A stretch of DNA of 64,000 nt, taken from NCBI RefSeq assembly GCF_019924045.1, contig NZ_JAHXBN010000013.1:186001-250000 (forward strand). Direction: 5' to 3'. The position numbers and the translations under genes were made by a program. Each line of letters begins with the position of its first letter. Within the stretch, counting starts at the first letter, position 1. Under the pieces are notes generated by a model. That model saw only the letters and a program-made list of their open reading frames with translations, made no database searches and had not been told where the DNA came from. Below, one piece after another: positions 1 through 64,000 of the stretch. This DNA comes from Dyadobacter fermentans (GTDB lineage Bacteria > Bacteroidota > Bacteroidia > Cytophagales > Spirosomataceae).

Positions 1-924
1 ATTGGTAAAATGCGCAATCGCGGTGTGGAATTGAATATTTCTACCAAAAACCTGACAGGTGCGGTGACCTGGACAACGGATTTCAACATTTCGAGAAACC
101 GGAACAAAGTGCTGCAACTCGGCCCGGGCAACGCGCCGATCCAGTATGTCGACAACGTCGTGACCGTACGTACCGAGGTCGGCCAGCCGGTTTCGAACTT
201 CTATGGCTACGTTTTCGACGGGGTTTTCAAAAATCAGGCGGAAATCGATGCTTATCCGCACCATAGCAGCACTACACCGGGTGACCCGAAGGTGCGCGAC
301 GTGAATGGCGACGGCAAGATCAGCGATGCCGACCGGACGATCCTGGGTAACTATCAGCCGAATTTTACTGCCGGCATTACCAATACGGTGGGCTACAAGG
401 GCTTCGAACTGTCGTTCCTGTTCCAAGGCTCATTCGGCGGTGAGATCGCCAACAACAACGTGCGCTACCTCGGTACCTGGGATAATGGACGAAACTTCTT
501 TGCTGATATGTACAACTACTGGCGGTCGGAGAGCAATCCCGGCGACGGAAAGCATTTCAAGCCGTCGGTGAATTACCTCGGGTTGCAGAAGCAGTTTTCT
601 TCTTATTGGGTCGAGGACGCCTCGTTCGTGCGGCTGCGGAACGTGCGCGTGTCGTACGCGGTGCCCACGAAATGGGTTTCGAAGCTGAAAGTGAACGGCG
701 CGCGCGTGTATGTGAATGCGGAGAATGTGCATTTGTGGAGTAAATATATCGGGTATGATCCGGAAAATACTACTTACGGCACAACCTCCTATTCTTCGAG
801 TATGGAAACTGCGGGGTCGTACAGCAGCGGCAATGCGCCTGTGCCGGGAGCATTTCAGGGTGTGGATTATGGGTCCTATCCTTTGCCCCGGGTGATTACT
901 GTTGGGATTAAAGCTGACTTTTAA
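1..924 (+). CDS. SusC/RagA-type TonB-dependent outer-membrane transporter, C-terminal part
   Basis: The reading frame is open from the first base, so the 5' part lies outside the window. About 307 residues of the C-terminal beta-barrel are visible. They show features typical of SusC proteins: a calcium-binding-like DVNGDGKISDADRTILGN stretch, the G-Y-KGFELSFLFQGSFG strand, and a final strand ending in an aromatic residue (KADF). SusC imports oligosaccharides across the outer membrane with TonB energy and a SusD lid. A SusD gene follows directly, then three secreted carbohydrate-active proteins on the same strand. This is therefore probably the transporter of a polysaccharide utilisation locus. 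The substrate cannot be read from the barrel alone. Confidence 0.95.
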   Translation: MGKMRNRGVELNISTKNLTGAVTWTTDFNISRNRNKVLQLGPGNAPIQYVDNVVTVRTEVGQPVSNFYGYVFDGVFKNQAEIDAYPHHSSTTPGDPKVRDVNGDGKISDADRTILGNYQPNFTAGITNTVGYKGFELSFLFQGSFGGEIANNNVRYLGTWDNGRNFFADMYNYWRSESNPGDGKHFKPSVNYLGLQKQFSSYWVEDASFVRLRNVRVSYAVPTKWVSKLKVNGARVYVNAENVHLWSKYIGYDPENTTYGTTSYSSSMETAGSYSSGNAPVPGAFQGVDYGSYPLPRVITVGIKADF

Positions 925-1000
925 ATGCCACGGAGACACCGCAACGGCGGACCGCGAAGCAGGAAGGCCTTCGTGAGAATTCGTGTCTTCGTGGCAAACC
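925..1000. repeat. Intergenic inverted repeat between susC and susD
   Basis: TGCCACGGAGACAC at 926-939 is nearly complementary to GTGTCTTCGTGGCA at 983-996 (13 of 14 positions pair), so the spacer can fold into a long hairpin. It follows the susC stop directly and precedes the susD start by about 18 bases. I recognise the CTTCGTGTCTTCGTGGC style as resembling interspersed repeats common in Bacteroidota intergenic DNA. Only one copy is in this window. It could set the SusC to SusD transcript ratio, which is inference. Confidence 0.55.
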
Positions 1001-1014
1001 AAAATATTAAAGCA

Positions 1015-2427
1015 ATGAAAAAATACATCCAAACGATAGCCCTAGCAGCCTTAATAGCAGGTACTTGGAGCTGCAAGGACTCTTTCCTCGAACTGGCGCC
1101 GGTATCCAACCCGAGTGCGGAGAATTTTTACAAAACAAAGTCGGATTTCGACCTCGCGGCTAATGCGGCCTACAATACGCTTTACACCGTGTACCACCCG
1201 CAAGGTCCGGTTTCTTACGCTGGCGAGCTGATGTCCGACAATGTCACGATCTACAATATTTCCGGTAACCAGGCCGATAAGTGGCAGTTCCGCGACTACA
1301 CGCTCGCACCTGCGAACACGATGGTATACCAGTTTTGGCAGGACTTTTACCGCTCGATTTACAACATCAATATCATTCTCGATAAAATCCAGAACGCCGA
1401 CCTTGACGCCACCTACAAAGCCCAGACACAAGGCGAAATGTTGTTCCTTCGCTCGCTGTATTACTTCAATATGGTGCAGCTTTGGGGTGATGTGCCGTTG
1501 GTAACACGACCGGTTAGCGCGGCGGAGGCTTACGATATCCTGCGCACTCCTTCAACGGAAATCTATGCGCAAATCACGAAAGATCTCGCTGATGCAAAAT
1601 CCAAACTCCCGGGCACTCCGGCCATTGCCGGCAGGGCTACCAAAGGGGCGGCGCAGACGTTGCTCGGGAAGGTGTACCTCACGATCGGTGACAAAGCTAA
1701 TGGAGTGAAGGAACTCAAAGAAGTGTATGACAGCAAGCAGTACGATTTGCTGCCTGCGTACGCTTCGCTTTGGGATGCCAAAACCAAGAATACGAAAGAG
1801 TCGATCTTTGAAATACAGTTCCTGGGCGGCTCGGCGACCTCGCCATACAGCAACTATTACCTCGAATTTTTCCCTAATTCCAATGCATTGGGCTTCTACG
1901 GCGCGGGTATGAATCAGGTCGTGGAAGATGTCTGGAATGAGTACGAGAAAGGGGATGGTCGCCGCGAAGCTTCCATCGATACGGGCTTTACTGATGCAAA
2001 AGGGAATTTTACCAAAGCGAAATTTCCTAAAAAATGGCAGGATAAAACTGCACCACTGATTAACCAAAACATCGCTGCCAACAACAACTTTATGGTGTTG
2101 CGCTACGCGGACCTGCTGCTGCTGCTCTCGGAAGCGACCGGCGACGCTACTTATCTTAACCAGGTACGCAAACGCGCCGGACTGCCGCTTTACGGAGAAG
2201 CCGGCTATCCCGCGAAATACAACACCGTGGCATTGGCCGTAGAACACGAACGCCGCGTGGAACTCGCATTTGAGTTCCATCGGTGGTTCGATTTGAAGCG
2301 TACCAATCGCGTAGTCGATGTTTTGACCGCGAAAGGTAAGCCTGTGACGCAAAACAAGCTTGTTTTCCCGATCCCGAATATTGTCAGGGACCAAAACACG
2401 AGGATCACGCAGAATGCAGGGTATTAG
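1015..2427 (+). CDS. SusD/RagB family outer-membrane glycan-binding lipoprotein
   Basis: SusD-type lipoproteins sit on the cell surface, bind glycan and close over their SusC partner. I chose the ATG at 1015 over the upstream in-frame ATG at 925 because it starts directly with a lipoprotein signal (MKKYIQTIALAALIAGTWSC, lipid-modified Cys20) and the upstream extension is repeat DNA. The protein is 470 residues, normal for the family. The C-terminal motif around EHERRVELAFEFHRWFDLKR is the family hallmark. It pairs with the SusC just upstream. The substrate is probably a plant pectin-type glycan, judging from the GH140 and GH127 enzymes that follow. Confidence 0.95.
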   Translation: MKKYIQTIALAALIAGTWSCKDSFLELAPVSNPSAENFYKTKSDFDLAANAAYNTLYTVYHPQGPVSYAGELMSDNVTIYNISGNQADKWQFRDYTLAPANTMVYQFWQDFYRSIYNINIILDKIQNADLDATYKAQTQGEMLFLRSLYYFNMVQLWGDVPLVTRPVSAAEAYDILRTPSTEIYAQITKDLADAKSKLPGTPAIAGRATKGAAQTLLGKVYLTIGDKANGVKELKEVYDSKQYDLLPAYASLWDAKTKNTKESIFEIQFLGGSATSPYSNYYLEFFPNSNALGFYGAGMNQVVEDVWNEYEKGDGRREASIDTGFTDAKGNFTKAKFPKKWQDKTAPLINQNIAANNNFMVLRYADLLLLLSEATGDATYLNQVRKRAGLPLYGEAGYPAKYNTVALAVEHERRVELAFEFHRWFDLKRTNRVVDVLTAKGKPVTQNKLVFPIPNIVRDQNTRITQNAGY

Positions 2428-2449
2428 AGTTTGTGAGTTTAGAGTTCAT

Positions 2450-2556
2450 GAGTTGAAAGTTTGAGAATCTGGCGTCGTTACTGAACTCATAAACTTTCAA
2501 CTCTCCATCCTCTCTTTCCTCCACTCCCTTTCCTCCATCCCCCCTTTCCTCCATCC
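2450..2556 (+). promoter_or_regulatory. Hairpin followed by a polypyrimidine tract before the GH140 gene
   Basis: GAGTTGAAAGTTT (2450-2462) is the exact reverse complement of AAACTTTCAACTC (2491-2503), a 13-bp stem with a 28-base loop. From about 2500 to 2558 the strand is almost entirely C and T, with three copies of CTTTCCTCCA at 2514-2523, 2528-2537 and 2544-2553. The GH140 ATG follows at 2560. There is no purine-rich ribosome-binding site. The hairpin may be a weak terminator or processing site downstream of susD. The function is not established. Confidence 0.45.
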
Positions 2557-2559
2557 TCA

Positions 2560-3939
2560 ATGAACTTTAAACTCCTTAACTCCAAACTCCTAACACTCCT
2601 TTGCTCCGGTATCATCATCGGCGCAAAGCCTGTTTATAGCCAATCCGAAACACTGAAAATCTCCGAAAACAAGCGTTTTTTTGAGGATCAGGAAGGGAAG
2701 CCGTTTTTCTGGCTGGCGGATACCGGCTGGCTGCTTTTCAATCGCCTTACCCGCGAGGAGGCAGATCGCTACCTGACCGATCGCCAGCAAAAGGGCTTCA
2801 ATGTGGTGCAGGTGATGGTGGTGCAGGCGCTGCGTACCGTGAATGTGTATGGTGATTCGGCATTGGTGAACCACGCCTTAGGGATGCCCAAAGTGACGGA
2901 TGGGAATGCATTTGAAAATGAGGAACAATACGATTACTGGGATCACGTCGACTACATTGTTGGAAAGGCCTCCGAAAAAGGTATTAAGATCGGCATGGTG
3001 CCCATTTGGGGTAATGCCGTGAAGAATGGAAAAACCAGCGCGGCACAGGCGAAGGCTTACGCACAGTTTCTGGCGAGGCGCTACCGCGACCGGCCGAATA
3101 TTGTGTGGATCAATGGTGGGGACATTCAGGGAGACGTTGTTCCCGATATCTGGGAGGCGATCGGCGGCACATTGCGCGCCGAAGATCCGTATCACCTGAT
3201 TACTTTCCATCCGTTTGGCAGAATGCAGTCTTCGAAATGGTTTCATGATCGGGATTGGCTGGACTTCAATATGTTCCAGTCAGGGCACCGCACTTATGCG
3301 CAGGATGTCGGGGCCAAAGACTTGCGTTATGGCGAGGATAATTGGCGTTACGTGGAGGCGGATTATGCCCGCGCGCCGGTAAAACCTGTACTCGACGGGG
3401 AGCCTTCCTACGAAAATATCTGGCATGGCCTTCACGACAAAACGCTGCCGGTATGGACGGCCGACGATGTGCGGCGGTACGCTTACTGGTCGGTGTTTGC
3501 GGGCGCATGCGGGTTCACCTACGGCAACAATGGGGTAATGCAAATGAGGTATGCGCGGGACCCTAAATTGCCCTCCTGGGAAGAAGCCATCCATGATCCG
3601 GGAGCGGGCCAGATGATCCATTTGAAAACCCTGATCCTTTCAAAGCCCTACTTCGAACGCGTGCCCGACCAGTCTCTGATCGCTGAAAACGGGGAGCGGT
3701 ACGATCGGCTCATTGCCACGCGGGGTGAGGATTATGCATTCATTTACACCTGGAATGGCCGGGATATGAAGATCAACTTGGGCAAAGTAGGCGGCACGAC
3801 GGTGAATGCTAGTTGGTACGACCCGAGAACCGGTGAAACCAAAGTTTTAGGAACAATTGAAAACAAAGGTATTAAAACATTTAACCCGCCCGGGGAGGTT
3901 AGAAACGGGAACGATTGGGTTTTGGTGTTGGAAAAATAA
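2560..3939 (+). CDS. GH140-type (DUF4038) apiosidase-like glycoside hydrolase
   Basis: This 459-residue protein has a hydrophobic N-terminus ending in VYSQ-SE, a likely signal peptide for periplasm or surface. The rest matches the DUF4038 / GH140 plan. The start motif FFWLADTGWLLFNRLTREE is at about residues 49-67, IVWINGGD places a candidate catalytic Asp near residue 188, and LDGEPSYE places a candidate catalytic Glu near residue 281. A small C-terminal beta domain follows (the family's putative collagen-binding region). Characterised GH140 members release apiose-containing chains from rhamnogalacturonan II, but DUF4038 is broad, so the exact substrate is inferred. It lies between susCD and two more secreted enzymes on the same strand, consistent with one locus. 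Confidence 0.85.
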   Translation: MNFKLLNSKLLTLLCSGIIIGAKPVYSQSETLKISENKRFFEDQEGKPFFWLADTGWLLFNRLTREEADRYLTDRQQKGFNVVQVMVVQALRTVNVYGDSALVNHALGMPKVTDGNAFENEEQYDYWDHVDYIVGKASEKGIKIGMVPIWGNAVKNGKTSAAQAKAYAQFLARRYRDRPNIVWINGGDIQGDVVPDIWEAIGGTLRAEDPYHLITFHPFGRMQSSKWFHDRDWLDFNMFQSGHRTYAQDVGAKDLRYGEDNWRYVEADYARAPVKPVLDGEPSYENIWHGLHDKTLPVWTADDVRRYAYWSVFAGACGFTYGNNGVMQMRYARDPKLPSWEEAIHDPGAGQMIHLKTLILSKPYFERVPDQSLIAENGERYDRLIATRGEDYAFIYTWNGRDMKINLGKVGGTTVNASWYDPRTGETKVLGTIENKGIKTFNPPGEVRNGNDWVLVLEK

Positions 3940-3943
3940 CGCT

Positions 3944-5776
3944 ATGCAAAGAGAATTGAAAGGAATGCTGGCCCTGTGCCTGACTGTGGGCGCGGTAAAT
4001 GCACAGGATACGATCCGTTACACGGGTAAAACGCTCGTGAACGTAGACTACCATCATGGGCAGCTGAGTCCGGCTATCGGCGTGCATTCATACCAGACGC
4101 TACGCGCGAACCGGACGGACGCGAGCAGGGATTCGGCTATTAGCTGGACTTACAACCATGCTCCGATGCTGGCGTATTGGAACGGGACATTTTATCTAAA
4201 CTACCTCAGTAACCCCGTCGGCGAGCACATCCCACCGGGGCAAACGCTTTTACAGACCTCACAAGACGGTAAAACCTGGACGAAGCCGGTGGCGATTTTC
4301 CCGCCTTACAAAATCCCCGACGGCACGAAAAAGGAAGGCCACCCGGGTATGGCGAAGGATTTATACGCGGTCATGCACCAGCGTATGGGTTTTTATACAT
4401 CCAAAAGCGGCCGGCTGCTTACACTGGCCTATTTCGGGATCGTGCTGGATACCAAAGACGACCCGAATGACGGAAACGGAATTGGCAGAGTAGTGCGCGA
4501 GATCAAAAAAGACGGTACTTACGGCCCGATTTATTTTATCCGGCATAATGCCTCCTGGAAAGCGCCTTCGGATTATCCCATGTACACCGAAAGTAAGGAT
4601 AAAGGCTTTATAGAGGCTTGCAATGAGCTGCTTTCCAACAAGTTGGTAACCCAGCAATGGGTGGAAGAGGCCGATCGTAACGATCCTGTGATTAGTTTGA
4701 AAGGAGAGTACAAGGCATTCAGTTACTACCATTTGCCGGATGGTAGGGTAGTAGGGCTTTGGAAAAATGCATTGACCAGCATTAGCAAAAACGAAGGAAA
4801 AACCTGGCTGTACAACCCCAAACGTGCGCCCGGATTTGTAAACAGCAATGCGAAGATATGGGGGCAGAAAACGTCGGACGGTAAATATGCCACGGTGTAT
4901 AATCCGTCGGAGTTTCGCTGGCCGCTTGCCGTTTCGGTCAGCGACGACGGTTTGAACTACAAAAATCTGCTGCTTGTGAATGGCGAGATTACTTCGATGC
5001 GCTACGGCGGCAACTATAAATCCTATGGCCCCCAATATGTGCGAGGTATTTCGGAGGGGGACGGCACGCCGCCGGACGGTAATCTTTGGGTGACGTATAG
5101 CATGAACAAAGAGGATATTTGGGTGTCCGGAATACCGGTTCCTGTGCGGGACAAAGCGGAAAAACATGCCGCCGACCGCTTTGCGCAAATGCCCGACGGC
5201 AAAGAACTGGCCGAGTGGAACATTTACAGCCCATTGCAAGCGCCGGTAAGCATTGACAAGTCTCGGGATGGTAAGGCATTGGTTATCAAAGACGCGGACC
5301 ATTTCGACTATGCCCGGGTGGAGCGCGTGATTCCCAACACGAAAAAGCTGATAGCAGAGTTTGCTGTGACGCCCAATCAAAACAACACCGGTTTGCTCGA
5401 TATCGAATTCCTTGATGCCAAGGGTACTCCGGGCATTCGTTTGTCTTTTGATTCAACCGGGGTGTTCCGTTTGAAAGCGGGGTATCGGAATAAGACGCTT
5501 TTCGAATACCAAAAAGGCCAGCATTACGACATTAAGGTGCAAGCCAACACAGAGACGCGGTTGTACTCCGTGGTGGTGAATGGCAAGCAGGTTGGTACCG
5601 GTGTGCTTTTTGCGCCGTTGGAATCCGTGAGCCGCATTGCATTCCGAACTGGCGACACCCGCCGCTTCCCCAATGCCGACACGCCCACCGACCAGATGTA
5701 CGACCTGCCCAACGCCGGTATGAAAGACCCGGAAGCTGTTTTTGCTATTGATTATCTGATTACCAAGTCATTTTAA
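3944..5776 (+). CDS. Secreted sialidase-fold beta-propeller protein
   Basis: A 610-residue secreted protein. I chose the ATG at 3944, four bases after the previous stop, because it gives a clean signal peptide ending ...GAVNA-QD. The longer frame starting at 3857 would overlap the GH140 gene. Asp-box motifs typical of six-bladed sialidase propellers are visible: TSQDGKTW near residue 106 and ISKNEGKTW near residue 290, with a weaker VSDDGLNY later. The last ~180 residues look like a jelly-roll or laminin-G-like domain (ARVERVIPNTKKLIAEFAV onward). The reaction is unknown. Members of this fold hydrolyse or bind terminal acidic sugars. Its place between GH140 and GH127 genes points to a pectin side-chain role, which is inference. 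Confidence 0.75.
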   Translation: MQRELKGMLALCLTVGAVNAQDTIRYTGKTLVNVDYHHGQLSPAIGVHSYQTLRANRTDASRDSAISWTYNHAPMLAYWNGTFYLNYLSNPVGEHIPPGQTLLQTSQDGKTWTKPVAIFPPYKIPDGTKKEGHPGMAKDLYAVMHQRMGFYTSKSGRLLTLAYFGIVLDTKDDPNDGNGIGRVVREIKKDGTYGPIYFIRHNASWKAPSDYPMYTESKDKGFIEACNELLSNKLVTQQWVEEADRNDPVISLKGEYKAFSYYHLPDGRVVGLWKNALTSISKNEGKTWLYNPKRAPGFVNSNAKIWGQKTSDGKYATVYNPSEFRWPLAVSVSDDGLNYKNLLLVNGEITSMRYGGNYKSYGPQYVRGISEGDGTPPDGNLWVTYSMNKEDIWVSGIPVPVRDKAEKHAADRFAQMPDGKELAEWNIYSPLQAPVSIDKSRDGKALVIKDADHFDYARVERVIPNTKKLIAEFAVTPNQNNTGLLDIEFLDAKGTPGIRLSFDSTGVFRLKAGYRNKTLFEYQKGQHYDIKVQANTETRLYSVVVNGKQVGTGVLFAPLESVSRIAFRTGDTRRFPNADTPTDQMYDLPNAGMKDPEAVFAIDYLITKSF

Positions 5777-5819
5777 ATTCGGGTTTTGCTAAAAAATGCA
5801 TGGCCGATTTTTGAAAAAT

Positions 5820-7841
5820 ATGAAAACTACCCAAGCCTTTATTGCACTTTCTCTGGGATTTAGCTTGCATGCATTTGCCCAGGAAAAAGCGCTGGTCAAT
5901 ACTTCTCAAAGCAAGTTTGCAAAACTCCACGGCGCGGATATGACCGCCGTGCAATGGACGCAGGGCTTCTGGGCCGACCGTTTCAAGGTGTGTCGGGAAA
6001 CGATGGTGCCGCAGCTCTGGAAAACCTACACCGACCCGAATCTGAGCCATTCGTTCCGCAATTTCGAGATCGCCGCGGGTTTGGAGTCGGGCAATTTTAA
6101 AGGCCCTTCCTTTCACGATGGGGATTTTTATAAAACATTTGAAGCGGTAGCCAGCCTTTATGCCGCCACCAGAGCCCCGGAGCTGGACGAACTGATGGAC
6201 AAAACGATCGCCGTGATCGCCAAAGCGCAGCGTGCAGACGGGTACATTTATACCAAAGCCATTATTGAGCAAAAGCAGCAAGGTGAAGGTAAGATGTTTG
6301 CGGACCGGCTTAGTTTCGAAGCCTACAATTTCGGGCATCTGATGACCGCCGCCTGCGTGCATTACCGGGCCACCGGCAAAACCACCATGCTCGACGTTGC
6401 CAAAAAGGCGGCCGATTTTCTTATCACCTTCTATCATGCAGCCACGCCCGAGCAAAGCCGCAATGCCATTTGTCCGGCACATTACATGGGCCTTTCGGAG
6501 CTGTACCGTACCACACACGATGAAAAATACCTGAGGCTCGTAAAGCATTTGATCGCCATCAAGGGGGCCACGGAGGGTACCGACGATAACCAGGACCGCA
6601 TTCCGTTTTTGAAGCAGACCAAAGTAATGGGGCATGCCGTGCGCGCTAACTACCTGTATGCAGGCGTAGCGGACGTGTACGCGGAAACCGGTGACGAAGC
6701 GCTGCTCGCGCAGCTAAACACTATGTGGGACGACGTTACCCAGCACAAAATGTACGTTACCGGCGGCTGCGGCGCGCTTTACGACGGCGTTTCGCCCGAT
6801 GGCACGAGCTACAAGCCCGACGACGTCCAGAAAATCCACCAGGCATATGGCCGCGATTACCAGCTCCCCAATTTTACCGCCCACAACGAAACCTGTGCCA
6901 ACATTGGCAATGTCCTGTGGAACTGGCGCATGCTGCAAATCACCGGCGACGCCAAGTATGCCGACATCGTGGAGCTTGCATTGTACAACAGCGTGTTGTC
7001 GGGTATTAATCTCAAAGGAGATAAATTTTTGTATACCAATCCATTGGCCTACTCCGATGCATTACCCTTCAAGCAGCGCTGGGAGAAGGATCGGCAGGCC
7101 TATATTTCCAAATCCAACTGCTGCCCGCCGAATACCGTCCGCACAGTCGCCGAGGTAAGCCAATATGCTTACAGCCTTTCCGATGCCGGGGTATTCTTCA
7201 ACTTATATGGAGGTAATAAATTCCAAACAGCCGTTAGAGGCGGTCAGCTTCGTCTGACGCAAACCACTGATTATCCGTGGAATGGCAAGATTACCATCGC
7301 AATGGAAGAGGCGCCTAAAGAAGCCGTGTCATTGTTCTTTCGCATTCCGGGCTGGTGCGGCAATGCTTCTTTATTGATTAATGGTAAAAAAGAAACTGCC
7401 AAACTGGCCTCAGGTACTTATGCCGAAGTAAAAAGGATTTGGAAATCAGGAGATAAGATCGAATTGACGCTCGATATGCCCGTAAAGCTAATCGAATCGA
7501 ACCCACTTGTAGAGGAAACCCGCAACCAGGTGGCCGTGAAACGCGGACCGGTTGTCTATTGCGTGGAGTCCATTGATTTACCCAAAGGCAAAACCATTTT
7601 CGATGTGGCTATCGGTGCCCGGAATAATTTTAAGCCTTCCCTGCTAACGATCGAAAACAGTCCCGTCATGAGCTTGGAGGGTGATGCGGTGCTGGTGAAT
7701 GACTCCGATTGGAGCAAGAAGCTATATCGCGAAGTGTCTGCCGACGCGCCTAAAACCATTCCTGTGCGGTTGGTGCCGTATTACGCCTGGGGTAATCGGG
7801 GGCATGGGGATATGTCGGTTTGGTTGCCGCTGGTAAGGTGA
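5820..7841 (+). CDS. GH127/GH146-type glycoside hydrolase (beta-L-arabinofuranosidase-like)
   Basis: A 673-residue secreted enzyme. The ATG at 5820 starts the signal peptide (cleavage after HAFA, about residue 20), and the longer start at 5796 adds only eight residues. It shows the alpha/alpha-barrel family's cysteine-based catalytic signature: HNETCANIGN, with Glu357 and Cys359, and SNCCPPNTVR, with Cys434 and Cys435. In characterised relatives these coordinate zinc and supply the Cys nucleophile and a partner Glu. Known members remove beta-L-arabinofuranose. One RG-II-associated GH127 acts on aceric acid, so the neighbouring GH140-like gene makes an RG-II side chain a reasonable alternative substrate. 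It is the last gene of the locus. Confidence 0.9.
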   Translation: MKTTQAFIALSLGFSLHAFAQEKALVNTSQSKFAKLHGADMTAVQWTQGFWADRFKVCRETMVPQLWKTYTDPNLSHSFRNFEIAAGLESGNFKGPSFHDGDFYKTFEAVASLYAATRAPELDELMDKTIAVIAKAQRADGYIYTKAIIEQKQQGEGKMFADRLSFEAYNFGHLMTAACVHYRATGKTTMLDVAKKAADFLITFYHAATPEQSRNAICPAHYMGLSELYRTTHDEKYLRLVKHLIAIKGATEGTDDNQDRIPFLKQTKVMGHAVRANYLYAGVADVYAETGDEALLAQLNTMWDDVTQHKMYVTGGCGALYDGVSPDGTSYKPDDVQKIHQAYGRDYQLPNFTAHNETCANIGNVLWNWRMLQITGDAKYADIVELALYNSVLSGINLKGDKFLYTNPLAYSDALPFKQRWEKDRQAYISKSNCCPPNTVRTVAEVSQYAYSLSDAGVFFNLYGGNKFQTAVRGGQLRLTQTTDYPWNGKITIAMEEAPKEAVSLFFRIPGWCGNASLLINGKKETAKLASGTYAEVKRIWKSGDKIELTLDMPVKLIESNPLVEETRNQVAVKRGPVVYCVESIDLPKGKTIFDVAIGARNNFKPSLLTIENSPVMSLEGDAVLVNDSDWSKKLYREVSADAPKTIPVRLVPYYAWGNRGHGDMSVWLPLVR

Positions 7842-8294
7842 ATTAAGATGAGATGGTTTGGCAGCGTGAGACATTGTCGGGCATTTGTTGTAGCGTGCCT
7901 ACGGCACTTTCTAAACACGCTGTGATTGTTTTGCTACCGATGTTACATCCCTGACGGGATTTTTTCGTAGGATATGTAGTCCCGCTGGGGACGAAACATT
8001 GGTAGTAAATGCGTTGTAGCAAGTAGATTGAAAATGCCGTAGGCATGTAACAACATTGAGAAGGTTGTCCTGGTCGCTAAATTACGCGAACCGTGGGAAT
8101 ACGAATGGCGCTGTGCCCTGCCAGGGTATCCTGTTTGTAGCAATTACACGAACGTAAATTTCGCCAAGCTCCATCGGAGCTTCCTTAATGCACAGACGTC
8201 AGGAGGCTCCGACGAAGCCATTGATCCATGTAAGATTTGTTGGTCTATAAGCAGGTGGCCGCGCCGTGGCAGGGCGTTTCCGCAAAGATGTTAT
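7842..8294. repeat. Repeat-rich gap with short covarying hairpins
   Basis: This 450-base gap holds no convincing gene. It has several short hairpins with 3-base loops: GTGCCTACGGCAC (near 7893), ATCCCTGACGGGAT (near 7946), ATGCCGTAGGCAT (near 8033) and AAGCTCCATCGGAGCTT (8166-8182). Two are attached to CTACCGATGTTAC or its reverse-oriented relative. The stem bases change in compensating pairs between copies. The same unit recurs at 28578-28755. This looks like an interspersed palindromic element. No transposase is nearby. Confidence 0.7.
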
Positions 8295-8618
8295 TTAACT
8301 GTCCATGCCTATCGTTTGTGTTTGATTGTATAATTGCCTGTTCCAATTGTATTCTGAAAGAGTTCCCAAAAACAAAATGTATAGTGTTCCTGCAGGGAAA
8401 TGAATAGTGGCAGTTAGGTGATAGTCGTTTCCGGAAATGTTAAAAACAAATCTGTGGTTACCAATGTGCTCCGCCGAATTGAAGGACTTTTTTAAATCGG
8501 TTGGACAGGACCACTCGGCTCGCTTTACAATATCATACCATTCATCCAGGGATTCACAGATGCGCGGTAATCTTACGGTATAGCGATTGATAAGAATTGA
8601 TCTTGTCAGGATGACCAT
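8295..8618 (-). CDS. HigB-like toxin (mRNA interferase family), no visible antitoxin
   Basis: The 107-residue product follows the HigB_toxin pattern: a Trp-containing helix (DEWYDIVKRAEWSCP), DLKKSFNSAEHIGNHRFVFN, GNDYHLTATIHFPAGTLYILFLGT and EYN. HigB toxins cleave mRNA at the ribosome and normally precede a HigA antitoxin. None follows here: the next 450 bases downstream are repeats with no helix-turn-helix frame. The usual GTHAEYD motif near the C-terminus reads GTLSEYN, so the catalytic-region His appears to be lost. The gene may be a decaying or inactivated remnant. The family match is by eye and fairly good. Confidence 0.7.
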   Translation of the reverse strand: MVILTRSILINRYTVRLPRICESLDEWYDIVKRAEWSCPTDLKKSFNSAEHIGNHRFVFNISGNDYHLTATIHFPAGTLYILFLGTLSEYNWNRQLYNQTQTIGMDS

Positions 8619-8722
8619 GATTTGCTGAGTGAAATGTTCGAGTATTCAATATCTGAAGTCGCCCCTAATCAAATGAAATCCTTTACCCGAATAACGCTAA
8701 TCGGTTATCCTACGGCCAAACC

Positions 8723-9502
8723 TCACAACTCCCTAACCCAAATATTCCTGAAACTGACCCTGCTACCATGCTCCTGCAACTGCAATGGCAGCTTCGTATC
8801 ATGGTATTTATATTTCGGATACCCCTGATAGACCATCGGTCCCTTCAATTCCACGTGGTTTAAAATCAATACATTATTGTGAAAAACGGTCATGTAGGCC
8901 GGTTTCTCGACGGTTTTGTCGGGGCGGAAAACGGGGGCTTCGAAAATGACGTCGTAGGTCTGCCAGGTTTGGGGTTTTCGGGCGGCATTGACGAGCGGGG
9001 CATGTTGTTTGTAGACGCTGCCGGCCTGACCGTTGTAGTAGATTTTGGTATTGTAATTCCAGGATTCGTAGATCTGCAATTCGTAGAGGCCCATGATGAG
9101 GACGCCGCTGTTGCCGCGGTTGAAATCCTTGTCTTCGGATGGATCCGGAGTGCGCCATTCGAGGTGGAGCTGCATGTTGCCGAATTTTTGCTTCGTGCGG
9201 ATATCGGTGGCTTTGGGTACGATGGTGATGGCGTTGCCGTCGGTTTTCCATTTTACCGGCGAGCCGTCAGGGTGTTCCCATTTGCTGAGATCTGACTGGC
9301 TGCTGAGCAGTACGATGGCGTCCGAAGGCGGCTGGGCGCAGGTTTCTCCCGGTGTCACGAGCGGTGGTTTAAACGACCAGTCCTCGGTGGCAGAGGGCGA
9401 TGGTAATTTCTCTTCTTTTTCGGATTGGGCGTTTCCCAGTGTACTAATCCCCAACAGGAGCACCCCGGCAAAAAGGCTCCTTATGATGTGTTTGCGCTGC
9501 AT
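8723..9502 (-). CDS. Secreted DUF1080 (3-keto-disaccharide hydrolase-like) protein
   Basis: A 259-residue secreted protein. The start at 9502 gives MQRKHIIRSLFAGVLLLGIS and a signal peptide ending LGNA-QS. An upstream in-frame ATG at 9526 is possible but puts eight residues before the signal. The concanavalin-like DUF1080 domain fills residues ~60-258, with WKTDGNAITIVPKATDIRTK, NMQLHLEWR, NRGNSGVLIMGLYELQIYESW and FRNIWVREL as recognisable blocks. Characterised relatives act on 3-keto-glycosides, but most members are untested. It is transcribed divergently from the DeoR gene, so the two may share control. Confidence 0.85.
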   Translation of the reverse strand: MQRKHIIRSLFAGVLLLGISTLGNAQSEKEEKLPSPSATEDWSFKPPLVTPGETCAQPPSDAIVLLSSQSDLSKWEHPDGSPVKWKTDGNAITIVPKATDIRTKQKFGNMQLHLEWRTPDPSEDKDFNRGNSGVLIMGLYELQIYESWNYNTKIYYNGQAGSVYKQHAPLVNAARKPQTWQTYDVIFEAPVFRPDKTVEKPAYMTVFHNNVLILNHVELKGPMVYQGYPKYKYHDTKLPLQLQEHGSRVSFRNIWVREL

Positions 9503-9738
9503 GGATGTCAATTCAAAATCAAGCATAAATCATATGGTTGTGGTTATACAAAGAAATAATAGTACAATAACTCACTATTATTTTCAATTTTCTCTTTTTA
9601 TTTTCTTTTATTTACGTAAATTTGCTTTTGATGAGTTTAAGTATTCTATTTGACCTGTGAATACGTTTATTTTTTGTCGGTATGTGACGAATTGTTTCTT
9701 TTCCATCTATTTTTAGGTAAAAAACAAAAGTTAATACA
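9503..9738. promoter_or_regulatory. Divergent control region with two inverted repeats
   Basis: This AT-rich region separates the DUF1080 gene from the DeoR regulator. AAATAATAGT at 9554-9563 is repeated exactly inverted as ACTATTATTT at 9574-9583, with a 10-base spacer (20 bp centre to centre, two helical turns). A perfect 12-bp palindrome ATTTACGTAAAT lies at 9610-9621. TAAATTTG at 9617-9624 overlaps it and matches the Bacteroidota -7 element TAnnTTTG for transcription toward deoR. Either repeat could be the operator of the neighbouring DeoR protein. Binding is inferred from symmetry and position only. Confidence 0.5.
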
Positions 9739-10506
9739 ATGCTGGCAAATCAGAGAAGAGAGAAAATACTTGAACTGTTAAAAGAAGACGGCTCGGCAAA
9801 GGTGATTGACCTCGCCAGGCTTTTTAAAGTGACCGAGGTGACGATCCGGCAGGACCTGGATAAACTCGAAAAGGACGGCCTGGTGATCAAGGAGCACGGC
9901 GGGGCGTTTTTGAAGAATGTCGAAGACCAGGTGCGCAATTTTTCGCTGGCCAACCAGGAAAATCTCGATAAAAAGGAGCTGATCGCGGCTAAATGCCTGG
10001 AGTTCATTTCGAATGGCGACACGATTATCCTCGATTCGGGTTCGACCACGACGGAGATTGCAAAAAAGCTGCGGGGCAGCAACAAGCACCTGACGGTGAT
10101 CACGAATGCGCTGAATATCGCACTAATCCTGGGCGCCGAAACGGGCATCGAGGTGATCATGACCGGCGGCGAGTTTAAGCCGCCTACCTTGTCGCTGACG
10201 GGCCAGAAAGCCGCCGACTTTTTCAAAGGCCTGAATGTGCAGAAACTGTTCCTCGCCACAGCGGGATTGTCGCTGAAAGCAGGGCTGACGTACCCGAGTA
10301 TCGCCGACCTGGTCGTGAAAAAGGCCATGATCGACGCGGCGGACACGACTTACCTTGTAGCTGATTCGACCAAAGTAGGAAAAAGCGCATTCGCGAGCCT
10401 CGGAGCACTGTCGTTGATCGATTACATCATTACCGACGCCGGGATCGAAGAGAAGTTTCAGCAGCTTTTTCATGACAATGAGATTGAATTGATTATCGCG
10501 GAATGA
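9739..10506 (+). CDS. DeoR/GlpR family transcriptional regulator
   Basis: A 255-residue protein of normal family length. Residues 1-57 form the DeoR winged helix-turn-helix (NQRREKILELLKEDG, VTEVTIRQDLDKLEKDGLVIKEHGGA). Residues ~75-232 form the sugar-phosphate-sensing domain, with the DSGSTTTEIAKKL and TNALNIA phosphate-binding loops and LVADSTKVGK near the end. Such proteins usually repress sugar catabolic genes until a phosphorylated intermediate binds. It lies just upstream of the isomerase / transketolase / ABC transporter cluster and divergent from DUF1080, so these are the likely targets. A long GTCA repeat array separates it from the next gene. Confidence 0.92.
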   Translation: MLANQRREKILELLKEDGSAKVIDLARLFKVTEVTIRQDLDKLEKDGLVIKEHGGAFLKNVEDQVRNFSLANQENLDKKELIAAKCLEFISNGDTIILDSGSTTTEIAKKLRGSNKHLTVITNALNIALILGAETGIEVIMTGGEFKPPTLSLTGQKAADFFKGLNVQKLFLATAGLSLKAGLTYPSIADLVVKKAMIDAADTTYLVADSTKVGKSAFASLGALSLIDYIITDAGIEEKFQQLFHDNEIELIIAE

Positions 10507-10530
10507 TCTTGGGAGGAAAGGGAGCAAGGG

Positions 10531-10760
10531 GTCAGGAATAGTCAGGAAGTAGTCAGAAGGTGGTCAGGAAGTAGTCAGGAAATAGTCAGGAGGTGGTCAG
10601 GAAATAGTCAGGAAGTAGTTAGGAGGTGGTCAGGAGGTTATCAGGAGTGTATGGACAACAAATGGCCACGCATGATCATCCATGACCCAAATGACTACAC
10701 GTGACCACAAATGACAAAACATGACAAAACATGACAAAACATGACCACAAATGGCGACGT
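10531..10760. repeat. GTCA/TGAC short-unit array A
   Basis: From 10531 to about 10648 there are ten or eleven units of mostly 11 bp starting GTCAGG (for example GTCAGGAAGTA, GTCAGGAGGTG). From about 10651 to 10760 the orientation flips to units with TGAC at a 10-bp period, including three consecutive ATGACAAAAC copies. The array fills the spacer between deoR and the isomerase gene, both on the plus strand. Related arrays occur at 38351-38720 and 53541-53980. Here the arms share only the GTCA/TGAC core, so pairing between them would be poor. Confidence 0.85.
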
Positions 10761-10787
10761 GCCGTTCGCCGAACAAAGTAACATACC

Positions 10788-12254
10788 ATGAACATGAAAA
10801 GTATCGGAGTCATTATTGGTAACAGGGATTTCTTTCCGGATAGGCTGGTGGCCGAAGCGCGGGTGGAAATCGTTGATTTACTTAAAAAAATGAATATCAA
10901 TGGGATTATGCTCGATACCGAGGCTACAAAGCTGGGTGGCGTCGAGACGTTCCAGGATGCGCAGAAATGCGCGGCGCTTTTCCGGGCACACCGGGATGAG
11001 ATCATCGGCGTGCTGGTGGTGTTGCCCAATTTCGGCGACGAGCGGGGCATCGCCGAGACATTGAAACTGGCTGATCTGAATGTGCCGGTACTCGTACAAG
11101 GTTATCCCGACGATCTCGACAAGCTGGATGTGGCCCGCCGCCGCGATTCGTGGTGCGGCAAGATTTCAGCCTGCAACAACTTGTATCAATTTGGTATTAA
11201 ATACACACTTACCACGAAGCACGTCGTGCGTCCAACCGATCCTTCGTTCATGAAGGATCTCAATGATTTCGTGGCCGTGTGCCGGGTGACCAAAGGTTTG
11301 CGTAATGTGCGCATCGGTGCGATTGGCGCTCGTCCGGGCGGGTTCAATACGGTGCGGTACAGCGAGAAAATATTACAGCGCAACGGCATTTCGGTCGTGA
11401 CGGTGGATCTGTCCGAAATTTTGGGTAATGCCAATAAACTGACGGCCCAGGATTCGAAGGTGAAGGAGCGTTTGGATAAAATCACTTCCTATGCCTCCCG
11501 CGGCCGTACGCCGGATGAAGCATTGATTCAAATGGCGAAGCTGGACGTGGTTTTGGGAGAGTTTATGGCGGCTAATGCATTAGACGCAACGGCCATTCAA
11601 TGTTGGACGTCGGTGCAGCAGAATTACGGCTGCAACGTGTGTACGAGCATGAGCATGATGAGCGAAAACATGATGCCTAGCGGCTGCGAGGTGGATGTGA
11701 CGGGTACATTAAGTATGTATGCATTGCAACTCGCATCGGGCTCGCCGAGTGCGCTGGTGGATTGGAATAACAATTATGCCAACGACGATAACAAATGTGT
11801 GCTTTTCCATTGCGGTAACTGGGCAAAATCGTTTTTGCCGGATATCGAAATCGCGACGGCGCCGATTCTGGGAACGTCGGTGGGAGAGGAGAATACATGG
11901 GGCGCATTGGCCGGTCGCACGCCTGCAATGCCGCTTACATACGGACGCATCAGCACGGACGACCCGCGCGGGATCATGAAGGCGTATATAGGTGAGGGGC
12001 GTCTGACGGACGATACACTGAAAACATTCGGTAACCGCGCAGTGGCTGAGATCCCGAATCTGCAAAACCTGATGCAATACATCTGCCGCAATGGTTTCGA
12101 ACACCATGTGGTCATGAATGCGTCCAAAACGGCGGGTATTCTGAAAGAAGCATTGGGCAATTATATGGGCTGGGAAGTGCAGGTGTTCGACGAACCCACG
12201 GAGCAACCCTATGCTACACGCGTGCCCGACCGCGAACTCGTTTCGCAGAACTGA
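10788..12254 (+). CDS. L-fucose/L-arabinose isomerase family protein
   Basis: A 488-residue cytoplasmic protein with the FucI/AraA-like fold: an N-terminal Rossmann-like part (SIGVIIGNRDFFPDRLVAEAR, IIGVLVVLPNFGDE), a central IGAIGARPGGFNTVRYSE block, and a C-terminal part carrying FHCGNWAKSF and GRISTDDPRG. These enzymes interconvert aldoses and ketoses with a divalent metal. The substrate is not evident. Two transketolase subunits follow at once, so the ketose product, perhaps after phosphorylation, would feed C2 transfer. ATG 10788 and ATG 10794 are both possible starts. No kinase gene lies between the isomerase and transketolase, which is unusual for a pentose pathway. Confidence 0.85.
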   Translation: MNMKSIGVIIGNRDFFPDRLVAEARVEIVDLLKKMNINGIMLDTEATKLGGVETFQDAQKCAALFRAHRDEIIGVLVVLPNFGDERGIAETLKLADLNVPVLVQGYPDDLDKLDVARRRDSWCGKISACNNLYQFGIKYTLTTKHVVRPTDPSFMKDLNDFVAVCRVTKGLRNVRIGAIGARPGGFNTVRYSEKILQRNGISVVTVDLSEILGNANKLTAQDSKVKERLDKITSYASRGRTPDEALIQMAKLDVVLGEFMAANALDATAIQCWTSVQQNYGCNVCTSMSMMSENMMPSGCEVDVTGTLSMYALQLASGSPSALVDWNNNYANDDNKCVLFHCGNWAKSFLPDIEIATAPILGTSVGEENTWGALAGRTPAMPLTYGRISTDDPRGIMKAYIGEGRLTDDTLKTFGNRAVAEIPNLQNLMQYICRNGFEHHVVMNASKTAGILKEALGNYMGWEVQVFDEPTEQPYATRVPDRELVSQN

Positions 12255-12282
12255 ACCCTGAACTATCGGAAATTTACGAATA

Positions 12283-12298
12283 CCGGTCGAGAGACCGG
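12283..12298 (+). promoter_or_regulatory. Perfect hairpin just before the transketolase start
   Basis: CCGGTC-GAGA-GACCGG forms a 6-bp perfect stem with a GAGA tetraloop (GNRA class), ending four bases before the ATG at 12303. In mRNA it would sit where the ribosome loads and could lower or tune translation of the transketolase N subunit relative to the isomerase. No regulator is known. Confidence 0.35.
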
Positions 12299-12302
12299 AC
12301 TA

Positions 12303-13142
12303 ATGCTAAAAGTCATGTCGGAAAAGGAACTGGCGCAGAAATCGGTGGGGTACCGCAAGAAAATACTCAAATATATCTACCAGGCCAAAGCGGGTCATAC
12401 CGGCGGGAGCCTGTCGTGTATCGATATTTTGAATGTGCTCTACAATCATACGATGAACGTCGGCCCTGGTACTTTCGATTCGCCCGACCGTGACCGGTAT
12501 ATTCAGAGCAAGGGGCATACGGTGGAAGCATTATATGTAGTGCTGGCGTCGCGCGGCTTCTTTCCCGAATCGGATTTGGAAACGCTTTGTAAGTACCAGT
12601 CGCATTACATTGGCCACCCGACCCGCAAGGTGCATGGTGTGGAACAGAATACCGGTGCGTTGGGTCACGGACTTTCGCTGAGCGTGGGTACCGCCATCGC
12701 CGGCAAGCTCGATAAGCGTGATTACCGTGTATTCACCGTCCTGGGCGACGGTGAGTTGCCCGAAGGTTCCAACTGGGAAGCAGCATTGTCGGCTTCGCAT
12801 TACAAGCTTGACAACCTTTGCGCCATTTTAGATAAAAACACCCTGCAAATCAGCGGCCCTACCAGCGCTGTATGCAATACCGACCCTGTCGACGAGAAAT
12901 TCGAAGCATTCGGCTGGGCGGTGCGGCATGTCGACGGGCACGATATCGGCGAACTAGTGACGGCATTCGATGCATTACCATTTGAAAAAGGTAAGCCGAG
13001 CCTCATTATCGCGCACACCGTAAAGGGCAAGGGCGTGAGTTACATGGAAAACCAATTGAAATGGCATCACGGCGTACCTGATCAACAGCAGTACGCCGAT
13101 GCGATACAGGAGCTGGACGCGCTGGAAGTTACACTGGCCTGA
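12303..13142 (+). CDS. Transketolase, N-terminal (thiamine-diphosphate-binding) subunit
   Basis: A 279-residue protein equal to the N-terminal half of a transketolase. The thiamine diphosphate/Mg motif starts at GDGELPEGSNWEAA and ends at ILDKNTLQ about 30 residues later. HTGGSLSCIDIL near the start and GHPTRKVHGVEQNTGALGHG are further active-site blocks. It must pair with the C-terminal subunit encoded next. Transketolase moves two-carbon units between sugar phosphates. Split transketolases in sugar clusters are often substrate-specific. The apulose-4-phosphate transketolase of apiose catabolism (AptA/AptB) is one such two-subunit enzyme, noteworthy because a GH140 apiosidase-like gene lies in the same window. 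Confidence 0.92.
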   Translation: MLKVMSEKELAQKSVGYRKKILKYIYQAKAGHTGGSLSCIDILNVLYNHTMNVGPGTFDSPDRDRYIQSKGHTVEALYVVLASRGFFPESDLETLCKYQSHYIGHPTRKVHGVEQNTGALGHGLSLSVGTAIAGKLDKRDYRVFTVLGDGELPEGSNWEAALSASHYKLDNLCAILDKNTLQISGPTSAVCNTDPVDEKFEAFGWAVRHVDGHDIGELVTAFDALPFEKGKPSLIIAHTVKGKGVSYMENQLKWHHGVPDQQQYADAIQELDALEVTLA

Positions 13143-13185
13143 GCCGTTCCGGGAAACCTGACAATGAATTAAAATAGCAGAAATA

Positions 13186-14148
13186 GTGGATGCGACGATC
13201 GAGAACATTGCTGTGAGTCAGCGGGCTAATCTGGAAGTTTTTTCCGGTACATTGCAGCACCTCGCCCAAACCGACAGGGACATTATCGTGGTAACAAGTG
13301 ACTCGCGCGGTTCCGGCAAGCTGGTGCCGTTCGGGCAGAAGTTCCCGGAGCAGATCATCGAGGTCGGTATTGCGGAGCAGAATCTCGTGGGTGTCGCGGC
13401 GGGTCTGGCCTCGGCAGGCAAGAAGGTTTTTGCGGTCTCTCCCGCCTGCTTTCTGACAGCCCGCGCATTAGAGCAGATCAAAAACGACGTGGCCTATTCC
13501 GATAACCCGGTGAAGCTGATCGGCATCAGCGCCGGCGTGAGCTACGGTGCATTGGGCTCCACACACCACAGTTTGCACGATTTCGCGGTTTTGCGCACCA
13601 TTAATAACCTCATTGTCGTAGCCCCGGCGGATAATTTTGAAACGGAGCAGGCCATTCTGCTCGCCGCTGAAACCGATATGCCGGTCTACATCCGTTTTGG
13701 CAAAAAACAAATGCCTTTGCTTTCCGAAGAGGAAAAAACATTTGAATTCGGAAAAGGACGCGTTGTGCGTGAGGGAAGCGACTTGACCATCATCGGTACG
13801 GGTGAAACGGTAGCTCCTGCATTGCTCGCGGCAGACAAGCTAGAACGCGAGCATCATATCTCGGCCACGGTGGTCAGTATGCACACGATCAAGCCGCTCG
13901 ATTACGATCTTTTGCGAAATATTGCGGCTTCCGGCCAGCCGATTGTTACGGTGGAAGAGCACAGCGTTTACGGTGGCCTCGGCGAGGCTAGCGCCTCGTT
14001 TTTGATCCAGAATGACTTTCATAACCGGTTCAAAATCATAGGTATTCCCGACGAATACACGGTTACGGGCTCCCAAACGGAGATTTTCAATCATTACGGT
14101 ATTTCAGAAGGCGGTATTGCTGCTGCGGCACTCGGCCTTGTCAGATAA
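13186..14148 (+). CDS. Transketolase, C-terminal subunit
   Basis: A 320-residue protein matching the pyrimidine-binding and C-terminal domains of transketolase. EVGIAEQNLVGVAAGLA holds the Glu that activates thiamine diphosphate. GALGSTHHSLHDFAVLR and VEEHSVYGGLGEA are typical later blocks. The frame begins with GTG at 13186; the ATG at 13190 is out of frame, so a GTG start is the simplest reading. Together with the preceding gene it completes one heterodimeric enzyme. The two genes are 43 bases apart on the same strand. Confidence 0.92.
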   Translation: MDATIENIAVSQRANLEVFSGTLQHLAQTDRDIIVVTSDSRGSGKLVPFGQKFPEQIIEVGIAEQNLVGVAAGLASAGKKVFAVSPACFLTARALEQIKNDVAYSDNPVKLIGISAGVSYGALGSTHHSLHDFAVLRTINNLIVVAPADNFETEQAILLAAETDMPVYIRFGKKQMPLLSEEEKTFEFGKGRVVREGSDLTIIGTGETVAPALLAADKLEREHHISATVVSMHTIKPLDYDLLRNIAASGQPIVTVEEHSVYGGLGEASASFLIQNDFHNRFKIIGIPDEYTVTGSQTEIFNHYGISEGGIAAAALGLVR

Positions 14149-14235
14149 GCGGCTGCTCGTGTCAGTGTAAACGAGCGGTTAATTAGTCGTTGTAAAATCA
14201 GGTATTTTTCAAATAGGGTTATTTGGGCAAAATTT

Positions 14236-15663
14236 ATGAAACTGATAAGACAAGTGTTCTGTGGTGCCGCGTTGCTGTTGGGCGGCCTTTCCGGGTCTGA
14301 CCTCGCACATGCGCAGGACGCGCCGGATGCACCCAAGCGTCGCGTGCTGGTGCTGACAGACATTGAAAACGAGCCGGACGATACCCAGTCGATGATCCGT
14401 TTTTTGACCTATTCCAACCATTGGGACGTTGAAGGCCTCGTCGCCACGACTTCCATTCACCAGCAAAAACGCGTTGCACCTGAAAAAATCAAACAGCTCA
14501 TTGAGGCATATCGAAAAGTGCGGCCGAACCTGCTTTTGCACGAAAAGGGCTATCCGGAGGCCGATTACCTCATCAGCATTACCAAAAGCGCCTACCCCGA
14601 TTTCGGACTGAATGCCGTGGGCAAGGGTAAGGACTCTGAAGGTTCGGAATGGATTATCAAGGTAGTTGATAAAAAGGACGATCGTCCGGTATGGATTCCC
14701 GTCTGGGGCGGTGCTAACTGCCTCGCACAGGCGCTTTGGAAAGTGAAAATGACGCGGTCGCCTGAGGATGTGCAGAAATTTGTATCCAAAATCAGAATGT
14801 ATACCATTTCGGATCAGGACGATACCGGTCCGTGGATCCGCAAGACCTTTCCGGAGTTGTTCTATGTGGGCAGCCCTGGTTACCACGCGGCGGGTGCTTA
14901 CCATTATGCGACGTGGTCGGGCATTAGCGGTGACAAGTTCCACGGCCGTTTCGCGGGCGCCAATTTTGAGATCGTCGACAATCCCTGGCTCGACGAGCAC
15001 GTCCGCAGCCACGGTCCGATGGGCAAGGAATATCCTTTTACCAAATTCCTCATGGAAGGTGATACGCCGTCGTTTCTGGGTTTGGTTAATAATGGATTAA
15101 ATGACCCCGAGCATCCTGAATACGGCGGCTGGGGTGGACGGTACGAGCTTTACACACCGCGCACACTCAAGTATTTCTATGAACCCGAAACCCGACCGAT
15201 CTATACCGACGCCATGGATGAGGTGAAAGGCACAGACGGGGCTTACCACACGAGCAACAAGGCCACATTATGGCGCTGGCGCGAGGCATTCCAATATGAT
15301 TTCGCCGCGCGGATGGACTGGACGATCAAGCCCTACAAAGAAGCCAATCACCCGCCGAAAGCCGTTGTGAAAGGCGGCACGCGTATCGCTGCGAAAGCGG
15401 GTGAGCCCGTGCAGCTTAGCGCGGAAGGCTCAGAGGACCCGGATGGTAATGCATTGAACTACGAATGGATCTACTACCCGGAGCCGGGCAGCTACAATAT
15501 CAAGGAGCCGCTCGGTATTAAGGATATAAAAGCAGCGCAAACGACTTTTGTGGCTCCAAAGGTGGAAAAACCGGAGACGATCCACATTGTACTGGCCGTG
15601 ACCGATAGTGGTTCGCCCGCGCTGACGCGGTACCAACGCGTGATTGTGACCGTGTACCCGTAG
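14236..15663 (+). CDS. Secreted DUF1593 (nucleoside-hydrolase-like) protein
   Basis: A 475-residue secreted protein with a signal peptide ending ...AHA-QD. The DUF1593 domain starts with [22 protein letters not shown], whose Asp cluster resembles the calcium-binding aspartates of inosine-uridine nucleoside hydrolases. A C-terminal ~90-residue segment ([20 protein letters not shown] onward) is a PKD/Ig-like beta-sandwich. If it cleaves N-ribosides or similar glycosides outside the inner membrane, the ribose-type ABC importer encoded next would take up the sugar. The reaction is inferred. Many DUF1593 proteins are only labelled cellulose-binding or hypothetical. Confidence 0.8.
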
Positions 15664-15700
15664 CCGCGACTGTGAACGCGGCGCCTAAACCCATTGCAGC

Positions 15701-16657
15701 ATGAAAACCAGCTTACATTATCGGATAGCACTTTTTTGTATCTTTTTCGGAATTGGATTTATTGGTTGCAAAACAAAAGAATCCAAAGACGAGCCGAAAA
15801 AGATCGCGATCGTGGTGTCGACGCTTAATAATCCGTGGTTTGTTTTCCTCGCACAAAAGGCCGAGGCGAAAGCGAAACAGCTCGGTTATGAATCCAAAAT
15901 TTTTGATTCCCAGAACAATACGGCACAGGAGACCGACCATTTCGACAATGCAATTGCCTCGGGTTACGACGCGATCTTGTTCAATCCTACGGATGCCGAC
16001 GGTTCCATCGTGAATGTGAAGAATGCGGTGGCGGCGGGTGTGCCGGTATTTTGTATGGATCGGGAAGTGAATGCGAACGGGGCTGCAACTTCACAAATAC
16101 TGTCGGACAGCTATTCCGGCTGCGTGGCGATCGGCAAATATTTCGTAGAGACATTGAACAAGAAAGGCAAGTACGTCGAAATCCTCGGGATGGTGGGCGA
16201 TAACAACACCTGGAACCGCTCGAAGGGCTTCCATAGCGTCGTTGATTTTTATCCGGGATTGAAAATGGTAGCTCAGCAAAGCGCCGATTTCGACCGGAAT
16301 AAGGCTATGGAAGTGATGGAATCCATCCTGCAAGCGCATCCGGATATCGACGGGGTGTTCTGCGGGAACGACGCCATGGCCATGGGGGCTTACCAGGCAT
16401 TGGTGGCTTCCGGGAAGGCCGATCGTGTGAAAGTATTCGGCTTCGATGGTGCCGAGGACGTCGTGAAATCCATTCGGGATGGGAAAATACTGGCCACCGG
16501 AATGCAGTTTCCTGAGGTAATGGCGCAGACCGCCGCCACATTTGCCGATGCGTATTTCAAAGGGAAACGCGATTTTCCGGGTAAAATGCCGGTGGCCGTG
16601 GAGCTGGTGAAGAAGGATAATGTCGAAAATTATGCCGCTTACGGCGAAAAAGAATAG
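15701..16657 (+). CDS. Ribose-type sugar ABC transporter, substrate-binding lipoprotein
   Basis: A 318-residue periplasmic-binding-protein-I protein. The signal ends in a lipobox with Cys23 (GIGFIGC). The body matches RbsB-like proteins: [21 protein letters not shown], a DSQNN hinge-binding block, [26 protein letters not shown], and [16 protein letters not shown]. It delivers a monosaccharide, ribose or another pentose, to the permease/ATPase encoded downstream. DUF2291, rbsA-like and rbsC-like genes follow with almost no gaps. Confidence 0.92.
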
Positions 16658-16659
16658 CT

Positions 16660-17292
16660 ATGTCCAAACCGATCCGATGCCTGCTTTATGTGGCAGTGAT
16701 TGCACTACTGGCTTATAATTCGGTGTATTTTAAAAAGCTGGATGAAGTGAAGGCCGGTACCATGGCATTCGATGCTGCCGGTTATGCCAAAGACTTCTGG
16801 GAAAAAAAACTGATACCGGGCTTGCCGAAAGCGGTGGAGCTCGGGGAATTGACCAAGCAGCTTGAAACTGAAAAGGACAAGGCTTTTGAACAACATTCGC
16901 ATGCGCTGGGCATTGGTAATATTCGCTATTTTCTGGTGAAAGGGCAGGGTGTCGTGACGGATGTGAGCGAAAACGAAGTGTCCGTTGCAGTCCCGGGAGG
17001 CGATGAAGGCGCGGGAAATGTGCGCATTGCAACCGAGTATGTTTTCGGCAATGCCGTTCGCGATGCGTCGGGCGCGATCGATATCAATGCATTCACCAAT
17101 TCTATGGATTTCAATAATGTATCGGCGGAGATCAACAAGCTGATCCGCGAAAAGGTAATACCGCCATTCAAATCGAAAGTGAAAAAAGGCGACCGCGTGG
17201 CATTCCACGGCGCCATCGAACTGAACCGCGGGCATTTCCAGCTGAATAGCATTGAAATCATCCCGATAAGTCTCCAAATCGAAAAGCCATGA
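16660..17292 (+). CDS. DUF2291 family envelope protein
   Basis: A 210-residue protein starting two bases after the binding-protein stop and overlapping the ATPase start by four bases, so translation is likely coupled. A single N-terminal hydrophobic segment (CLLYVAVIALLAYNSVYF) anchors a soluble domain outside the inner membrane. The rest, with FDAAGYAKDFWEKKLIPGL and GDRVAFHGAIELNRGHFQLNSIEIIPI, matches DUF2291. Members recur inside ribose-type ABC operons. Its role is unknown, possibly as an accessory to the binding protein. Confidence 0.85.
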   Translation: MSKPIRCLLYVAVIALLAYNSVYFKKLDEVKAGTMAFDAAGYAKDFWEKKLIPGLPKAVELGELTKQLETEKDKAFEQHSHALGIGNIRYFLVKGQGVVTDVSENEVSVAVPGGDEGAGNVRIATEYVFGNAVRDASGAIDINAFTNSMDFNNVSAEINKLIREKVIPPFKSKVKKGDRVAFHGAIELNRGHFQLNSIEIIPISLQIEKP

Positions 17293-18809
17293 CGGATACA
17301 GCAACCTTATTGGAAGTGAAGCATATCACAAAGCGGTTTCCGGGCGTGATAGCGTTGGATGACGCTTCGCTATCGATCGAAGCTGGCAAAGTAACTGCGC
17401 TGATCGGCGAAAATGGCGCGGGGAAATCGACATTAATGAAGATACTGTCAGGCGTTTATCCTGATTTTGAAGGAGAAATTTACTACAAAGGTGAAACAGC
17501 GAAGTTTACCGGACCGAAGGACGCGCAGCAGCAGGGCGTGGTGATCATTCATCAGGAACTCAATTTAATTCCCTATTTAACCATCACCGAGAACATTTTC
17601 CTCGGACGGGAGCTGGTGACGCAGTACGGTACGATGGACAAGGGTCGTATGCGCAAACGTACGCAGGAGCTGCTCGACCGTTTGAAACTGAAAGCGAGCC
17701 CCGATTCGCAGGTTTTTAAACTCAAAGTAGGTCAGCAGCAGATCGTCGAAATTGCCAAGGCACTGCTCACCGACGCCGAACTGATCATCATGGACGAACC
17801 CACTTCGGCTATTACCGGTGCGGAAGTTGAGGTTTTGTTCGATATTATCTCCGATCTCAAAGCCCAGAACAAGGCCATTGTCTACGTTTCGCACAAGCTC
17901 GACGAACTGTTCCGCATAGCCGACAATTACGTGGTGCTGCGCGATGGCAAAAGCATTGAATCAGGTGAAATGGAGGGGATGACGCAGGACCAGCTGATCA
18001 GCAAAATGGTAGGGCGGAAAATCGAAGTGATGCGGAAAACCAACGACCGCGGCGCTTGTGAGCCGCTGCTGGAAGTGAAAAACCTGAACCTGAAAAGTCG
18101 GGTGAAGGCAGGTAATGTGCTTAGCAACGTCTCTTTTAATATAGGTAAGGGCGAAATTGTCGGGCTTTTTGGGCTGATGGGCGCTGGCAGAACGGAACTG
18201 CTCGAATCCATTTTCGGATTGCATGCGGCGCATTCAAGCGGGCAGGTGCTCATTGGCGGACAATCCATTTGCTGCGATTCTCCCGTGCGTGCCATCGCTG
18301 CCGGGCTCGCGCTCGTACCTGAGGACCGGAAAAAGGACGGATTGGTGCTGGGACTGGGCGTGAAGAATAATATCAGTCTCACCACATTGGAGGAACTGGA
18401 AAGCCTCGGCACGTTGAACGACACAAAAGAATGCGAACTGGCCGATCATTACATTAGTGAGTTGCGGATTAAAACGCCCTCCAAAGATCAGCAAGCGCGA
18501 AACCTGAGCGGAGGCAACCAGCAGAAGGTCGTGCTCGCCAAATGGCTGGCCACGCGCCCGAAAGTGCTCCTGCTCGACGAACCGACCCGCGGTATCGATA
18601 TCAATGCCAAAACGGAGATTTATAAACTCATTATCCGGCTAGCCGACGAGGGGTTGGGTATTCTGGTAGTGTCTTCGGAGCTGCCCGAAATCCTGGCCGT
18701 TTCCGACCGGATCCTGGTGATGTCGGAAGGGCGCATAACCGGTGAGTTTTCGGCGAGTGAAGCGTCGGAAGATAAGATTTTGAAAAAAGCTATAAGCGCT
18801 ATGCAGTAG
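17289..18809 (+). CDS. Ribose-type sugar ABC transporter, double ATP-binding subunit
   Basis: A 506-residue RbsA-like protein with two fused ATPase domains. The first has Walker A GENGAGKST (near residue 39) and Walker B LIIMDEPTSAI. The second has a degenerate Walker A (GLMGAGRTEL) but a good signature (LSGGNQQKVVLAKWLA) and Walker B (VLLLDEPTRGID). An altered second P-loop is normal for RbsA/MglA proteins. It powers import through the permease encoded next. Confidence 0.95.
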   Translation: MTDTATLLEVKHITKRFPGVIALDDASLSIEAGKVTALIGENGAGKSTLMKILSGVYPDFEGEIYYKGETAKFTGPKDAQQQGVVIIHQELNLIPYLTITENIFLGRELVTQYGTMDKGRMRKRTQELLDRLKLKASPDSQVFKLKVGQQQIVEIAKALLTDAELIIMDEPTSAITGAEVEVLFDIISDLKAQNKAIVYVSHKLDELFRIADNYVVLRDGKSIESGEMEGMTQDQLISKMVGRKIEVMRKTNDRGACEPLLEVKNLNLKSRVKAGNVLSNVSFNIGKGEIVGLFGLMGAGRTELLESIFGLHAAHSSGQVLIGGQSICCDSPVRAIAAGLALVPEDRKKDGLVLGLGVKNNISLTTLEELESLGTLNDTKECELADHYISELRIKTPSKDQQARNLSGGNQQKVVLAKWLATRPKVLLLDEPTRGIDINAKTEIYKLIIRLADEGLGILVVSSELPEILAVSDRILVMSEGRITGEFSASEASEDKILKKAISAMQ

Positions 18810-18866
18810 GCTCAAAGCTTTGTACATCATATCAGATAAAATTTACAATCAAAAGCATACAGCCTA

Positions 18867-19841
18867 ATGCCTATTGCATATAGCCCGAAAAACTTCGCCC
18901 GCTTCCAGTCGCTCATCGCACTATTTCTCTTGTGCCTTGCATTAAGTATCCTGTCGGACAAGTTCCTTACGTTTTCGAACCTTTGGAATGTTATGCGGCA
19001 GATTTCGGTCAATATCTGTATTTCGGTCGGCATGACGCTCATCGTACTAACGGCCGGTATTGACTTATCCGTTGGCTCAGTGTTGGCACTATGCGGTGCT
19101 ATTACGGCAGGTTTACTTAAAAACGGGATTGAAATACCAGCCCAAAACCTGTATATCGGATTCACCGTGCTCGGCGCGATTCTCGCGGGCGGGCTGACGG
19201 GGTCGGCTTTGGGCGCATTCAATGGATGGGCGATTACGCGTTTCAGCGTGCCGCCATTTGTGGCCACACTAGCGATGCTGACCGTCGCGCGGGGATTGAC
19301 CATGCTTTGGACCGGCGGTTTCCCGATCAGCGGGTTGGGGGATACCTTCCTTTTTGTCGGTACGGGCTGGTTCCTGGGCATACCGGTGCCGGTCTGGATC
19401 TCCGTCGTGGTGGTGCTGCTGGCCGTTTTCCTGACCGACAAGACACGCATCGGCCGCTACATTTATGCGATCGGAGGAAATGAGAGTGCCTCGCGGTTGT
19501 CGGGAATCAATGTTAATAAGGTTAAAATCATCGTCTATACCATTGCCGGAGCGCTCGCAGCGGTGGGCGGGATCATGGTCACAGCGCGCCTCGACTCCGC
19601 CCAGCCCAATGCGGGCATCAGCTACGAACTGGATTCGATTGCAGCCGTCGTCATAGGAGGCACCTCGCTCTCCGGCGGACGCGGGAGCATTCTCGGCACC
19701 GTACAGGGGGCGATCATTATCGGGGTGTTGAATAATGGTTTGGTACTGTTAAATGTCTCACCGTTCTGGCAGCAGGTCGTGAAAGGGCTGGTAATTTTGC
19801 TGGCGGTGATTATTGACAAGTCGAATTCGAAGGGAGAGTAG
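18867..19841 (+). CDS. Ribose-type sugar ABC transporter, permease
   Basis: A 324-residue, very hydrophobic protein of the RbsC/BPD_transp_2 family, with about eight to ten membrane segments. Family blocks are visible: NLWNVMRQISVNICISVGMT, LTAGIDLSVGSVLALCGAI, RYIYAIGGNESASRLSGINV and SYELDSIAAVVIGGTSLSGG. It ends the cluster that began at 10788. The gene downstream is convergent and only seven bases away. Confidence 0.95.
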   Translation: MPIAYSPKNFARFQSLIALFLLCLALSILSDKFLTFSNLWNVMRQISVNICISVGMTLIVLTAGIDLSVGSVLALCGAITAGLLKNGIEIPAQNLYIGFTVLGAILAGGLTGSALGAFNGWAITRFSVPPFVATLAMLTVARGLTMLWTGGFPISGLGDTFLFVGTGWFLGIPVPVWISVVVVLLAVFLTDKTRIGRYIYAIGGNESASRLSGINVNKVKIIVYTIAGALAAVGGIMVTARLDSAQPNAGISYELDSIAAVVIGGTSLSGGRGSILGTVQGAIIIGVLNNGLVLLNVSPFWQQVVKGLVILLAVIIDKSNSKGE

Positions 19842-19848
19842 GGTTGGC

Positions 19849-20214
19849 CTAGTGAACCTGCCAATCAAACACAGTGGTGTTGATATGGGTAAAAAGCATT
19901 TTAAGCGCTTGTTTGGTCAGGCGGTTGTAAGGGCTTCCGTTGGCAGGCCGCACGTGCACTGCGTCCACATATGTAATGAGATGGCACCTTACTTGTGAAC
20001 AGCCTTTGCTATTCACATTTTGGAGCATTGAGTCGTCCAGTTTGAATGTAAAGCGGTCGTTTGAATTGTTCGACGACATCATGGCGCATACATAAATGTT
20101 ATCGTGTTGATGAACCTCGGTACAGGATAACACAACTGCCGAGTGTGTGAGATATCTTCCGGTCGACGGCATGGGAAAGTCAAATGAAACAATGTCGCCA
20201 GGATGAAAGTGCAT
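19849..20214 (-). CDS. PemK/MazF-like toxin-fold protein
   Basis: The product has the SH3-like PemK/MazF start, HPGDIVSFDFPMPS, then HSAVVLS, a strand IYVCAMMSS, and SQVRCHLITYVD. I chose ATG 20214 (121 residues), five bases after the stop of the upstream gene. A GTG at 20241 would add nine residues and make the two genes overlap. MazF/PemK proteins are sequence-specific endoribonucleases normally paired with an antitoxin encoded just upstream. The upstream gene here does not look like any antitoxin I know. The family match is moderate. Confidence 0.65.
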   Translation of the reverse strand: MHFHPGDIVSFDFPMPSTGRYLTHSAVVLSCTEVHQHDNIYVCAMMSSNNSNDRFTFKLDDSMLQNVNSKGCSQVRCHLITYVDAVHVRPANGSPYNRLTKQALKMLFTHINTTVFDWQVH

Positions 20215-20219
20215 GCAAG

Positions 20220-20690
20220 TTATAAGCGTGAAGTAAGACACAAAATCGTATTATAATGAAGAGCTTCGCGCAGCTCCGGGTCTGTTGGCATTACGGGTAA
20301 ATGTTCTGTTTGCTTAACATGCAGTTTGGCTTCAAATTTATAGATAGCCATTTCATGCTTTCGGAATGCCATGCTCAATTCCTGGTTTTCAATTTCGTTA
20401 ATCGCCTTGTCCATTTTGACCAAAATCGGAAGCATATGTTGGACGAATGCAGAGGCCGCTTTAACCTGCTCGGTGTCCATTTGCTGAACCAAAGCGATCT
20501 GCTGTTCAATAAACTTTGTGTCGCGCATCAGGTTTTTTGCTATGCGGAGGCTAATCCAGTTAGAGGGAGATTTTGCGAATAATCTGATAAAATTGGCGAT
20601 CCGGACTACGAGCGAAATCTTTTTTGCTTCGAACTGTATCGTGCTGAATGTCATTTCGATCATGGGCGCTAGGTAATTGATTCGTTGCAA
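20220..20690 (-). CDS. Unknown all-helical protein coupled to the PemK-like gene
   Basis: I do not recognise a family in this 156-residue protein. It is largely helical, with a basic hydrophobic stretch (IANFIRLFAKSPSNWISLRIAKNLM) followed by long amphipathic helices (EQQIALVQQMDTEQVKAASA, KMDKAINEIENQELSMAF). It ends five bases before the PemK-like ATG, as an antitoxin or partner would. Start candidates are the Met codons at residues 1, 10 and 13. It could be a novel antitoxin or simply a co-transcribed gene. Confidence 0.6.
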   Translation of the reverse strand: MQRINYLAPMIEMTFSTIQFEAKKISLVVRIANFIRLFAKSPSNWISLRIAKNLMRDTKFIEQQIALVQQMDTEQVKAASAFVQHMLPILVKMDKAINEIENQELSMAFRKHEMAIYKFEAKLHVKQTEHLPVMPTDPELREALHYNTILCLTSRL

Positions 20691-20925
20691 AAGAACATAA
20701 AAAAGTATTAGAAAATAACCTGCATTTTGAAGGAGTTATCCCACTACATCTAGGAAGGATATAAAGTCAAGATAAATGATCAACCGCACAAAAAATATGG
20801 ATAAGCCGCATACGGGTCGGAGGTGGTGAATGTGTGGATGCCGGAGCTATTTTATGATAATGACGGAGTGATTTGCGATTGTCTTGATTATCCGTAAATT
20901 ATCGCATTCACTCAAACTTTACGCA

Positions 20926-21456
20926 ATGCGAGACCATGAACCGCTTATTGACGAACTCCTCGGGCGTTTCAGGCAGGAGATCGGTGCTGACCTTGAAAAG
21001 TACGCCAATCATGTTCACCGGGTCTTCGAGACCTGTGTCATGCGGGATACAGATCCCGCTAACCGTCACAAATATGCCATTGCAGCCGTGTTTCATGACA
21101 TCGGCATCTGGACAGCCCACACGATCGACTACCTTCCGCCTTCTATTGAACAAGCCGAGCATTATCTGAATACTACACAAGGTGGTGCCGGCACCGCCGA
21201 AATCACCGCCATGATCTACTGGCACCACAAAGTCCGGCCCTATCATGGCGCATTCCCGGTAACTGTCGAAACTTTCCGGAAGGCCGACTGGACTGATGTG
21301 TCACTGGGGCTGCTCACATTTGGCGCCAGCCGCCTGATGCTCCGCAGGCTGCGGAGGCAGTACCCTAATGCCGGTTTCCACTGGTTTTTGGTGCGAAAGA
21401 TCGGTGCCAACTTTTTGCGGCATCCGTTGAACCCACTGCCGATGTTTAAATCGTAA
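20926..21456 (+). CDS. HD-domain metal-dependent phosphohydrolase
   Basis: A 176-residue protein. The ATG at 20926 (MRDHEPLIDELL) is preferred. The upstream in-frame ATG at 20884 adds an unlikely 14 residues. HD residues are visible: NHVHRVF (His29/His31), the doublet in FHDIGIW (His57-Asp58) and YWHHKVRPYHG. HD proteins hydrolyse phosphoester bonds, often of nucleotides, with a metal. The ending WFLVRKIGANFLRHPLNPLPM suggests a peripheral helix. No neighbour indicates its substrate. Before it, 20691-20925 holds nothing recognised. Confidence 0.8.
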   Translation: MRDHEPLIDELLGRFRQEIGADLEKYANHVHRVFETCVMRDTDPANRHKYAIAAVFHDIGIWTAHTIDYLPPSIEQAEHYLNTTQGGAGTAEITAMIYWHHKVRPYHGAFPVTVETFRKADWTDVSLGLLTFGASRLMLRRLRRQYPNAGFHWFLVRKIGANFLRHPLNPLPMFKS

Positions 21457-21591
21457 TGAAGGGTTTGGCGTATAGAGTGGGCGTTAGCTGGCCGTGTATA
21501 ATTGTTTGAAGATTAAATGAGATGGATGGTAGTAAGAATGTTGCTGGGGCTGCTTTTTGTCTGCATACCTGGCTAAAATTCATTCGTTTTC

Positions 21592-22209
21592 ATGAAGCCT
21601 TTCACCCGTCCGGAACGCCGTCCGGTCATGTATTTGGAAGAAGAGCAGAAGCTGTGGCGGGAAATGCTTGCCGGGGATGTCACCGCCTATGAACAACTGA
21701 TCGACCGTACTTACGACCTTCTTTTCCACTACGCAACGAAGTTTAACCGCGACGGTGAGCTGATCAAAGACTGCATTCAGGATGTTTTTCTGGGTGTTTG
21801 GGAAAAGAAAGATGCATTGAATCCCGAAATTCCGCCGAAGCCCTACCTGCTTGCTTCGCTGCGCCGTCGCCTGCACCGGCTCGCGTCGCGCTTGCGGATG
21901 GATTGCATGGATTACTACAATGAAACGGACGTTGTTTTCGACCTCGAATTCAGCGCTGAGTACCAACTGATTGAATCTGAAAACGACCGCTTGCTGGCCT
22001 CCCGGATGACCGAAATGCTCAACGAGCTTCCCAAACGGCAAAAGGAAGCCATTTTTCTTCGTTTTTATAATGATATGGAGCGTGACGAGATCGCGCTTGT
22101 AATGGACATTCAGCCGCAGTCCGTTTCCAATCTGCTGCAAGAGGCATTCAAGTTTATCAAATCGCATTGGAAGGCCATCGTTTCGCTCGTCCTGGCCCTG
22201 CCGTTTTGA
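21592..22209 (+). CDS. ECF-type RNA polymerase sigma factor (FecI-like)
   Basis: A 205-residue sigma-70 family protein with region 2 at about residues 25-95 (AYEQLIDRTYDLLFHYATKF, IKDCIQDVFLGVWEK) and region 4 at about 140-195 (LNELPKRQKEAIFLRFYNDM, ERDEIALVMDIQPQSVSNLL). It precedes a FecR-like anti-sigma gene and a SusC with an STN signalling domain. The three form the standard trans-envelope switch: substrate-loaded SusC signals to FecR, which frees the sigma factor to transcribe susCD. Confidence 0.93.
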   Translation: MKPFTRPERRPVMYLEEEQKLWREMLAGDVTAYEQLIDRTYDLLFHYATKFNRDGELIKDCIQDVFLGVWEKKDALNPEIPPKPYLLASLRRRLHRLASRLRMDCMDYYNETDVVFDLEFSAEYQLIESENDRLLASRMTEMLNELPKRQKEAIFLRFYNDMERDEIALVMDIQPQSVSNLLQEAFKFIKSHWKAIVSLVLALPF

Positions 22210-22309
22210 TTTTGAAATACCTCATTTAAAAAATTTCAAAAAAAATCAGAAAAATACAGTATCCCGAAGCGGGGGCGGTCTAATGGTGTTTGAAAGCTAA
22301 ATTTTGAAC

Positions 22310-23437
22310 ATGGACCGTTATCACGATTTCAGTTTGGGGGAGTTTGTCTGGGATAAATCGTTTCGTAACTGGGTGCTGAATCCCACGCGGGAGGATGACG
22401 AAACCTGGCAAAACTGGCTCGCTGCCCATCCCGACAAGCGCGAAATGGTGGAACGCGCGAGGCAATTGGTCTTGTCCATCCGACCCGCTAATGCATCGCT
22501 CAGCAACCCCGAAAAACGGAAAGCGGTAGAGCGGATCGTGGAGAGGCTGGAAGCGAGGAACCTCGACTGTCCCGAAGAAGGGCATTCGCCCTGGTACGCA
22601 GGCGGGGTGGTGCGCATTGCCGCTATGATGGTGCTGCTGGCTGGATTTGGCTGGCTGTTCTGGCTGCGTCATCAGCAGCCTAAGGTGATTGGCTACGACC
22701 AACTTGTGGCCGCCGCGAATGTGGAAATGCGCGAAGTCGTGAATACTACGGCGCAGCCGCTGCCCATCGATCTTGAAGACGGTAGCCGCATTACACTCGA
22801 TCCTGGCAGCCGGATAAGTTACCCGGCGCATTTCAGCGGAACGCCGACTGGTAGCGGCAGGCGGGAAGTATTTCTTTCGGGGAAAGCATTTTTCGACATT
22901 GCCAAAGATCCTTCCAGACCCTTTTTTGTGTATGCCAATGAGCTGGTAACCAAAGTTTTGGGTACCAGCTTTACGATCAGGTCCTTTGCCAATGAGCAGG
23001 AGGTTTCGGTCGCTGTGAAGACCGGAAAGGTGGCCGTGTTTTCGAGAGAAGATCCTGACGCGACCGACAAGCAGATTTCCCGCGAGCTGACAGGCATCGT
23101 GATCGAGCCCAATCAGCAGGTGGTATTGGTGCGTAAAACCGTCAAAATCACCAAAAGCCTTGTTCCCGAGCCGGAAGTAGTGGCAGAGGCTGGCGCAGCA
23201 CCGCATTTTGAGTTCGACGAAACGCCCGTGTCGGCCGTGTTCAGCGCGTTGCAGAATGCTTATGGGATCGATATTATTTATGACAAGAATGTCATGGACG
23301 AGTGCCCCATCACCGCCACGCTCACCGAAATGTCACTTTACGAGAAGCTCGACCTGATTTGCAAGGCCGTGGATGCCAGCTACAAGAGCATCGACGGGCG
23401 GATCGTGGTGGAAGGGAAAGGTTGCAGAAATAACTAA
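22310..23437 (+). CDS. FecR-type anti-sigma factor
   Basis: A 375-residue inner-membrane protein. Start ATG 22310 is chosen over an in-frame TTG at 22304. The N-terminal cytoplasmic part binds the sigma factor. One membrane helix lies at about 97-119 (GGVVRIAAMMVLLAGFGWLF). The periplasmic FecR domain (PLPIDLEDGSRITLDPGSRI, VFLSGKAFFDIAKDPSRPFF) follows, and a C-terminal DUF4974/STN-like domain starts near residue 303 (HFEFDETPVSAVFSALQNAY). That fold is shared with the STN domain of the SusC encoded next, fitting direct contact. It follows the sigma gene by 100 bases. Confidence 0.93.
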   Translation: MDRYHDFSLGEFVWDKSFRNWVLNPTREDDETWQNWLAAHPDKREMVERARQLVLSIRPANASLSNPEKRKAVERIVERLEARNLDCPEEGHSPWYAGGVVRIAAMMVLLAGFGWLFWLRHQQPKVIGYDQLVAAANVEMREVVNTTAQPLPIDLEDGSRITLDPGSRISYPAHFSGTPTGSGRREVFLSGKAFFDIAKDPSRPFFVYANELVTKVLGTSFTIRSFANEQEVSVAVKTGKVAVFSREDPDATDKQISRELTGIVIEPNQQVVLVRKTVKITKSLVPEPEVVAEAGAAPHFEFDETPVSAVFSALQNAYGIDIIYDKNVMDECPITATLTEMSLYEKLDLICKAVDASYKSIDGRIVVEGKGCRNN

Positions 23438-23441
23438 ATAA

Positions 23442-23472
23442 AAAGCCGGCCCATGCGCCAACATGGCCGGCT
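23442..23472 (-). terminator. Reverse-facing terminator-like hairpin between fecR and susC
   Basis: AGCCGGCCCATG and CATGGCCGGCT form an 11-bp GC-rich stem with one bulged base. On the minus strand the stem is followed by TTTTTATTT, the form of an intrinsic terminator. On the plus strand it has no T run. It could stop antisense transcription entering fecR, or act as a barrier in the fecR-susC message. Confidence 0.5.
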
Positions 23473-23569
23473 CGGATATCCTCAGTGGTTAGCAGACCGT
23501 CACATCTCATGCAAATGGGATGAGGAGGAAGATTTTGCCAAGTTTCAATTAACAAAACCGTTCAAATTT

Positions 23570-26500
23570 ATGAAAATACCGGTACAGTTCCATCGTAAAT
23601 GGTTAGTTCTTATGCGGATAAGCGTCGCGCAATTGGTAATGTCGGTTTGGCTCGTCGGGAATGCGTTCGCGGCGGACGTGCACGCACAGGAGCTGCTCAA
23701 TAAGCGCATCAGCCTGCAAGCCCAGGACCTGGAAGTGAAGAAAGTCCTGCACCAGATCGAAAAGCAGGCTGGTGTCCGGTTCATTTTCAGTTCCAAAATG
23801 ATCCAATCGGGCCGGAAAGTGACGATCCAGCAATCGAACCAGGAGCTTTCCAAAGTGTTGGAGGAATTTCTGGTGCCGCTGGGGCTTACCTACGAGGTTT
23901 CGGGTAAAAATATTGTTATCCGTCCGTCGGAAACGCCGAAATGGAGCTCGGGTGAGCCCGAGGCTTCGGTGAAAAGCAGTTTGCAAGCTGGTACTGAGGT
24001 GACCATCAAGGGCCGTGTCACCGATTCGGAAAGCAAGGAGCCTTTACCGGGCGTGAATATCCTTGTCAAGGGTACTCAAACGGGCACGTCCACGGACGCT
24101 AACGGCAACTACACCCTGGCGGTCGATAATGCGAATATTACATTGATATACAGCTTTGTAGGCTACGAGCCGCAGGAAGTGCAGGCTGGCAGCCGGACGG
24201 AGATCGATGTTGCCCTCAAAACCGACCAGAAATCGCTGGAAGAAGTACTCGTTGTCGGTTATGGTACTGTCAAGAAAAGCGATATTACCGGTTCCGTTGC
24301 GTCGGTGAAGTCGCAGGAACTGACGGCTTATCCGGCGTTGGGCACTGTTCAGGCATTGCAGGGCCGCGCGGCAGGTGTGCAGATCCAGGCCAACAACGGC
24401 GAGCCGGGTTCGTCTTTCAAGGTGCGGATCCGCGGAGGAACCTCCATTAATGCCAGCAGCGATCCTATTTATGTAGTCGACGGATTTGTAGGCGGTACAT
24501 TGCCTCCGCCCGAGGATATCGAATCCATTGAAATCCTGAAAGATGCTTCGGCAACGGCCATTTACGGATCCCGCGGCGCCAACGGCGTGATCATGGTCAC
24601 CACCAAAAAAGGGACTTCGGGTAAACCCCGCATCGATTTCAATACATCTATTTCCAGCCAGAAGGAGATCAATCGCCTCGATTTGCTCAATGCGCAGCAA
24701 TTCCTCGCCTATGTGCAGGAGGCGCGGCCGACGATCGTTTCCCAAGGTGCCGATACGGACTGGCAGGACGAGATTTTTCGCCGCGGCGGCATTCAAAACC
24801 ACCAATTGTCGGTAGCAGGCGGCAGCGAGGCGGTGAAGTACTACGTGTCGGGTGCCTACTATGATCAGAAAGGCATTATCCTCAATTCGGGGTACAAGCG
24901 TTATTCGGTGACGAGTAATATCGATATCAATGCTACCAAAAGGCTGAAACTGGGGCTGAATCTCTTCGCGCAACGCGTGTCGCGCCAGCAATCGCGTACG
25001 CAGGAAGGCTCGGGTGGACTTACTCCGGGCGTAATGTCGGCGGCACTGAAATTCGAGCCCGATCAGCCGATCCGCGATGCCAATGGCCGGTTCACGGTGG
25101 GGCGCCTCAGTGATCCGATCGATAATCCGTATGCGATTGCGACGCAATTGCAAAACGAGTCGCTGGCCGACCGTATCCAGGGCAACCTTTATGCAGAATA
25201 CAATATTCTTAAAGATCTGAAACTCAGGGTGACGCTGGGGGCAACCACGAACAGCGGTCGTACCGGCACATTCACGCCCACTACTTTGAACGACGGCCGC
25301 AATGTAGGCGGAGCGGCAACGGTGAACGGCTCGAAAAGCACTTTGCTTTTGAATGAGAACTATCTGACCTACAATAAAAAAATAGGCGCGTTACATGATT
25401 TGTCGGTGATGGCAGGCTATTCCTACCAGAAATCATCCAGCGAGACCTGGGGTGGTTCGGGGCAGAATTTTATCACGGATGCCGTTTCCTACTGGAACCT
25501 GGGTGGCTCATCGGTATGGCAAAGCCCCAATTCGGGGCTGACGGAGTGGGTGCTGGCATCCTACTATGCCCGGCTGACCTATTCTCTGGCCGACAAATAC
25601 CTTTTCACGGCCAACATTCGCCAGGACGGTTCGTCGAATTTCAGCAAGAACCACAAATGGGCCACTTTCCCGTCGGGCGCATTTGCCTGGAAAATGTCGA
25701 GTGAGCCATTCATGCAAAACATTTCAGCGATCAGCCAATGGAAATGGCGCGTGAGCTACGGATTGACGGGAAACCAGGCCATTGAGCCGTATCAAACCAT
25801 GGCGCGTTTTTCGAACGTGTACGCGATTATTAATGGCACACCGGTAAACGCGGTCCGTCCGACGACCGTCGCGAACGACGATCTTACCTGGGAGACGACG
25901 CACCAGCTCGATGTCGGGGTGGATGTGAGTTTTCTCAACAACCGCATCAACCTCGTGGCCGATTACTACCGCCGCGTTACCAAAGATTTGCTGTTCAGCG
26001 TGCAGCTCCCGCAGTATTCAGGTTATACCAACCAGTTGCAGAACATCGGCGAAGTCGAGAACAAGGGCATTGAGTTGACATTGAATACCCGCAATCTGGT
26101 GGGGGCTTTCAAATGGAGCACGGACATTAATTTTTCTTTAAACAGAAACAAAATCCTGAAACTACCCGCAGGAACCGACATTCTGTACGGTTCGGCACCG
26201 GGCCACATGGTAGGGATGGGACAGACGCAGGTCCTGCGCGAAGGTTACTCGGTGGGCAGTTTTTATGGCTGGATCTACGACGGTGTGTACCAGGAGGGCG
26301 ATAGCTTTATCCCCGGCGGCGGCTTCGAGACGGTCGCAGGCGGGGAGAAGTTCAGGGATATTAATGGTAAAAAGGACTCGAACGGCCAGCTTACCGGCGA
26401 GCCCGATGGCATGCTGAATAGCGATGATCGCACCATTATCGGCAATCCCCACCCGAAATTCACCTGGGGTATGAACAACGATTTCAGTTATAAGGGATTT

Positions 26501-26956
26501 GACCTGAATGTGTTTTTCCAGGCTTCGAAAGGCAACGACCTGCTGAGCTATACCTTAATGGAACTCAACCTGCTTTCGGCGATCAACAATGCAACTACCG
26601 AGGCATTAAACCGCTGGACGCCCACCCATACCAATACCGACGTCCCGAAAGCGGCGGTAGGCCGTACACGCAGGGTATCTACGCGGTGGGTCAAGGACGG
26701 CAGCTTCGTCAGGATGAAAAACCTGGCTATCGGTTACAATTTTCCTAGGCCCGTGCTGGAAAAGCTCAGGATCAGTAAACTACGCGTTTATGCCAGCGCG
26801 CAGAATATCCTGACGTTCACCAAATACAAAGGCTACGATCCGGAGGTGAACTACTCGTCGGACGGCAATACCGATAGCAACCGTAACCTCGGCCTCGACT
26901 ACGGGAGCTATCCGAACGCGAAATCGTACACCATCGGTCTTAACCTGGGTTTTTAA
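23570..26956 (+). CDS. SusC/RagA-type TonB-dependent transporter with STN signalling domain
   Basis: A full-length 1128-residue protein. ATG 23570 is chosen because the upstream extension from 23453 overlaps a hairpin and has no signal character. Domains: signal peptide to about residue 40, secretin/TonB N-terminal (STN) domain ~46-118 (RISLQAQDLEVKKVLHQIEK), carboxypeptidase-regulatory-like domain ~145-218, EEVLVVGYG box at ~224-232, plug, then 22-stranded barrel ending LNLGF. The STN domain relays substrate status to the FecR protein encoded upstream. The carbohydrate or other ligand is unknown because no degrading enzyme is attached. Confidence 0.95.
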   Translation: MKIPVQFHRKWLVLMRISVAQLVMSVWLVGNAFAADVHAQELLNKRISLQAQDLEVKKVLHQIEKQAGVRFIFSSKMIQSGRKVTIQQSNQELSKVLEEFLVPLGLTYEVSGKNIVIRPSETPKWSSGEPEASVKSSLQAGTEVTIKGRVTDSESKEPLPGVNILVKGTQTGTSTDANGNYTLAVDNANITLIYSFVGYEPQEVQAGSRTEIDVALKTDQKSLEEVLVVGYGTVKKSDITGSVASVKSQELTAYPALGTVQALQGRAAGVQIQANNGEPGSSFKVRIRGGTSINASSDPIYVVDGFVGGTLPPPEDIESIEILKDASATAIYGSRGANGVIMVTTKKGTSGKPRIDFNTSISSQKEINRLDLLNAQQFLAYVQEARPTIVSQGADTDWQDEIFRRGGIQNHQLSVAGGSEAVKYYVSGAYYDQKGIILNSGYKRYSVTSNIDINATKRLKLGLNLFAQRVSRQQSRTQEGSGGLTPGVMSAALKFEPDQPIRDANGRFTVGRLSDPIDNPYAIATQLQNESLADRIQGNLYAEYNILKDLKLRVTLGATTNSGRTGTFTPTTLNDGRNVGGAATVNGSKSTLLLNENYLTYNKKIGALHDLSVMAGYSYQKSSSETWGGSGQNFITDAVSYWNLGGSSVWQSPNSGLTEWVLASYYARLTYSLADKYLFTANIRQDGSSNFSKNHKWATFPSGAFAWKMSSEPFMQNISAISQWKWRVSYGLTGNQAIEPYQTMARFSNVYAIINGTPVNAVRPTTVANDDLTWETTHQLDVGVDVSFLNNRINLVADYYRRVTKDLLFSVQLPQYSGYTNQLQNIGEVENKGIELTLNTRNLVGAFKWSTDINFSLNRNKILKLPAGTDILYGSAPGHMVGMGQTQVLREGYSVGSFYGWIYDGVYQEGDSFIPGGGFETVAGGEKFRDINGKKDSNGQLTGEPDGMLNSDDRTIIGNPHPKFTWGMNNDFSYKGFDLNVFFQASKGNDLLSYTLMELNLLSAINNATTEALNRWTPTHTNTDVPKAAVGRTRRVSTRWVKDGSFVRMKNLAIGYNFPRPVLEKLRISKLRVYASAQNILTFTKYKGYDPEVNYSSDGNTDSNRNLGLDYGSYPNAKSYTIGLNLGF

Positions 26957-26975
26957 GCATTAAACGGACATCAAA

Positions 26976-28496
26976 ATGAAGCATTTATTTAATAGATCAA
27001 TATTCCTGACCGCGGCCGTTTCGCTGCTGCTGGGATGTGCGGACCTGGACGAAAAGCCTGTGGGCCTGCTCGCGCCCGAGTCGCTGTTCAGGACTTCCAA
27101 AGATGTAGAAACAGCCATTATGGGCGCTTACGGCTGGATCGCCACCGAGCGGCTTTATGGCCGCCAATTCGTATCGGCGCTCATGCTCCGAAGCGACATG
27201 GAGGATATCGGCGACCGCGGCACGCCCGCTGAACGCCAGCAGGTGAACGACTTCAATATGGATGATAACAACAACATGGTCAACCAGTTCTGGCCGGTTT
27301 GGTACCAGGTGATCAGCTCCACGAATTCAGCGATTTTTGGTGCGCAGCAGCTTGGCCTGCCCGAAAACACCGGTAATCCGTTGATGGCGGAAGCCCGTTT
27401 CATCCGTGCATTCGCCTATTTTCACCTTGTGCAGGTGTTCGGTGATATTCCTTACATCGATTACTTTATCAGCAACCCCGAGTCTGTCAAATCGATTTCC
27501 AAAACGCCTGCGGCTACGGTTTACACGAGTATCATTGCCGACCTGGAATTTGCGAAACAATGGCTGCCCGACAAGCAGCCGGCGGAAGTACGGAGCCGCG
27601 CCACCAAGGGAACGGCTGCTTCCTACCTGGCCTCGGTGTACCTTACGATGGGGCAATACCAAAAGGCTTATACCGAAGCGAAATGGGTGATTGACAACAA
27701 GGATAAATTCGGCTACGCGCTCGAAGCGGACTTTCAAACGCTCTTCAAAGCACCGCAAGCCCCGAATATGAAAGAGCACATCTTCGACATCGACTTCCTG
27801 GGCCTCAAATCGGGCGATGGTGGGGCTAATGACGACATTATGGCGCCTATGACCGGCGTACGCGGGGGTGATGCGCCGCGCAGCGGGTGGAGCGTGATCG
27901 TGCCGTCGCTGAAAGTGTACACTACCTGGGACAACCGTGATTACCGCAAGGAAGTGAGTTTTGAAGATTCACTGCTCATCGGCGGCAAGCTCGTTCCTTA
28001 CACCGAGTTTACGAACACCAAACGCCCGCATATTGCCAAGTATGCCCGGTTTGCAGGTAATTCCAATTCCGAAGGCCGCTATTCCGATCACAACTATGCC
28101 GCGATGCGCTATGCGGAAATCCTGCTCATTGCCGCCGAGGCCTCTGTGGAAGTGAACGGGCCGAATGCCGAGGCGCTTGGGTATATCAACCAGATCAGGG
28201 CGCGGGCGAGAAACTGGGCCGGCAAGCAAACGACCTTCCCGGAGGATGTAAAAGCGGGTTTAGCCAAAGATGCGATGATCGACCTGATCCTGGATGAACG
28301 TCGCCTCGAACTAGCCTTCGAGTACAAACGCTGGTACGACATCAAACGCCGGAACCTGGGGGAGAAGGTTTTCAAAGGGCCTAACTCGCTGGAACCTCAT
28401 GAGACGTTCAATGCGAACAGGGATTACCTGATGCCGCTCCCGCGCGTGGAATTGCAAGTGAATCCGAATCTGGCGCCACAGAATCCGGGGTATTAA
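26976..28496 (+). CDS. SusD/RagB family lipoprotein
   Basis: A 506-residue surface lipoprotein, lipobox VSLLLGC with Cys21. RagB/SusD features include the helical TPR-like repeats (NPLMAEARFIRAFAYFHLVQ, RATKGTAASYLASVYLTMGQ) and the C-terminal LDERRLELAFEYKRWYDIKR motif. It starts 19 bases after susC and is its lid partner. This pair ends the sigma/FecR cassette. Repeats follow it, with no hydrolase, so the imported substrate may not need surface cleavage or the enzymes lie elsewhere. Confidence 0.95.
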   Translation: MKHLFNRSIFLTAAVSLLLGCADLDEKPVGLLAPESLFRTSKDVETAIMGAYGWIATERLYGRQFVSALMLRSDMEDIGDRGTPAERQQVNDFNMDDNNNMVNQFWPVWYQVISSTNSAIFGAQQLGLPENTGNPLMAEARFIRAFAYFHLVQVFGDIPYIDYFISNPESVKSISKTPAATVYTSIIADLEFAKQWLPDKQPAEVRSRATKGTAASYLASVYLTMGQYQKAYTEAKWVIDNKDKFGYALEADFQTLFKAPQAPNMKEHIFDIDFLGLKSGDGGANDDIMAPMTGVRGGDAPRSGWSVIVPSLKVYTTWDNRDYRKEVSFEDSLLIGGKLVPYTEFTNTKRPHIAKYARFAGNSNSEGRYSDHNYAAMRYAEILLIAAEASVEVNGPNAEALGYINQIRARARNWAGKQTTFPEDVKAGLAKDAMIDLILDERRLELAFEYKRWYDIKRRNLGEKVFKGPNSLEPHETFNANRDYLMPLPRVELQVNPNLAPQNPGY

Positions 28497-28577
28497 CAAT
28501 GACTGAATGGTTGAATGATTGACCGGGTCGCCGGAGCGATGATTGAATGGCTGAATGCGGGGGGAATCGCTTAGCGA

Positions 28578-28755
28578 TGCAACATTGGTAGAAATGGAAC
28601 GGGTTACGGTTGGATGAAAATCCCGTCAGGGATGTAACAACAGTGCAGTGGCGATGTGGCATGCGATGCAATTGTAGTTGCATGCCCAAGGGCATTTGGC
28701 CAATATTCGGCGTGCAGATTTACTACCAATGTTGCATGCCTGACGGCATTTGTCT
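28578..28755. repeat. Second cluster of covarying palindromic units
   Basis: GCAACATTGGTAG at about 28578 and CTACCAATGTTGC at about 28723 are exact inverted copies flanking ~130 bases. Inside and beside them are ATCCCGTCAGGGAT (near 28620), ATGCCCAAGGGCAT (near 28681) and ATGCCTGACGGCAT (near 28736). The unit CTACC-R-ATGTT-R-CAT-N-CCTGACGG-N-ATT matches the one near 7934. No coding sequence is seen from 28497 to 28761. Confidence 0.7.
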
Positions 28756-28761
28756 CGTTGT

Positions 28762-29130
28762 TTACTCTCTGATGAAAATTTTCTTGATTTTATCACTTTC
28801 GTTCCGTGATAAAACGAACACGCGTTCATCAAGCTGATCCGTAACTACATTGTCTGAAAGCAGCAGCCTTACCGTCACTGATGGTTGTTGCAGCCACCCG
28901 CGCTCGCTGTTTTCCAGCTCGGCTGGGATAAGTGGTTCGTTGAAATCGTAGAACGTGCTTTTGAATTGAAATACCAAAACCGGAATCCTGTCTGTCCATT
29001 CAACGAGGCATTGGACCTGCGAGGCTTCGCTCAGAAGATCGTCGGGGAAATGGGTGTTTTTAAGGATGATGTCGAGCGTGTTGGCGCTCGTGAGCACGCG
29101 TATGTAAGGCGACCTTTCGGGGAGTGACAT
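28762..29130 (-). CDS. Hypothetical protein, 122 residues
   Basis: I do not recognise a family. The product is soluble-looking, without signal peptide or membrane helix. It begins MSLPERSPYIRVLTSANTLD and has a mixed beta pattern (VQCLVEWTDRIPVLVFQFKS, SVTVRLLLSDNVV). It looks more protein-like than the opposite frame at 28885-29127, which I take as a shadow. A strong terminator-like hairpin lies only ~30 bases upstream of its start, leaving little room for a promoter, so its expression is uncertain. Confidence 0.5.
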   Translation of the reverse strand: MSLPERSPYIRVLTSANTLDIILKNTHFPDDLLSEASQVQCLVEWTDRIPVLVFQFKSTFYDFNEPLIPAELENSERGWLQQPSVTVRLLLSDNVVTDQLDERVFVLSRNESDKIKKIFIRE

Positions 29131-29160
29131 AATTTCGGAATTTCTTTAAACGACGAACAA

Positions 29161-29202
29161 AACCCGTCCTGAAATGATTCAGGGCGGGTTTTTGTGTTTT
29201 TT
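29161..29202. terminator. Strong bidirectional terminator
   Basis: AACCCGTCCTGAA (29161-29173), loop ATGA and TTCAGGGCGGGTT (29178-29190) form a 13-position stem with one G-T mismatch. TTTGTGTTTTTT follows on the plus strand and TTTTGTT on the minus strand. It separates the minus-strand hypothetical gene from the plus-strand tail-collar genes. Confidence 0.8.
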
Positions 29203-29371
29203 GTGACTGCGTTTTGATAATTGTGACGTTTTTGTGACACCGTTTTTTAGGCCTTCGGTGACATCTCATACTTTATTTGCCAACATCCGGGGCGGTATTT
29301 TCAGCACCCGTTCAGCCAAACCGGATTTTATACATCTTCTATCATTTATCTATTCAAAAACCTTTCACATT

Positions 29372-29881
29372 ATGGAGAGTTTCGTTGGAGAAATCCGCCC
29401 GTTCGCCGGTGAGCGCGCACCAGAAGGCTGGCACCTTTGCGATGGTACCGAATTACCGGTGAGTAAGTATGAGGCTTTGTTTTCATTGATCGGGTTTACT
29501 TACGGTGGTAGCGCCGGGAATACCATGTTTCGCCTGCCCGATCTGCGGTCGAGAATCCCGCTGGGCGAGGGCGCGGGATATAATCTCGGAAGGCCTGGCG
29601 GGGAGGAAGGAGTGGCGCTAACCGTCTCAAATTTGCCAAAACACAGGCATCCGGTGGCATGTAGCACCTCTAATGCCGCTAATCTCCCCGATGCCGCGAC
29701 CGGGCTTTGGAGCGCCTCCGACACAAAGGGGTTTTTGTACAATTCCGCTCCGGGAAAGATCGAGATGAACAACGAGAGTATTCAGCCCGAAGGAAAAGGA
29801 GAGAAACACGAGAACCGTATACCGATGTTCGCGGTGTCGTTCATCATTGCACTACAAGGCATATTCCCCAGCCGCGGCTGA
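29372..29881 (+). CDS. Phage-tail-collar domain protein (microcystin-dependent protein-like)
   Basis: A 169-residue protein. ATG 29372 gives MESFVGEIRPFAG, the standard start of this family, and the upstream frame from 29234 is unsupported. Features are APEGWHLCDGTELPVSKYEA, a GFTYGG turn, FRLPDLRSRIPLGEG, ALTVSNLPKHRHPV and a C-terminal FIIALQG strand. In phages this domain lies at the tail-fibre collar. Stand-alone bacterial copies have no settled function. There is no signal peptide. A two-domain homologue follows 29 bases later, then a giant T9SS protein. Confidence 0.9.
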   Translation: MESFVGEIRPFAGERAPEGWHLCDGTELPVSKYEALFSLIGFTYGGSAGNTMFRLPDLRSRIPLGEGAGYNLGRPGGEEGVALTVSNLPKHRHPVACSTSNAANLPDAATGLWSASDTKGFLYNSAPGKIEMNNESIQPEGKGEKHENRIPMFAVSFIIALQGIFPSRG

Positions 29882-29910
29882 AATCTTCAAATCTTTAACA
29901 CAACATTCTT

Positions 29911-30933
29911 ATGCCTCAATTTATATCTGAAATCAGGCTGTTTGCGTTTCCCTTCGCTCCAAGGGGCTGGGCCAAATGTGACGGCGCAATCTATTCCGTT
30001 TCGAATAATACTACTTTGTTTATGATGCTGGGTTACAAGTTCGGCGGCAGTGGGGATAATTTTAAGCTTCCCGATCTGAGGGGCAGGGTAATGATCGCCA
30101 ATGGAAGCCCCCTCCGGCCGGACTTTCTTCGTGCCGGTTCAGAAAAACACGCCCTTACCATCAAGGAAATGCCTGCCCACAATCATTCTGCCGTCGCAAG
30201 CTCAAATGGGGTAGATACATTCGAACCCCTGGGTCACTTCTGGGCCTCGAATGTAGGTTATGTGAAGGACGCGAATAATTTGATGCACCCGAACACTATC
30301 AAAGAAGAGGGCAGTGACGAGGCACACAACAACATGTCGCCTTATTTGCCACTCAACTATTGTATCGCGGTTACGGGTGAGCATCCCGACGGCAGTTACC
30401 GCGAGGTAAACGAATTTACCGGTGCTATCAGGCCATTTGGCCGTGGCGTAGATGAAGGCGTGTGGCTGAAATGTGATGGGCGGGAGCTGCCGCTCAGTCA
30501 GTATATTGATTTATTCAAAGTCCTCGGCTACACCTATGGAGGCGTGGAAAACAGGACATTCCGGCTTCCTGACCTGCGTGGTCGCGCGCTGGTATCTTGC
30601 GGCACACCACCAGGCCTCAGCGCTTACAAGTTGGGAGAAATGGCAGGCGAAGCGTCTGTGAAACTAACCAAAGAGCAAATCCCGAAGCATAACCACAAGG
30701 CGTTGGTGAACGCGCTTTGCAATTCGCAGCAGCCTAACAATTGCGGCTGGGCGGTCAATTCAAATACACGTCCATCCTCCAACAGCTACGCAAAAGAAAA
30801 AGGTAATGGATCGGTGATGGGGGCAAGCGCAATCGGAATAACGGGGAACGACGAAGCCCATAGCAACATGATGCCGTACCAGGCAATGGAGTTCATGATC
30901 TGCTCACGCGGGGATGATCCGACGATCGGATAA
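29911..30933 (+). CDS. Tandem phage-tail-collar domain protein
   Basis: A 340-residue protein made of two collar domains. The first spans about residues 1-158 (EIRLFAFPFAPRGWAKCDG, FKLPDLRGRVMIANG, LTIKEMPAHNHSAV, PLNYCIAVTG). The second spans about 168-335 (FTGAIRPFGRGVDEGVWLKC, FRLPDLRGRALVSCG, LTKEQIPKHNHKAL, QAMEFMICSRG). Most relatives have one domain, so this is a duplication-fusion. It lacks a signal peptide. With the preceding gene, three collar domains are encoded in a row upstream of a beta-helix surface protein. Confidence 0.9.
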   Translation: MPQFISEIRLFAFPFAPRGWAKCDGAIYSVSNNTTLFMMLGYKFGGSGDNFKLPDLRGRVMIANGSPLRPDFLRAGSEKHALTIKEMPAHNHSAVASSNGVDTFEPLGHFWASNVGYVKDANNLMHPNTIKEEGSDEAHNNMSPYLPLNYCIAVTGEHPDGSYREVNEFTGAIRPFGRGVDEGVWLKCDGRELPLSQYIDLFKVLGYTYGGVENRTFRLPDLRGRALVSCGTPPGLSAYKLGEMAGEASVKLTKEQIPKHNHKALVNALCNSQQPNNCGWAVNSNTRPSSNSYAKEKGNGSVMGASAIGITGNDEAHSNMMPYQAMEFMICSRGDDPTIG

Positions 30934-30939
30934 ACGTTC

Positions 30940-30966
30940 GCGCTGCCGGAAAATCTCCGGCAGCGC
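30940..30966 (+). terminator. Hairpin terminator after the collar genes
   Basis: GCGCTGCCGG (30940-30949), loop AAAATCT, and CCGGCAGCGC (30957-30966) form a perfect 10-bp GC-rich stem. It is followed by a pyrimidine-rich stretch with TTTT runs. It ends 33 bases before the 31000 start, so it may end or reduce transcription into the large surface-protein gene. Confidence 0.6.
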
Positions 30967-30999
30967 ACCCTCCTTTTATTTCCCTTTTCGAACATTCCT

Positions 31000-33900
31000 A
31001 TGAAATTGATATTTACCGAACGACTGCGATGGTCGGCCATCATGGTGGGACTGCTTTTGACCAGCCTGGGCTTACCGGTTGCCGCCGACACCTTCAATGT
31101 AACTCAGACGACCGATGGCACCGCCACTTCCCAGCTGCGTGGCGCTATTCTGGCCGCTGACGCCTTGGGGGGAGGACCGCATACCATCAACCTTGTAGCC
31201 GGCACCTACGATCTTACACTGGGCCCGATTGTATTCGGGACGCAAGCAGAGAATATCTCGATCGTCGGTGCGGGTGCGGGTTCTACCGTCATCAACATGA
31301 CGACCACGATGCAGGACCGCATTTTCCTGATCAACCCGCCGGGAACAATACACGATGTGCAGGTTTCGATTTCAGGCATCAAATTTACCAATGGCAAGAA
31401 CCCCGCCGATCACTACGGCGGAGGGGGCATTCTCTGTGGAGGACCAGGCAATACCATCAGCATAGCCAATTGTGCATTTGAAAATAATATGACCAACTTC
31501 CTCGGCGGAGGTGCATTAGCGATGTCGGGAGGTGGTACAATGACGGTCGAGAACTGCACATTTACCAACAATGCGGTGCTTATTGATGCGTCGAGCGACG
31601 GTGGTACAGGCGGCGCTATTTCCATCGATTACTATGGAAGCGGATCGGACCCCGTGGCAGGAAGTGTGACGATTTCAAATTGTGTTTTTTCCAATAACGC
31701 GGTAAATGCTTCTTTCGCGACTTCCGGTGGGGCTATCGGACTAAAAGCCAGCTATTCGGCGGCCAGTCCGTCGTTTTACACCAAAATTGAGAAAAACCGG
31801 TTCATCGGCAACAGCGCCGGAGCCAGTGTTAGCGGTGGCGAGGGCGGCGCTATTTCAATATCCAGCAGTTTTGCAGCAGATATTCAGTATAATGCGTTTT
31901 CAGGAAATACCATCAATGGAACAACGAAGGAGGCGTTGTCGATTCGCAAGTTCAGCGATGGGGCGATTAATGCCACGAACAACTGGTGGAGCTGCAACAC
32001 CGACCCACAGGAGGGAGGGACATGCAGTGAAGCCGCGCGGATCGTGGGTACCGTGGGAGGTGGGACACTTACAACGAGCCCCTGGCTGGTGTTGAAGCCC
32101 GCTGTCACCAATGCGGCGCTCTGCGTCGGCTCGCAGACACAGACCCAGGTGGCAGCCAGTTTTTTGGCCAACTCGGCGGGCGCAGCCGTTTCTGTCGACA
32201 ACCTTACCGCCGTGCTGGGCTTACCTGTTAGCTTCAGCGCAGCGAACGGCAGTATTTCGTCGGCACAAAATACGATTCAGGCGAATGGGAGAGCCACCGC
32301 CATTTATACAACCAGTGGTCTCGGAAACGGAAGCGTGAACGTCATGGCAGGCTACCTGACCAGCGGGGAGGCCAATGCGCGGGCCGCGATCCTGACCGGG
32401 ACAGCTCCGAATATCGGGACGCATCCTGTCAAAATTACCACTTGCGCAGGTTCCTCTTCCGTGACATTCAGTGTGGCTGCTACTAGTCTCGAAACGCCCA
32501 CCTATCAATGGTACCGGGGTAACACACCGCTTTCGAACGATGGTAAATACGGCGGTACTCAAACGGCAACTTTAACTGTCTACAATATTGCCGCGGGAGA
32601 CCAGGGCAATCAATATAAGGTAAAAGTGACCAATTCGTGCGGAGACGCAACGTCCAACAGCGCAACGCTGAATGTAATCGCCGGTCGGCTATATGTAGCT
32701 CGGGGATCAGCGGGCGAGGGTGCAGGATGGGATGACGCGCTGGGAAGCCTCAGTGCAGCATTGAACGCGGCCTCGGGCTGCTCAGGAATTACGGAAATAT
32801 GGGTAAAAGCAGGAACCTACGTTCCGACAGGTACGCCCTATAATACTACTCTTTTCGGGATGCGGCATTATGCATTCTACCTGCTGGATAACGTGGCGAT
32901 TTACGGCGGTTTTGCAGGGAATGAAACGGCATTATCGCAGCGGAATCCCGGGCTTAACCAAACGATCCTCTCCGGAGACCTTGGTGCGGGTGGTAATAGC
33001 GACAATTCCTATCACACGGTAGTGTCGGTCGACAATGGCCCCACTGCGCAGTTGGATGGCTTCATTATCCGCGATGGAAACGGTAACGGCACGGGAATCA
33101 GCCCCACCATACGAGGCGCTTCGATTCCCGCAACCCAGGGGGGCGGGGTGGTTTTGTACTTTTCTTCGGCAGTGATTTCGAATTGCGCGATCACCGGAAA
33201 CAGTGCCGAGCAGGGCGGTGGGGTATTCCTGGCCGGTGAGGGGATTGCTCCCGCATTCCGTAATTGTGTTATGAGCGACAATGCCGCCACCAATGGCAGC
33301 GGCGGAGGCGTTTTAAATGCATATAAAACCGGAGCTACTTATCTGAACTGCACCGTCGCGCGTAACTCTGCTTCGGCGCAGGGAGGAGGTGTTTTTAACT
33401 TTCTGTTGTCAAACCCGGTTTTCGTCAATAATGTAATATGGGGGAATAGTGCTTCGGAAGGCGCCGGGATGTTCGATCAGGTGGCAAATCCGACGGTGTC
33501 TTTTAGTCTGGTGCAAGGCGGGCACGCGGGGATCGGCAACCTGAGTTCGGATGTCCTTTTTGCCAACCAGTCGGACCCGGACGGGGACGACAACAAATGG
33601 ATGACTGCCGATGATGGCCTCCGGCTTTCGCTTTGCAGTCCGGCTGTTAATGCGGGGTTCAACCTGGTCGACCCGCCGATCGATATTACCAGTCAGCCGC
33701 GCACCTTCGATCTTACGACCGATATGGGCGCCTATGAGCTGCAATCCTACCGGGACGGAAGCATTCTGTCCCAAAACGGTGATCAGGTTTTTCAACCCAT
33801 CATGGCTGGCACAACCAACGGATTCGTGGCCACAGGTTGCCGGGTGATCGCACAAGTAACACCGGCTGGCGGCGCGCCGGTGAGCGGGAATGTACGCGCG

Positions 33901-34818
33901 AAGACGTTTGTGGACGCAGGTGTGCTCACGGCCGGACCTGTAAAATTGGTACAGCGCCATTACGAAATACTGCCTTCTGATAACGCAGCCACTGCGACCG
34001 CGCGGGTTAAGTTGTTTTTTAATCAATCCGAATTTGATGCTTTCAATCTGGAAGTCAGCGGGGCAAAACTGCCCTCATCGCCGTCGGACGGTACTGGCGT
34101 CGCTAATCTGCTGGTCGTTCAGTACCACGGCACTTCGGCTACCGGGCAGCCCGGATCGTACAGCGGCGATACCACGACGATCAACCCCGACGACGGAGAT
34201 ATTGTCTGGAACAGCAGCCTGAACCGCTGGGAAATCAGTTTCGATGTGACCGGTTTCAGCGGATTTTTTATCAGTAATGCCGATCCGCTGCCTTTGAAAC
34301 TGGTCAGTTTTTCGGCCCGAGCGGTTGAAAATGCTACACAACTGGAATGGTTAACTGCGGAGGAAGTTAACACGAGCCATTTCGAAATCCACCGCAGCGC
34401 TGACGCCCGTCATTGGGAAATGTTGCCGGAACAACCGGCGGCGGTGGGAAGCGGAGGTAGTCGTTACAATGCAACCGACAATGCGCCGATGGCTGGTCTG
34501 AACTATTATCGTTTGAAAATGATCGATCTCGATGGTTCGTTTGCATTTAGTCAGATCGTCGTTGCGGAGCATCGCAATGGTGTTCAAATGCAGGTTTATC
34601 CCAATCCGGCGAGTACGGTATTCCGAATTGAAACCACAGGCATCGATCAACTTACAGGCAATGCGGAGTTGTTGAATGCACAAGGGACGGTGATGGCACG
34701 CCGAAAGCTAGTGAATGGAAAGGCAGATTTTCCCGTCGGCGATTTACCGAAGGGCCTCTACCTCATGCGCGTGCAGGGTAATGCGGGTATGTCAACTCAA
34801 AAAGTGGCGATCGAATAG
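31000..34818 (+). CDS. Giant secreted beta-helix protein with T9SS sorting domain
   Basis: A 1272-residue protein with a signal peptide (to about VAAD, residue 30). A first right-handed beta-helix covers roughly 35-360 and is rich in Gly/Asn turns (ISIANCAFENN, VTISNCVFSNNAV). An Ig-like domain lies around 475-565 (YQWYRGNTPLSNDGKYGGTQ). A second beta-helix covers ~570-900 (ISNCAITGNSAEQGGGVFLA). The C-terminal part has LPLKLVSFSARAVENATQLE and a final ~85-residue type A sorting domain (VYPNPASTVF, LPKGLYLMRVQG). The last domain routes it through the type IX secretion system to the surface. Adhesion or glycan binding is likely, enzymatic activity possible. It follows the collar genes and meets the regulator gene head-on. 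Confidence 0.88.
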   Translation: MKLIFTERLRWSAIMVGLLLTSLGLPVAADTFNVTQTTDGTATSQLRGAILAADALGGGPHTINLVAGTYDLTLGPIVFGTQAENISIVGAGAGSTVINMTTTMQDRIFLINPPGTIHDVQVSISGIKFTNGKNPADHYGGGGILCGGPGNTISIANCAFENNMTNFLGGGALAMSGGGTMTVENCTFTNNAVLIDASSDGGTGGAISIDYYGSGSDPVAGSVTISNCVFSNNAVNASFATSGGAIGLKASYSAASPSFYTKIEKNRFIGNSAGASVSGGEGGAISISSSFAADIQYNAFSGNTINGTTKEALSIRKFSDGAINATNNWWSCNTDPQEGGTCSEAARIVGTVGGGTLTTSPWLVLKPAVTNAALCVGSQTQTQVAASFLANSAGAAVSVDNLTAVLGLPVSFSAANGSISSAQNTIQANGRATAIYTTSGLGNGSVNVMAGYLTSGEANARAAILTGTAPNIGTHPVKITTCAGSSSVTFSVAATSLETPTYQWYRGNTPLSNDGKYGGTQTATLTVYNIAAGDQGNQYKVKVTNSCGDATSNSATLNVIAGRLYVARGSAGEGAGWDDALGSLSAALNAASGCSGITEIWVKAGTYVPTGTPYNTTLFGMRHYAFYLLDNVAIYGGFAGNETALSQRNPGLNQTILSGDLGAGGNSDNSYHTVVSVDNGPTAQLDGFIIRDGNGNGTGISPTIRGASIPATQGGGVVLYFSSAVISNCAITGNSAEQGGGVFLAGEGIAPAFRNCVMSDNAATNGSGGGVLNAYKTGATYLNCTVARNSASAQGGGVFNFLLSNPVFVNNVIWGNSASEGAGMFDQVANPTVSFSLVQGGHAGIGNLSSDVLFANQSDPDGDDNKWMTADDGLRLSLCSPAVNAGFNLVDPPIDITSQPRTFDLTTDMGAYELQSYRDGSILSQNGDQVFQPIMAGTTNGFVATGCRVIAQVTPAGGAPVSGNVRAKTFVDAGVLTAGPVKLVQRHYEILPSDNAATATARVKLFFNQSEFDAFNLEVSGAKLPSSPSDGTGVANLLVVQYHGTSATGQPGSYSGDTTTINPDDGDIVWNSSLNRWEISFDVTGFSGFFISNADPLPLKLVSFSARAVENATQLEWLTAEEVNTSHFEIHRSADARHWEMLPEQPAAVGSGGSRYNATDNAPMAGLNYYRLKMIDLDGSFAFSQIVVAEHRNGVQMQVYPNPASTVFRIETTGIDQLTGNAELLNAQGTVMARRKLVNGKADFPVGDLPKGLYLMRVQGNAGMSTQKVAIE

Positions 34819-34819
34819 G

Positions 34820-36532
34820 TCATATATGCATGACTACCTCTTCCAGGCTACGGTCGTCGGGCACGTCGATTTTTTTCAGCAGCCGGTACTTGGTGGTGCG
34901 CACGGCGTGGCTGCTGATGCCTAGGGTAGCTGACATTTCCTGGTAACCGAGGCCCAGTTTAGCCAGTGCGATGAAGCGCATTTCGCCCTGGGTTAGCTCG
35001 GGGAATTTTTCGCGCAGCCGGTGAAGGTAATCACCATGCACTTTACCGAAGAGCTTTTTGAAATAATCCCAATCCTCTTGTGTCAGAATTGTGCTTTCGC
35101 GCAGTTTCGTCAGGGCCTCGGCATCGGGGCTCTGCTTGTTTTCAAGCATTTCGATCTGCCGGCTTTTTTCAGAAATATTACGGGCAAATTCATTGAGCTG
35201 TAAAGCAGCGTTTTCGAGCTCCTGCTCTTTTTGTTTGATTTTCAGTTCTTTTAAATGTTGCTCCTGACGGTGCCGTTTTCGCTGGGTAATGTACACATAC
35301 ACCGAACCGGCCGCGACGATCAGTACCAGCAGAAGTGACAGGTTGCGTTCGGTGGTTTTGAGTTTTTTCTCCGAATCGGCTTTCTCCATTTCTGAACGAT
35401 GCTCCTGCAAATCGATCTTCTGATGGGCGCGCATCATCAGCTTGGCATTGTACTTATTAGTCAAGCTGTCGCGGGCTAACAATGCAGAGTCCAGATAAGC
35501 TCCGGCAAGCCGTGCCTCGCCGCGTGCTGCATGTATTTTTACAAAAATCGGATAGAGGTCCTGGAAGTGCCGGTAACGATCGGGGTAGGTGTCGCTTAGG
35601 TACCGACGAGCGAGAATCGCGAGCTGTTCAGCTTTGTCGAATGCGTTGTTTTTCAGGTAGATATTGGCCTGGATAATGAGGGATTCGGCAGCCAGACCAA
35701 AGTCTTTTTGCACGACAGCCTCATCGATGTTCGCCTGCAATAGCGGCAATGCGTTTCCGTAGTTGCCTCGAATATAGGCGTTTTCGCCTAATCCGCCCTT
35801 CGCGATAGCTGCCCAGAATTTGTAGTTGCCCTCAGACTCCCGGCGGATCACCCGCCTGAAATAGTGATCGGATGAGTCGAGGTTACCCTGCTGGCGGAAA
35901 ATAACGCCGATCGTGTAAAGTGCCGAATTGTGGCCGGCGTGCATGTCCGGGTTGATCTTCAGAGTTAAAACCTGCCGGAACAACGACAATGCCTTTTTGT
36001 AGTCCGAAAAGTTATGGTAGGCATGGGCAATGTTCGTCAAATGGTAAGTCTTGTCGGGAAGCTCTTCACTGCTGACAGTGTTCAGCAGCGCTTCCTGCTT
36101 GATAAAAGTCTCAAACGCCAACTCGTAATTCTTGACATCCGCCCAGTAGTAATCCCCCAACACTTTGTGCGCCCGTGTGTTGATCTGGACGTTGTTTTGT
36201 GCGGCAGCTCTTGCGGAGAGATCTTGCAGCATTGCAGTGATGCGTTCTGTCTGGCCTTTGTACCAATAGGTAAGGTAGTAGGCTTTGAGCAGATCGGCTT
36301 CCAATTCGAGGTCATTGTCATGATTCTGCACCGCAAATGCCCTCAGTGAAGCGACCGACGCGAACGCGGATGCGGTATCCCGCATATTGAGGGTATTGAT
36401 ATAGACGGTATCCAGGCTTCTGAAACGCTGGGGGTAGGTCCTATGAAGTAAATGATCCCATTGAGCGAATGCAGGGACCGCATTCAGAGCCATCGGTACC
36501 AGCAAAAACAGGAGGGAACGGAAGCGCTTCAT
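34820..36532 (-). CDS. TPR - transmembrane - coiled-coil - LuxR-type HTH regulator
   Basis: A 570-residue protein with a signal peptide (ending AFA-QW). Periplasmic TPR repeats fill ~40-370 (YHLTNIAHAYHNFSDYKKAL, ALYTIGVIFRQQGNLDSSDH). One membrane helix lies near 395-415 (LSLLLVLIVAAGSVYVYIT). A coiled coil follows at ~420-470, and a cytoplasmic LuxR-like helix-turn-helix at ~505-565 (FPELTQGEMRFIALAKLGLG, ISSHAVRTTKYRLLKKI). Such proteins combine sensing and DNA binding in one chain. Its stop codon is one base from that of the giant surface protein, so it may control that gene or the collar genes. Confidence 0.85.
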   Translation of the reverse strand: MKRFRSLLFLLVPMALNAVPAFAQWDHLLHRTYPQRFRSLDTVYINTLNMRDTASAFASVASLRAFAVQNHDNDLELEADLLKAYYLTYWYKGQTERITAMLQDLSARAAAQNNVQINTRAHKVLGDYYWADVKNYELAFETFIKQEALLNTVSSEELPDKTYHLTNIAHAYHNFSDYKKALSLFRQVLTLKINPDMHAGHNSALYTIGVIFRQQGNLDSSDHYFRRVIRRESEGNYKFWAAIAKGGLGENAYIRGNYGNALPLLQANIDEAVVQKDFGLAAESLIIQANIYLKNNAFDKAEQLAILARRYLSDTYPDRYRHFQDLYPIFVKIHAARGEARLAGAYLDSALLARDSLTNKYNAKLMMRAHQKIDLQEHRSEMEKADSEKKLKTTERNLSLLLVLIVAAGSVYVYITQRKRHRQEQHLKELKIKQKEQELENAALQLNEFARNISEKSRQIEMLENKQSPDAEALTKLRESTILTQEDWDYFKKLFGKVHGDYLHRLREKFPELTQGEMRFIALAKLGLGYQEMSATLGISSHAVRTTKYRLLKKIDVPDDRSLEEVVMHI

Positions 36533-36739
36533 GGTTCAATTGACGGGAATGCCTTCCGGCAGAAAGCGGATCGGCGAGTAAAGGGTTTATCGGAGTAAAT
36601 CTAACACTATTAACTTTCGGATACATGAATGTCTGTTATAGAATTAGTTTGCGGATATGATCCTGATCGGTAAGTTTTTCAAAATGATCGCTATAAAACG
36701 GGATTATTTGTGGATTGATTTAAATGAAATGAATAATTG

Positions 36740-36768
36740 CTACAAGGAATGCCGTTGCATTCTTGTAG
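36740..36768 (+). promoter_or_regulatory. Inverted repeat before a small secreted protein gene
   Basis: CTACAAGGAATGC, CGTT and GCATTCTTGTAG pair as a 12-bp stem with one bulged G and a 4-base spacer, 23 bases before the ATG at 36792. It could be an operator or a leader hairpin. The rest of the 36533-36791 divergent gap shows no other clear motif. Confidence 0.45.
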
Positions 36769-36791
36769 ATTTAAGGTACATCTCCCTGTCT

Positions 36792-37184
36792 ATGAAAACG
36801 GTTGCCAGCCTCGGCCTGATAGTACTGCTGCTATCCCATTCGATGGGGTGGTCGGTAGCCGTACTTTTTGCGGGTAAAACGGCTGGCATGGCAGCACCGA
36901 ATGAGGCAGTTCAGTCCGAAGCATCGGCCTGGCACCGGTTTGCCGAACTGTCGGAACGGATTCAGGAGATGCAGCTTGCCAAAACGCCGCTTACACCCTT
37001 GGGGAGCGTGTTGAAAACGCTGGGAGACCTGGCAAAGGCCTATTTGCCGGGCACGCAGAACCACACTGACTGGGTAGAGGAAATCTACCTGCCTCATCGG
37101 CAGGTCCGTTTTGCGGAGCCGTATCGCACCGCCGTGGCCGGTGTCTTCAATTGTGCCACGCCTCCGCCGGAAATGATCGGGTAA
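36792..37184 (+). CDS. Small envelope protein of unknown function
   Basis: A 130-residue protein. ATG 36792 is chosen because it starts a signal or anchor sequence (MKTVASLGLIVLLLSHSMGW). The longer frame from 36657 is not convincing. The remainder has one amphipathic helix (WHRFAELSERIQEMQLAKTP) and a Pro-rich C-terminus (CATPPPEMIG). No family recognised. The layout resembles the small envelope protein at 43665, which precedes a metal pump, but here no transporter follows. Confidence 0.6.
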   Translation: MKTVASLGLIVLLLSHSMGWSVAVLFAGKTAGMAAPNEAVQSEASAWHRFAELSERIQEMQLAKTPLTPLGSVLKTLGDLAKAYLPGTQNHTDWVEEIYLPHRQVRFAEPYRTAVAGVFNCATPPPEMIG

Positions 37185-37282
37185 CACATTTTGAAATGCC
37201 TCGCCGCGGCCGGACCACTCGTATCCGGCGGTGTTCGTGTGCATATACGTACCTATTCATTCACCCTATCATTTCTTTCTGA

Positions 37283-38344
37283 ATGGCAACTATACCTACC
37301 GAGCCGATCGGGAGCATTCCGCGGCCCGCTTACCTGCAACAAGCCATGCAGGCTTATACCAAAGCAGAAATTTCGTCCGACGACCTCGCCCGCCTTTTTT
37401 CACAGGCCACGCGTGAGACCATTACATCGCTGGAAGGCACCGGCTCGCCCGTCATTTCCGACGGCGAGCAAAGCAAACCCAGCTTCGCCACCTACCCGAT
37501 CCACGGCTTGCTGAACCTCGGCAGCGAGGGTGTGGTAATCCCGTTTGAGGACGGGCACACGCGGCAATTGCCTGTATTGACGTCGGGGCCGTTCCGATAC
37601 CGCAATTTCGCGGTGGATTACCTGCGGGAGGCGCGGAAGCATACCGCATTGCCTGTAAAGCAAGCCGTCATTTCGGCCTCAGCGATGAGCTTGCTGTACC
37701 CGGTAGCCGGCATCGATGGCTACCCGCAAAGCCAGTTTATTGCCGATTTGCTCGACCAGGCGGAAGCCGACATCCGCAAATGTCTGAACGAGCGGGCCTA
37801 CAACGTACAGATCGATTTTACCGAAGCCCGGCTGGCCCTGAAGCTCGATCCCAGTCAGGGGCTACTGCAACAGTTTATCTCGCTTAACAACCAGGTTCTC
37901 GATCGTTTTACGGCGGAAGAACGGAGCCGGATCGGCATTCACACTTGCCCCGGCGGCGACCACGATTCGACCCATAGCGCGGACGTGCCTTATCAGGACC
38001 TGTTGCCGCTGTTTTTTCAACTGAATGCGGGCAATTTTTACCTGGAATATGCGGGAGAGAAAGACAAAATATCCGTTCTGGAATCGATCCGGCATAACAT
38101 CCGGCCGGGGCAGCGTGTCTTTCTGGGCGTAACGGATGTCCTGAATCCCAGAATCGAAACGCCGGAGGAAATTCGGGACTTGCTCCTGCAAGCCGCGGAA
38201 TACATTCCACTCAACCAACTCGGCTCTACCGACGACTGCGGCTTTTCTCCCTTTGCCGACGATGTTTCAACGGCGCGGGAAATCGCATTCGAAAAGATAC
38301 GTGCACGAGTGGAAGGTACGAAGCTGGCGGAAGCGAAGCTGTAA
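37283..38344 (+). CDS. MetE C-terminal-like (cobalamin-independent methionine synthase family) protein
   Basis: A 353-residue protein equal to the catalytic barrel of MetE without its N-terminal half. It opens with PTEPIGSIPRPAYL. Likely zinc ligands are the His and Cys of IHTCPGGDHDS, the Glu of FYLEYAG and the Cys of STDDCGFSPF. Stand-alone forms occur in many bacteria and archaea. They transfer a methyl group to a thiol, sometimes from donors other than methyl-folate. No methionine pathway neighbour is present, so the acceptor is unproven. A GTCA/TGAC array follows it. Confidence 0.85.
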   Translation: MATIPTEPIGSIPRPAYLQQAMQAYTKAEISSDDLARLFSQATRETITSLEGTGSPVISDGEQSKPSFATYPIHGLLNLGSEGVVIPFEDGHTRQLPVLTSGPFRYRNFAVDYLREARKHTALPVKQAVISASAMSLLYPVAGIDGYPQSQFIADLLDQAEADIRKCLNERAYNVQIDFTEARLALKLDPSQGLLQQFISLNNQVLDRFTAEERSRIGIHTCPGGDHDSTHSADVPYQDLLPLFFQLNAGNFYLEYAGEKDKISVLESIRHNIRPGQRVFLGVTDVLNPRIETPEEIRDLLLQAAEYIPLNQLGSTDDCGFSPFADDVSTAREIAFEKIRARVEGTKLAEAKL

Positions 38345-38350
38345 TTCGGG

Positions 38351-38720
38351 ATGGTCAAGAATTGTCAGGTGTAGTCAGGTGTAGGCATGAATGGTCAAGT
38401 ATTGTCAGGTGTAGGCAAGTGTAGTCATGAATGGTCAAGTATTGTCATGTGTTGTCAATTATTGTCAGATTCTGATTTGACTCTACGTCTGACTATTCAT
38501 GACATTCCTGACTATACCTGACCACACCTGACTACACTTGACTATACCTGACCACACCTGACTATTCCTGACTACACTTGACTATACCTGACCACACCTG
38601 ACTATTCCTGACTACACTTGACTATTCCTGACCATACCTGACTACACCTGACCACACTTGACTATTCCTGACCACACTTGACCATTCATGACAAAACACG
38701 ACCACGCCCTGCTACACATG
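38351..38720. repeat. GTCA/TGAC decamer array B
   Basis: From 38351 to about 38470 the sequence runs in steps of 10 bp, mostly of the form TTGTCAGGTG or TGGTCAAGTA. From about 38475 to 38720 it runs as about 24 decamers of the opposite orientation, such as CACCTGACTA and CACTTGACTA. The arms are complementary (GTCAGGTG with CACCTGAC, GTCAAGTG with CACTTGAC), so transcript or single strand could fold into a long imperfect duplex. It fills the 405-base spacer between two plus-strand genes. Its last units (ATGACAAAACACGACCAC) resemble the right arm of array A. Confidence 0.88.
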
Positions 38721-38749
38721 GTTTTTCACGCATTCATTAACTTTTACCA

Positions 38750-39301
38750 ATGCCACATATCGAATTTGAAAAAGGTTTTCCGGGCATTTTGGGCCCGATG
38801 CGGTTCAGTCCCCACACCGCCGAGCCGATGAATGCATTGGCCAATGCGCTGATGTGTTCCGACGAAGGATTGAGCCGCGGCGAACGCGAGCTGATCGGAA
38901 CCTACGTTTCGTCCCAAAACGATTGCTTTTTCTGCCAGACTATCCACGGTGCCATTGCGAGCGCCTACCTGGAAGACGAGGACTGGTCGTTTGTGAAAAG
39001 CGTCAAGGAGAATTTTGGCGAAACCGCACTTTCCGACAGGATGAAAGCGCTGCTATCCATCGCAGGCAGCGTCCAGCGCGGGGGCAAGTACGTCACACCT
39101 GAGCAAATCGCCCGCGCCCGCGAACATGGTGCCGACGACCGTCAGATCCACGACACCGTCCTCATCGCCGCCGCATTCTGCATGTTCAATCGCTACGTCG
39201 ACGGCCTGGCAACCACTGCGCCGACTGACCCGGACGTATATCGGGCGCGGGCGGTGAATGTGATGAAGAATGGGTATTCGGCGGTGAAGGGGTATGAGTG
39301 A
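38750..39301 (+). CDS. Carboxymuconolactone decarboxylase / AhpD-like protein
   Basis: A 183-residue protein with the AhpD-fold redox motif CFFCQTIHGAI (Cys-x-x-Cys with a His three residues on). The preceding SRGERELIGTYVSSQND and following LSDRMKALLSIAGSVQRGGK, VLIAAAFCMFNRYVDGLAT are family blocks. Members act as alkylhydroperoxidase-type peroxidases or lactone decarboxylases. The CxxC favours a peroxidase-type role. The last 144 bases recur about 1.1 kb downstream as a truncated second copy. Confidence 0.9.
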   Translation: MPHIEFEKGFPGILGPMRFSPHTAEPMNALANALMCSDEGLSRGERELIGTYVSSQNDCFFCQTIHGAIASAYLEDEDWSFVKSVKENFGETALSDRMKALLSIAGSVQRGGKYVTPEQIARAREHGADDRQIHDTVLIAAAFCMFNRYVDGLATTAPTDPDVYRARAVNVMKNGYSAVKGYE

Positions 39302-39336
39302 TGGGGTAGTCCAGTTTCGAAATTACTAGTAACAAA

Positions 39337-39364
39337 AAGAACTGCTTATAATTGGACAGTTCTT
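39337..39364 (-). terminator. Terminator of the 39396 lipoprotein gene
   Basis: AAGAACTG (39337-39344) and CAGTTCTT (39357-39364) pair exactly with a 12-base loop. On the minus strand the stem is followed by TTTTTGTTA, the usual form of an intrinsic terminator for the minus-strand gene ending at 39396. Confidence 0.65.
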
Positions 39365-39395
39365 GGAATGCTGGATTTAGGTTTGTTGAATTGTA

Positions 39396-40127
39396 CTACA
39401 ACTCCTTAATCGCGTCAGAACCGACAAAAACATGAAGAAAATGATAGAATTTTGGAGTCGACTGAAAATAAGAATTAGATGAGTTGGGGCTTATCCTAAC
39501 TAAAACTTGGTCTTGTAGGGCTTCAAAAACAATTGTTTTACCAACCCACTCGGCTTGTTTTTGTTGTAGGTCAATTTCTACATGAAAACCAGGGTCTGTC
39601 GTCCCTTCCAGTTGGAACATAATACCATTGCCATACTGCGTAGTTTTTCCATTTAATGCAGCGATGGTGGTGGCGCCATAAACTTTGACAGCGTATTTTT
39701 TTCCAGGTGTGAGGTTTTTTATGTAAGTATATACCTGTGACATAGTACCATTTGCTACCACAAAGTTTTTTTGCTGCGTAAAGGTTATTATGCCCGTCGC
39801 GTTTTGAGCGGGTGGTGCCAAAGGTTTAAACCAAGGGAGAGATTGATTACCCCATAAATGTGTTAAAGACGAGGTTCCAGCCGCAAACCATTTTAGATTG
39901 TCGGGGATGAATGTAACTAGTTTTAACCATCCGGAGGCAAAGACATTGTTCCCTGCTGGCCCGTTTGTAGTTTCTATTACAGGGGTGGACGCCACTTTTA
40001 GTTTTGACAATGTAACGGCTTTATAAGCCTCCGGCCCTGCGACCTGCACATCCTCCTGCGAGCAGCTACTCATCATCATACAAGCAGCCAACGCCAATCC
40101 CAATGGTAATTTTTGAATTAAAGACAT
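39396..40127 (-). CDS. Hypothetical secreted lipoprotein
   Basis: A 243-residue protein. Start 40127 gives a lipoprotein signal (LALAACMMMSSC-SQ). The longer frame to 40511 runs through the AhpD remnant and is rejected. The mature protein is beta-rich with a carbohydrate-binding-module-like pattern (VYTYIKNLTPGKKYAVKVYG, GFHVEIDLQQKQAEWVGKTI). No named family recognised. It lies inside the segment between the AhpD-like gene and its truncated second copy, and may have been acquired with that rearrangement. Confidence 0.7.
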   Translation of the reverse strand: MSLIQKLPLGLALAACMMMSSCSQEDVQVAGPEAYKAVTLSKLKVASTPVIETTNGPAGNNVFASGWLKLVTFIPDNLKWFAAGTSSLTHLWGNQSLPWFKPLAPPAQNATGIITFTQQKNFVVANGTMSQVYTYIKNLTPGKKYAVKVYGATTIAALNGKTTQYGNGIMFQLEGTTDPGFHVEIDLQQKQAEWVGKTIVFEALQDQVLVRISPNSSNSYFQSTPKFYHFLHVFVGSDAIKEL

Positions 40128-40277
40128 TTTTGAAAATTGATTTACGTGAAAAATACATTGAACTGGCCGCAAAGCACGGTGATTGGATCGTTTCGCGCAG
40201 TTCGAAATGAATGAAGGGTGAAGCAAGGTTATTGACAGGCTGATTAGTGGATTTACGTTCGCCATATTCAACAAATC

Positions 40278-40421
40278 GTCCTCATCGCCGCTGCATTCTG
40301 CATGTTCAACCGCTACGTCGACGGGCTTGCTACCACTGCGCCGACCGACCCGGATGTTTACCGGGCGCGGGCCGTGAATGTGATGAAGAATGGGTATTCG
40401 GCGGTGAAGGGGTACGAGTGA
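40278..40421 (+). pseudogene. 3' remnant of a second AhpD-like gene
   Basis: These 144 bases translate, in one frame, to the last ~47 residues of the AhpD-like protein (VLIAAAFCMFNRYVDGL ... KGYE) and end with the same stop. I count about ten to twelve base differences from 39158-39301, and all that I checked are synonymous. The upstream part of the gene is missing, with no start codon. The synonymous pattern suggests a paralogue or foreign allele that was functional before truncation, not a fresh duplication. Confidence 0.85.
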
Positions 40422-40577
40422 GAATGTAAGGCATGTGCTTACATCAAGAGCTTGTTCGCGTTTGTTGCTGAATTCGTTTTCTACTTTGGTTTTCTCTGAG
40501 ACCTGTATCATCCTAATTACTTCTGTAACCTGTATGGGAAGAAGTTTAGTATGATTTGATTTTTGTACCTTTACGCC

Positions 40578-41483
40578 ATGTCATCATTCCTCGAACTCAA
40601 ATCATTCTACAAGCACATCAACCGCGCGCCGGAAAGTGGGGAGAGCGGGGTGGGGCATTTCAATATCTTCAGAGTCGAGGACCTTATCGTTTCCCGGGAC
40701 AGGCCGGCGACGTACAGCAGGAGGGATTTTTTTAAAGTCAGTTTGGTGAACGGGCATAGCAAGATCCATTATGCCGACCAGTGCATCGAAGTGACGGGCT
40801 CGGCGCTGGTTTTTACGAATCCGATGATTCCCTATCACTGGGAACGGATTGATGAGCAGCAAAGCGGGTATGTCTGCATTTTTACAGAAGCGTTTTTCAG
40901 CCGATTCGCGGGTGTGAAGGACTATCCTGTATTTCAGTCGGCGGATGCAGCAGTGATTAATCTTCGGGCTGAGGATGCTTTGTTTTATAATGGGTTGTTT
41001 GAGAAGATGTTGGCTGAGTTGGATGGGGATTATGCATTCAAATATGATTTCGTGCGGACAATGCTGATGGAGCTGGTGCACAGCGCCCAGAAGATGGCTC
41101 CCGCCGCGGGCCAGCCGCAAGTCGGATCGAATGCGGCGGAACGTATCACTGCATTGTTTGCCGAGCTGCTGGAAAGGCAGTTTCCGATCGAATTGAGCAA
41201 TCAGGTGATCCGGCTGAATGCTCCTTCGGCATTTGCACGGCAGCTGAATATTCATGTCAATCACCTGAACAAAGCATTAAAAGAAACCACGGGACAGACT
41301 ACTTCACAGCTCATCAGTGAGCGCATTGCCCAGGAGGCGCGGATACTCCTGAAAAGTACCAACTGGACGGTCAACGAGATCGCCTGGGCGCTTGGCTTCG
41401 AGGAACCCAACCATTTTTCCAGTTTTTTCAGGAATGCGGCCGGTATGACGCCCCGGCAGTTTCGGCAGGCTTCGGTGGATTGA
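40578..41483 (+). CDS. AraC family transcriptional regulator
   Basis: A 301-residue protein starting at MSSFLELKSFYKHI (an upstream in-frame ATG at 40563 adds five residues). An N-terminal cupin-like sensing part (GSALVFTNPMIPYHWERI) is followed by the C-terminal double helix-turn-helix (LNIHVNHLNKALKETTGQTT; WTVNEIAWALGFEEPNHFSS; GMTPRQFR). The SDR gene 79 bases downstream on the same strand is the likely target, a common regulator/reductase pairing. Confidence 0.9.
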   Translation: MSSFLELKSFYKHINRAPESGESGVGHFNIFRVEDLIVSRDRPATYSRRDFFKVSLVNGHSKIHYADQCIEVTGSALVFTNPMIPYHWERIDEQQSGYVCIFTEAFFSRFAGVKDYPVFQSADAAVINLRAEDALFYNGLFEKMLAELDGDYAFKYDFVRTMLMELVHSAQKMAPAAGQPQVGSNAAERITALFAELLERQFPIELSNQVIRLNAPSAFARQLNIHVNHLNKALKETTGQTTSQLISERIAQEARILLKSTNWTVNEIAWALGFEEPNHFSSFFRNAAGMTPRQFRQASVD

Positions 41484-41562
41484 TTTTTGTAGGTTTTGAC
41501 TTCGAATTGGTAGCTGTCGCCGGCAGCTTTTCCGGAATTTTGTCCCATTAATCATTCGTATT

Positions 41563-42531
41563 ATGTGGACAAAAAAGAACATCGGCGATCAGACCGGCAA
41601 GACGGCGATCGTAACCGGGGCAAACACCGGAATAGGGTATGAAACAGCATTAGCACTTTTCGAAGCCGGCGCGCATGTCGTGCTTGCGTGCAGGAGCGAG
41701 CGCAACGCACAGGACGCAGAGGTGCGTTTACGTGAGCAAGGCGGAAAAGGAAGTCTTGAAATCGCGGTTCTGAACCTGGCTAACCTCGATGCCGTGCGCG
41801 AATTCGCCCGCGTATTTACCCAAAAGCATAGTCATCTCGATATCCTGATCAACAATGCAGGCGTGATGACGCCGCCCGCTTCCAAAACCGATGATGGTTT
41901 CGAACTGCAATTCGGGGTCAATTTCTTGGGACATTATGCATTGACGGGTCATTTATACCCGCTACTGAACGCCACGCCCGGTTCGCGCATTGTTACCGTG
42001 AGCAGCATGGCTTATCTGCGTGGACAAATCGATTTCACTAACCTGCGTTCGGAGCACTCGTACGACGCATTTCGTGAATATTGCCAGAGCAAGCTGGCGA
42101 ATATCCTGTTTGCGGTAGAGTTGCAGCGCCGGATCGAGGCGGCGGGTGATCAGGTGGCCTCAGTTGCCGTGCAGCCGGGCGCGAACAAGACGGACCTTTC
42201 GCGCTTTATGAGTGAGCGTGAATACAATGCGGCGCTCGACCGAATCGGTGCGCTGATGGATCCTTGGCAGGGTGCATTGCCGTCGTTGTACGCGGCCGTG
42301 GCTCATGATGTTAACGGAGGTGATTTTTACAGTCCGGATGAGCCGGGTGGGTACCGGGGGTATCCGGAGAAACTAGCCATTGAACCGCACGCCCTGGATA
42401 AGGCCGTGGCAGAGCGTTTATGGCAATGGGCCGAGGAAGCTACGAAAGTCGTTTATCCGGCCCGGAATCGGCGAAGTTATGAAAATAGCGGGTTTTTATG
42501 GATTTTGGGCGGTTCATTAGTAATTACATGA
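41563..42531 (+). CDS. Short-chain dehydrogenase/reductase
   Basis: A 322-residue NAD(P)-binding oxidoreductase. Motifs are TGANTGIG (about residues 18-25), CRSE following the second strand, which suits NADPH, NNAGV, catalytic Ser in VSSMAYL, and YCQSK (Tyr and Lys of YxxxK). It resembles the retinol-dehydrogenase-like group. The substrate is unknown. Probably controlled by the AraC regulator upstream. Confidence 0.92.
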   Translation: MWTKKNIGDQTGKTAIVTGANTGIGYETALALFEAGAHVVLACRSERNAQDAEVRLREQGGKGSLEIAVLNLANLDAVREFARVFTQKHSHLDILINNAGVMTPPASKTDDGFELQFGVNFLGHYALTGHLYPLLNATPGSRIVTVSSMAYLRGQIDFTNLRSEHSYDAFREYCQSKLANILFAVELQRRIEAAGDQVASVAVQPGANKTDLSRFMSEREYNAALDRIGALMDPWQGALPSLYAAVAHDVNGGDFYSPDEPGGYRGYPEKLAIEPHALDKAVAERLWQWAEEATKVVYPARNRRSYENSGFLWILGGSLVIT

Positions 42532-42556
42532 AGAACCCTTAACATTTTAACCGGTT

Positions 42557-43024
42557 ATGAAAAGACATTTCTCCGCATTGCTGCTCGCCGCTTCGATGCT
42601 GACAGCCTGTGGAACCCAGGAAGCTCAAAAAGACGCAAAAGAAACTCCCAACGAACTCGAAGGGACCTGGAAGCTCCTGAGTGGCACATTGATCGAGAAG
42701 GGCGACACGACGGTAACGGATTACACGCAGAAGGTTTCCTTTATTAAAGTTATCAACGGCAGTCATTTTGCCTTTTTACAGCACGATCTGAACAAAGGCA
42801 AGGATTCCACCGCAAGTTTTTCGGCCGGCGGCGGGGCCTACACTTTGAAAGACAGCGCCTACACCGAAAAACTGGAATATTGCACCGCGCGCGAGTGGGA
42901 AGGAAACGAGTTCCACTTCACGATTTCGATTCAAAACGATACGCTGGTGCAGCGCGGCGTCGAGAAGGTGGAATCGGCAGGTGTGGAGCGACTGAACATT
43001 GAGAAGTACGTGCGGGTGAAGTAA
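42557..43024 (+). CDS. Small lipocalin-like lipoprotein
   Basis: A 155-residue lipoprotein (lipobox SMLTAC, Cys18). After a charged linker it shows ELEGTWKLLSGTLIEKGDTT and alternating beta strands (FHFTISIQNDTLVQRGVEK), a pattern of Bacteroidota lipocalin-like DUF proteins. No ligand can be named. It starts 25 bases after the SDR stop and may be co-transcribed with it. Confidence 0.7.
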   Translation: MKRHFSALLLAASMLTACGTQEAQKDAKETPNELEGTWKLLSGTLIEKGDTTVTDYTQKVSFIKVINGSHFAFLQHDLNKGKDSTASFSAGGGAYTLKDSAYTEKLEYCTAREWEGNEFHFTISIQNDTLVQRGVEKVESAGVERLNIEKYVRVK

Positions 43025-43032
43025 TACAAAAC

Positions 43033-43070
43033 AAAAAGCCGGAAGCAGCGCTGCTCCCGGCTTTTTGTTT
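43033..43070. terminator. Bidirectional terminator between convergent genes
   Basis: AAAAAGCCGG and CCGGCTTTTT pair exactly around AAGCAGCGCTGCTC, which itself holds a small GCAGC/GCTGC hairpin. A T run lies on both strands. It serves the lipoprotein gene on the plus strand and the 43086 gene on the minus strand. Confidence 0.88.
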
Positions 43071-43085
43071 TGATTTGCAGACCCC

Positions 43086-43457
43086 TTATTTCGCGGGTTC
43101 TTTGGTAGCTGTGATCGGAAATTCACCGTCTTGCGAAACGATCGTGCCGCTGAGCTTCTCACCGTCCTGCGTCATGGTCACGGTAAGGACGCCGCCCTGG
43201 AAGTCGAGTTTGAAGGTCACTTTGCCCTGGTCGACGGTTAGTTCCTTCATTTCCATACGTTCCTGCTGGCCGAGATAGCCGGTGGTTTTGTCGTCCTTTT
43301 GTTCGAACGTCATGAAGCCGGTTTCGTACTCGGGTGGCACGTTGGAAACCGTATATTTCCATGTTCCGATAAGATCGTTGGCTGGTTTGAGGTTTTTGGC
43401 GGTTACAGCGAAGATTGTAACGGCCAGGATCATGGTTAGCAAATACTTTACTTTCAT
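43086..43457 (-). CDS. Small secreted protein, lipocalin-like
   Basis: A 123-residue protein with a signal peptide (MKVKYLLTMILAVTIFAVTA). The mature part has DLIGTWKYTVSNVPPEYETG, then short strands (GKVTFKLDFQGGVLTVTMTQ, DGEKLSGTIVS). This resembles small Bacteroidota beta-barrel proteins that follow a GTW start. It shares that style with the convergent 42557 gene, but I cannot name a family or function. Confidence 0.7.
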   Translation of the reverse strand: MKVKYLLTMILAVTIFAVTAKNLKPANDLIGTWKYTVSNVPPEYETGFMTFEQKDDKTTGYLGQQERMEMKELTVDQGKVTFKLDFQGGVLTVTMTQDGEKLSGTIVSQDGEFPITATKEPAK

Positions 43458-43664
43458 TGTGTTGATGGTTTTTGCGATTGGTTGTTAAATGGAATAGCGC
43501 CAAATTTAGAAAAAAGCGGATAGGTTGTGATCCCGGCAATGTTATATTTTCAGTAACTAAATTACCATCGGTGTTAACGGCTGATTAACGGTAATGTATG
43601 GCTTACTTGCCGCGAATTTGTTTTTGCCTACCTGTTGCATCCGCATTTCGCCTACTTTTGAGGC

Positions 43665-44000
43665 ATGAAGGTTATCGTTGCATACCTGTTGGCGTTTTGC
43701 GTGCTCGCGCTCTCCTGCATTCCCTGCCAGGACGAGGCCCTGCCGTTGCCCGATAGCAACGGTGCGAAAACCACAGTGCTCGCTGTGACTGCCGGAGGTG
43801 CTCATCATGAAGCATTTGACCTGTGTTCACCCTTTTGCATATGTGCCTGCTGCGCGAGTGTCACCATCGGCGCAACCGTTGCCGCCCTGCCCGAAAGCGC
43901 TGTTTCTCAGCTGATACCCACGGCAGGTTTCTCCTATCTCCAGATTCTGTACACTGGCGACATGGCCGGGATCTGGCAGCCGCCGCAGGAAAGGGTATAA
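43665..44000 (+). CDS. Cys-rich DUF6660-like envelope protein
   Basis: A 111-residue protein with a signal peptide (MKVIVAYLLAFCVLALSC) and a cysteine cluster, LCSPFCICACCASV, near residues 52-65, suited to metal binding. The C-terminus is YTGDMAGIWQPPQERV. Similar small genes (DUF6660) sit directly upstream of heavy-metal RND pumps in Bacteroidota, and one follows here after 95 bases. A metal-sensing or periplasmic metal-handling role is plausible, but inferred. Confidence 0.75.
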   Translation: MKVIVAYLLAFCVLALSCIPCQDEALPLPDSNGAKTTVLAVTAGGAHHEAFDLCSPFCICACCASVTIGATVAALPESAVSQLIPTAGFSYLQILYTGDMAGIWQPPQERV

Positions 44001-44095
44001 TCCGCGCCCCATGGGCAATTTATCGGACAAGTCGTTCGCCTGTTGTATTAGAGCATCCGGCGTGACGCGGTATATCCATTCTTTTTAAATCAGAA

Positions 44096-47000
44096 ATGTT
44101 AGATAAAATCATTCATTTTTCGATCCACAATAAACTGGTGGTCGGAATATTCACGCTTGCCCTGGTGGCCTGGGGTGCTTACTCGCTCACCCGGCTGCCG
44201 ATCGATGCCGTGCCCGATATTACCAATAATCAGGTGCAGATCATCACCACGAGCCCGTCGCTGGCCGCCCAGGAAGTTGAGCGGCTGGTTACTTTTCCCG
44301 TCGAAACGGTAATGGCGACCATCCCGCATACAGAGGAAATTCGTTCGATCTCGCGTTTCGGATTGTCGGTGGTAACCATAGTTTTTGAAGACGATGTCGA
44401 CGTTTACTGGGCACGTGCGCAGGTGTCGGAGCGGCTGCACAGTGCCGTGGAACAGATCCCGCCTGGTTCGGGTATGCCCAGTCTGGCACCGGTTACCACG
44501 GGTTTGGGAGAAATCTACCAATACGTTTTGCATACCAAACCGGGTTTTGAAAACAAATATTCACCTATGGAGCTGCGTACCATTCAGGACTGGATTGTGC
44601 GCCGACAATTGTTGGGAACGTCCGGAGTGGCGGATGTGAGCAGTTTTGGCGGTTTTTTGAAACAATATGAAATCGCTGTCGACCCGCTGAGGATCCGGAG
44701 CGCGGGCATTTCCATTGCACGCATTTTCGAAGCATTGGAGCAGAACAACCAGAACACCGGAGGAGCTTATATTGATAAGAAACCCAATGCCTATTTCATC
44801 CGGAGTGAAGGGTTGATCGGTTCGCTGGATGACATTCGTAAAATCCAGGTCGGGGAAACTGAAACCGGCCTGCCGGTGCTCATCCGCGACATTGCCGAAG
44901 TAGGTTTCGGAAGCGCCGTGCGGTATGGTGCCATGACCCGCAACGACGAGGGAGAAGTGGTGGGAGGACTGGTATTGATGCTGAAAGGCGCTAACTCTTC
45001 GGAGGTAATCGGTAATGTGAAAGCGCGCATCGCACAGATCCGCAAAAGCTTGCCCGAGGGTGTGGTGATAGAGCCGTTTTTAGATCGCACCAAGCTGGTC
45101 AACAATGCGATAGGTACCGTATCCAAAAACCTGGTCGAAGGTGCGCTGATCGTTATTTTCGTACTGATCCTCCTGCTCGGGAATATGCGGGCCGGGCTGG
45201 TGGTGGCCTCGGTGATTCCGCTCGCAATGCTTTTCGCGGTCAGTATGATGAACCTCTTCGGCGTTTCGGGGAACCTGATGAGCCTTGGAGCGATAGACTT
45301 CGGGCTGATCGTCGATGGTGCCGTCATTATCGTGGAAGCCACCTTACACCACATCGTTTCCAAACGTTACACGCATCGCCTTACGCAGGACGAAATGGAC
45401 CGGGAAGTGTATGAATCGGCCTCCAAAATCCGGAACTCAGCCGCATTCGGCGAGATCATCATCCTGATCGTCTACCTGCCGATATTGGCGTTGGTGGGGA
45501 TAGAAGGAAAGATGTTCAGGCCGATGGCGCAGACGGTCAGTTTCGCAATCCTGGGTGCATTTATCCTGTCACTCACCTATGTTCCTATGATGTCGGCCTT
45601 GTTTTTGAGTAAAAAAAATGAGTACAAGCCGGGCATATCCGATCGGATTGTCGGCTTTTTCCGCCGCATTTACCTGCCGGCGCTGGATTTTTCATTACAA
45701 AAAAAATGGTTAGTCTCGTTGGTGGCAGTCTTGCTGCTTGGCGGAAGTTTTTGGGTCTTTTCCCGGATGGGTGGCGAGTTTATCCCACAGCTGGATGAAG
45801 GCGATTTCGCGGTTGAAATGCGCGTACTTACCGGCAGCTCACTCTCCGAAACGATCGACGCTACACGCAAGGCCGCAGCAATACTCCAAAAGAACTTTCC
45901 CGACGAGGTTTTGGAAGTAGTCGGTAAAATCGGGTCGGGCGAGATTCCTACCGACCCGATGCCCGTGGAAGCGGGGGACATGATGGTGATCCTCAAAGAA
46001 AAATCGCTTTGGAAAAAGGCTGAAAACAGGGAGGAGCTGGCGGAGAAAATGCAGGCGGTACTCACGGAATCCATTGCCGGGGTGACATTCGGTTTTCAGC
46101 AGCCCATCCAGATGCGTTTCAATGAGTTGATGACCGGCGTAAAGCAGGACGTGGCAGTCAAAATCTTCGGAGAAGACCTCGACGAACTTGCACGCCAGGC
46201 CGCACGCATAGGCAAGCTTGCGGGCACGGTGCGAGGAGCGGAAGATGTTTATGTAGAGTCCGTGACGGGCCTGCCGCAAATCGTCGTCCGTTTCGACCGT
46301 GATAAACTGGCGCAGTTTCATATTCCGATCGCCGAAGCGAACCGCACGCTCAATACTGCATTTGCCGGTGCCGGTGCGGGGCTGGTTTACGAGGGAGAGA
46401 AGCGCTTCGACCTTGTGGTGCGCCTGCAAAAAGCCGATCGCCGCAGCATCGACGACGTTCGTGGGCTGTTCGTTACCAATGCGGAGGGGCAGCAAGTGCC
46501 GCTCGGACAGATTGCTACCATCGAAATGCTGGCCGGAGCCAACCAGATCCAGCGTGAGGATGCGAAACGTCGCATTACCGTCGCATTCAATGTGCGTGGC
46601 CGGGATGTGGAAAGTATTGTGAATGAGCTGAGTGGGCGTATCGATCGGGAGGTCAAATTGCCGCCGGGCTATTTTGTGACCTACGGCGGGCAGTTCCAGA
46701 ATTTGCAGGAAGCCAACAGCCGCCTGGCCATAGCGGTGCCCGTGGCATTGCTACTGATTTTCATACTACTCTATTTTACATTTCACTCGTTACGCCAAAG
46801 CTTACTGGTGCTCACGGCCATTCCGTTTTCGGCGGTTGGCGGCGTGCTGGCACTCTGGGTGCGTGGTATGCCATTCAGTATTTCGGCTGGGATCGGCTTT
46901 ATCGCATTGTTCGGGGTGGCGGTGCTAAACGGGATCGTACTGATCGCTGAGTTTAACCTGCTCCGGAAATCGGGCGAGACGAATCTGCGTAAAGTGATTT

Positions 47001-48481
47001 TCGAGGGGACTGATACGCGCCTGCGACCGGTATTGATGACGGCCCTTGTGGCATCGCTCGGTTTCTTGCCGATGGCGCTGTCGTCGAGCGCGGGGGCGGA
47101 GGTGCAGCGGCCGCTTGCAACCGTGGTCATCGGTGGGCTGGTGTCGGCAACTTTACTTACGTTGCTGGTCCTTCCGGTTTGGTACGGGATCGTCGAAAGG
47201 CGCTGGGGATCAGGGCGCGGCGGTAAATTGGCCGTGGCGACTGCCGCTGTTATGCTGGTAATGCTGTTGCCTGATCGCGCGAGCGCCCAGCAGGTATTGC
47301 CGGTCCGGAAAATCACGCTTCGCCAGGCTGTGGACGAGGCATTGGAGCGTAATCCGCTGATCAAAGGAGATTTGTATCGCATTGGCTATCAGCAGGCGTT
47401 GATGAAAACCGCAGGCGATCCGGGTAAAACGGATTTGGCTTGGATGGGCGGGCAGTACAATAGCGTCAAGTTTGATAACCATTTTCTTTTATCCCAAAAC
47501 CTGCCGAACCCAGCAGCCGTAGGAAAACGCAGATCGTTGCTGTCCGAGGAAGTGAACGGAGTTAAGGCAGCCCTGGAAGTGACCAAAGCGGCACTGGTGA
47601 AGGAGGTGAAAATCAATTACCAGCAACAGGTTTTGCTCAAATCCCGCCAAAAACTGCTGGATGCCGAGCTCCTTCGTGCAGAGCGTTTTGTAAAGGCGGC
47701 CGAAATGCGTTTCAAAACCGGGGAAACCAACCAGCTGGAATATGTTACAGCGCAAAGTCAACTGGGGGACGTTCGCGCGCAGCGTATACGCAACGAGGGC
47801 GACCTGCGCAATTTGCAACGGGCATTGCAGACTTTGGTGAACAGCAATGCGCCCGCCGAAGCCGAAACCGACTCGTTGACACGCAGGAGCCTGGCCGTAC
47901 CTGCGCCTGACACCGCCGCATTGAGCGCGAATCCGTACCTGCGCTACCTCGTGCAGCAGGCGGCCATTGGGAGCAGGCAAACCGCCGTACAAAAAGCGGC
48001 CATGCTGCCCGAGTTGAATGTCGGATATTTCAATCAGTCGCTCACCGGCTTTCAAAACACCGGCAATGGAGAAATATTCTATGGCTCGGGCAAGCGCTTC
48101 CAGGGCGTGCAGGTAGGTGTGCAGCTCCCGATTTTCAATGGCGCCTCCAAAGCGAGGGTCAAGGCCTCACAAATAGGGGAGCAGGTGGCAAGAAACGAAG
48201 TCGAGACGGCGCGTTTGCGGCTGGGAAGCGACCTGGAACAGGCCATCCGAAGCCTGGAAACAGCCCGGCAAAACCTCGATCTGTACGAAACGAGTACGCT
48301 GGTGTTGGCGGGTACCATTCAAAGCAATGCTAGCAAAGCCTACGAATCGGGCGAGATCGGGTATGTCGAATACGGGCAGGCGTGGAACCGCGCATTGAGC
48401 ATCCGCCTCAACTGGCTCGATTTACTGAGTGTTTACAATCAGTCGGTCATCCAAATAGAATACCTTTTAAATGAGCAGTAA
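44096..48481 (+). CDS. Heavy-metal efflux RND pump fused to a TolC-like outer-membrane domain
   Basis: A 1461-residue fusion. Residues 1-~1045 are a CzcA/CusA pump (PDITNNQVQIIT near the start). The membrane motif DFGLIVDGAVIIVE has Asp401, Asp407 and Glu414, the pattern of the Co/Zn/Cd/Ni (HME1-type) group rather than the copper CusA type. Near residues 1045-1065 a second signal-peptide-like segment (LAVATAAVMLVMLLPDRASA-QQ) leads into a ~400-residue TolC/OEP domain (ITLRQAVDEALERNPLIKGD, FKTGETNQLEYVTAQSQLGD). Fusions of this type are known in Bacteroidota. The internal signal-like segment raises the possibility of cleavage into two proteins. The adaptor gene overlaps or follows directly. 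Confidence 0.92.
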   Translation: MLDKIIHFSIHNKLVVGIFTLALVAWGAYSLTRLPIDAVPDITNNQVQIITTSPSLAAQEVERLVTFPVETVMATIPHTEEIRSISRFGLSVVTIVFEDDVDVYWARAQVSERLHSAVEQIPPGSGMPSLAPVTTGLGEIYQYVLHTKPGFENKYSPMELRTIQDWIVRRQLLGTSGVADVSSFGGFLKQYEIAVDPLRIRSAGISIARIFEALEQNNQNTGGAYIDKKPNAYFIRSEGLIGSLDDIRKIQVGETETGLPVLIRDIAEVGFGSAVRYGAMTRNDEGEVVGGLVLMLKGANSSEVIGNVKARIAQIRKSLPEGVVIEPFLDRTKLVNNAIGTVSKNLVEGALIVIFVLILLLGNMRAGLVVASVIPLAMLFAVSMMNLFGVSGNLMSLGAIDFGLIVDGAVIIVEATLHHIVSKRYTHRLTQDEMDREVYESASKIRNSAAFGEIIILIVYLPILALVGIEGKMFRPMAQTVSFAILGAFILSLTYVPMMSALFLSKKNEYKPGISDRIVGFFRRIYLPALDFSLQKKWLVSLVAVLLLGGSFWVFSRMGGEFIPQLDEGDFAVEMRVLTGSSLSETIDATRKAAAILQKNFPDEVLEVVGKIGSGEIPTDPMPVEAGDMMVILKEKSLWKKAENREELAEKMQAVLTESIAGVTFGFQQPIQMRFNELMTGVKQDVAVKIFGEDLDELARQAARIGKLAGTVRGAEDVYVESVTGLPQIVVRFDRDKLAQFHIPIAEANRTLNTAFAGAGAGLVYEGEKRFDLVVRLQKADRRSIDDVRGLFVTNAEGQQVPLGQIATIEMLAGANQIQREDAKRRITVAFNVRGRDVESIVNELSGRIDREVKLPPGYFVTYGGQFQNLQEANSRLAIAVPVALLLIFILLYFTFHSLRQSLLVLTAIPFSAVGGVLALWVRGMPFSISAGIGFIALFGVAVLNGIVLIAEFNLLRKSGETNLRKVIFEGTDTRLRPVLMTALVASLGFLPMALSSSAGAEVQRPLATVVIGGLVSATLLTLLVLPVWYGIVERRWGSGRGGKLAVATAAVMLVMLLPDRASAQQVLPVRKITLRQAVDEALERNPLIKGDLYRIGYQQALMKTAGDPGKTDLAWMGGQYNSVKFDNHFLLSQNLPNPAAVGKRRSLLSEEVNGVKAALEVTKAALVKEVKINYQQQVLLKSRQKLLDAELLRAERFVKAAEMRFKTGETNQLEYVTAQSQLGDVRAQRIRNEGDLRNLQRALQTLVNSNAPAEAETDSLTRRSLAVPAPDTAALSANPYLRYLVQQAAIGSRQTAVQKAAMLPELNVGYFNQSLTGFQNTGNGEIFYGSGKRFQGVQVGVQLPIFNGASKARVKASQIGEQVARNEVETARLRLGSDLEQAIRSLETARQNLDLYETSTLVLAGTIQSNASKAYESGEIGYVEYGQAWNRALSIRLNWLDLLSVYNQSVIQIEYLLNEQ

Positions 48482-48494
48482 TCTGAATATATCG

Positions 48495-49655
48495 ATGAAA
48501 AATATAGTATTAGGCCTGGTACTTTTTCTGGCAATAGCCGCTTGCAAGCCGGGGAGCGAAAAGGAAGCCGCTGAGGCCGGGGTGGAGCACGCAGCGGAGG
48601 AGTCGAATCATGTAGTACTCACAGCCGCGCAATATGAAACTGCGGGCGTTGAAACCGGCGGGTTTTCCGTCCGGAAACTGAGCGGGACGGTAGCAGCGAA
48701 CGGGGTGATCGACATTCCACCGCAGAACCTGGTGAGTATTTCGGCGCCGTTGGGCGGATTTGTGCGTAAATCGGAGCTTTTGCAGGGGATGAAGGTACAA
48801 AAAGGGGAAGTGTTAGCAGTGATCGAAAACCCCGATTTTATTCCCATTCAACAGGATTACCTCGAAACACGCAGCAAACTGGAATTTGCCGAGCAGGAGT
48901 ACCAACGCCAGAGCGATCTCAGCAAGGAGAATGTGAACGCGCAAAAGGCATTGCAGCAGTCGGCTTCGGAATTGAAAGTGTTGCGTGCGAGGCTGGCAGG
49001 TTTGAAGGAGCGCGTCCGTACGGCGGGTGTGGACCTGACCGGGTTGGAAAAGGGGCACATTGCGAGTGTTGCGTCTATCCGGTCGCCCATTGCGGGTTCG
49101 GTGACGGTCGTGAATGTGAACCTGGGCAAATATGTGAACCCGACGGACGTCATGTTCGAGATTGTAGATACCGATCACTTGCATGTGGAACTGTCTGTTT
49201 TTGAGCAGGATATTCCAAAAGTGAGGCTGGGACAACTGGTGCGGTTCCGCGTGAGCAACAATCCGGGGCAGGAAGATCTGGCCAAAGTTTACCTCATCAA
49301 TCAGAAAATCAACGACGACCGCACCGTACGGGTGCACTGCCACCTTGAAAAAGAGGATAGTGGCTTGCTGCCGCAGAATTTCGTCAAAGCGATTATCGAA
49401 ACAGGCGCCAACCCGGTGAATGCGCTACCAGACGAAGCCGTGGTCGATTTTGAGGGGAAATCCTATGTTTTTGTAAAAGACCCCAAAGGCGAAAGGAGTT
49501 TCGATATGGTGGAGGTTACCAGGGGTATCTCCGAGAATGGTTTTACGGAGGTAAAAATGCCGGCTGGAAGCAGTGAAAGCCCTCAGTTTGTATTGAAGGG
49601 CGCTTATACATTGCTCTCGAAGCTGAAAAACTCGGAGGAGGAAGAAGGGCATTAA
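48495..49655 (+). CDS. RND efflux periplasmic adaptor lipoprotein (CusB/CzcB-like)
   Basis: A 386-residue membrane-fusion protein. ATG 48495 begins a lipoprotein signal (FLAIAAC, Cys17). An ATG at 48471, overlapping the pump gene by 11 bases, would add eight residues and is also possible. HlyD-family parts are visible: a barrel-sandwich half (PLGGFVRKSELLQGMKVQKG), a long coiled-coil hairpin (YLETRSKLEFAEQEYQRQSD to LKERVRTAGVDL), and SPIAGSVTVVNVNLGKYV. It bridges the inner-membrane pump and the TolC-like part. Confidence 0.92.
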   Translation: MKNIVLGLVLFLAIAACKPGSEKEAAEAGVEHAAEESNHVVLTAAQYETAGVETGGFSVRKLSGTVAANGVIDIPPQNLVSISAPLGGFVRKSELLQGMKVQKGEVLAVIENPDFIPIQQDYLETRSKLEFAEQEYQRQSDLSKENVNAQKALQQSASELKVLRARLAGLKERVRTAGVDLTGLEKGHIASVASIRSPIAGSVTVVNVNLGKYVNPTDVMFEIVDTDHLHVELSVFEQDIPKVRLGQLVRFRVSNNPGQEDLAKVYLINQKINDDRTVRVHCHLEKEDSGLLPQNFVKAIIETGANPVNALPDEAVVDFEGKSYVFVKDPKGERSFDMVEVTRGISENGFTEVKMPAGSSESPQFVLKGAYTLLSKLKNSEEEEGH

Positions 49656-49661
49656 ATTGTT

Positions 49662-49724
49662 AATCAGTCGGTAGCCGCGCTAGGACAGTGGCACCGTGAC
49701 TGCCCTAGCGGCTACCGATTGATT
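49662..49724. terminator. Large bidirectional terminator hairpin
   Basis: AATCAGTCGGTAGCCGC (49662-49678) pairs with GCGGCTACCGATTGATT (49708-49724), extended inward by CTAGG/CCTAG and CAGT/ACTG with small bulges. It lies between the plus-strand adaptor gene and the minus-strand tetR gene and reaches the tetR stop codon. Confidence 0.8.
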
Positions 49725-50325
49725 AAGCTTTGATGACCCTTACAAGTGTTTGTACCGTTGCCAGCACGTGGTCCATGTTGCGATAGTCATTGGTGACTTT
49801 TGAAAGCATCACTCCCCCTTCGATCAATGCGATAATGGAAACGGCCATTTGCTCGGCATTGACGCCCTGACGGAATTCGCCGGCTTCGGTCCCTTTTTCG
49901 ATCATGCCAACGATGTTCTTTTTCCAGCTGAGCAATGCCTTGGCGGCACTCAGCTGCAATGGGACATTGGTATCGTCGGCCTCCACTGCAGTATTCAGGA
50001 TCGGGCAGCCGCCGCGATCGCCTACGCTCGCGATCACATCCCTGTACACGCGGCCGTACACCATCAGTTTTTCAAAATAAGTCTCCGCTTTTTCCAGCTG
50101 AGCCTGTACGGTGTTGAATACCAGCGACCGGTTGTATTCAAATACAGCCAGCGCTACTTCTTCCTTGTTTTCGAAATTTCCGTAAATGCTGCCCTTCGTG
50201 AGGCCGGTCGCTTCGGTGATATCCGACATGGAGGTGCCCGCATAGCCTTTCCGGTTGAAAATCTCGGCGGTTTTCTCAATGATGAAGTTCCGGGTGCGCT
50301 CGGCTTTGGTTGTTCCTACGTTCAT
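49723..50325 (-). CDS. TetR/AcrR family transcriptional repressor
   Basis: A 200-residue protein with an N-terminal TetR helix-turn-helix (TAEIFNRKGYAGTSMSDITE, ATGLTKGSIYGNFENKEE) and a helical ligand-binding C-terminal part with GGCPILNTAVEADD. It lies convergent to the metal-efflux genes and downstream of the tyrosine degradation genes. A perfect 14-bp palindrome lies 10 bases upstream of its start, so it probably represses itself. Its wider targets are not clear. Confidence 0.92.
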   Translation of the reverse strand: MNVGTTKAERTRNFIIEKTAEIFNRKGYAGTSMSDITEATGLTKGSIYGNFENKEEVALAVFEYNRSLVFNTVQAQLEKAETYFEKLMVYGRVYRDVIASVGDRGGCPILNTAVEADDTNVPLQLSAAKALLSWKKNIVGMIEKGTEAGEFRQGVNAEQMAVSIIALIEGGVMLSKVTNDYRNMDHVLATVQTLVRVIKA

Positions 50326-50334
50326 ATAACAAAT

Positions 50335-50348
50335 ATACCAATTGGTAT
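50335..50348. promoter_or_regulatory. Candidate TetR operator palindrome
   Basis: ATACCAATTGGTAT is a perfect 14-bp palindrome, nine bases upstream of the tetR start at 50325. Position and symmetry fit an autoregulatory operator. The 50326-50405 gap holds nothing else evident. Confidence 0.65.
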
Positions 50349-50405
50349 TTATTTTTACAAATAGCCATGATGGTGATTTTGTCTTTAAATACGGATCAGT
50401 AAAAG

Positions 50406-51641
50406 CTAGTGGAGCGCAGGGAGTACTTTTCCCCTTAACTCCCCGAATCCGACCCGGATGCCGTCCTTTTGTCCAAAACCGCGCATGATCACCTCGTCCT
50501 GATCTTTCAGGAAGCGCCTCTCGAGGCCCTCGCGGAGTTTTATAGGTTGTGTCCCATTAACGGTGGCTTCCAGCAAGCAGCCTTTTTGGGAAATACTGCT
50601 GCCGCTGATGGTGCCGGTAGCGAGCAGATCCCCGGTTTGCAGGTTGCAGCCAGTGATGGTGTGGTGAGCGATTTGCTGCGCGGCAGTCCAGTAAATGCCG
50701 CTAGAATTGGTTTGGCATACCAAAAATTCCTCCGAATGGGCGGGGGTAATGCTGACGGACAAAGAAAGATCGAAGTTCTGACGCGGATGTTGGGTGAGGT
50801 AGGGAAATGGCTCGGGCTGCTGTACTGGTGCAGGTACACGGAAATGCTGCAATGCTTCCCACGTAACAATCCAAGGCGAGACGCCCGTAGCGAAGTTCTT
50901 GCTCGTGAATGGCCCCAGTGGCTGGTACTCCCACCGCTGAATGTCGCGCGCCGACCAGTCGTTCAAAACCAGCATGCCGAAAATGTAATCTTCCGCTTCG
51001 TCGACGGGAATGGGCCGGCCGATCATCGAGTCCTTACCAATCACAAACGCCAGTTCGAGCTCGTAGTCGAGTGCATTGGTCGGTTTGAAGGCTGGTTTGC
51101 CGTTTGACTGACCGGTTTGCCCCCAGGGACGTGGTACCGGCGTGCCCGAAACCACGATGGAAGATGCGCGACCATGGTAAGCAACAGGCAGATGCTTCCA
51201 GTTGGGAAACAGCGGATTGTCGGGCCGGAAGAGCTGCCCGACGCTGAACGCATGCTCTTCGCTCGAATAGAAGTCAGTATAGTTGCCGACTTTGAGCGGC
51301 ATATGCATCTGAACTTTTTTTTGCGGAATCAGCAGGTGACCGGCAAACTGTTTCAGGTCCGACTGGTGATCACACAATGCTGTTTGAACGATTTTACGCA
51401 CATATTCCGAAAAGCCGCGGCCGAGCGCCATCAGGTCATTGAGCGCAGGCTTCCGGAAAACACTTCCGGCCTCCGGATATTGCGGGAACATATTCAATGC
51501 GTAGGCTGCGGTGAGGTCCACGACCCAATTGCCGATAGCCAGGCCCGCACGGGCCGGGCGATCGTCGCTGAATATGCCGAAGGGAAGATTATGGATCGAA
51601 AAGTCGGAATCGGGTGGTACGGGAAGCCAGGATTTTAGCAT
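50406..51641 (-). CDS. fahA: Fumarylacetoacetase
   Basis: A 411-residue enzyme that splits fumarylacetoacetate to fumarate and acetoacetate, the last step of tyrosine degradation. Motifs are DFYSSEEHAFSVG, YHGRASSIVVSG, LDYELELAFVIGK with metal-binding acids, and LNDWSARDIQRWEYQPLGPF. The N-terminal SH3-like FAH_N part is present (residues ~15-115), so this is a true FAH and not a shorter homologue. It is the fourth of four same-strand pathway genes, after phhA by 11 bases. Confidence 0.97.
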   Translation of the reverse strand: MLKSWLPVPPDSDFSIHNLPFGIFSDDRPARAGLAIGNWVVDLTAAYALNMFPQYPEAGSVFRKPALNDLMALGRGFSEYVRKIVQTALCDHQSDLKQFAGHLLIPQKKVQMHMPLKVGNYTDFYSSEEHAFSVGQLFRPDNPLFPNWKHLPVAYHGRASSIVVSGTPVPRPWGQTGQSNGKPAFKPTNALDYELELAFVIGKDSMIGRPIPVDEAEDYIFGMLVLNDWSARDIQRWEYQPLGPFTSKNFATGVSPWIVTWEALQHFRVPAPVQQPEPFPYLTQHPRQNFDLSLSVSITPAHSEEFLVCQTNSSGIYWTAAQQIAHHTITGCNLQTGDLLATGTISGSSISQKGCLLEATVNGTQPIKLREGLERRFLKDQDEVIMRGFGQKDGIRVGFGELRGKVLPALH

Positions 51642-51652
51642 TGCGTTAGAGA

Positions 51653-52381
51653 TTAGGCTTGTTGTGCCAGATAGGCTTCCAATAATGGCTCGATGCCCGT
51701 TACCGACTCATAAAGCTGGTCGTAGGACTGGATCACAAAATAGTGGTCCTGGTAGCGGTCGATGTGGTAGGGGGTGTCGAGCACTAGCGCGAGATCGAAA
51801 TCGATTTTCGGCACATCGTGGCCCAGGCAATAGCGGCTTTCGCCGGAGGATGAAATGATGCCTCCGCCGTAAATTTTCAACTCACCGTTTTCGCGGATCA
51901 ACCCGAATTCGACGGTGTACCAGTACAGCCTCGAAATGCGCTGAAGAATTTCTTCCTGGTCGATATGCTTCAATGCAACTTCGCTCAAATGCGCCATGAA
52001 GTCGCAAAACGCCTGGTTACTCAGTAATGGTACATGCCCGAAAGTGTCGTGGAACATATCGGGTTCTTCGAGGTAATCGATCTGCTCCGGTTTTCGCAGC
52101 CAGCTCGTTGCCGGAAACTGCCGGTTGTATAAATGCGTGTAAAACTCACGGTGAGGGATAAGCCCGGGTACCACGTATACTTGCCATCCCGTCAATGCGC
52201 GCAGCACTGGATTGGTTTCATGTTCGAAATGCGGGATATGATCGGCCACAAACCTTACTTTGTCAATCCCGTCGAGATAAGCCCGGCTGGCAATGTGCGG
52301 AAGCTGCTCCATTTGCCGTTCGAAAAGCTGTCTCCACATCCGGTGGTCAGCTTCGGAGTATTGTTCATAGTCCTGGTTCAT
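51653..52381 (-). CDS. phhA: Phenylalanine 4-monooxygenase
   Basis: A 242-residue bacterial-type aromatic amino acid hydroxylase that turns phenylalanine into tyrosine with iron and pterin. EPDMFHDTFGHVPLL holds the two iron-binding His residues and YWYTVEFGLI the Glu ligand. GGGIISSSGE is the following conserved loop. It lacks the regulatory domain of animal enzymes, as usual in bacteria. It feeds tyrosine into the pathway of its neighbours. Confidence 0.97.
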   Translation of the reverse strand: MNQDYEQYSEADHRMWRQLFERQMEQLPHIASRAYLDGIDKVRFVADHIPHFEHETNPVLRALTGWQVYVVPGLIPHREFYTHLYNRQFPATSWLRKPEQIDYLEEPDMFHDTFGHVPLLSNQAFCDFMAHLSEVALKHIDQEEILQRISRLYWYTVEFGLIRENGELKIYGGGIISSSGESRYCLGHDVPKIDFDLALVLDTPYHIDRYQDHYFVIQSYDQLYESVTGIEPLLEAYLAQQA

Positions 52382-52393
52382 GGGAGGTTTGCA

Positions 52394-53521
52394 TTAAAGT
52401 GTGCCCCTAAGCATCTGCTCGCGCTCGATCGCTTCGAACAATGCCTTAAAATTGCCTTTTCCGAACGATTGCGCCCCTTTCCTTTGAATAATCTCAAAAA
52501 ACAGGGTGGGGCGGGGCATGACCGGCTTGGTGAAAATCTGCAAGAGGTAGCCTTCGTCGTCCCGGTCTACGAGGATGCCGAGCTCGCGGAGGCTGGCAAT
52601 GTCTTCGTCAATATGCCCTACGCGGCTGAGCAAATCATCATAATAGGCGGTAGGCACGCGCAGGAACTCCACGCCACGGTCGCGTAATGCGCGTACGGTA
52701 TCGACAATGTGGTCGGTCGCGACGGCAATGTGCTGCACGCCGGGGCCGCCGTAAAAGTCGAGGTACTCTTCCACCTGTGATTTCTTTTTACCCTCGGCCG
52801 GCTCGTTGATCGGAAATTTGATGCGCCCGTTGCCATTGCTCATGACTTTGCTCATTAGCGCCGAATATTCAGTCGAAATGTCCTTGTCGTCGAAGGAGAC
52901 CATCATTTTGAATCCCATTACGTCTTCATAAAACTTCACCCATCGGTTCATTTCGTTCCAGCCCACATTCCCGACCATGTGATCGATATAGCGCAGCCCG
53001 ACGGGTTCCGGCGAATGTTCGGGTTGCCAGGCCACGAATCCGGGAAGGAAAATGCCGTCGTAATGCTTCCTTTCCACGAAAATGTGCACGGTATCACCAT
53101 AAGTGCATATGCCCGATCTGACCGTTTCGCCATGATAGTCTTTCTCTGTCACCGGCTCGAGGAACGGTCGCGCGCCCCGGCTAACGGTCTCCCGGTAAGC
53201 CGTTTTGGCGTCATCAACCCATAACGCAATGGCTTTTACGCCATCGCCATGGCGGTCGATATGCGAACCGATAGCCGTGCCGCCATGTAAGGGTGAAGTA
53301 AAAACAAGCCGGATCTTGTCCTGCACCACCACGTAAGATTCCCGGTCGGTAAGGCCGGTTTCGAGCCCTGCCATGGCGAGCGGCTGAAATCCGAATGCAT
53401 TTCGGAAGTAGTGCGCCGATTGCAGCGCGTTGCCTACGTAGAGTTCTACATAGTCCGTACCGTTAATCGGCAGGAAGTCGGTCGGCACGGGTGGGGCGAT
53501 TGGTGCTGTTAGGGTGGACAT
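52394..53521 (-). CDS. hpd: 4-hydroxyphenylpyruvate dioxygenase
   Basis: A 375-residue enzyme with two VOC folds that converts 4-hydroxyphenylpyruvate to homogentisate. Start 53521 (MSTLTAPIAPPVPTDFLPI) is chosen. The longer frame to 53557 would extend into the repeat array. The iron-binding His of YIDHMVGNV, the His of VQHIAVATDHIV and the Glu of FFEIIQRKG are in place. It lies 12 bases from phhA. A GTCA/TGAC array separates it from hmgA. Confidence 0.97.
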   Translation of the reverse strand: MSTLTAPIAPPVPTDFLPINGTDYVELYVGNALQSAHYFRNAFGFQPLAMAGLETGLTDRESYVVVQDKIRLVFTSPLHGGTAIGSHIDRHGDGVKAIALWVDDAKTAYRETVSRGARPFLEPVTEKDYHGETVRSGICTYGDTVHIFVERKHYDGIFLPGFVAWQPEHSPEPVGLRYIDHMVGNVGWNEMNRWVKFYEDVMGFKMMVSFDDKDISTEYSALMSKVMSNGNGRIKFPINEPAEGKKKSQVEEYLDFYGGPGVQHIAVATDHIVDTVRALRDRGVEFLRVPTAYYDDLLSRVGHIDEDIASLRELGILVDRDDEGYLLQIFTKPVMPRPTLFFEIIQRKGAQSFGKGNFKALFEAIEREQMLRGTL

Positions 53522-53540
53522 GGTACTGTGTTTAAGGTTG

Positions 53541-53980
53541 TTGTCGGACGTGGTCAAGTGTTGTCAAGTGTTGTCAGGTGTAGTCAGGTGTCGTCAGGTG
53601 TTGTCAGGTGTTGTCAGGTGTGGTCAAGAGTTGTCAGGTGTAGTCAGGTGTGGTCAAGTGTAGTCAGGTATTGTCATGTGTCATTCGTGGTCAAGTGGAG
53701 TCAGGTGTTATCAGCGAAGTCAGGTGTTGTCGAGTCTTGTCGATTGGTCATTTGCGCCGCGAACCAAGTGGTTGGGTAACTGTCATTCAATTGGAAATTG
53801 TCATGGAGTCAATTGTTGCCGTGGAATCAATGCTGCTATTCTGACAATACTTGACTAGATCTGACTACTCCTGACTATTACTTGACAATACCTGACTCTC
53901 CTGATTATTACTTGACAACACCTGACAACACTGACAATACCTGACCATTCTTGACTATTCCTGACCATTCCTGACAAAGT
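53541..53980. repeat. GTCA/TGAC decamer array C
   Basis: From 53541 to 53680 there are 14 consecutive 10-bp units such as TTGTCAGGTG, TAGTCAGGTG and TGGTCAAGTG, with further degenerate units to ~53750. After a ~90-base middle, opposite-orientation units (TACTTGACTA, CACCTGACAA, ATTCCTGACC) run from ~53841 to 53980. The arms are complementary. The array fills the 466-base spacer between hmgA and hpd, both on the minus strand. A periodic reading frame at 53528-53779 is a by-product of the repeat. Confidence 0.88.
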
Positions 53981-53987
53981 CGCTACG

Positions 53988-55148
53988 TCACGATTCTGCC
54001 CAGCTGCCGAAATACCGCCCGTCGTCGATGGCCATCGCCTGTTCGGTCAGCATCAGGGGCCGGAAGGTATCGACCATCACGGCTAGCTCCTGGGTCTCTT
54101 TTTTGCCAATGCTTCGCTCGTATGCGCCCGGATGCGGGCCGTGCGGGATACCGCCCGGGTGCAGCGTAATATGTCCCTGCGCGATGTCGTTGCGGCTCAT
54201 GAAGTCGCCGTCGACATAATACAGTACCTCGTCGGAGTCGATATTGCTGTGGTTGTAGGGCGCCGGGATAGCCAGCGGGTGGTAGTCGTACAGCCTGGGA
54301 CAAAACGAACAGACGACGAATGCGTCGGTCTGGAATGTCTGGTGCACCGGGGGCGGCTGGTGAATGCGGCCGGTAATGGGTTCGAAATTGTGGATCGAAA
54401 ACGCCCAGGGATAATTGTACCCGTCCCAGCCAATCACATCGAACGGATGGGTTTCGTAGGTTACAGGATGGATATGGCTCTGCTTTTTGATCTTAACCAG
54501 AAAATCACCGCGCTCATCGTGAGTCTCCAAATTCCGGGGGAGAATGTAGTCGCGTTCGCAGTACGGCGAATGCTCGGTGAGCTGCCCGAAATGGTTGCGG
54601 TACCGCTTGGGTGTGTAAATCGGCGTATGCGATTCGAGGTAGAGCAGGCGGTTGTCGGGCCCGTCGAATTCGATCTGGTAAATGGTACCCCTGGGAATCA
54701 ATACATAATCACCATAAGTAAATGGCACCTGCCCGAAAGGCGTCCGCAGCCTGCCGGAGCCCCGGTGGACGAAAAGCAGCTCGTCGGCGTCGGCATTCTT
54801 GTAAAAGCAGGACATAGGCGCCCCGGTAGGAGCAGCCAGGCCCAGAATGAGGTCGCGGTTCACGAGCAGGGGCGTGCGGCTGTCGAGGTAGTCGGCGGCA
54901 GGTTTTACATCGAAGCCTATCAGCTTTCGCATGGTCATATTGTTGGCTACCGCAATGCGCGGCGCCACATCGTAAGGTTCGCCGAGCGATTTCACTTGAG
55001 TGGGCCGCCAGGTGTGATAGAGGAGGGAAGACATGCCTTCGAAACCGATGGTTCCGAAGAGCTCTTCATAGTAAAGCCCGCCGTTGGTTTTGCGAAACTG
55101 CGTGTGCCGTTTGGGCGGGATGGTTCCTAGTTGTTGATAGATCGGCAT
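53988..55148 (-). CDS. hmgA: Homogentisate 1,2-dioxygenase
   Basis: A 386-residue iron enzyme that opens the homogentisate ring to maleylacetoacetate. Family blocks include the C-terminal iron-site motif GGIPHGPHPGAYERS, GWDGYNYPWAFSIHNFEPIT and LIPRGTIYQIEFDG. It is shorter than the ~430-residue animal/Pseudomonas form but of normal length for the Bacteroidota branch. It is the first gene of the tyrosine pathway set. No maleylacetoacetate isomerase gene is seen in the window. Confidence 0.95.
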   Translation of the reverse strand: MPIYQQLGTIPPKRHTQFRKTNGGLYYEELFGTIGFEGMSSLLYHTWRPTQVKSLGEPYDVAPRIAVANNMTMRKLIGFDVKPAADYLDSRTPLLVNRDLILGLAAPTGAPMSCFYKNADADELLFVHRGSGRLRTPFGQVPFTYGDYVLIPRGTIYQIEFDGPDNRLLYLESHTPIYTPKRYRNHFGQLTEHSPYCERDYILPRNLETHDERGDFLVKIKKQSHIHPVTYETHPFDVIGWDGYNYPWAFSIHNFEPITGRIHQPPPVHQTFQTDAFVVCSFCPRLYDYHPLAIPAPYNHSNIDSDEVLYYVDGDFMSRNDIAQGHITLHPGGIPHGPHPGAYERSIGKKETQELAVMVDTFRPLMLTEQAMAIDDGRYFGSWAES

Positions 55149-55285
55149 GTGCTTCGCGATTGTAAGTTAGCCAATAGTTGTTTATGCAATTATAGGAAAA
55201 ACAAATCAATATTTAAATAAATTTTTGTATTATTTTAAAATAACAAAAAGTACTCCCGGTTAATAACTTCTATGGTATATACTTA

Positions 55286-55316
55286 TTTGTTCTATAAAAT
55301 ATTAAGAATAAATTTG
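55286..55316 (+). promoter_or_regulatory. Candidate Bacteroidota promoter for the GH9 gene
   Basis: TTTG at 55286-55289 and TAAATTTG at 55309-55316 are separated by 19 bases, an excellent match to the TTTG-N19-TAnnTTTG consensus. It lies in the AT-rich divergent gap 55149-55435 and would give a leader of about 115 bases before the ATG at 55436. Confidence 0.65.
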
Positions 55317-55435
55317 AATGCATTTCAATCCTCCAAACGGACTGAAAACGACTCCCATCCTAGTTGAAAAAGGCATTTGCCGCTTCTGTTGTTGTTCCTG
55401 ACGCAGTATTTTCATTCAAATCAAACCATTCAGCC

Positions 55436-57847
55436 ATGAGGAAACATTACCTCCATTTACCTGGGAAGGGTATTCTTGCATTTTTACTATGCCTGACGCT
55501 GTCGGTGCGGGGAGTCGCGCAGATCAGCCAGTTTATTCACGTCGACCAGTTCGGTTACGCGCCGGCGGCCGAGAAGGTGGCGGTACTCAGCAACCCGATT
55601 GTGGGATACAATGCCGCATTGAGTTACACACCGCCGGGTACAATGGAAGTGCGCAACAGTGTCACCAATGCGGTAGCGTTCAGCGGTCCGGTTACCGTTT
55701 GGAATAGCGGGGCTACACAGGCCAATTCGGGCGATCAGGGCTGGTGGTTTGATTTTTCAGCACTGACGGCCACGGGCAGCTATTATGTGTTCGATCCGGT
55801 CGGTAACCAGCGTTCGGCGGTTTTTGAAATTACACCCAATCCTTACGGCAATGTGATGCTGGCGGCTGTGAAGATGTTCTATTACAATCGCTGCAACATG
55901 GCGAAAGCAGCCCCGTACGCGCAAAGCAAGTGGACCGACGGGAATAACTTCATGAATGCATTGCAGGACCAGCAATGCCGGTACGTGTACGACCAGAGCA
56001 ATGCAGCGCTGGAAAAGAACCTCACCGGCGGCTGGTTCGATGCTGGTGATTACAATAAATATGTGTCGTTCACCCACAGTCCTTTGCACGACCTGCTGTA
56101 TGCCTACGAGGAAAACCCGAATGTTTTTACAGATAATTTCAACATTCCCGAAAGTAAAAACGGCATTCCCGACCTGCTCGATGAAGTGAAATGGGAGCTC
56201 GACTGGCTTTTTAAAATGACCAATTCGGATGGCAGTACCCACAATAAAATGGGGAGCCGGAATTACAGCGAGAACATTTCCTCGCCTCCGAGTGTGAATG
56301 TAGATGGCCGCTACTATGGCCCCATTTGTACCTCGGCGTCGGCCACCATTGCTTCGGTGTTCTCGCATGCGGCCCTCGTGTACGCAGGTATCCCCGCGCT
56401 CGCGGCTTACGCGGGCCAGCTGGAAGCCAAAGCGGCGAGCTGCTTCAACTATGTGCTGCCGTTTTTTAATGCCAATACCCTCCAAACCAATTGCGATGAT
56501 GGCAGTATTGTTTCGGGTGATGCCGATGTAGGTGTCGGACCGCAGCGCAGCATGATGGTGATTGCCGCGATTTACCTTTTCGAGCGGACTGGCAATGCGG
56601 TTTACAATCAGTTTGTGGTTAATAATTACGCGGGAACCGATGTCATGAGCTCCGGTTACTGGGGTGTGGACGCTACCGAATTACAGGATGCCTTGCTGCG
56701 CTACTCAAAGCTTCCGGGTGCTAACCCTACTGTTGCCTCGGCGATCCTGGCCTCTGCCGGAACAGCCGTGGATGGTAACTGGAACGACTTCTTCGGCTGG
56801 ACAACGGCGGACCTCTACCGTGCATTTATGCCCGACTGGTCGTACCACTGGGGCAGCAACATGCCCAAGGCCGACTACGCCAATGTAAACCGCAGCATGC
56901 TTAAAGCCGGGCTGGGCAATGCGGCCAGCCTCACGCGCAAGGCCGCCGAGCAGATCCACTATTTTCATGGGGTTAACCCACAAGGAATGGTGTATTTGTC
57001 GAATATGTATGGAGTGGGCGGCGACCGGTGCGCCAATGAAATTTACCATACGTGGTTCAACGACGGTACCATTTACGACGATGCCCTGTCGTCGCCGAAC
57101 GGCCCGGCGCCGGGTTACGTGGTGGGTGGGCCCAATGCCGACTACACGATCAGCGGGCAGTCGCCACCGTTTGGCCAGCCGCGCCAGAAAAGCTACCTCG
57201 ACTTCAACACCGGCTGGCCGACCAACAGTTGGGAAATCACCGAGCCGGCTATTTACTACCAGGCTGCGTACATTCGTTTGCTAGCCCATTCGACGCTGCC
57301 CGTCGAGGACCCGCTGCCTGTGGAACTTGCTGATTTTCACTTGAAAGACATAGGAAAAAGCCAGGCGCAGCTTTATTGGAAAACCGTTTCGGAAACAGAC
57401 AATGAGCGTTTCGAGATCGAGCGTTCTATTGACGGCGCTGATTTTCGGATGATAGGGGAACTAAAGGGGCAAAACACCACCGCTGTGGCGCATTATTATA
57501 CCTTCACCGACACCGAGGCGCCGGCGGTTACGGCCTACTACCGTTTGAAACAGGTTGATTTCGACGGAAAGTTCGAGTATTCCAAAATCATCGCATTGTA
57601 TCGCAACGGCGATGCCGCATTCAGCATCGGCCCGAATCCGTTGAGTGATTACGTGGATTTGCAAATGCCGCCTCACACTGGTAAAGCCACGGTGAAGCTC
57701 ATCAATATGGCCGGGGTGGAAGTAATGCAGCACGATATAGACGGCAGCGGCCGGATGCGGATCCCTGACGTAGCCAGGGGGATTTATCTCCTGCATGTGG
57801 AGCAGGGAAATGAAAGGCTTTTTACGCAGCGGATTTTCAAAAATTAA
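55436..57847 (+). CDS. GH9 cellulase/endoglucanase with T9SS sorting domain
   Basis: An 803-residue secreted enzyme. ATG 55436 starts the signal peptide (ending RGVA-QI). An Ig-like cellulase N-domain follows (FIHVDQFGYAPAAEKVAVLS), then the GH9 (alpha/alpha)6 barrel, with the catalytic Asp region GGWFDAGDYNKYV, the HGVNPQGMVYLSNMYGVG loop and the catalytic Glu region NSWEITEPAIYYQAA. The last ~180 residues (LPVELADFHLKDIGKSQAQL; IGPNPLSDYVDLQM; ARGIYLLHVEQG) match T9SS type A cargo. It cleaves beta-1,4-glucans at the surface or outside the cell. It stands alone with its own candidate promoter. Confidence 0.95.
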   Translation: MRKHYLHLPGKGILAFLLCLTLSVRGVAQISQFIHVDQFGYAPAAEKVAVLSNPIVGYNAALSYTPPGTMEVRNSVTNAVAFSGPVTVWNSGATQANSGDQGWWFDFSALTATGSYYVFDPVGNQRSAVFEITPNPYGNVMLAAVKMFYYNRCNMAKAAPYAQSKWTDGNNFMNALQDQQCRYVYDQSNAALEKNLTGGWFDAGDYNKYVSFTHSPLHDLLYAYEENPNVFTDNFNIPESKNGIPDLLDEVKWELDWLFKMTNSDGSTHNKMGSRNYSENISSPPSVNVDGRYYGPICTSASATIASVFSHAALVYAGIPALAAYAGQLEAKAASCFNYVLPFFNANTLQTNCDDGSIVSGDADVGVGPQRSMMVIAAIYLFERTGNAVYNQFVVNNYAGTDVMSSGYWGVDATELQDALLRYSKLPGANPTVASAILASAGTAVDGNWNDFFGWTTADLYRAFMPDWSYHWGSNMPKADYANVNRSMLKAGLGNAASLTRKAAEQIHYFHGVNPQGMVYLSNMYGVGGDRCANEIYHTWFNDGTIYDDALSSPNGPAPGYVVGGPNADYTISGQSPPFGQPRQKSYLDFNTGWPTNSWEITEPAIYYQAAYIRLLAHSTLPVEDPLPVELADFHLKDIGKSQAQLYWKTVSETDNERFEIERSIDGADFRMIGELKGQNTTAVAHYYTFTDTEAPAVTAYYRLKQVDFDGKFEYSKIIALYRNGDAAFSIGPNPLSDYVDLQMPPHTGKATVKLINMAGVEVMQHDIDGSGRMRIPDVARGIYLLHVEQGNERLFTQRIFKN

Positions 57848-57852
57848 ATCGG

Positions 57853-57889
57853 TAACGGGCAGCCGCAAACGAAGCGCAGCTGCCCGTTG
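57853..57889. terminator. Bidirectional terminator after the GH9 gene
   Basis: AACGGGCAGC and GCTGCCCGTT pair exactly around CGCAAACGAAGCGCA, with short T-rich flanks on both strands. It sits between the convergent GH9 and heme-binding protein genes. Confidence 0.75.
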
Positions 57890-57902
57890 TTTCCTAGCGG
57901 GA

Positions 57903-58415
57903 TTAGTGCTGTCCTGGTTCGGGCTTTCTTTTCGGCATGACCAGGCTATCGGCCGGATATTTCGCTTTCAGTGTATCCATTTGCGCCTTTGCCCATTGAA
58001 TAAGGCGCTCGCGCTGGGCGGTAGTAAGTTTAGCCTCCGCATGCATACCCAATGCGGTGTACGATTTGAGCGGCATGGCGTCGTCTTCTACCATTTCTAC
58101 TGTCTCTTCCAGCTTGTGGTTCTGCCGCGCGATGGAAAGGCTGGTGAATGTTGAGAAGTTCAGATGCCGCTTGCCGTCTTCGACATGCTCGTTCATCCAC
58201 CATGCCACAGGCTGGATGTTGTAATACCATGGATAAACGGTTTTGTTGCTGTGGCAGTCGTTACAAGCTACTTCCAGGATGTTTTTTACATCGGCCGGGA
58301 CGTCATATTTCGTCGCGATGTTCATCGACTGGTCGTCGGAGAGATTTTTTTCGGGGCGGATAAATTGAATGATGATAAAAACGGCCAGGAGGGCGAGCAG
58401 GATTTTTTTAAACAT
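57903..58415 (-). CDS. Haem_bd-domain c-type heme protein
   Basis: A 170-residue membrane-anchored protein. Residues 1-20 are one membrane helix (KILLALLAVFIIIQFI). CNDCH at about 51-55 is a c-type heme attachment site, followed by NKTVYPWYYNIQPVAWWMNE, the hallmark of the Haem_bd domain. It likely faces the periplasm and may carry electrons or sense redox state. No cytochrome partner is adjacent. Confidence 0.9.
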   Translation of the reverse strand: MFKKILLALLAVFIIIQFIRPEKNLSDDQSMNIATKYDVPADVKNILEVACNDCHSNKTVYPWYYNIQPVAWWMNEHVEDGKRHLNFSTFTSLSIARQNHKLEETVEMVEDDAMPLKSYTALGMHAEAKLTTAQRERLIQWAKAQMDTLKAKYPADSLVMPKRKPEPGQH

Positions 58416-58473
58416 GTTCGATGGTGATTAGATTAAGTCTTAATATGTACAATAATTCCGTAACGGCCGCTTT

Positions 58474-59370
58474 TTACTGCCGGTCTATGCCCTTATTTTT
58501 TCGGTAATGTACCGGCGACAAGCCCATTTGCTGTTTGAAAAGCCTTGAAAAATAGAATGGATCGTCGATCCCGATGGCCGAGGCCACCTCATTGATCCGC
58601 CAGGTACTGAAATGCAGCAGCTGGCAGGCCTTCTGAATGCGGAGGTAATTGAAATACTCGATCGGTGCATAACCGGTGTCTTTTTTAAACTTCCGGGAAA
58701 AAAAGGAGACCGATAGATTTACCGAACGGGCAATATTATCCAGCGAAAGGGAACTCGACAGGTTGGCCTGCATATAACTGATCGCCCTTTCGGTAGGGCT
58801 TGCATCCGATGCCGATGCTTTCTGTGAGCCGAAATACTCGGGCGCGATGAACGACGAGAGGTAGTGCGGTAATGCGAGGTTGGCTTGCAGCAAGTTAGAA
58901 GCGCTGTATCCTTTCAGCAGTGTGTGGGCGATGTGGGTGAAAAGTGCATTGCGCTCGTCGGAAAAACCTACCTGGATGGCCCTGAACGGCTCGTCGTCAC
59001 GGTTCATGACCGTCGTTGCTGCCGCACCGCAAAGCGCACCGTTGATGTGTAGCCAGTAAATACTCCATGGATTTTGCGGATCGGCCCCATACGAATGTGG
59101 CACATCCACGGGCAGAACAAACACCTCGCCCGCATGTACCTGCGACGTGCTTCCATTCAATTCTATCCAGCCCTGACCGTCAGTGCAATACAGTATAATG
59201 GCCTGTGAAATACCGTTAGGCCGCTGATAGTAATGGTGCAATGCTTTGGGATAATAGCCCATTCGGGAGATGAACAACTGACTGATCAGCGGCAGTTGCT
59301 CGCAGTGCGATGTGGCTACTTTGGGTATTTCGATGATGAGCTCGCCTTCGAAGCCTCTGCTTTTGCGCAT
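58474..59370 (-). CDS. AraC family transcriptional regulator
   Basis: A 298-residue protein. Start 59370 (MRKSRGFEGELIIEIP) is chosen over the in-frame ATG at 59433. The N-terminal AraC cupin (GWIELNGSTSQVHAGEVFVL, DVPHSYGADPQNPWSIYWLH) senses a small molecule, and the C-terminal double HTH (LSLDNIARSVNLSVSFFSRK; WRINEVASAIGIDDPFYFSR; LSPVHYRK) binds DNA. It is divergent from the dioxygenase / MFS / TIM-barrel operon, its likely target, across a 136-base gap. Confidence 0.92.
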   Translation of the reverse strand: MRKSRGFEGELIIEIPKVATSHCEQLPLISQLFISRMGYYPKALHHYYQRPNGISQAIILYCTDGQGWIELNGSTSQVHAGEVFVLPVDVPHSYGADPQNPWSIYWLHINGALCGAAATTVMNRDDEPFRAIQVGFSDERNALFTHIAHTLLKGYSASNLLQANLALPHYLSSFIAPEYFGSQKASASDASPTERAISYMQANLSSSLSLDNIARSVNLSVSFFSRKFKKDTGYAPIEYFNYLRIQKACQLLHFSTWRINEVASAIGIDDPFYFSRLFKQQMGLSPVHYRKNKGIDRQ

Positions 59371-59506
59371 AATGTGTGTTTTAAAGAGAAATAACGAATG
59401 TGATAAAGGTAGAATAATCCATGTTTTGGACAAAATCGTTCATTCGTTTATTTCATGGAATAGCTGAATTTTGAAATGTTAAAGTACTATTCCTAATCCC
59501 ATTCTT

Positions 59507-60358
59507 ATGGCTAAGCAACTTTTGACCCACGCACAAATTCAGCAGTATCATACGGACGGCTACCTGATCGTCCGCGGCTTTTATGATAACGAGGAGGTTT
59601 CGAAACTTTACCGCATTGCGCTCGACGATGCGATGATCAGTAAGCATGCCATCAATGTCAACGACAGTACCGGCAAGCGGAGCAAGCTTTCGCTGTGGTA
59701 CAAGCCGGGCGATGATGTGTACGGGTTGTTGACGAGGGGCAAAACGCTTGTGGGTTCGGTGGACCAGCTGTTAGATCGTCATCCCGGCGACGAAAGCCAT
59801 TCGGTTTGCCACTATCATTCCAAACTCATGCAGAAAGAGCCGCGGGTAGGAGGGGCTTGGGAATGGCACCAGGATTATGGATATTGGTATAAAAATGAAT
59901 TTCTATATCCCGAGCAGCTCATGTCGGTGATGATTGCTATCACGGATGCGAATGTTGAAAACGGTTGCCTGCAGGTAATCAAAGGTTCCCACAAAATGGG
60001 CCGGGTGGAGCATGGTTTCTCGGGGGAGCAGGTAGGCGCGTCGCAGCGTTATGTGGATTTGGCGCTGAAAACAATGGAGCGCGTGTTTGTGGAACTCAAT
60101 GCCGGTGACGCTCTTTTCTTTCACAGCAATATTCTGCACCGGTCCGAGGCTAATCTATCGGATCATGCGCGCTGGTCGCTGATTTCATGCTATAACCGGT
60201 CGACGAATATAGGTTATCACGAATCGTCCTCATCGGCGTCGAGCATCACACCCATCGATATTGTCCCGGACGAAGCGCTGCTTACCTGGGACGCCGCGGG
60301 TCTGACGGAGTCAGAGGCTGATTTTCTGAGTAAGGAAGCAGACGTTTCATTAAAATAA
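59507..60358 (+). CDS. Phytanoyl-CoA dioxygenase family oxygenase
   Basis: A 283-residue Fe(II)/2-oxoglutarate oxygenase. WEWHQDYGYW supplies the His121 and Asp123 iron ligands. The distal His is likely in FHSNILHRSEANLS, followed by the RWSLISCYNR arginine that binds 2-oxoglutarate. It heads an operon with a sugar transporter and a sugar isomerase/epimerase-like protein, suggesting hydroxylation of a sugar or sugar-derived compound. Confidence 0.88.
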   Translation: MAKQLLTHAQIQQYHTDGYLIVRGFYDNEEVSKLYRIALDDAMISKHAINVNDSTGKRSKLSLWYKPGDDVYGLLTRGKTLVGSVDQLLDRHPGDESHSVCHYHSKLMQKEPRVGGAWEWHQDYGYWYKNEFLYPEQLMSVMIAITDANVENGCLQVIKGSHKMGRVEHGFSGEQVGASQRYVDLALKTMERVFVELNAGDALFFHSNILHRSEANLSDHARWSLISCYNRSTNIGYHESSSSASSITPIDIVPDEALLTWDAAGLTESEADFLSKEADVSLK

Positions 60359-60368
60359 AACACCCATT

Positions 60369-61775
60369 ATGGCACACACCCCAGGTACATTTTCCAATTT
60401 GGACAAAACAGGTCTGAATGTTTCCGGGCTGAATGGTCCAGGGTTTGTTCAGATTAATAAGGGGTATGTTTACCTGCTCAGCGCTATTGCAGCGCTGGGC
60501 GGGATACTGTTCGGGTTTGATCTGGTAATCATTTCGGGAACGGTCGGATTTTTTCAGGCGCATTTCGGACTGAATGAACTGGAAACGGGCTGGGCCGTGG
60601 GCTGTATCAATCTGGGAGCAGCAATAGGCGCTGTGCTGGGTGGCTGGCTTTGCGAGCGGCTGGGGCGCAAGAAACTGCTGATGATCTGTGCCATACTATT
60701 TGCCGTTACGGGCGGGGGCACCGGTTGGGCGGAAAACTTTCCGATGTTTATAGGTTTTCGTATGCTGAGTGGTGTGGCAGTAGGGGCCGCGGCACTCGTT
60801 TGTCCGATTTACCTGGCCGAGATTTCTCCCGCACCCATGCGCGGCACCACGGTGTCGTTTTATCAGCTTTCCATTGTGGTGGGCATATTGCTGGCGTACT
60901 TTTCAAATTACATGCTGCTGGATGTCGAAGATAACTGGCGGTGGATGTTCTCGTCACAATCGATTCCGGCATTACTCTTTTATTTTAGCCTTTTTATGGC
61001 CTCCGAAAGCCCGCGCTGGCTGATACGCGCTGGCCGCGAGTTTGAAGCGCACATCGTTCTCGAGCGCGTGGGCGGGCTGGATTATGCATTGGCCGAACAG
61101 GAGCAGATCGAACAGAGTTTCGCAGATAAAACCAAATATAAAGTCACCGACCTTTTTCGAAAGGATGTCGCACACATCGTGTTCATTGGCGTAATGATTG
61201 CCGTATTTTCACAGATAGTTGGTCAGAACTCGATCTTTTCCTATGCGCCAGAGCTCTTCAAAAAGGCCGGTATGGCGCAAAATTCGGCGTTTTTGCAGTC
61301 GATCATTATTGGTGTCACCAACTTCATATTCACATTTGTCGCCATCGGTACGATAGACAAGGCAGGTCGCAAAAGGCTTTTACAATATGGCTCGTTCCTC
61401 TTGTTTATGGATGCCCTGGCCCTTTCTGCGGCGTTCTACCTGCAATGGTCGGGGCTGTGGGTACTGGTTTTCGTGCTGGCATTCGTGGCGATTTATTCCG
61501 CTACACTCGGGCCTGTGACGTGGGTGGCACTTTCTGAAATTTTTCCAAACCGCATCCGCGGGAACGCGATGGCAGTGGCTACGCTGGCCCTGTGGATAGC
61601 CAATTTCTTCACAACGGCCCTGTTTCCGGTCATGAACCAGTATTTCGGCATACCGGGCACCTTTTTGATTCATGCGGCGATCTGTCTGGTTTACTACTTT
61701 TTTGTCTGTACCAGCGTCCCCGAAACCAAGGGGCGATCCTTGGAAGAAATTGAAAAACTGTTGCAAAAAAGCTGA
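60369..61775 (+). CDS. MFS sugar porter
   Basis: A 468-residue, 12-helix transporter of the sugar porter family. Signatures are GILFGFDLVIISG in helix 1, ERLGRKKLL between helices 2 and 3, SESPRWLIRAGRE after helix 6, GRKRLL in the second half, and PETKGRSLEEIE at the end. It starts 10 bases after the dioxygenase. It probably imports a monosaccharide or inositol-like polyol with protons. Confidence 0.93.
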   Translation: MAHTPGTFSNLDKTGLNVSGLNGPGFVQINKGYVYLLSAIAALGGILFGFDLVIISGTVGFFQAHFGLNELETGWAVGCINLGAAIGAVLGGWLCERLGRKKLLMICAILFAVTGGGTGWAENFPMFIGFRMLSGVAVGAAALVCPIYLAEISPAPMRGTTVSFYQLSIVVGILLAYFSNYMLLDVEDNWRWMFSSQSIPALLFYFSLFMASESPRWLIRAGREFEAHIVLERVGGLDYALAEQEQIEQSFADKTKYKVTDLFRKDVAHIVFIGVMIAVFSQIVGQNSIFSYAPELFKKAGMAQNSAFLQSIIIGVTNFIFTFVAIGTIDKAGRKRLLQYGSFLLFMDALALSAAFYLQWSGLWVLVFVLAFVAIYSATLGPVTWVALSEIFPNRIRGNAMAVATLALWIANFFTTALFPVMNQYFGIPGTFLIHAAICLVYYFFVCTSVPETKGRSLEEIEKLLQKS

Positions 61776-61786
61776 TTACCTAATCC

Positions 61787-62599
61787 ATGACCATTCAATT
61801 TTATGCGCCGGAGTGGGGGAATACCCTTCCGTTTGATAGCTTCTGCAAAAATGTAAAGGCCGCCGGCTATGATGGTGTTGAAATGGCATTGCCTTTCGAT
61901 CCGGCCGAAAAACGGGCCATCCTGGATACGCTGGAAGCCTGGGACCTGCGGCTGATCGGCCAGTACTGGCAATCGTTTGAGAAAGACATCGACGAGCATG
62001 CCGCGAATTATGAGAAATACCTACGCAACCTGATCGACGCGCGGCCGGTGCTGATTAACTGCCAGACGGGTAAGGATTACTTCAATATCGCGCAAAACCA
62101 GCGGCTTTTTGCGCTGGCGGCAAGGCTTTCGGCCGAATCCGGCATTCCTATCATACATGAAACGCACCGAGGTAAGAGCTTCTTCGCCGCCCATATCACA
62201 ATGGGTTACCTCCAATCGGATCCCGGCCTCCGCATTGCGCTCGACATTTCACATTGGTGCGCGGTTCACGAATCGCTACTCGCCGACCTTCCCGAAGAGG
62301 TCGAGCTCGCCATATCGCGGACCGCTCACATCCACAGCCGTGTGGGGCACCCGGAAGGCCCGCAGGTGAACGATCCGCGCGCACCCGAGTGGGAGGAAGT
62401 GCTGAGTGCACACCTGGGCTGGTGGGACCGCGTGGCGGCGCTTCACGCGCAAAATGGTACCACGCTCACCGTCACCACGGAGTTTGGTCCCGCGCCTTAC
62501 ATGCCGGCGATGCCCTACACGCAAATGCCGCTCGTTAGCCAATGGGATGTGAACGTACACATGATGCACCTTCTCAAAGATCGCTACGAACGGATTTAG
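61787..62599 (+). CDS. Sugar phosphate isomerase/epimerase-like TIM-barrel protein
   Basis: A 270-residue protein of the AP-endonuclease-2/xylose-isomerase-like barrel. GYDGVEMALPFDP, IIHETHRGKSFFA (metal-binding Glu/His), LRIALDISHWCAVHE, TAHIHSRVGHPEGPQ and TTEFGPAPYMPA line up with the metal-site strands. It begins 11 bases after the porter stop and ends the operon. Isomerase, epimerase or dehydratase activity is possible. Confidence 0.88.
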   Translation: MTIQFYAPEWGNTLPFDSFCKNVKAAGYDGVEMALPFDPAEKRAILDTLEAWDLRLIGQYWQSFEKDIDEHAANYEKYLRNLIDARPVLINCQTGKDYFNIAQNQRLFALAARLSAESGIPIIHETHRGKSFFAAHITMGYLQSDPGLRIALDISHWCAVHESLLADLPEEVELAISRTAHIHSRVGHPEGPQVNDPRAPEWEEVLSAHLGWWDRVAALHAQNGTTLTVTTEFGPAPYMPAMPYTQMPLVSQWDVNVHMMHLLKDRYERI

Positions 62600-62693
62600 G
62601 CCGCAGCGCTAATTATTTTCTAACATTTTAGTTGAAATATATTTTACCGTTAAATAAAATTTTTGTCATTAAAATACTGACAATGAGTTGGTT

Positions 62694-62726
62694 TTTGCTA
62701 CAAGGATGTGAAATGTGATACCTTTG
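62694..62726 (+). promoter_or_regulatory. Candidate promoter for the response regulator
   Basis: TTTG at 62694-62697 and TACCTTTG at 62719-62726, 21 bases apart, fit the Bacteroidota TTTG / TAnnTTTG pattern. The start codon is at 62835, giving a leader of about 100 bases. Confidence 0.5.
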
Positions 62727-62834
62727 GGAATTTGACAGGGCTTTCGGTTGTTTTACGCAGTCCGGGATTTTGTTCCCGGTAATGAGTTAATTCATAAATT
62801 TGCTTTGTAGTAACCCCCGATCGATCTAATAACT

Positions 62835-63188
62835 ATGAGCATCCTTTATGTTGACCATGAAATTAATAATCTGAATTCCTTTAAAGCGACGTTCCGGAGA
62901 GACGCCCAGATTTACCTGGCCAACTCTACCGAAGAAGCGCTTAAAATCCTCGACGAGCACAAAATCGACGTCATTTTCGCTGATCACCAGATGCCCGAAA
63001 TGACAGGCCTTGAATTTCTTAAACTGGCTTCCAATCAATATCCATCCAGTATGCGTGTGTTGCTCACCGGCAATGCTTATACGGATGAATTTCGCTGGGC
63101 TGCCGGGAAGGGATATTTCCACAGCTACGTCAACAAGCCCTGGGATGAACAGCAGCTGCGGACGCTGATGATATCGCGTTTGTATTAG
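62835..63188 (+). CDS. Stand-alone response regulator (REC domain)
   Basis: A 117-residue single-domain CheY-like protein. The phosphoacceptor is Asp50 (VIFADHQMPEMTGLEFL), with Thr78 (VLLTGNA) and Lys101 (VNKPWDE). The second residue of the usual acidic pair is replaced (YVDHEINN instead of VDDE), which may alter Mg binding. No output domain and no kinase nearby, so its partner is elsewhere. Confidence 0.93.
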   Translation: MSILYVDHEINNLNSFKATFRRDAQIYLANSTEEALKILDEHKIDVIFADHQMPEMTGLEFLKLASNQYPSSMRVLLTGNAYTDEFRWAAGKGYFHSYVNKPWDEQQLRTLMISRLY

Positions 63189-63271
63189 GGTAAGATTATT
63201 CAAAATGCCAAGCGGGACGTAGTTTTCCACTAGGTCCGAATGCACAGCGGTCGCTGACCGCACCGGAAGAG

Positions 63272-63302
63272 CGCCGAAGTTACTGGAACTTCGGCGTTTT
63301 TT
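63272..63302 (+). terminator. Terminator after the response regulator
   Basis: CGCCGAAGTT, loop ACTGG and AACTTCGGCG form a perfect 10-bp stem followed by TTTTTTGTTT. Confidence 0.9.
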
Positions 63303-63414
63303 GTTTGGCATAAAAAAATTGCCACACCAATATTTGTTGAGAATATATTGATTACATTGGAGATTCAATATCCGACCATTCTTCATCTTTTGCCGAAAGG
63401 CTAAACCTTAACCA

Positions 63415-64000
63415 ATGAAAAGAAGACACTTCATGCAGATGTCGGGCCTTGGCTTGGGCGCTATGATGCTCTCTGAGGTCCCGGTCGTCGGGAGCCCCGT
63501 GGCCGAGGCGCAACTGCTCGCCCCGTGGCTCGATGCCGCTACCAAGAAAAAACTCGCCGAAACCGCGCTGAATGCCGCCCGCGACAAGGGTGCAACCTAC
63601 ACCGACGTTCGCATCGGGCGCTATTTGCAGCAATACCTTTTCACGCGTGAAAAACAGGTGCAAAACATCGTGAATGCCGAATCTTACGGCATAGGTATCC
63701 GGGTGATTGCCAACGGCACCTGGGGCTTTTCGGCTACGAGCGATGTTACGCCGGATGGTATCGCCAAATGTGCCGCCACAGCCGTGGCGATTGCCAAGGC
63801 GAATTCGAAGTTCCAGAAAGAGCCCGTGGTGCTCGCGGCGCAGAAAGGCGTAGGCGACAAAGCCTGGAAAACGCCGATTACCAAAAATGCTTTTGAAATA
63901 CCGGTGAAGGACAAGATCGACCTGATGATGAATGTCAACGGCGCTGCGATGGATAATGGGGCCAACTTTGTGACTTCGAACCTCTTTTTTATCAACGAAC
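63415..64000 (+). CDS. TldD/PmbA family metalloprotease-like protein, N-terminal part
   Basis: Open to the window end, so 195 residues are visible. It starts MKRRHFMQMSGLGLGAMMLS, which looks like a twin-arginine or other export signal. The body matches the start of TldD/PmbA: KKLAETALNAARDKGATYTD followed by VRIGRYLQQY, then NAESYGIGIRVIANGTWGFS. These proteins form a TldD/E-type heterodimeric peptidase. Exported forms are common in Bacteroidota and often come as pairs, so a second tldD/pmbA gene is expected just beyond the window. Confidence 0.9.
   Translation, partial: MKRRHFMQMSGLGLGAMMLSEVPVVGSPVAEAQLLAPWLDAATKKKLAETALNAARDKGATYTDVRIGRYLQQYLFTREKQVQNIVNAESYGIGIRVIANGTWGFSATSDVTPDGIAKCAATAVAIAKANSKFQKEPVVLAAQKGVGDKAWKTPITKNAFEIPVKDKIDLMMNVNGAAMDNGANFVTSNLFFINE

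Follow-up and report, generated by a model that had tools for sequence, protein, structure and literature searches.

Two-armed arrays of degenerate GTCA decamers at gene ends in Dyadobacter: a possible hairpin element standing in for canonical terminators

One spacer of the window, by which is meant the whole 64,000-nucleotide stretch of DNA analysed here (contig C35:186001-250000 of the 8.0 Mb, 173-contig Dyadobacter fermentans genome, designated G000), holds a two-armed array of degenerate 10-bp units, with a 5' arm built on GTCA and a 3' arm built on TGAC, that belongs to a large family of such arrays in this genome and its relatives. These arrays lie between genes, keep a fixed order of arms, are able to pair arm to arm, agree in the lengths of their two arms, grow in place, and occupy spacers with fewer canonical terminators. 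We give a probability of about 0.4 to the reading that the paired arms may serve a gene-end hairpin function and stand in for canonical terminators; that RNA polymerase would stop at the arrays, or that RNA would be stabilised there, is what we infer from these features.

The array from which the analysis started, array B, occupies the spacer between a Meth_synt_2 gene and a carboxymuconolactone decarboxylase-family gene, both on the plus strand, and begins 9 nt past the stop codon of the former (Table 1). Its left-arm units follow one another in exact 10-bp steps from 38354 to 38464, with GGCA in place of GTCA at 38384 and 38414, and a gap of 10 bp (38468-38477) separates them from the right arm, whose perfect TGAC stand at 38478, 38490, 38500 and 38509 and from there at 10-bp intervals as far as 38689. 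The initial annotation had counted about 12 left-arm and 24 right-arm units at an exact 10-bp step. The left-arm count stands, whereas the right arm comes to 22 perfect TGAC followed by decayed units; likewise, the exact step holds in the left arm but not at the start of the right, where the first steps are 12, 10, and 9 bp. The annotation was correct that the two arms have unit variants in common in complementary form, and the array itself is confirmed by direct reading, by TRF, and by position counts. TRF also reports higher-order periods of 20, 30, and 40 bp, which indicates that blocks of units were duplicated repeatedly. Rfam has no match at gathering score anywhere in the window, and below threshold array B draws five miRNA or snoRNA hits only, the best at 30.4 bits against a required 79.

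Table 1. Positions in the window of array B, its flanking genes, and two further arrays of the same family.
Feature	Position	Strand	Basis or context
Upstream gene, Meth_synt_2 domain protein, 353 aa	37283..38344	+	PF01717, 4.1e-12
Array B, left (5') arm: 12 GTCA+6 units, 10 perfect, 2 GGCA	38354..38467	+	Sequence, position count
Array B, core, including the first two TGAC	38468..38493	+	Search of 48 genus genomes
Array B, right (3') arm: 22 perfect TGAC, with 40-bp higher-order repeats inside	38478..38692	-	Sequence, TRF, position count
Array B, decayed right-arm units (CGAC and similar)	38693..38720	-	Direct reading of the sequence
Short sequence (ATTCATTAACTTTTACCA) preceding the next start codon, probably left from the ancestral short spacer	38732..38749	+	Visual comparison with G059, whose empty spacer is 25 bp
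Downstream gene, carboxymuconolactone decarboxylase-family protein, 183 aa	38750..39301	+	PF02627, 4.5e-14
Array A, same family as B, left arm mostly of 11-bp units	10531..10745	.	Between a DeoR-type regulator gene and a Fucose_iso_C gene
Array C, same family as B	53553..53975	.	Between an HgmA_N (homogentisate dioxygenase-like) gene and a glyoxalase-superfamily gene

Array B is one of many. Over the whole genome a pattern of four successive units matches 306 times on the plus strand and 304 times on the minus strand, as against 0 and 0 for the reversed pattern, which places GTCA decamer arrays far above chance. Two further members lie in the window: the genes around array A are co-directional, and those flanking array C are both on the minus strand, the glyoxalase-superfamily gene among them matching HPPD only below threshold. 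Statistics for the own genome were drawn from 1.664 Mb of its 8.0 Mb (C9:1-1100000, C17:1-500000, and the window). This sample contains 34 arrays, weak ones included, that together make up 3.9 kb, and 22 have five units or more; the steps between units are 10 bp (241 cases), 11 bp (21), 9 bp (5), or 12 bp (2), the longest arms reach 33 units, and arrays of one arm also exist.

Judging by unit composition, the grammar common to the family is GTCA-D-D-N-R-T-N. Among 225 in-phase units from arms with at least five perfect units, GTCA is perfect in 94.7%, T occupies position 9 in 92%, a purine (A or G) occupies position 8 in 92%, and outside GTCA the share of C stays at or below 5.3% everywhere. 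Within-arm mean pairwise identity over 25 arms is 0.94-1.00 in GTCA and 0.80 at T9, whereas the remaining five positions lie at 0.41-0.63. These arms had been picked by their GTCA, and TRF, which is blind to the motif, served as an independent check: in-step GTCA or TGAC occurs in 37 of 44 intergenic TRF arrays of period 10, 20, or 30 (28/28 of those at least 40 bp long) and in none of 11 genic TRF arrays of these periods, whatever their length. For period 11 the count is 4 of 7, and for period 21 it is 0 of 10. Plain slippage does not predict that the motif be so nearly confined to intergenic arrays, and the suggestion in the initial annotation that simple slippage might be enough fails on the grammar itself, in which GTCA and T9 stay fixed while the other positions vary.

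The arrays recur in related genomes, where the initial annotation had proposed to look for them. A five-unit pattern matches 47 of 222 genomes and 4 of 36 genera of the family and, as counted from the results table, 33 of 48 Dyadobacter genomes, the reversed control giving 0 in every row; the number of five-unit matches per genome ranges from 0 to 440 within the genus. In a sample of the phylum 3 of 395 genomes match with the own genome included (2 of 394 others); one match, in G602, is a near-perfect repeat of another kind (GTCATCCGGC), and the reversed control also matches in one genome of this sample, G607. A broader two-arm scan found at least 106 stretches, and 51 of the 80 that are named belong to Dyadobacter. 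Other names among the matches listed are Spirosoma, Fibrella, Flavobacterium sp. SUN052, and metagenome-assembled genomes (MAGs) with the possibly erroneous labels Cytophagales, Prolixibacteraceae, Chitinophagales, Bacteroidota, Planctomycetota, and Thermoanaerobaculia. The grammar, with little C at positions 5-6, a purine as a rule at 8, and T at 9, is kept in Spirosoma (63 units, T9 share 0.81), in Flavobacterium SUN052 (15 units, 0.93), and in a Cytophagales MAG (14 units, 1.00), three Dyadobacter species having T9 shares of 0.97-0.98. The Bacteroidota MAG KLAP56 (L149, L152, L165) carries GTCATTGGGC/GTCATTAATC arrays of a variant grammar with C at position 10, and only 0.56 of its 27 units have T9. 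A viral link was considered and set aside: five IMG/VR contigs match the two-arm pattern and none is a clear relative, since L361, L363, L364, and L365 bear dense GTCATGAC palindrome repeats that are apparently unrelated and L362 has a near-perfect unit lacking T at position 9.

The position of the arrays relative to genes was established for 78 two-arm arrays whose arms each have four units or more, 12 from the own sample and 66 among the matches listed for other genomes. None of the 78 lies inside a called gene, in agreement with the expectation of the initial annotation that such arrays occur only between genes; the calls came from a home-made hexamer ORF caller trained on the own genome and applied to other genera. 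Twenty-five arrays stand between two plus-strand genes, 22 between two minus-strand genes, 24 between convergent and 2 between divergent genes, and 5 at a contig edge. Own spacers that reach 70 bp, of which 491 are tandem, 75 convergent, and 185 divergent, served as background, and against them two-arm arrays are rarer in divergent spacers (p 1e-6) and commoner in convergent ones (p 6e-7), in a test that sets arrays of several genomes against the spacers of one. Within tandem spacers the array starts at a median of 11 nt past the stop codon and leaves 45 nt to the next start, and in convergent spacers the arms begin at medians of 11.5 and 9 nt from the two stops.

The order of the arms is equally regular. 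Wherever two neighbouring arms in the own sample are unlike, GTCA precedes TGAC (15 of 15 pairs); order was counted in this set only, because the pattern of the broader scan itself required GTCA first. The numbers of left and right units are correlated (Spearman 0.58, p 3e-8, n=78), although this correlation could instead reflect array age. For the RNA of positions 38345-38700, folding prediction yields a minimum free energy of -145.6 kcal/mol (z -10.8 against 100 dinucleotide shuffles) in which 100 of 109 predicted pairs join the left arm to the right, bearing out the earlier view that the arms of array B can pair. Permuting the right-arm units, which was done for 77 of the 78 arrays under a length limit of 420, leaves the mean folding energy unchanged (mean z -0.16, s.e. 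0.12), array B scoring -134.6 against a mean of -135.8 for permuted order, and two tests of register give only weak signals (z about 1.5 and 2.3). Selection on arm register was thus discarded after three tests, two of register and one of permutation, that were weak or null. The initial annotation had held that arms no more complementary than shuffled decamers would speak against a maintained function, and this is partly the case, in that the order of units is untuned; the arms pair because all units share one grammar and not because unit order is matched. Compared for wobble bias in tandem spacers, the 5' and 3' arms differ only slightly. It had also been proposed that every GTCA of array B faces one side of the helix. 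With a helical repeat of about 10.5 bp per turn, an exact 10-bp step falls out of phase by half a turn over some 10 units, so that 12 or 22 units would probably not share one face. An RNase III-type processing hairpin and a transcription roadblock, also suggested there, would be further possible roles.

The history of array B can be traced in orthologous spacers. Its upstream gene has a close ortholog in 12 relatives, and the downstream gene adjoins it in 8 of these. The spacer measures 230 bp in G066 and 208 bp in G081, with diverged arms around the same core, and it is short in G059 (25 bp), G076 (33 bp), G054 (31 bp), and G056 (30 bp); in G078 it is at most 50 bp, some coding end still included, and in G094 its 171 bp carry a different inverted repeat and CATTCACT octamers. 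These lengths were determined separately for array B, for which the flank-BLAST table counts 78 bp of the next gene. With up to three mismatches allowed, the core of array B is found once per genome in 3 of 48 genus genomes, the own included, and at the orthologous locus only, and a mere 1 of 231 pairs of own arrays share an exact 24-mer. On the simplest reading of these comparisons, array B would have been born once in the ancestor of three species and grown in place, and would not be a copy of a roaming element.

Fifteen own array spacers were followed in the same manner through seven relatives, with boundaries set by BLAST of the flanks, and 104 of the 105 orthologous spacers could be classified (one lacked a right flank). 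Thirty-seven hold a two-arm GTCA array, defined here by at least two in-step units per arm; 6 hold one arm, a few of which may be chance TGAC in other repeats (e.g. locus 2 in G094); 18 hold another inverted repeat (score at least 16); 39 hold none, a class that takes in a 36-bp GTCA hairpin of G094 at locus 8; and 4 are shorter than 30 bp. Two-arm arrays are kept once in G059, twice in G061, and once in G078, and arrays are kept in 14 of the 15 orthologous spacers of G066. Given the 39 spacers without a long inverted repeat and the 4 below 30 bp, the element is dispensable at many sites.

Arrays of other build occupy some of the same spacers. By manual reading, 9 of the 18 other-repeat spacers contain two-armed octamer arrays (GAATGATT/AATCATTC; loci 0, 2, 14) and 2 contain heptamer arrays (CCGACCG/CGGTCGG; loci 0, 5); the orthologous spacer of array C bears octamer arrays in G061 and G078 and is reduced to 9 bp in G094. 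At least six two-armed families are found in the own genome, namely the GTCA decamer, the heptamers GACCNNN, ARGCNNT, and AGTTTA-like, the octamer GAATGA, and a polypurine family, and simple motif scans over these six show the arm order of the family kept in 53 of 53 two-arm spacers, 39 further spacers having one arm. Inverted repeats scoring at least 16 occur in 138 of 743 own spacers (92 tandem, 35 convergent, 11 divergent). Swapping of families at preferred spacers is seen, but not clearly beyond chance, because the rate of other long inverted repeats among orthologous spacers without a GTCA array (18/61) is close to that in own tandem or convergent spacers (127/566) and the 18 rows are not independent, several coming from one locus. 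The non-decamer heptamer, octamer, and polypurine families sit at gene ends in C9 and C17, and two tandem repeats in the window (2424-2463 and 2503-2558) resemble other unit families.

If the arrays work at gene ends, each would be a two-armed 3'-end hairpin element grown in place, in which slippage would add and remove units separately in each arm while both arms keep one unit grammar, such that any left unit could pair with any right unit. The RNA of either strand would fold to one long stem just past the stop codon, and the element would form a two-way gene-end signal without a T-tract, acting in termination or pausing and in 3'-end protection, and could stand in for canonical terminators. 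As in intrinsic terminators, a stable hairpin is predicted past the stop codon; the GC-rich stem with T-tract that such terminators carry was found in only 1 of 15 array spacers. The home-made terminator scan took 15 decamer two-arm spacers, tandem ones only from 100 bp upward, and calls a canonical hairpin with T-tract in this one of them; where tandem or convergent spacers lack a long inverted repeat the call is made in 97 of 309 (one-sided p 0.03), and where they hold another long inverted repeat, in 25 of 101. That single terminator lies beside the array.

Convergent locus 8 shows terminator loss in three of its array-bearing genomes. Array-less relatives have spacers of 67-68 bp there, with a terminator in G059, G076, and G078 and not in G061; G066 has both array and terminator; and the scan calls no terminator in G000, G081, or G094, the last of which carries only its 36-bp GTCA hairpin. 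In G000 and G081 the array includes a mosaic palindrome with TTTTT at its end, which the scan does not call and which might itself terminate. This palindrome and the background rate of long inverted repeats weaken the gene-end reading, and several other observations weigh on it: the order of units is untuned, a canonical terminator persists next to the array at locus 1 of the own genome, and other hairpins replace the arrays at a rate that does not clearly exceed the background. Array C parts genes that resemble one catabolic (homogentisate-pathway) operon, where a full stop would hurt, and array A likewise lies between co-directional genes. Pairing alone, moreover, would favour uniform units, and it leaves unexplained why five of ten positions, GTCA and T9, are fixed and the rest free.

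The fixed positions are what would be expected if a sequence-specific DNA- or RNA-binding protein read tandem GTCA...T as a silencer, roadblock, or nucleoid anchor, the two arms being two facing tracks. The near invariance of GTCA and T9 against the freedom of the other positions speaks for such a reader, with the reservation that the arms were found by their GTCA, as do the T9 grammar of Spirosoma, Flavobacterium SUN052, and the Cytophagales MAG and the existence of one-arm arrays. A reader nevertheless seems unlikely to us: exact 10-bp spacing would drift round the helix, the sites are at gene ends and not promoters, families with other cores at like sites would each need a reader, T9 is weak in KLAP56, and no factor came out of the survey, which covered Y1_Tnp proteins. 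It is possible, though we lean against it, that the arrays are the product of neutral or selfish in-place growth, in which slippage-prone motifs survive downstream of genes and off promoters and the hairpin is a by-product. Rapid turnover between close species with many empty orthologous sites, ongoing duplication as seen in the 20-, 30-, and 40-bp higher-order repeats, the spread from 0 to 440 five-unit matches inside one genus, and an excess of other long inverted repeats at orthologous sites that is just slight over background all fit this explanation, which also expects avoidance of genes and promoters. Slippage would amplify any motif, however, yet the motif-blind TRF survey found GTCA/TGAC in most intergenic and in none of the genic arrays; nor does neutral growth predict a fixed arm order, correlated arm lengths, or enrichment in convergent spacers.

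We also weighed the possibility that the arrays are dispersed repeats mobilised, like REP/BIME elements, by a REP-associated Y1 transposase (RAYT); Y1_Tnp proteins are encoded in 47 of 48 genus genomes, and the fixed-order palindromic build of the arrays recalls REPs. We regard this origin as very improbable and as largely refuted by the core search, the 24-mer sharing, and the Y1_Tnp survey. Array-less genomes such as G051 also have Y1_Tnp, the core of array B is restricted to one locus of three genomes, and exact 24-mers are almost never shared between own arrays. In the own genome a different mosaic repeat, ending in GTAG, lies on one side of the Y1_Tnp gene at C9:956467-956955, and CGTC-containing palindromes follow the Y1_Tnp gene near C9:177007; at both places inspected, of three in this genome, the gene has repeats other than a GTCA array beside it. 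The GTAG-ending palindrome mosaic at C9:954962-956466 (AATGCCGTCAGGCATGTAATATTGGTAG and relatives) beside its Y1_Tnp gene is likely a REP/RAYT system in its own right. Related pieces lie in the window spacers 7842-8722 and 28497-28761, and a decamer array at C9:443287-443700 has a GTAG-type mosaic copy in its middle, as it does in G081 but not in G066 or G094.

More broadly, the arrays could represent a new class of element, comprising order-locked two-armed arrays of at least six families that swap at gene-end spacers as terminator stand-ins, with a trans-acting factor common to several Bacteroidota genera reading the GTCA-D-D-N-R-T-N grammar, a compound proposal that we consider doubtful. 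If gene-end structure is kept while unit families swap between closely related species, the arrays would offer a natural test of selection on hairpin shape versus sequence and a system for the study of how bacterial terminators are born and replaced. They would also generate repeat-driven differences among close species, and their fixed grammar would point to a putative factor that could be sought.

A literature search, to which most subscription-journal papers were out of reach, found, among the papers listed, no description of GTCA decamer arrays or of two-armed tandem arrays, and the nearest known systems differ from them in build. Pairs of neisserial DNA uptake sequences serve as terminators and resemble the arrays as short recurrent motifs in inverted pairs at gene ends; they are single fixed 10-12-mers, whereas the GTCA arrays are tandem and degenerate. 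Terminator hairpin clusters have, by definition, stems of 2-10 bp (PMC8355165), unlike the predicted fold of array B with its 100 inter-arm pairs and no T-tract. The TAACTGA heptamer repeats are direct repeats of up to 43 copies in Beggiatoaceae, Cyanobacteria, and five Bacteroidetes, and share with the GTCA arrays short intergenic tandem units, a patchy distribution, and presence in some Bacteroidetes (PMC4679880). In the best-studied genome they lie mostly just upstream of start codons (PMC4679880); theirs is a fixed 7-mer in direct orientation, in contrast to a degenerate decamer in two inverted arms placed, at the median, 11 nt after stops. REPs, palindromes of 20-40 bp that bear a tag, either GTAG or CGTC, have dispersed copies and RAYT transposases and, with BIMEs, are like the GTCA arrays extragenic (0/78 arrays in genes), palindromic, often clustered, and present as several families per genome (PMC3733652). 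In place of a tag at the foot of a palindrome the arrays carry GTCA every 10 bp, and in place of dispersed near-identical copies they have 10-bp degenerate units, two separate arms, and cores specific to their loci.
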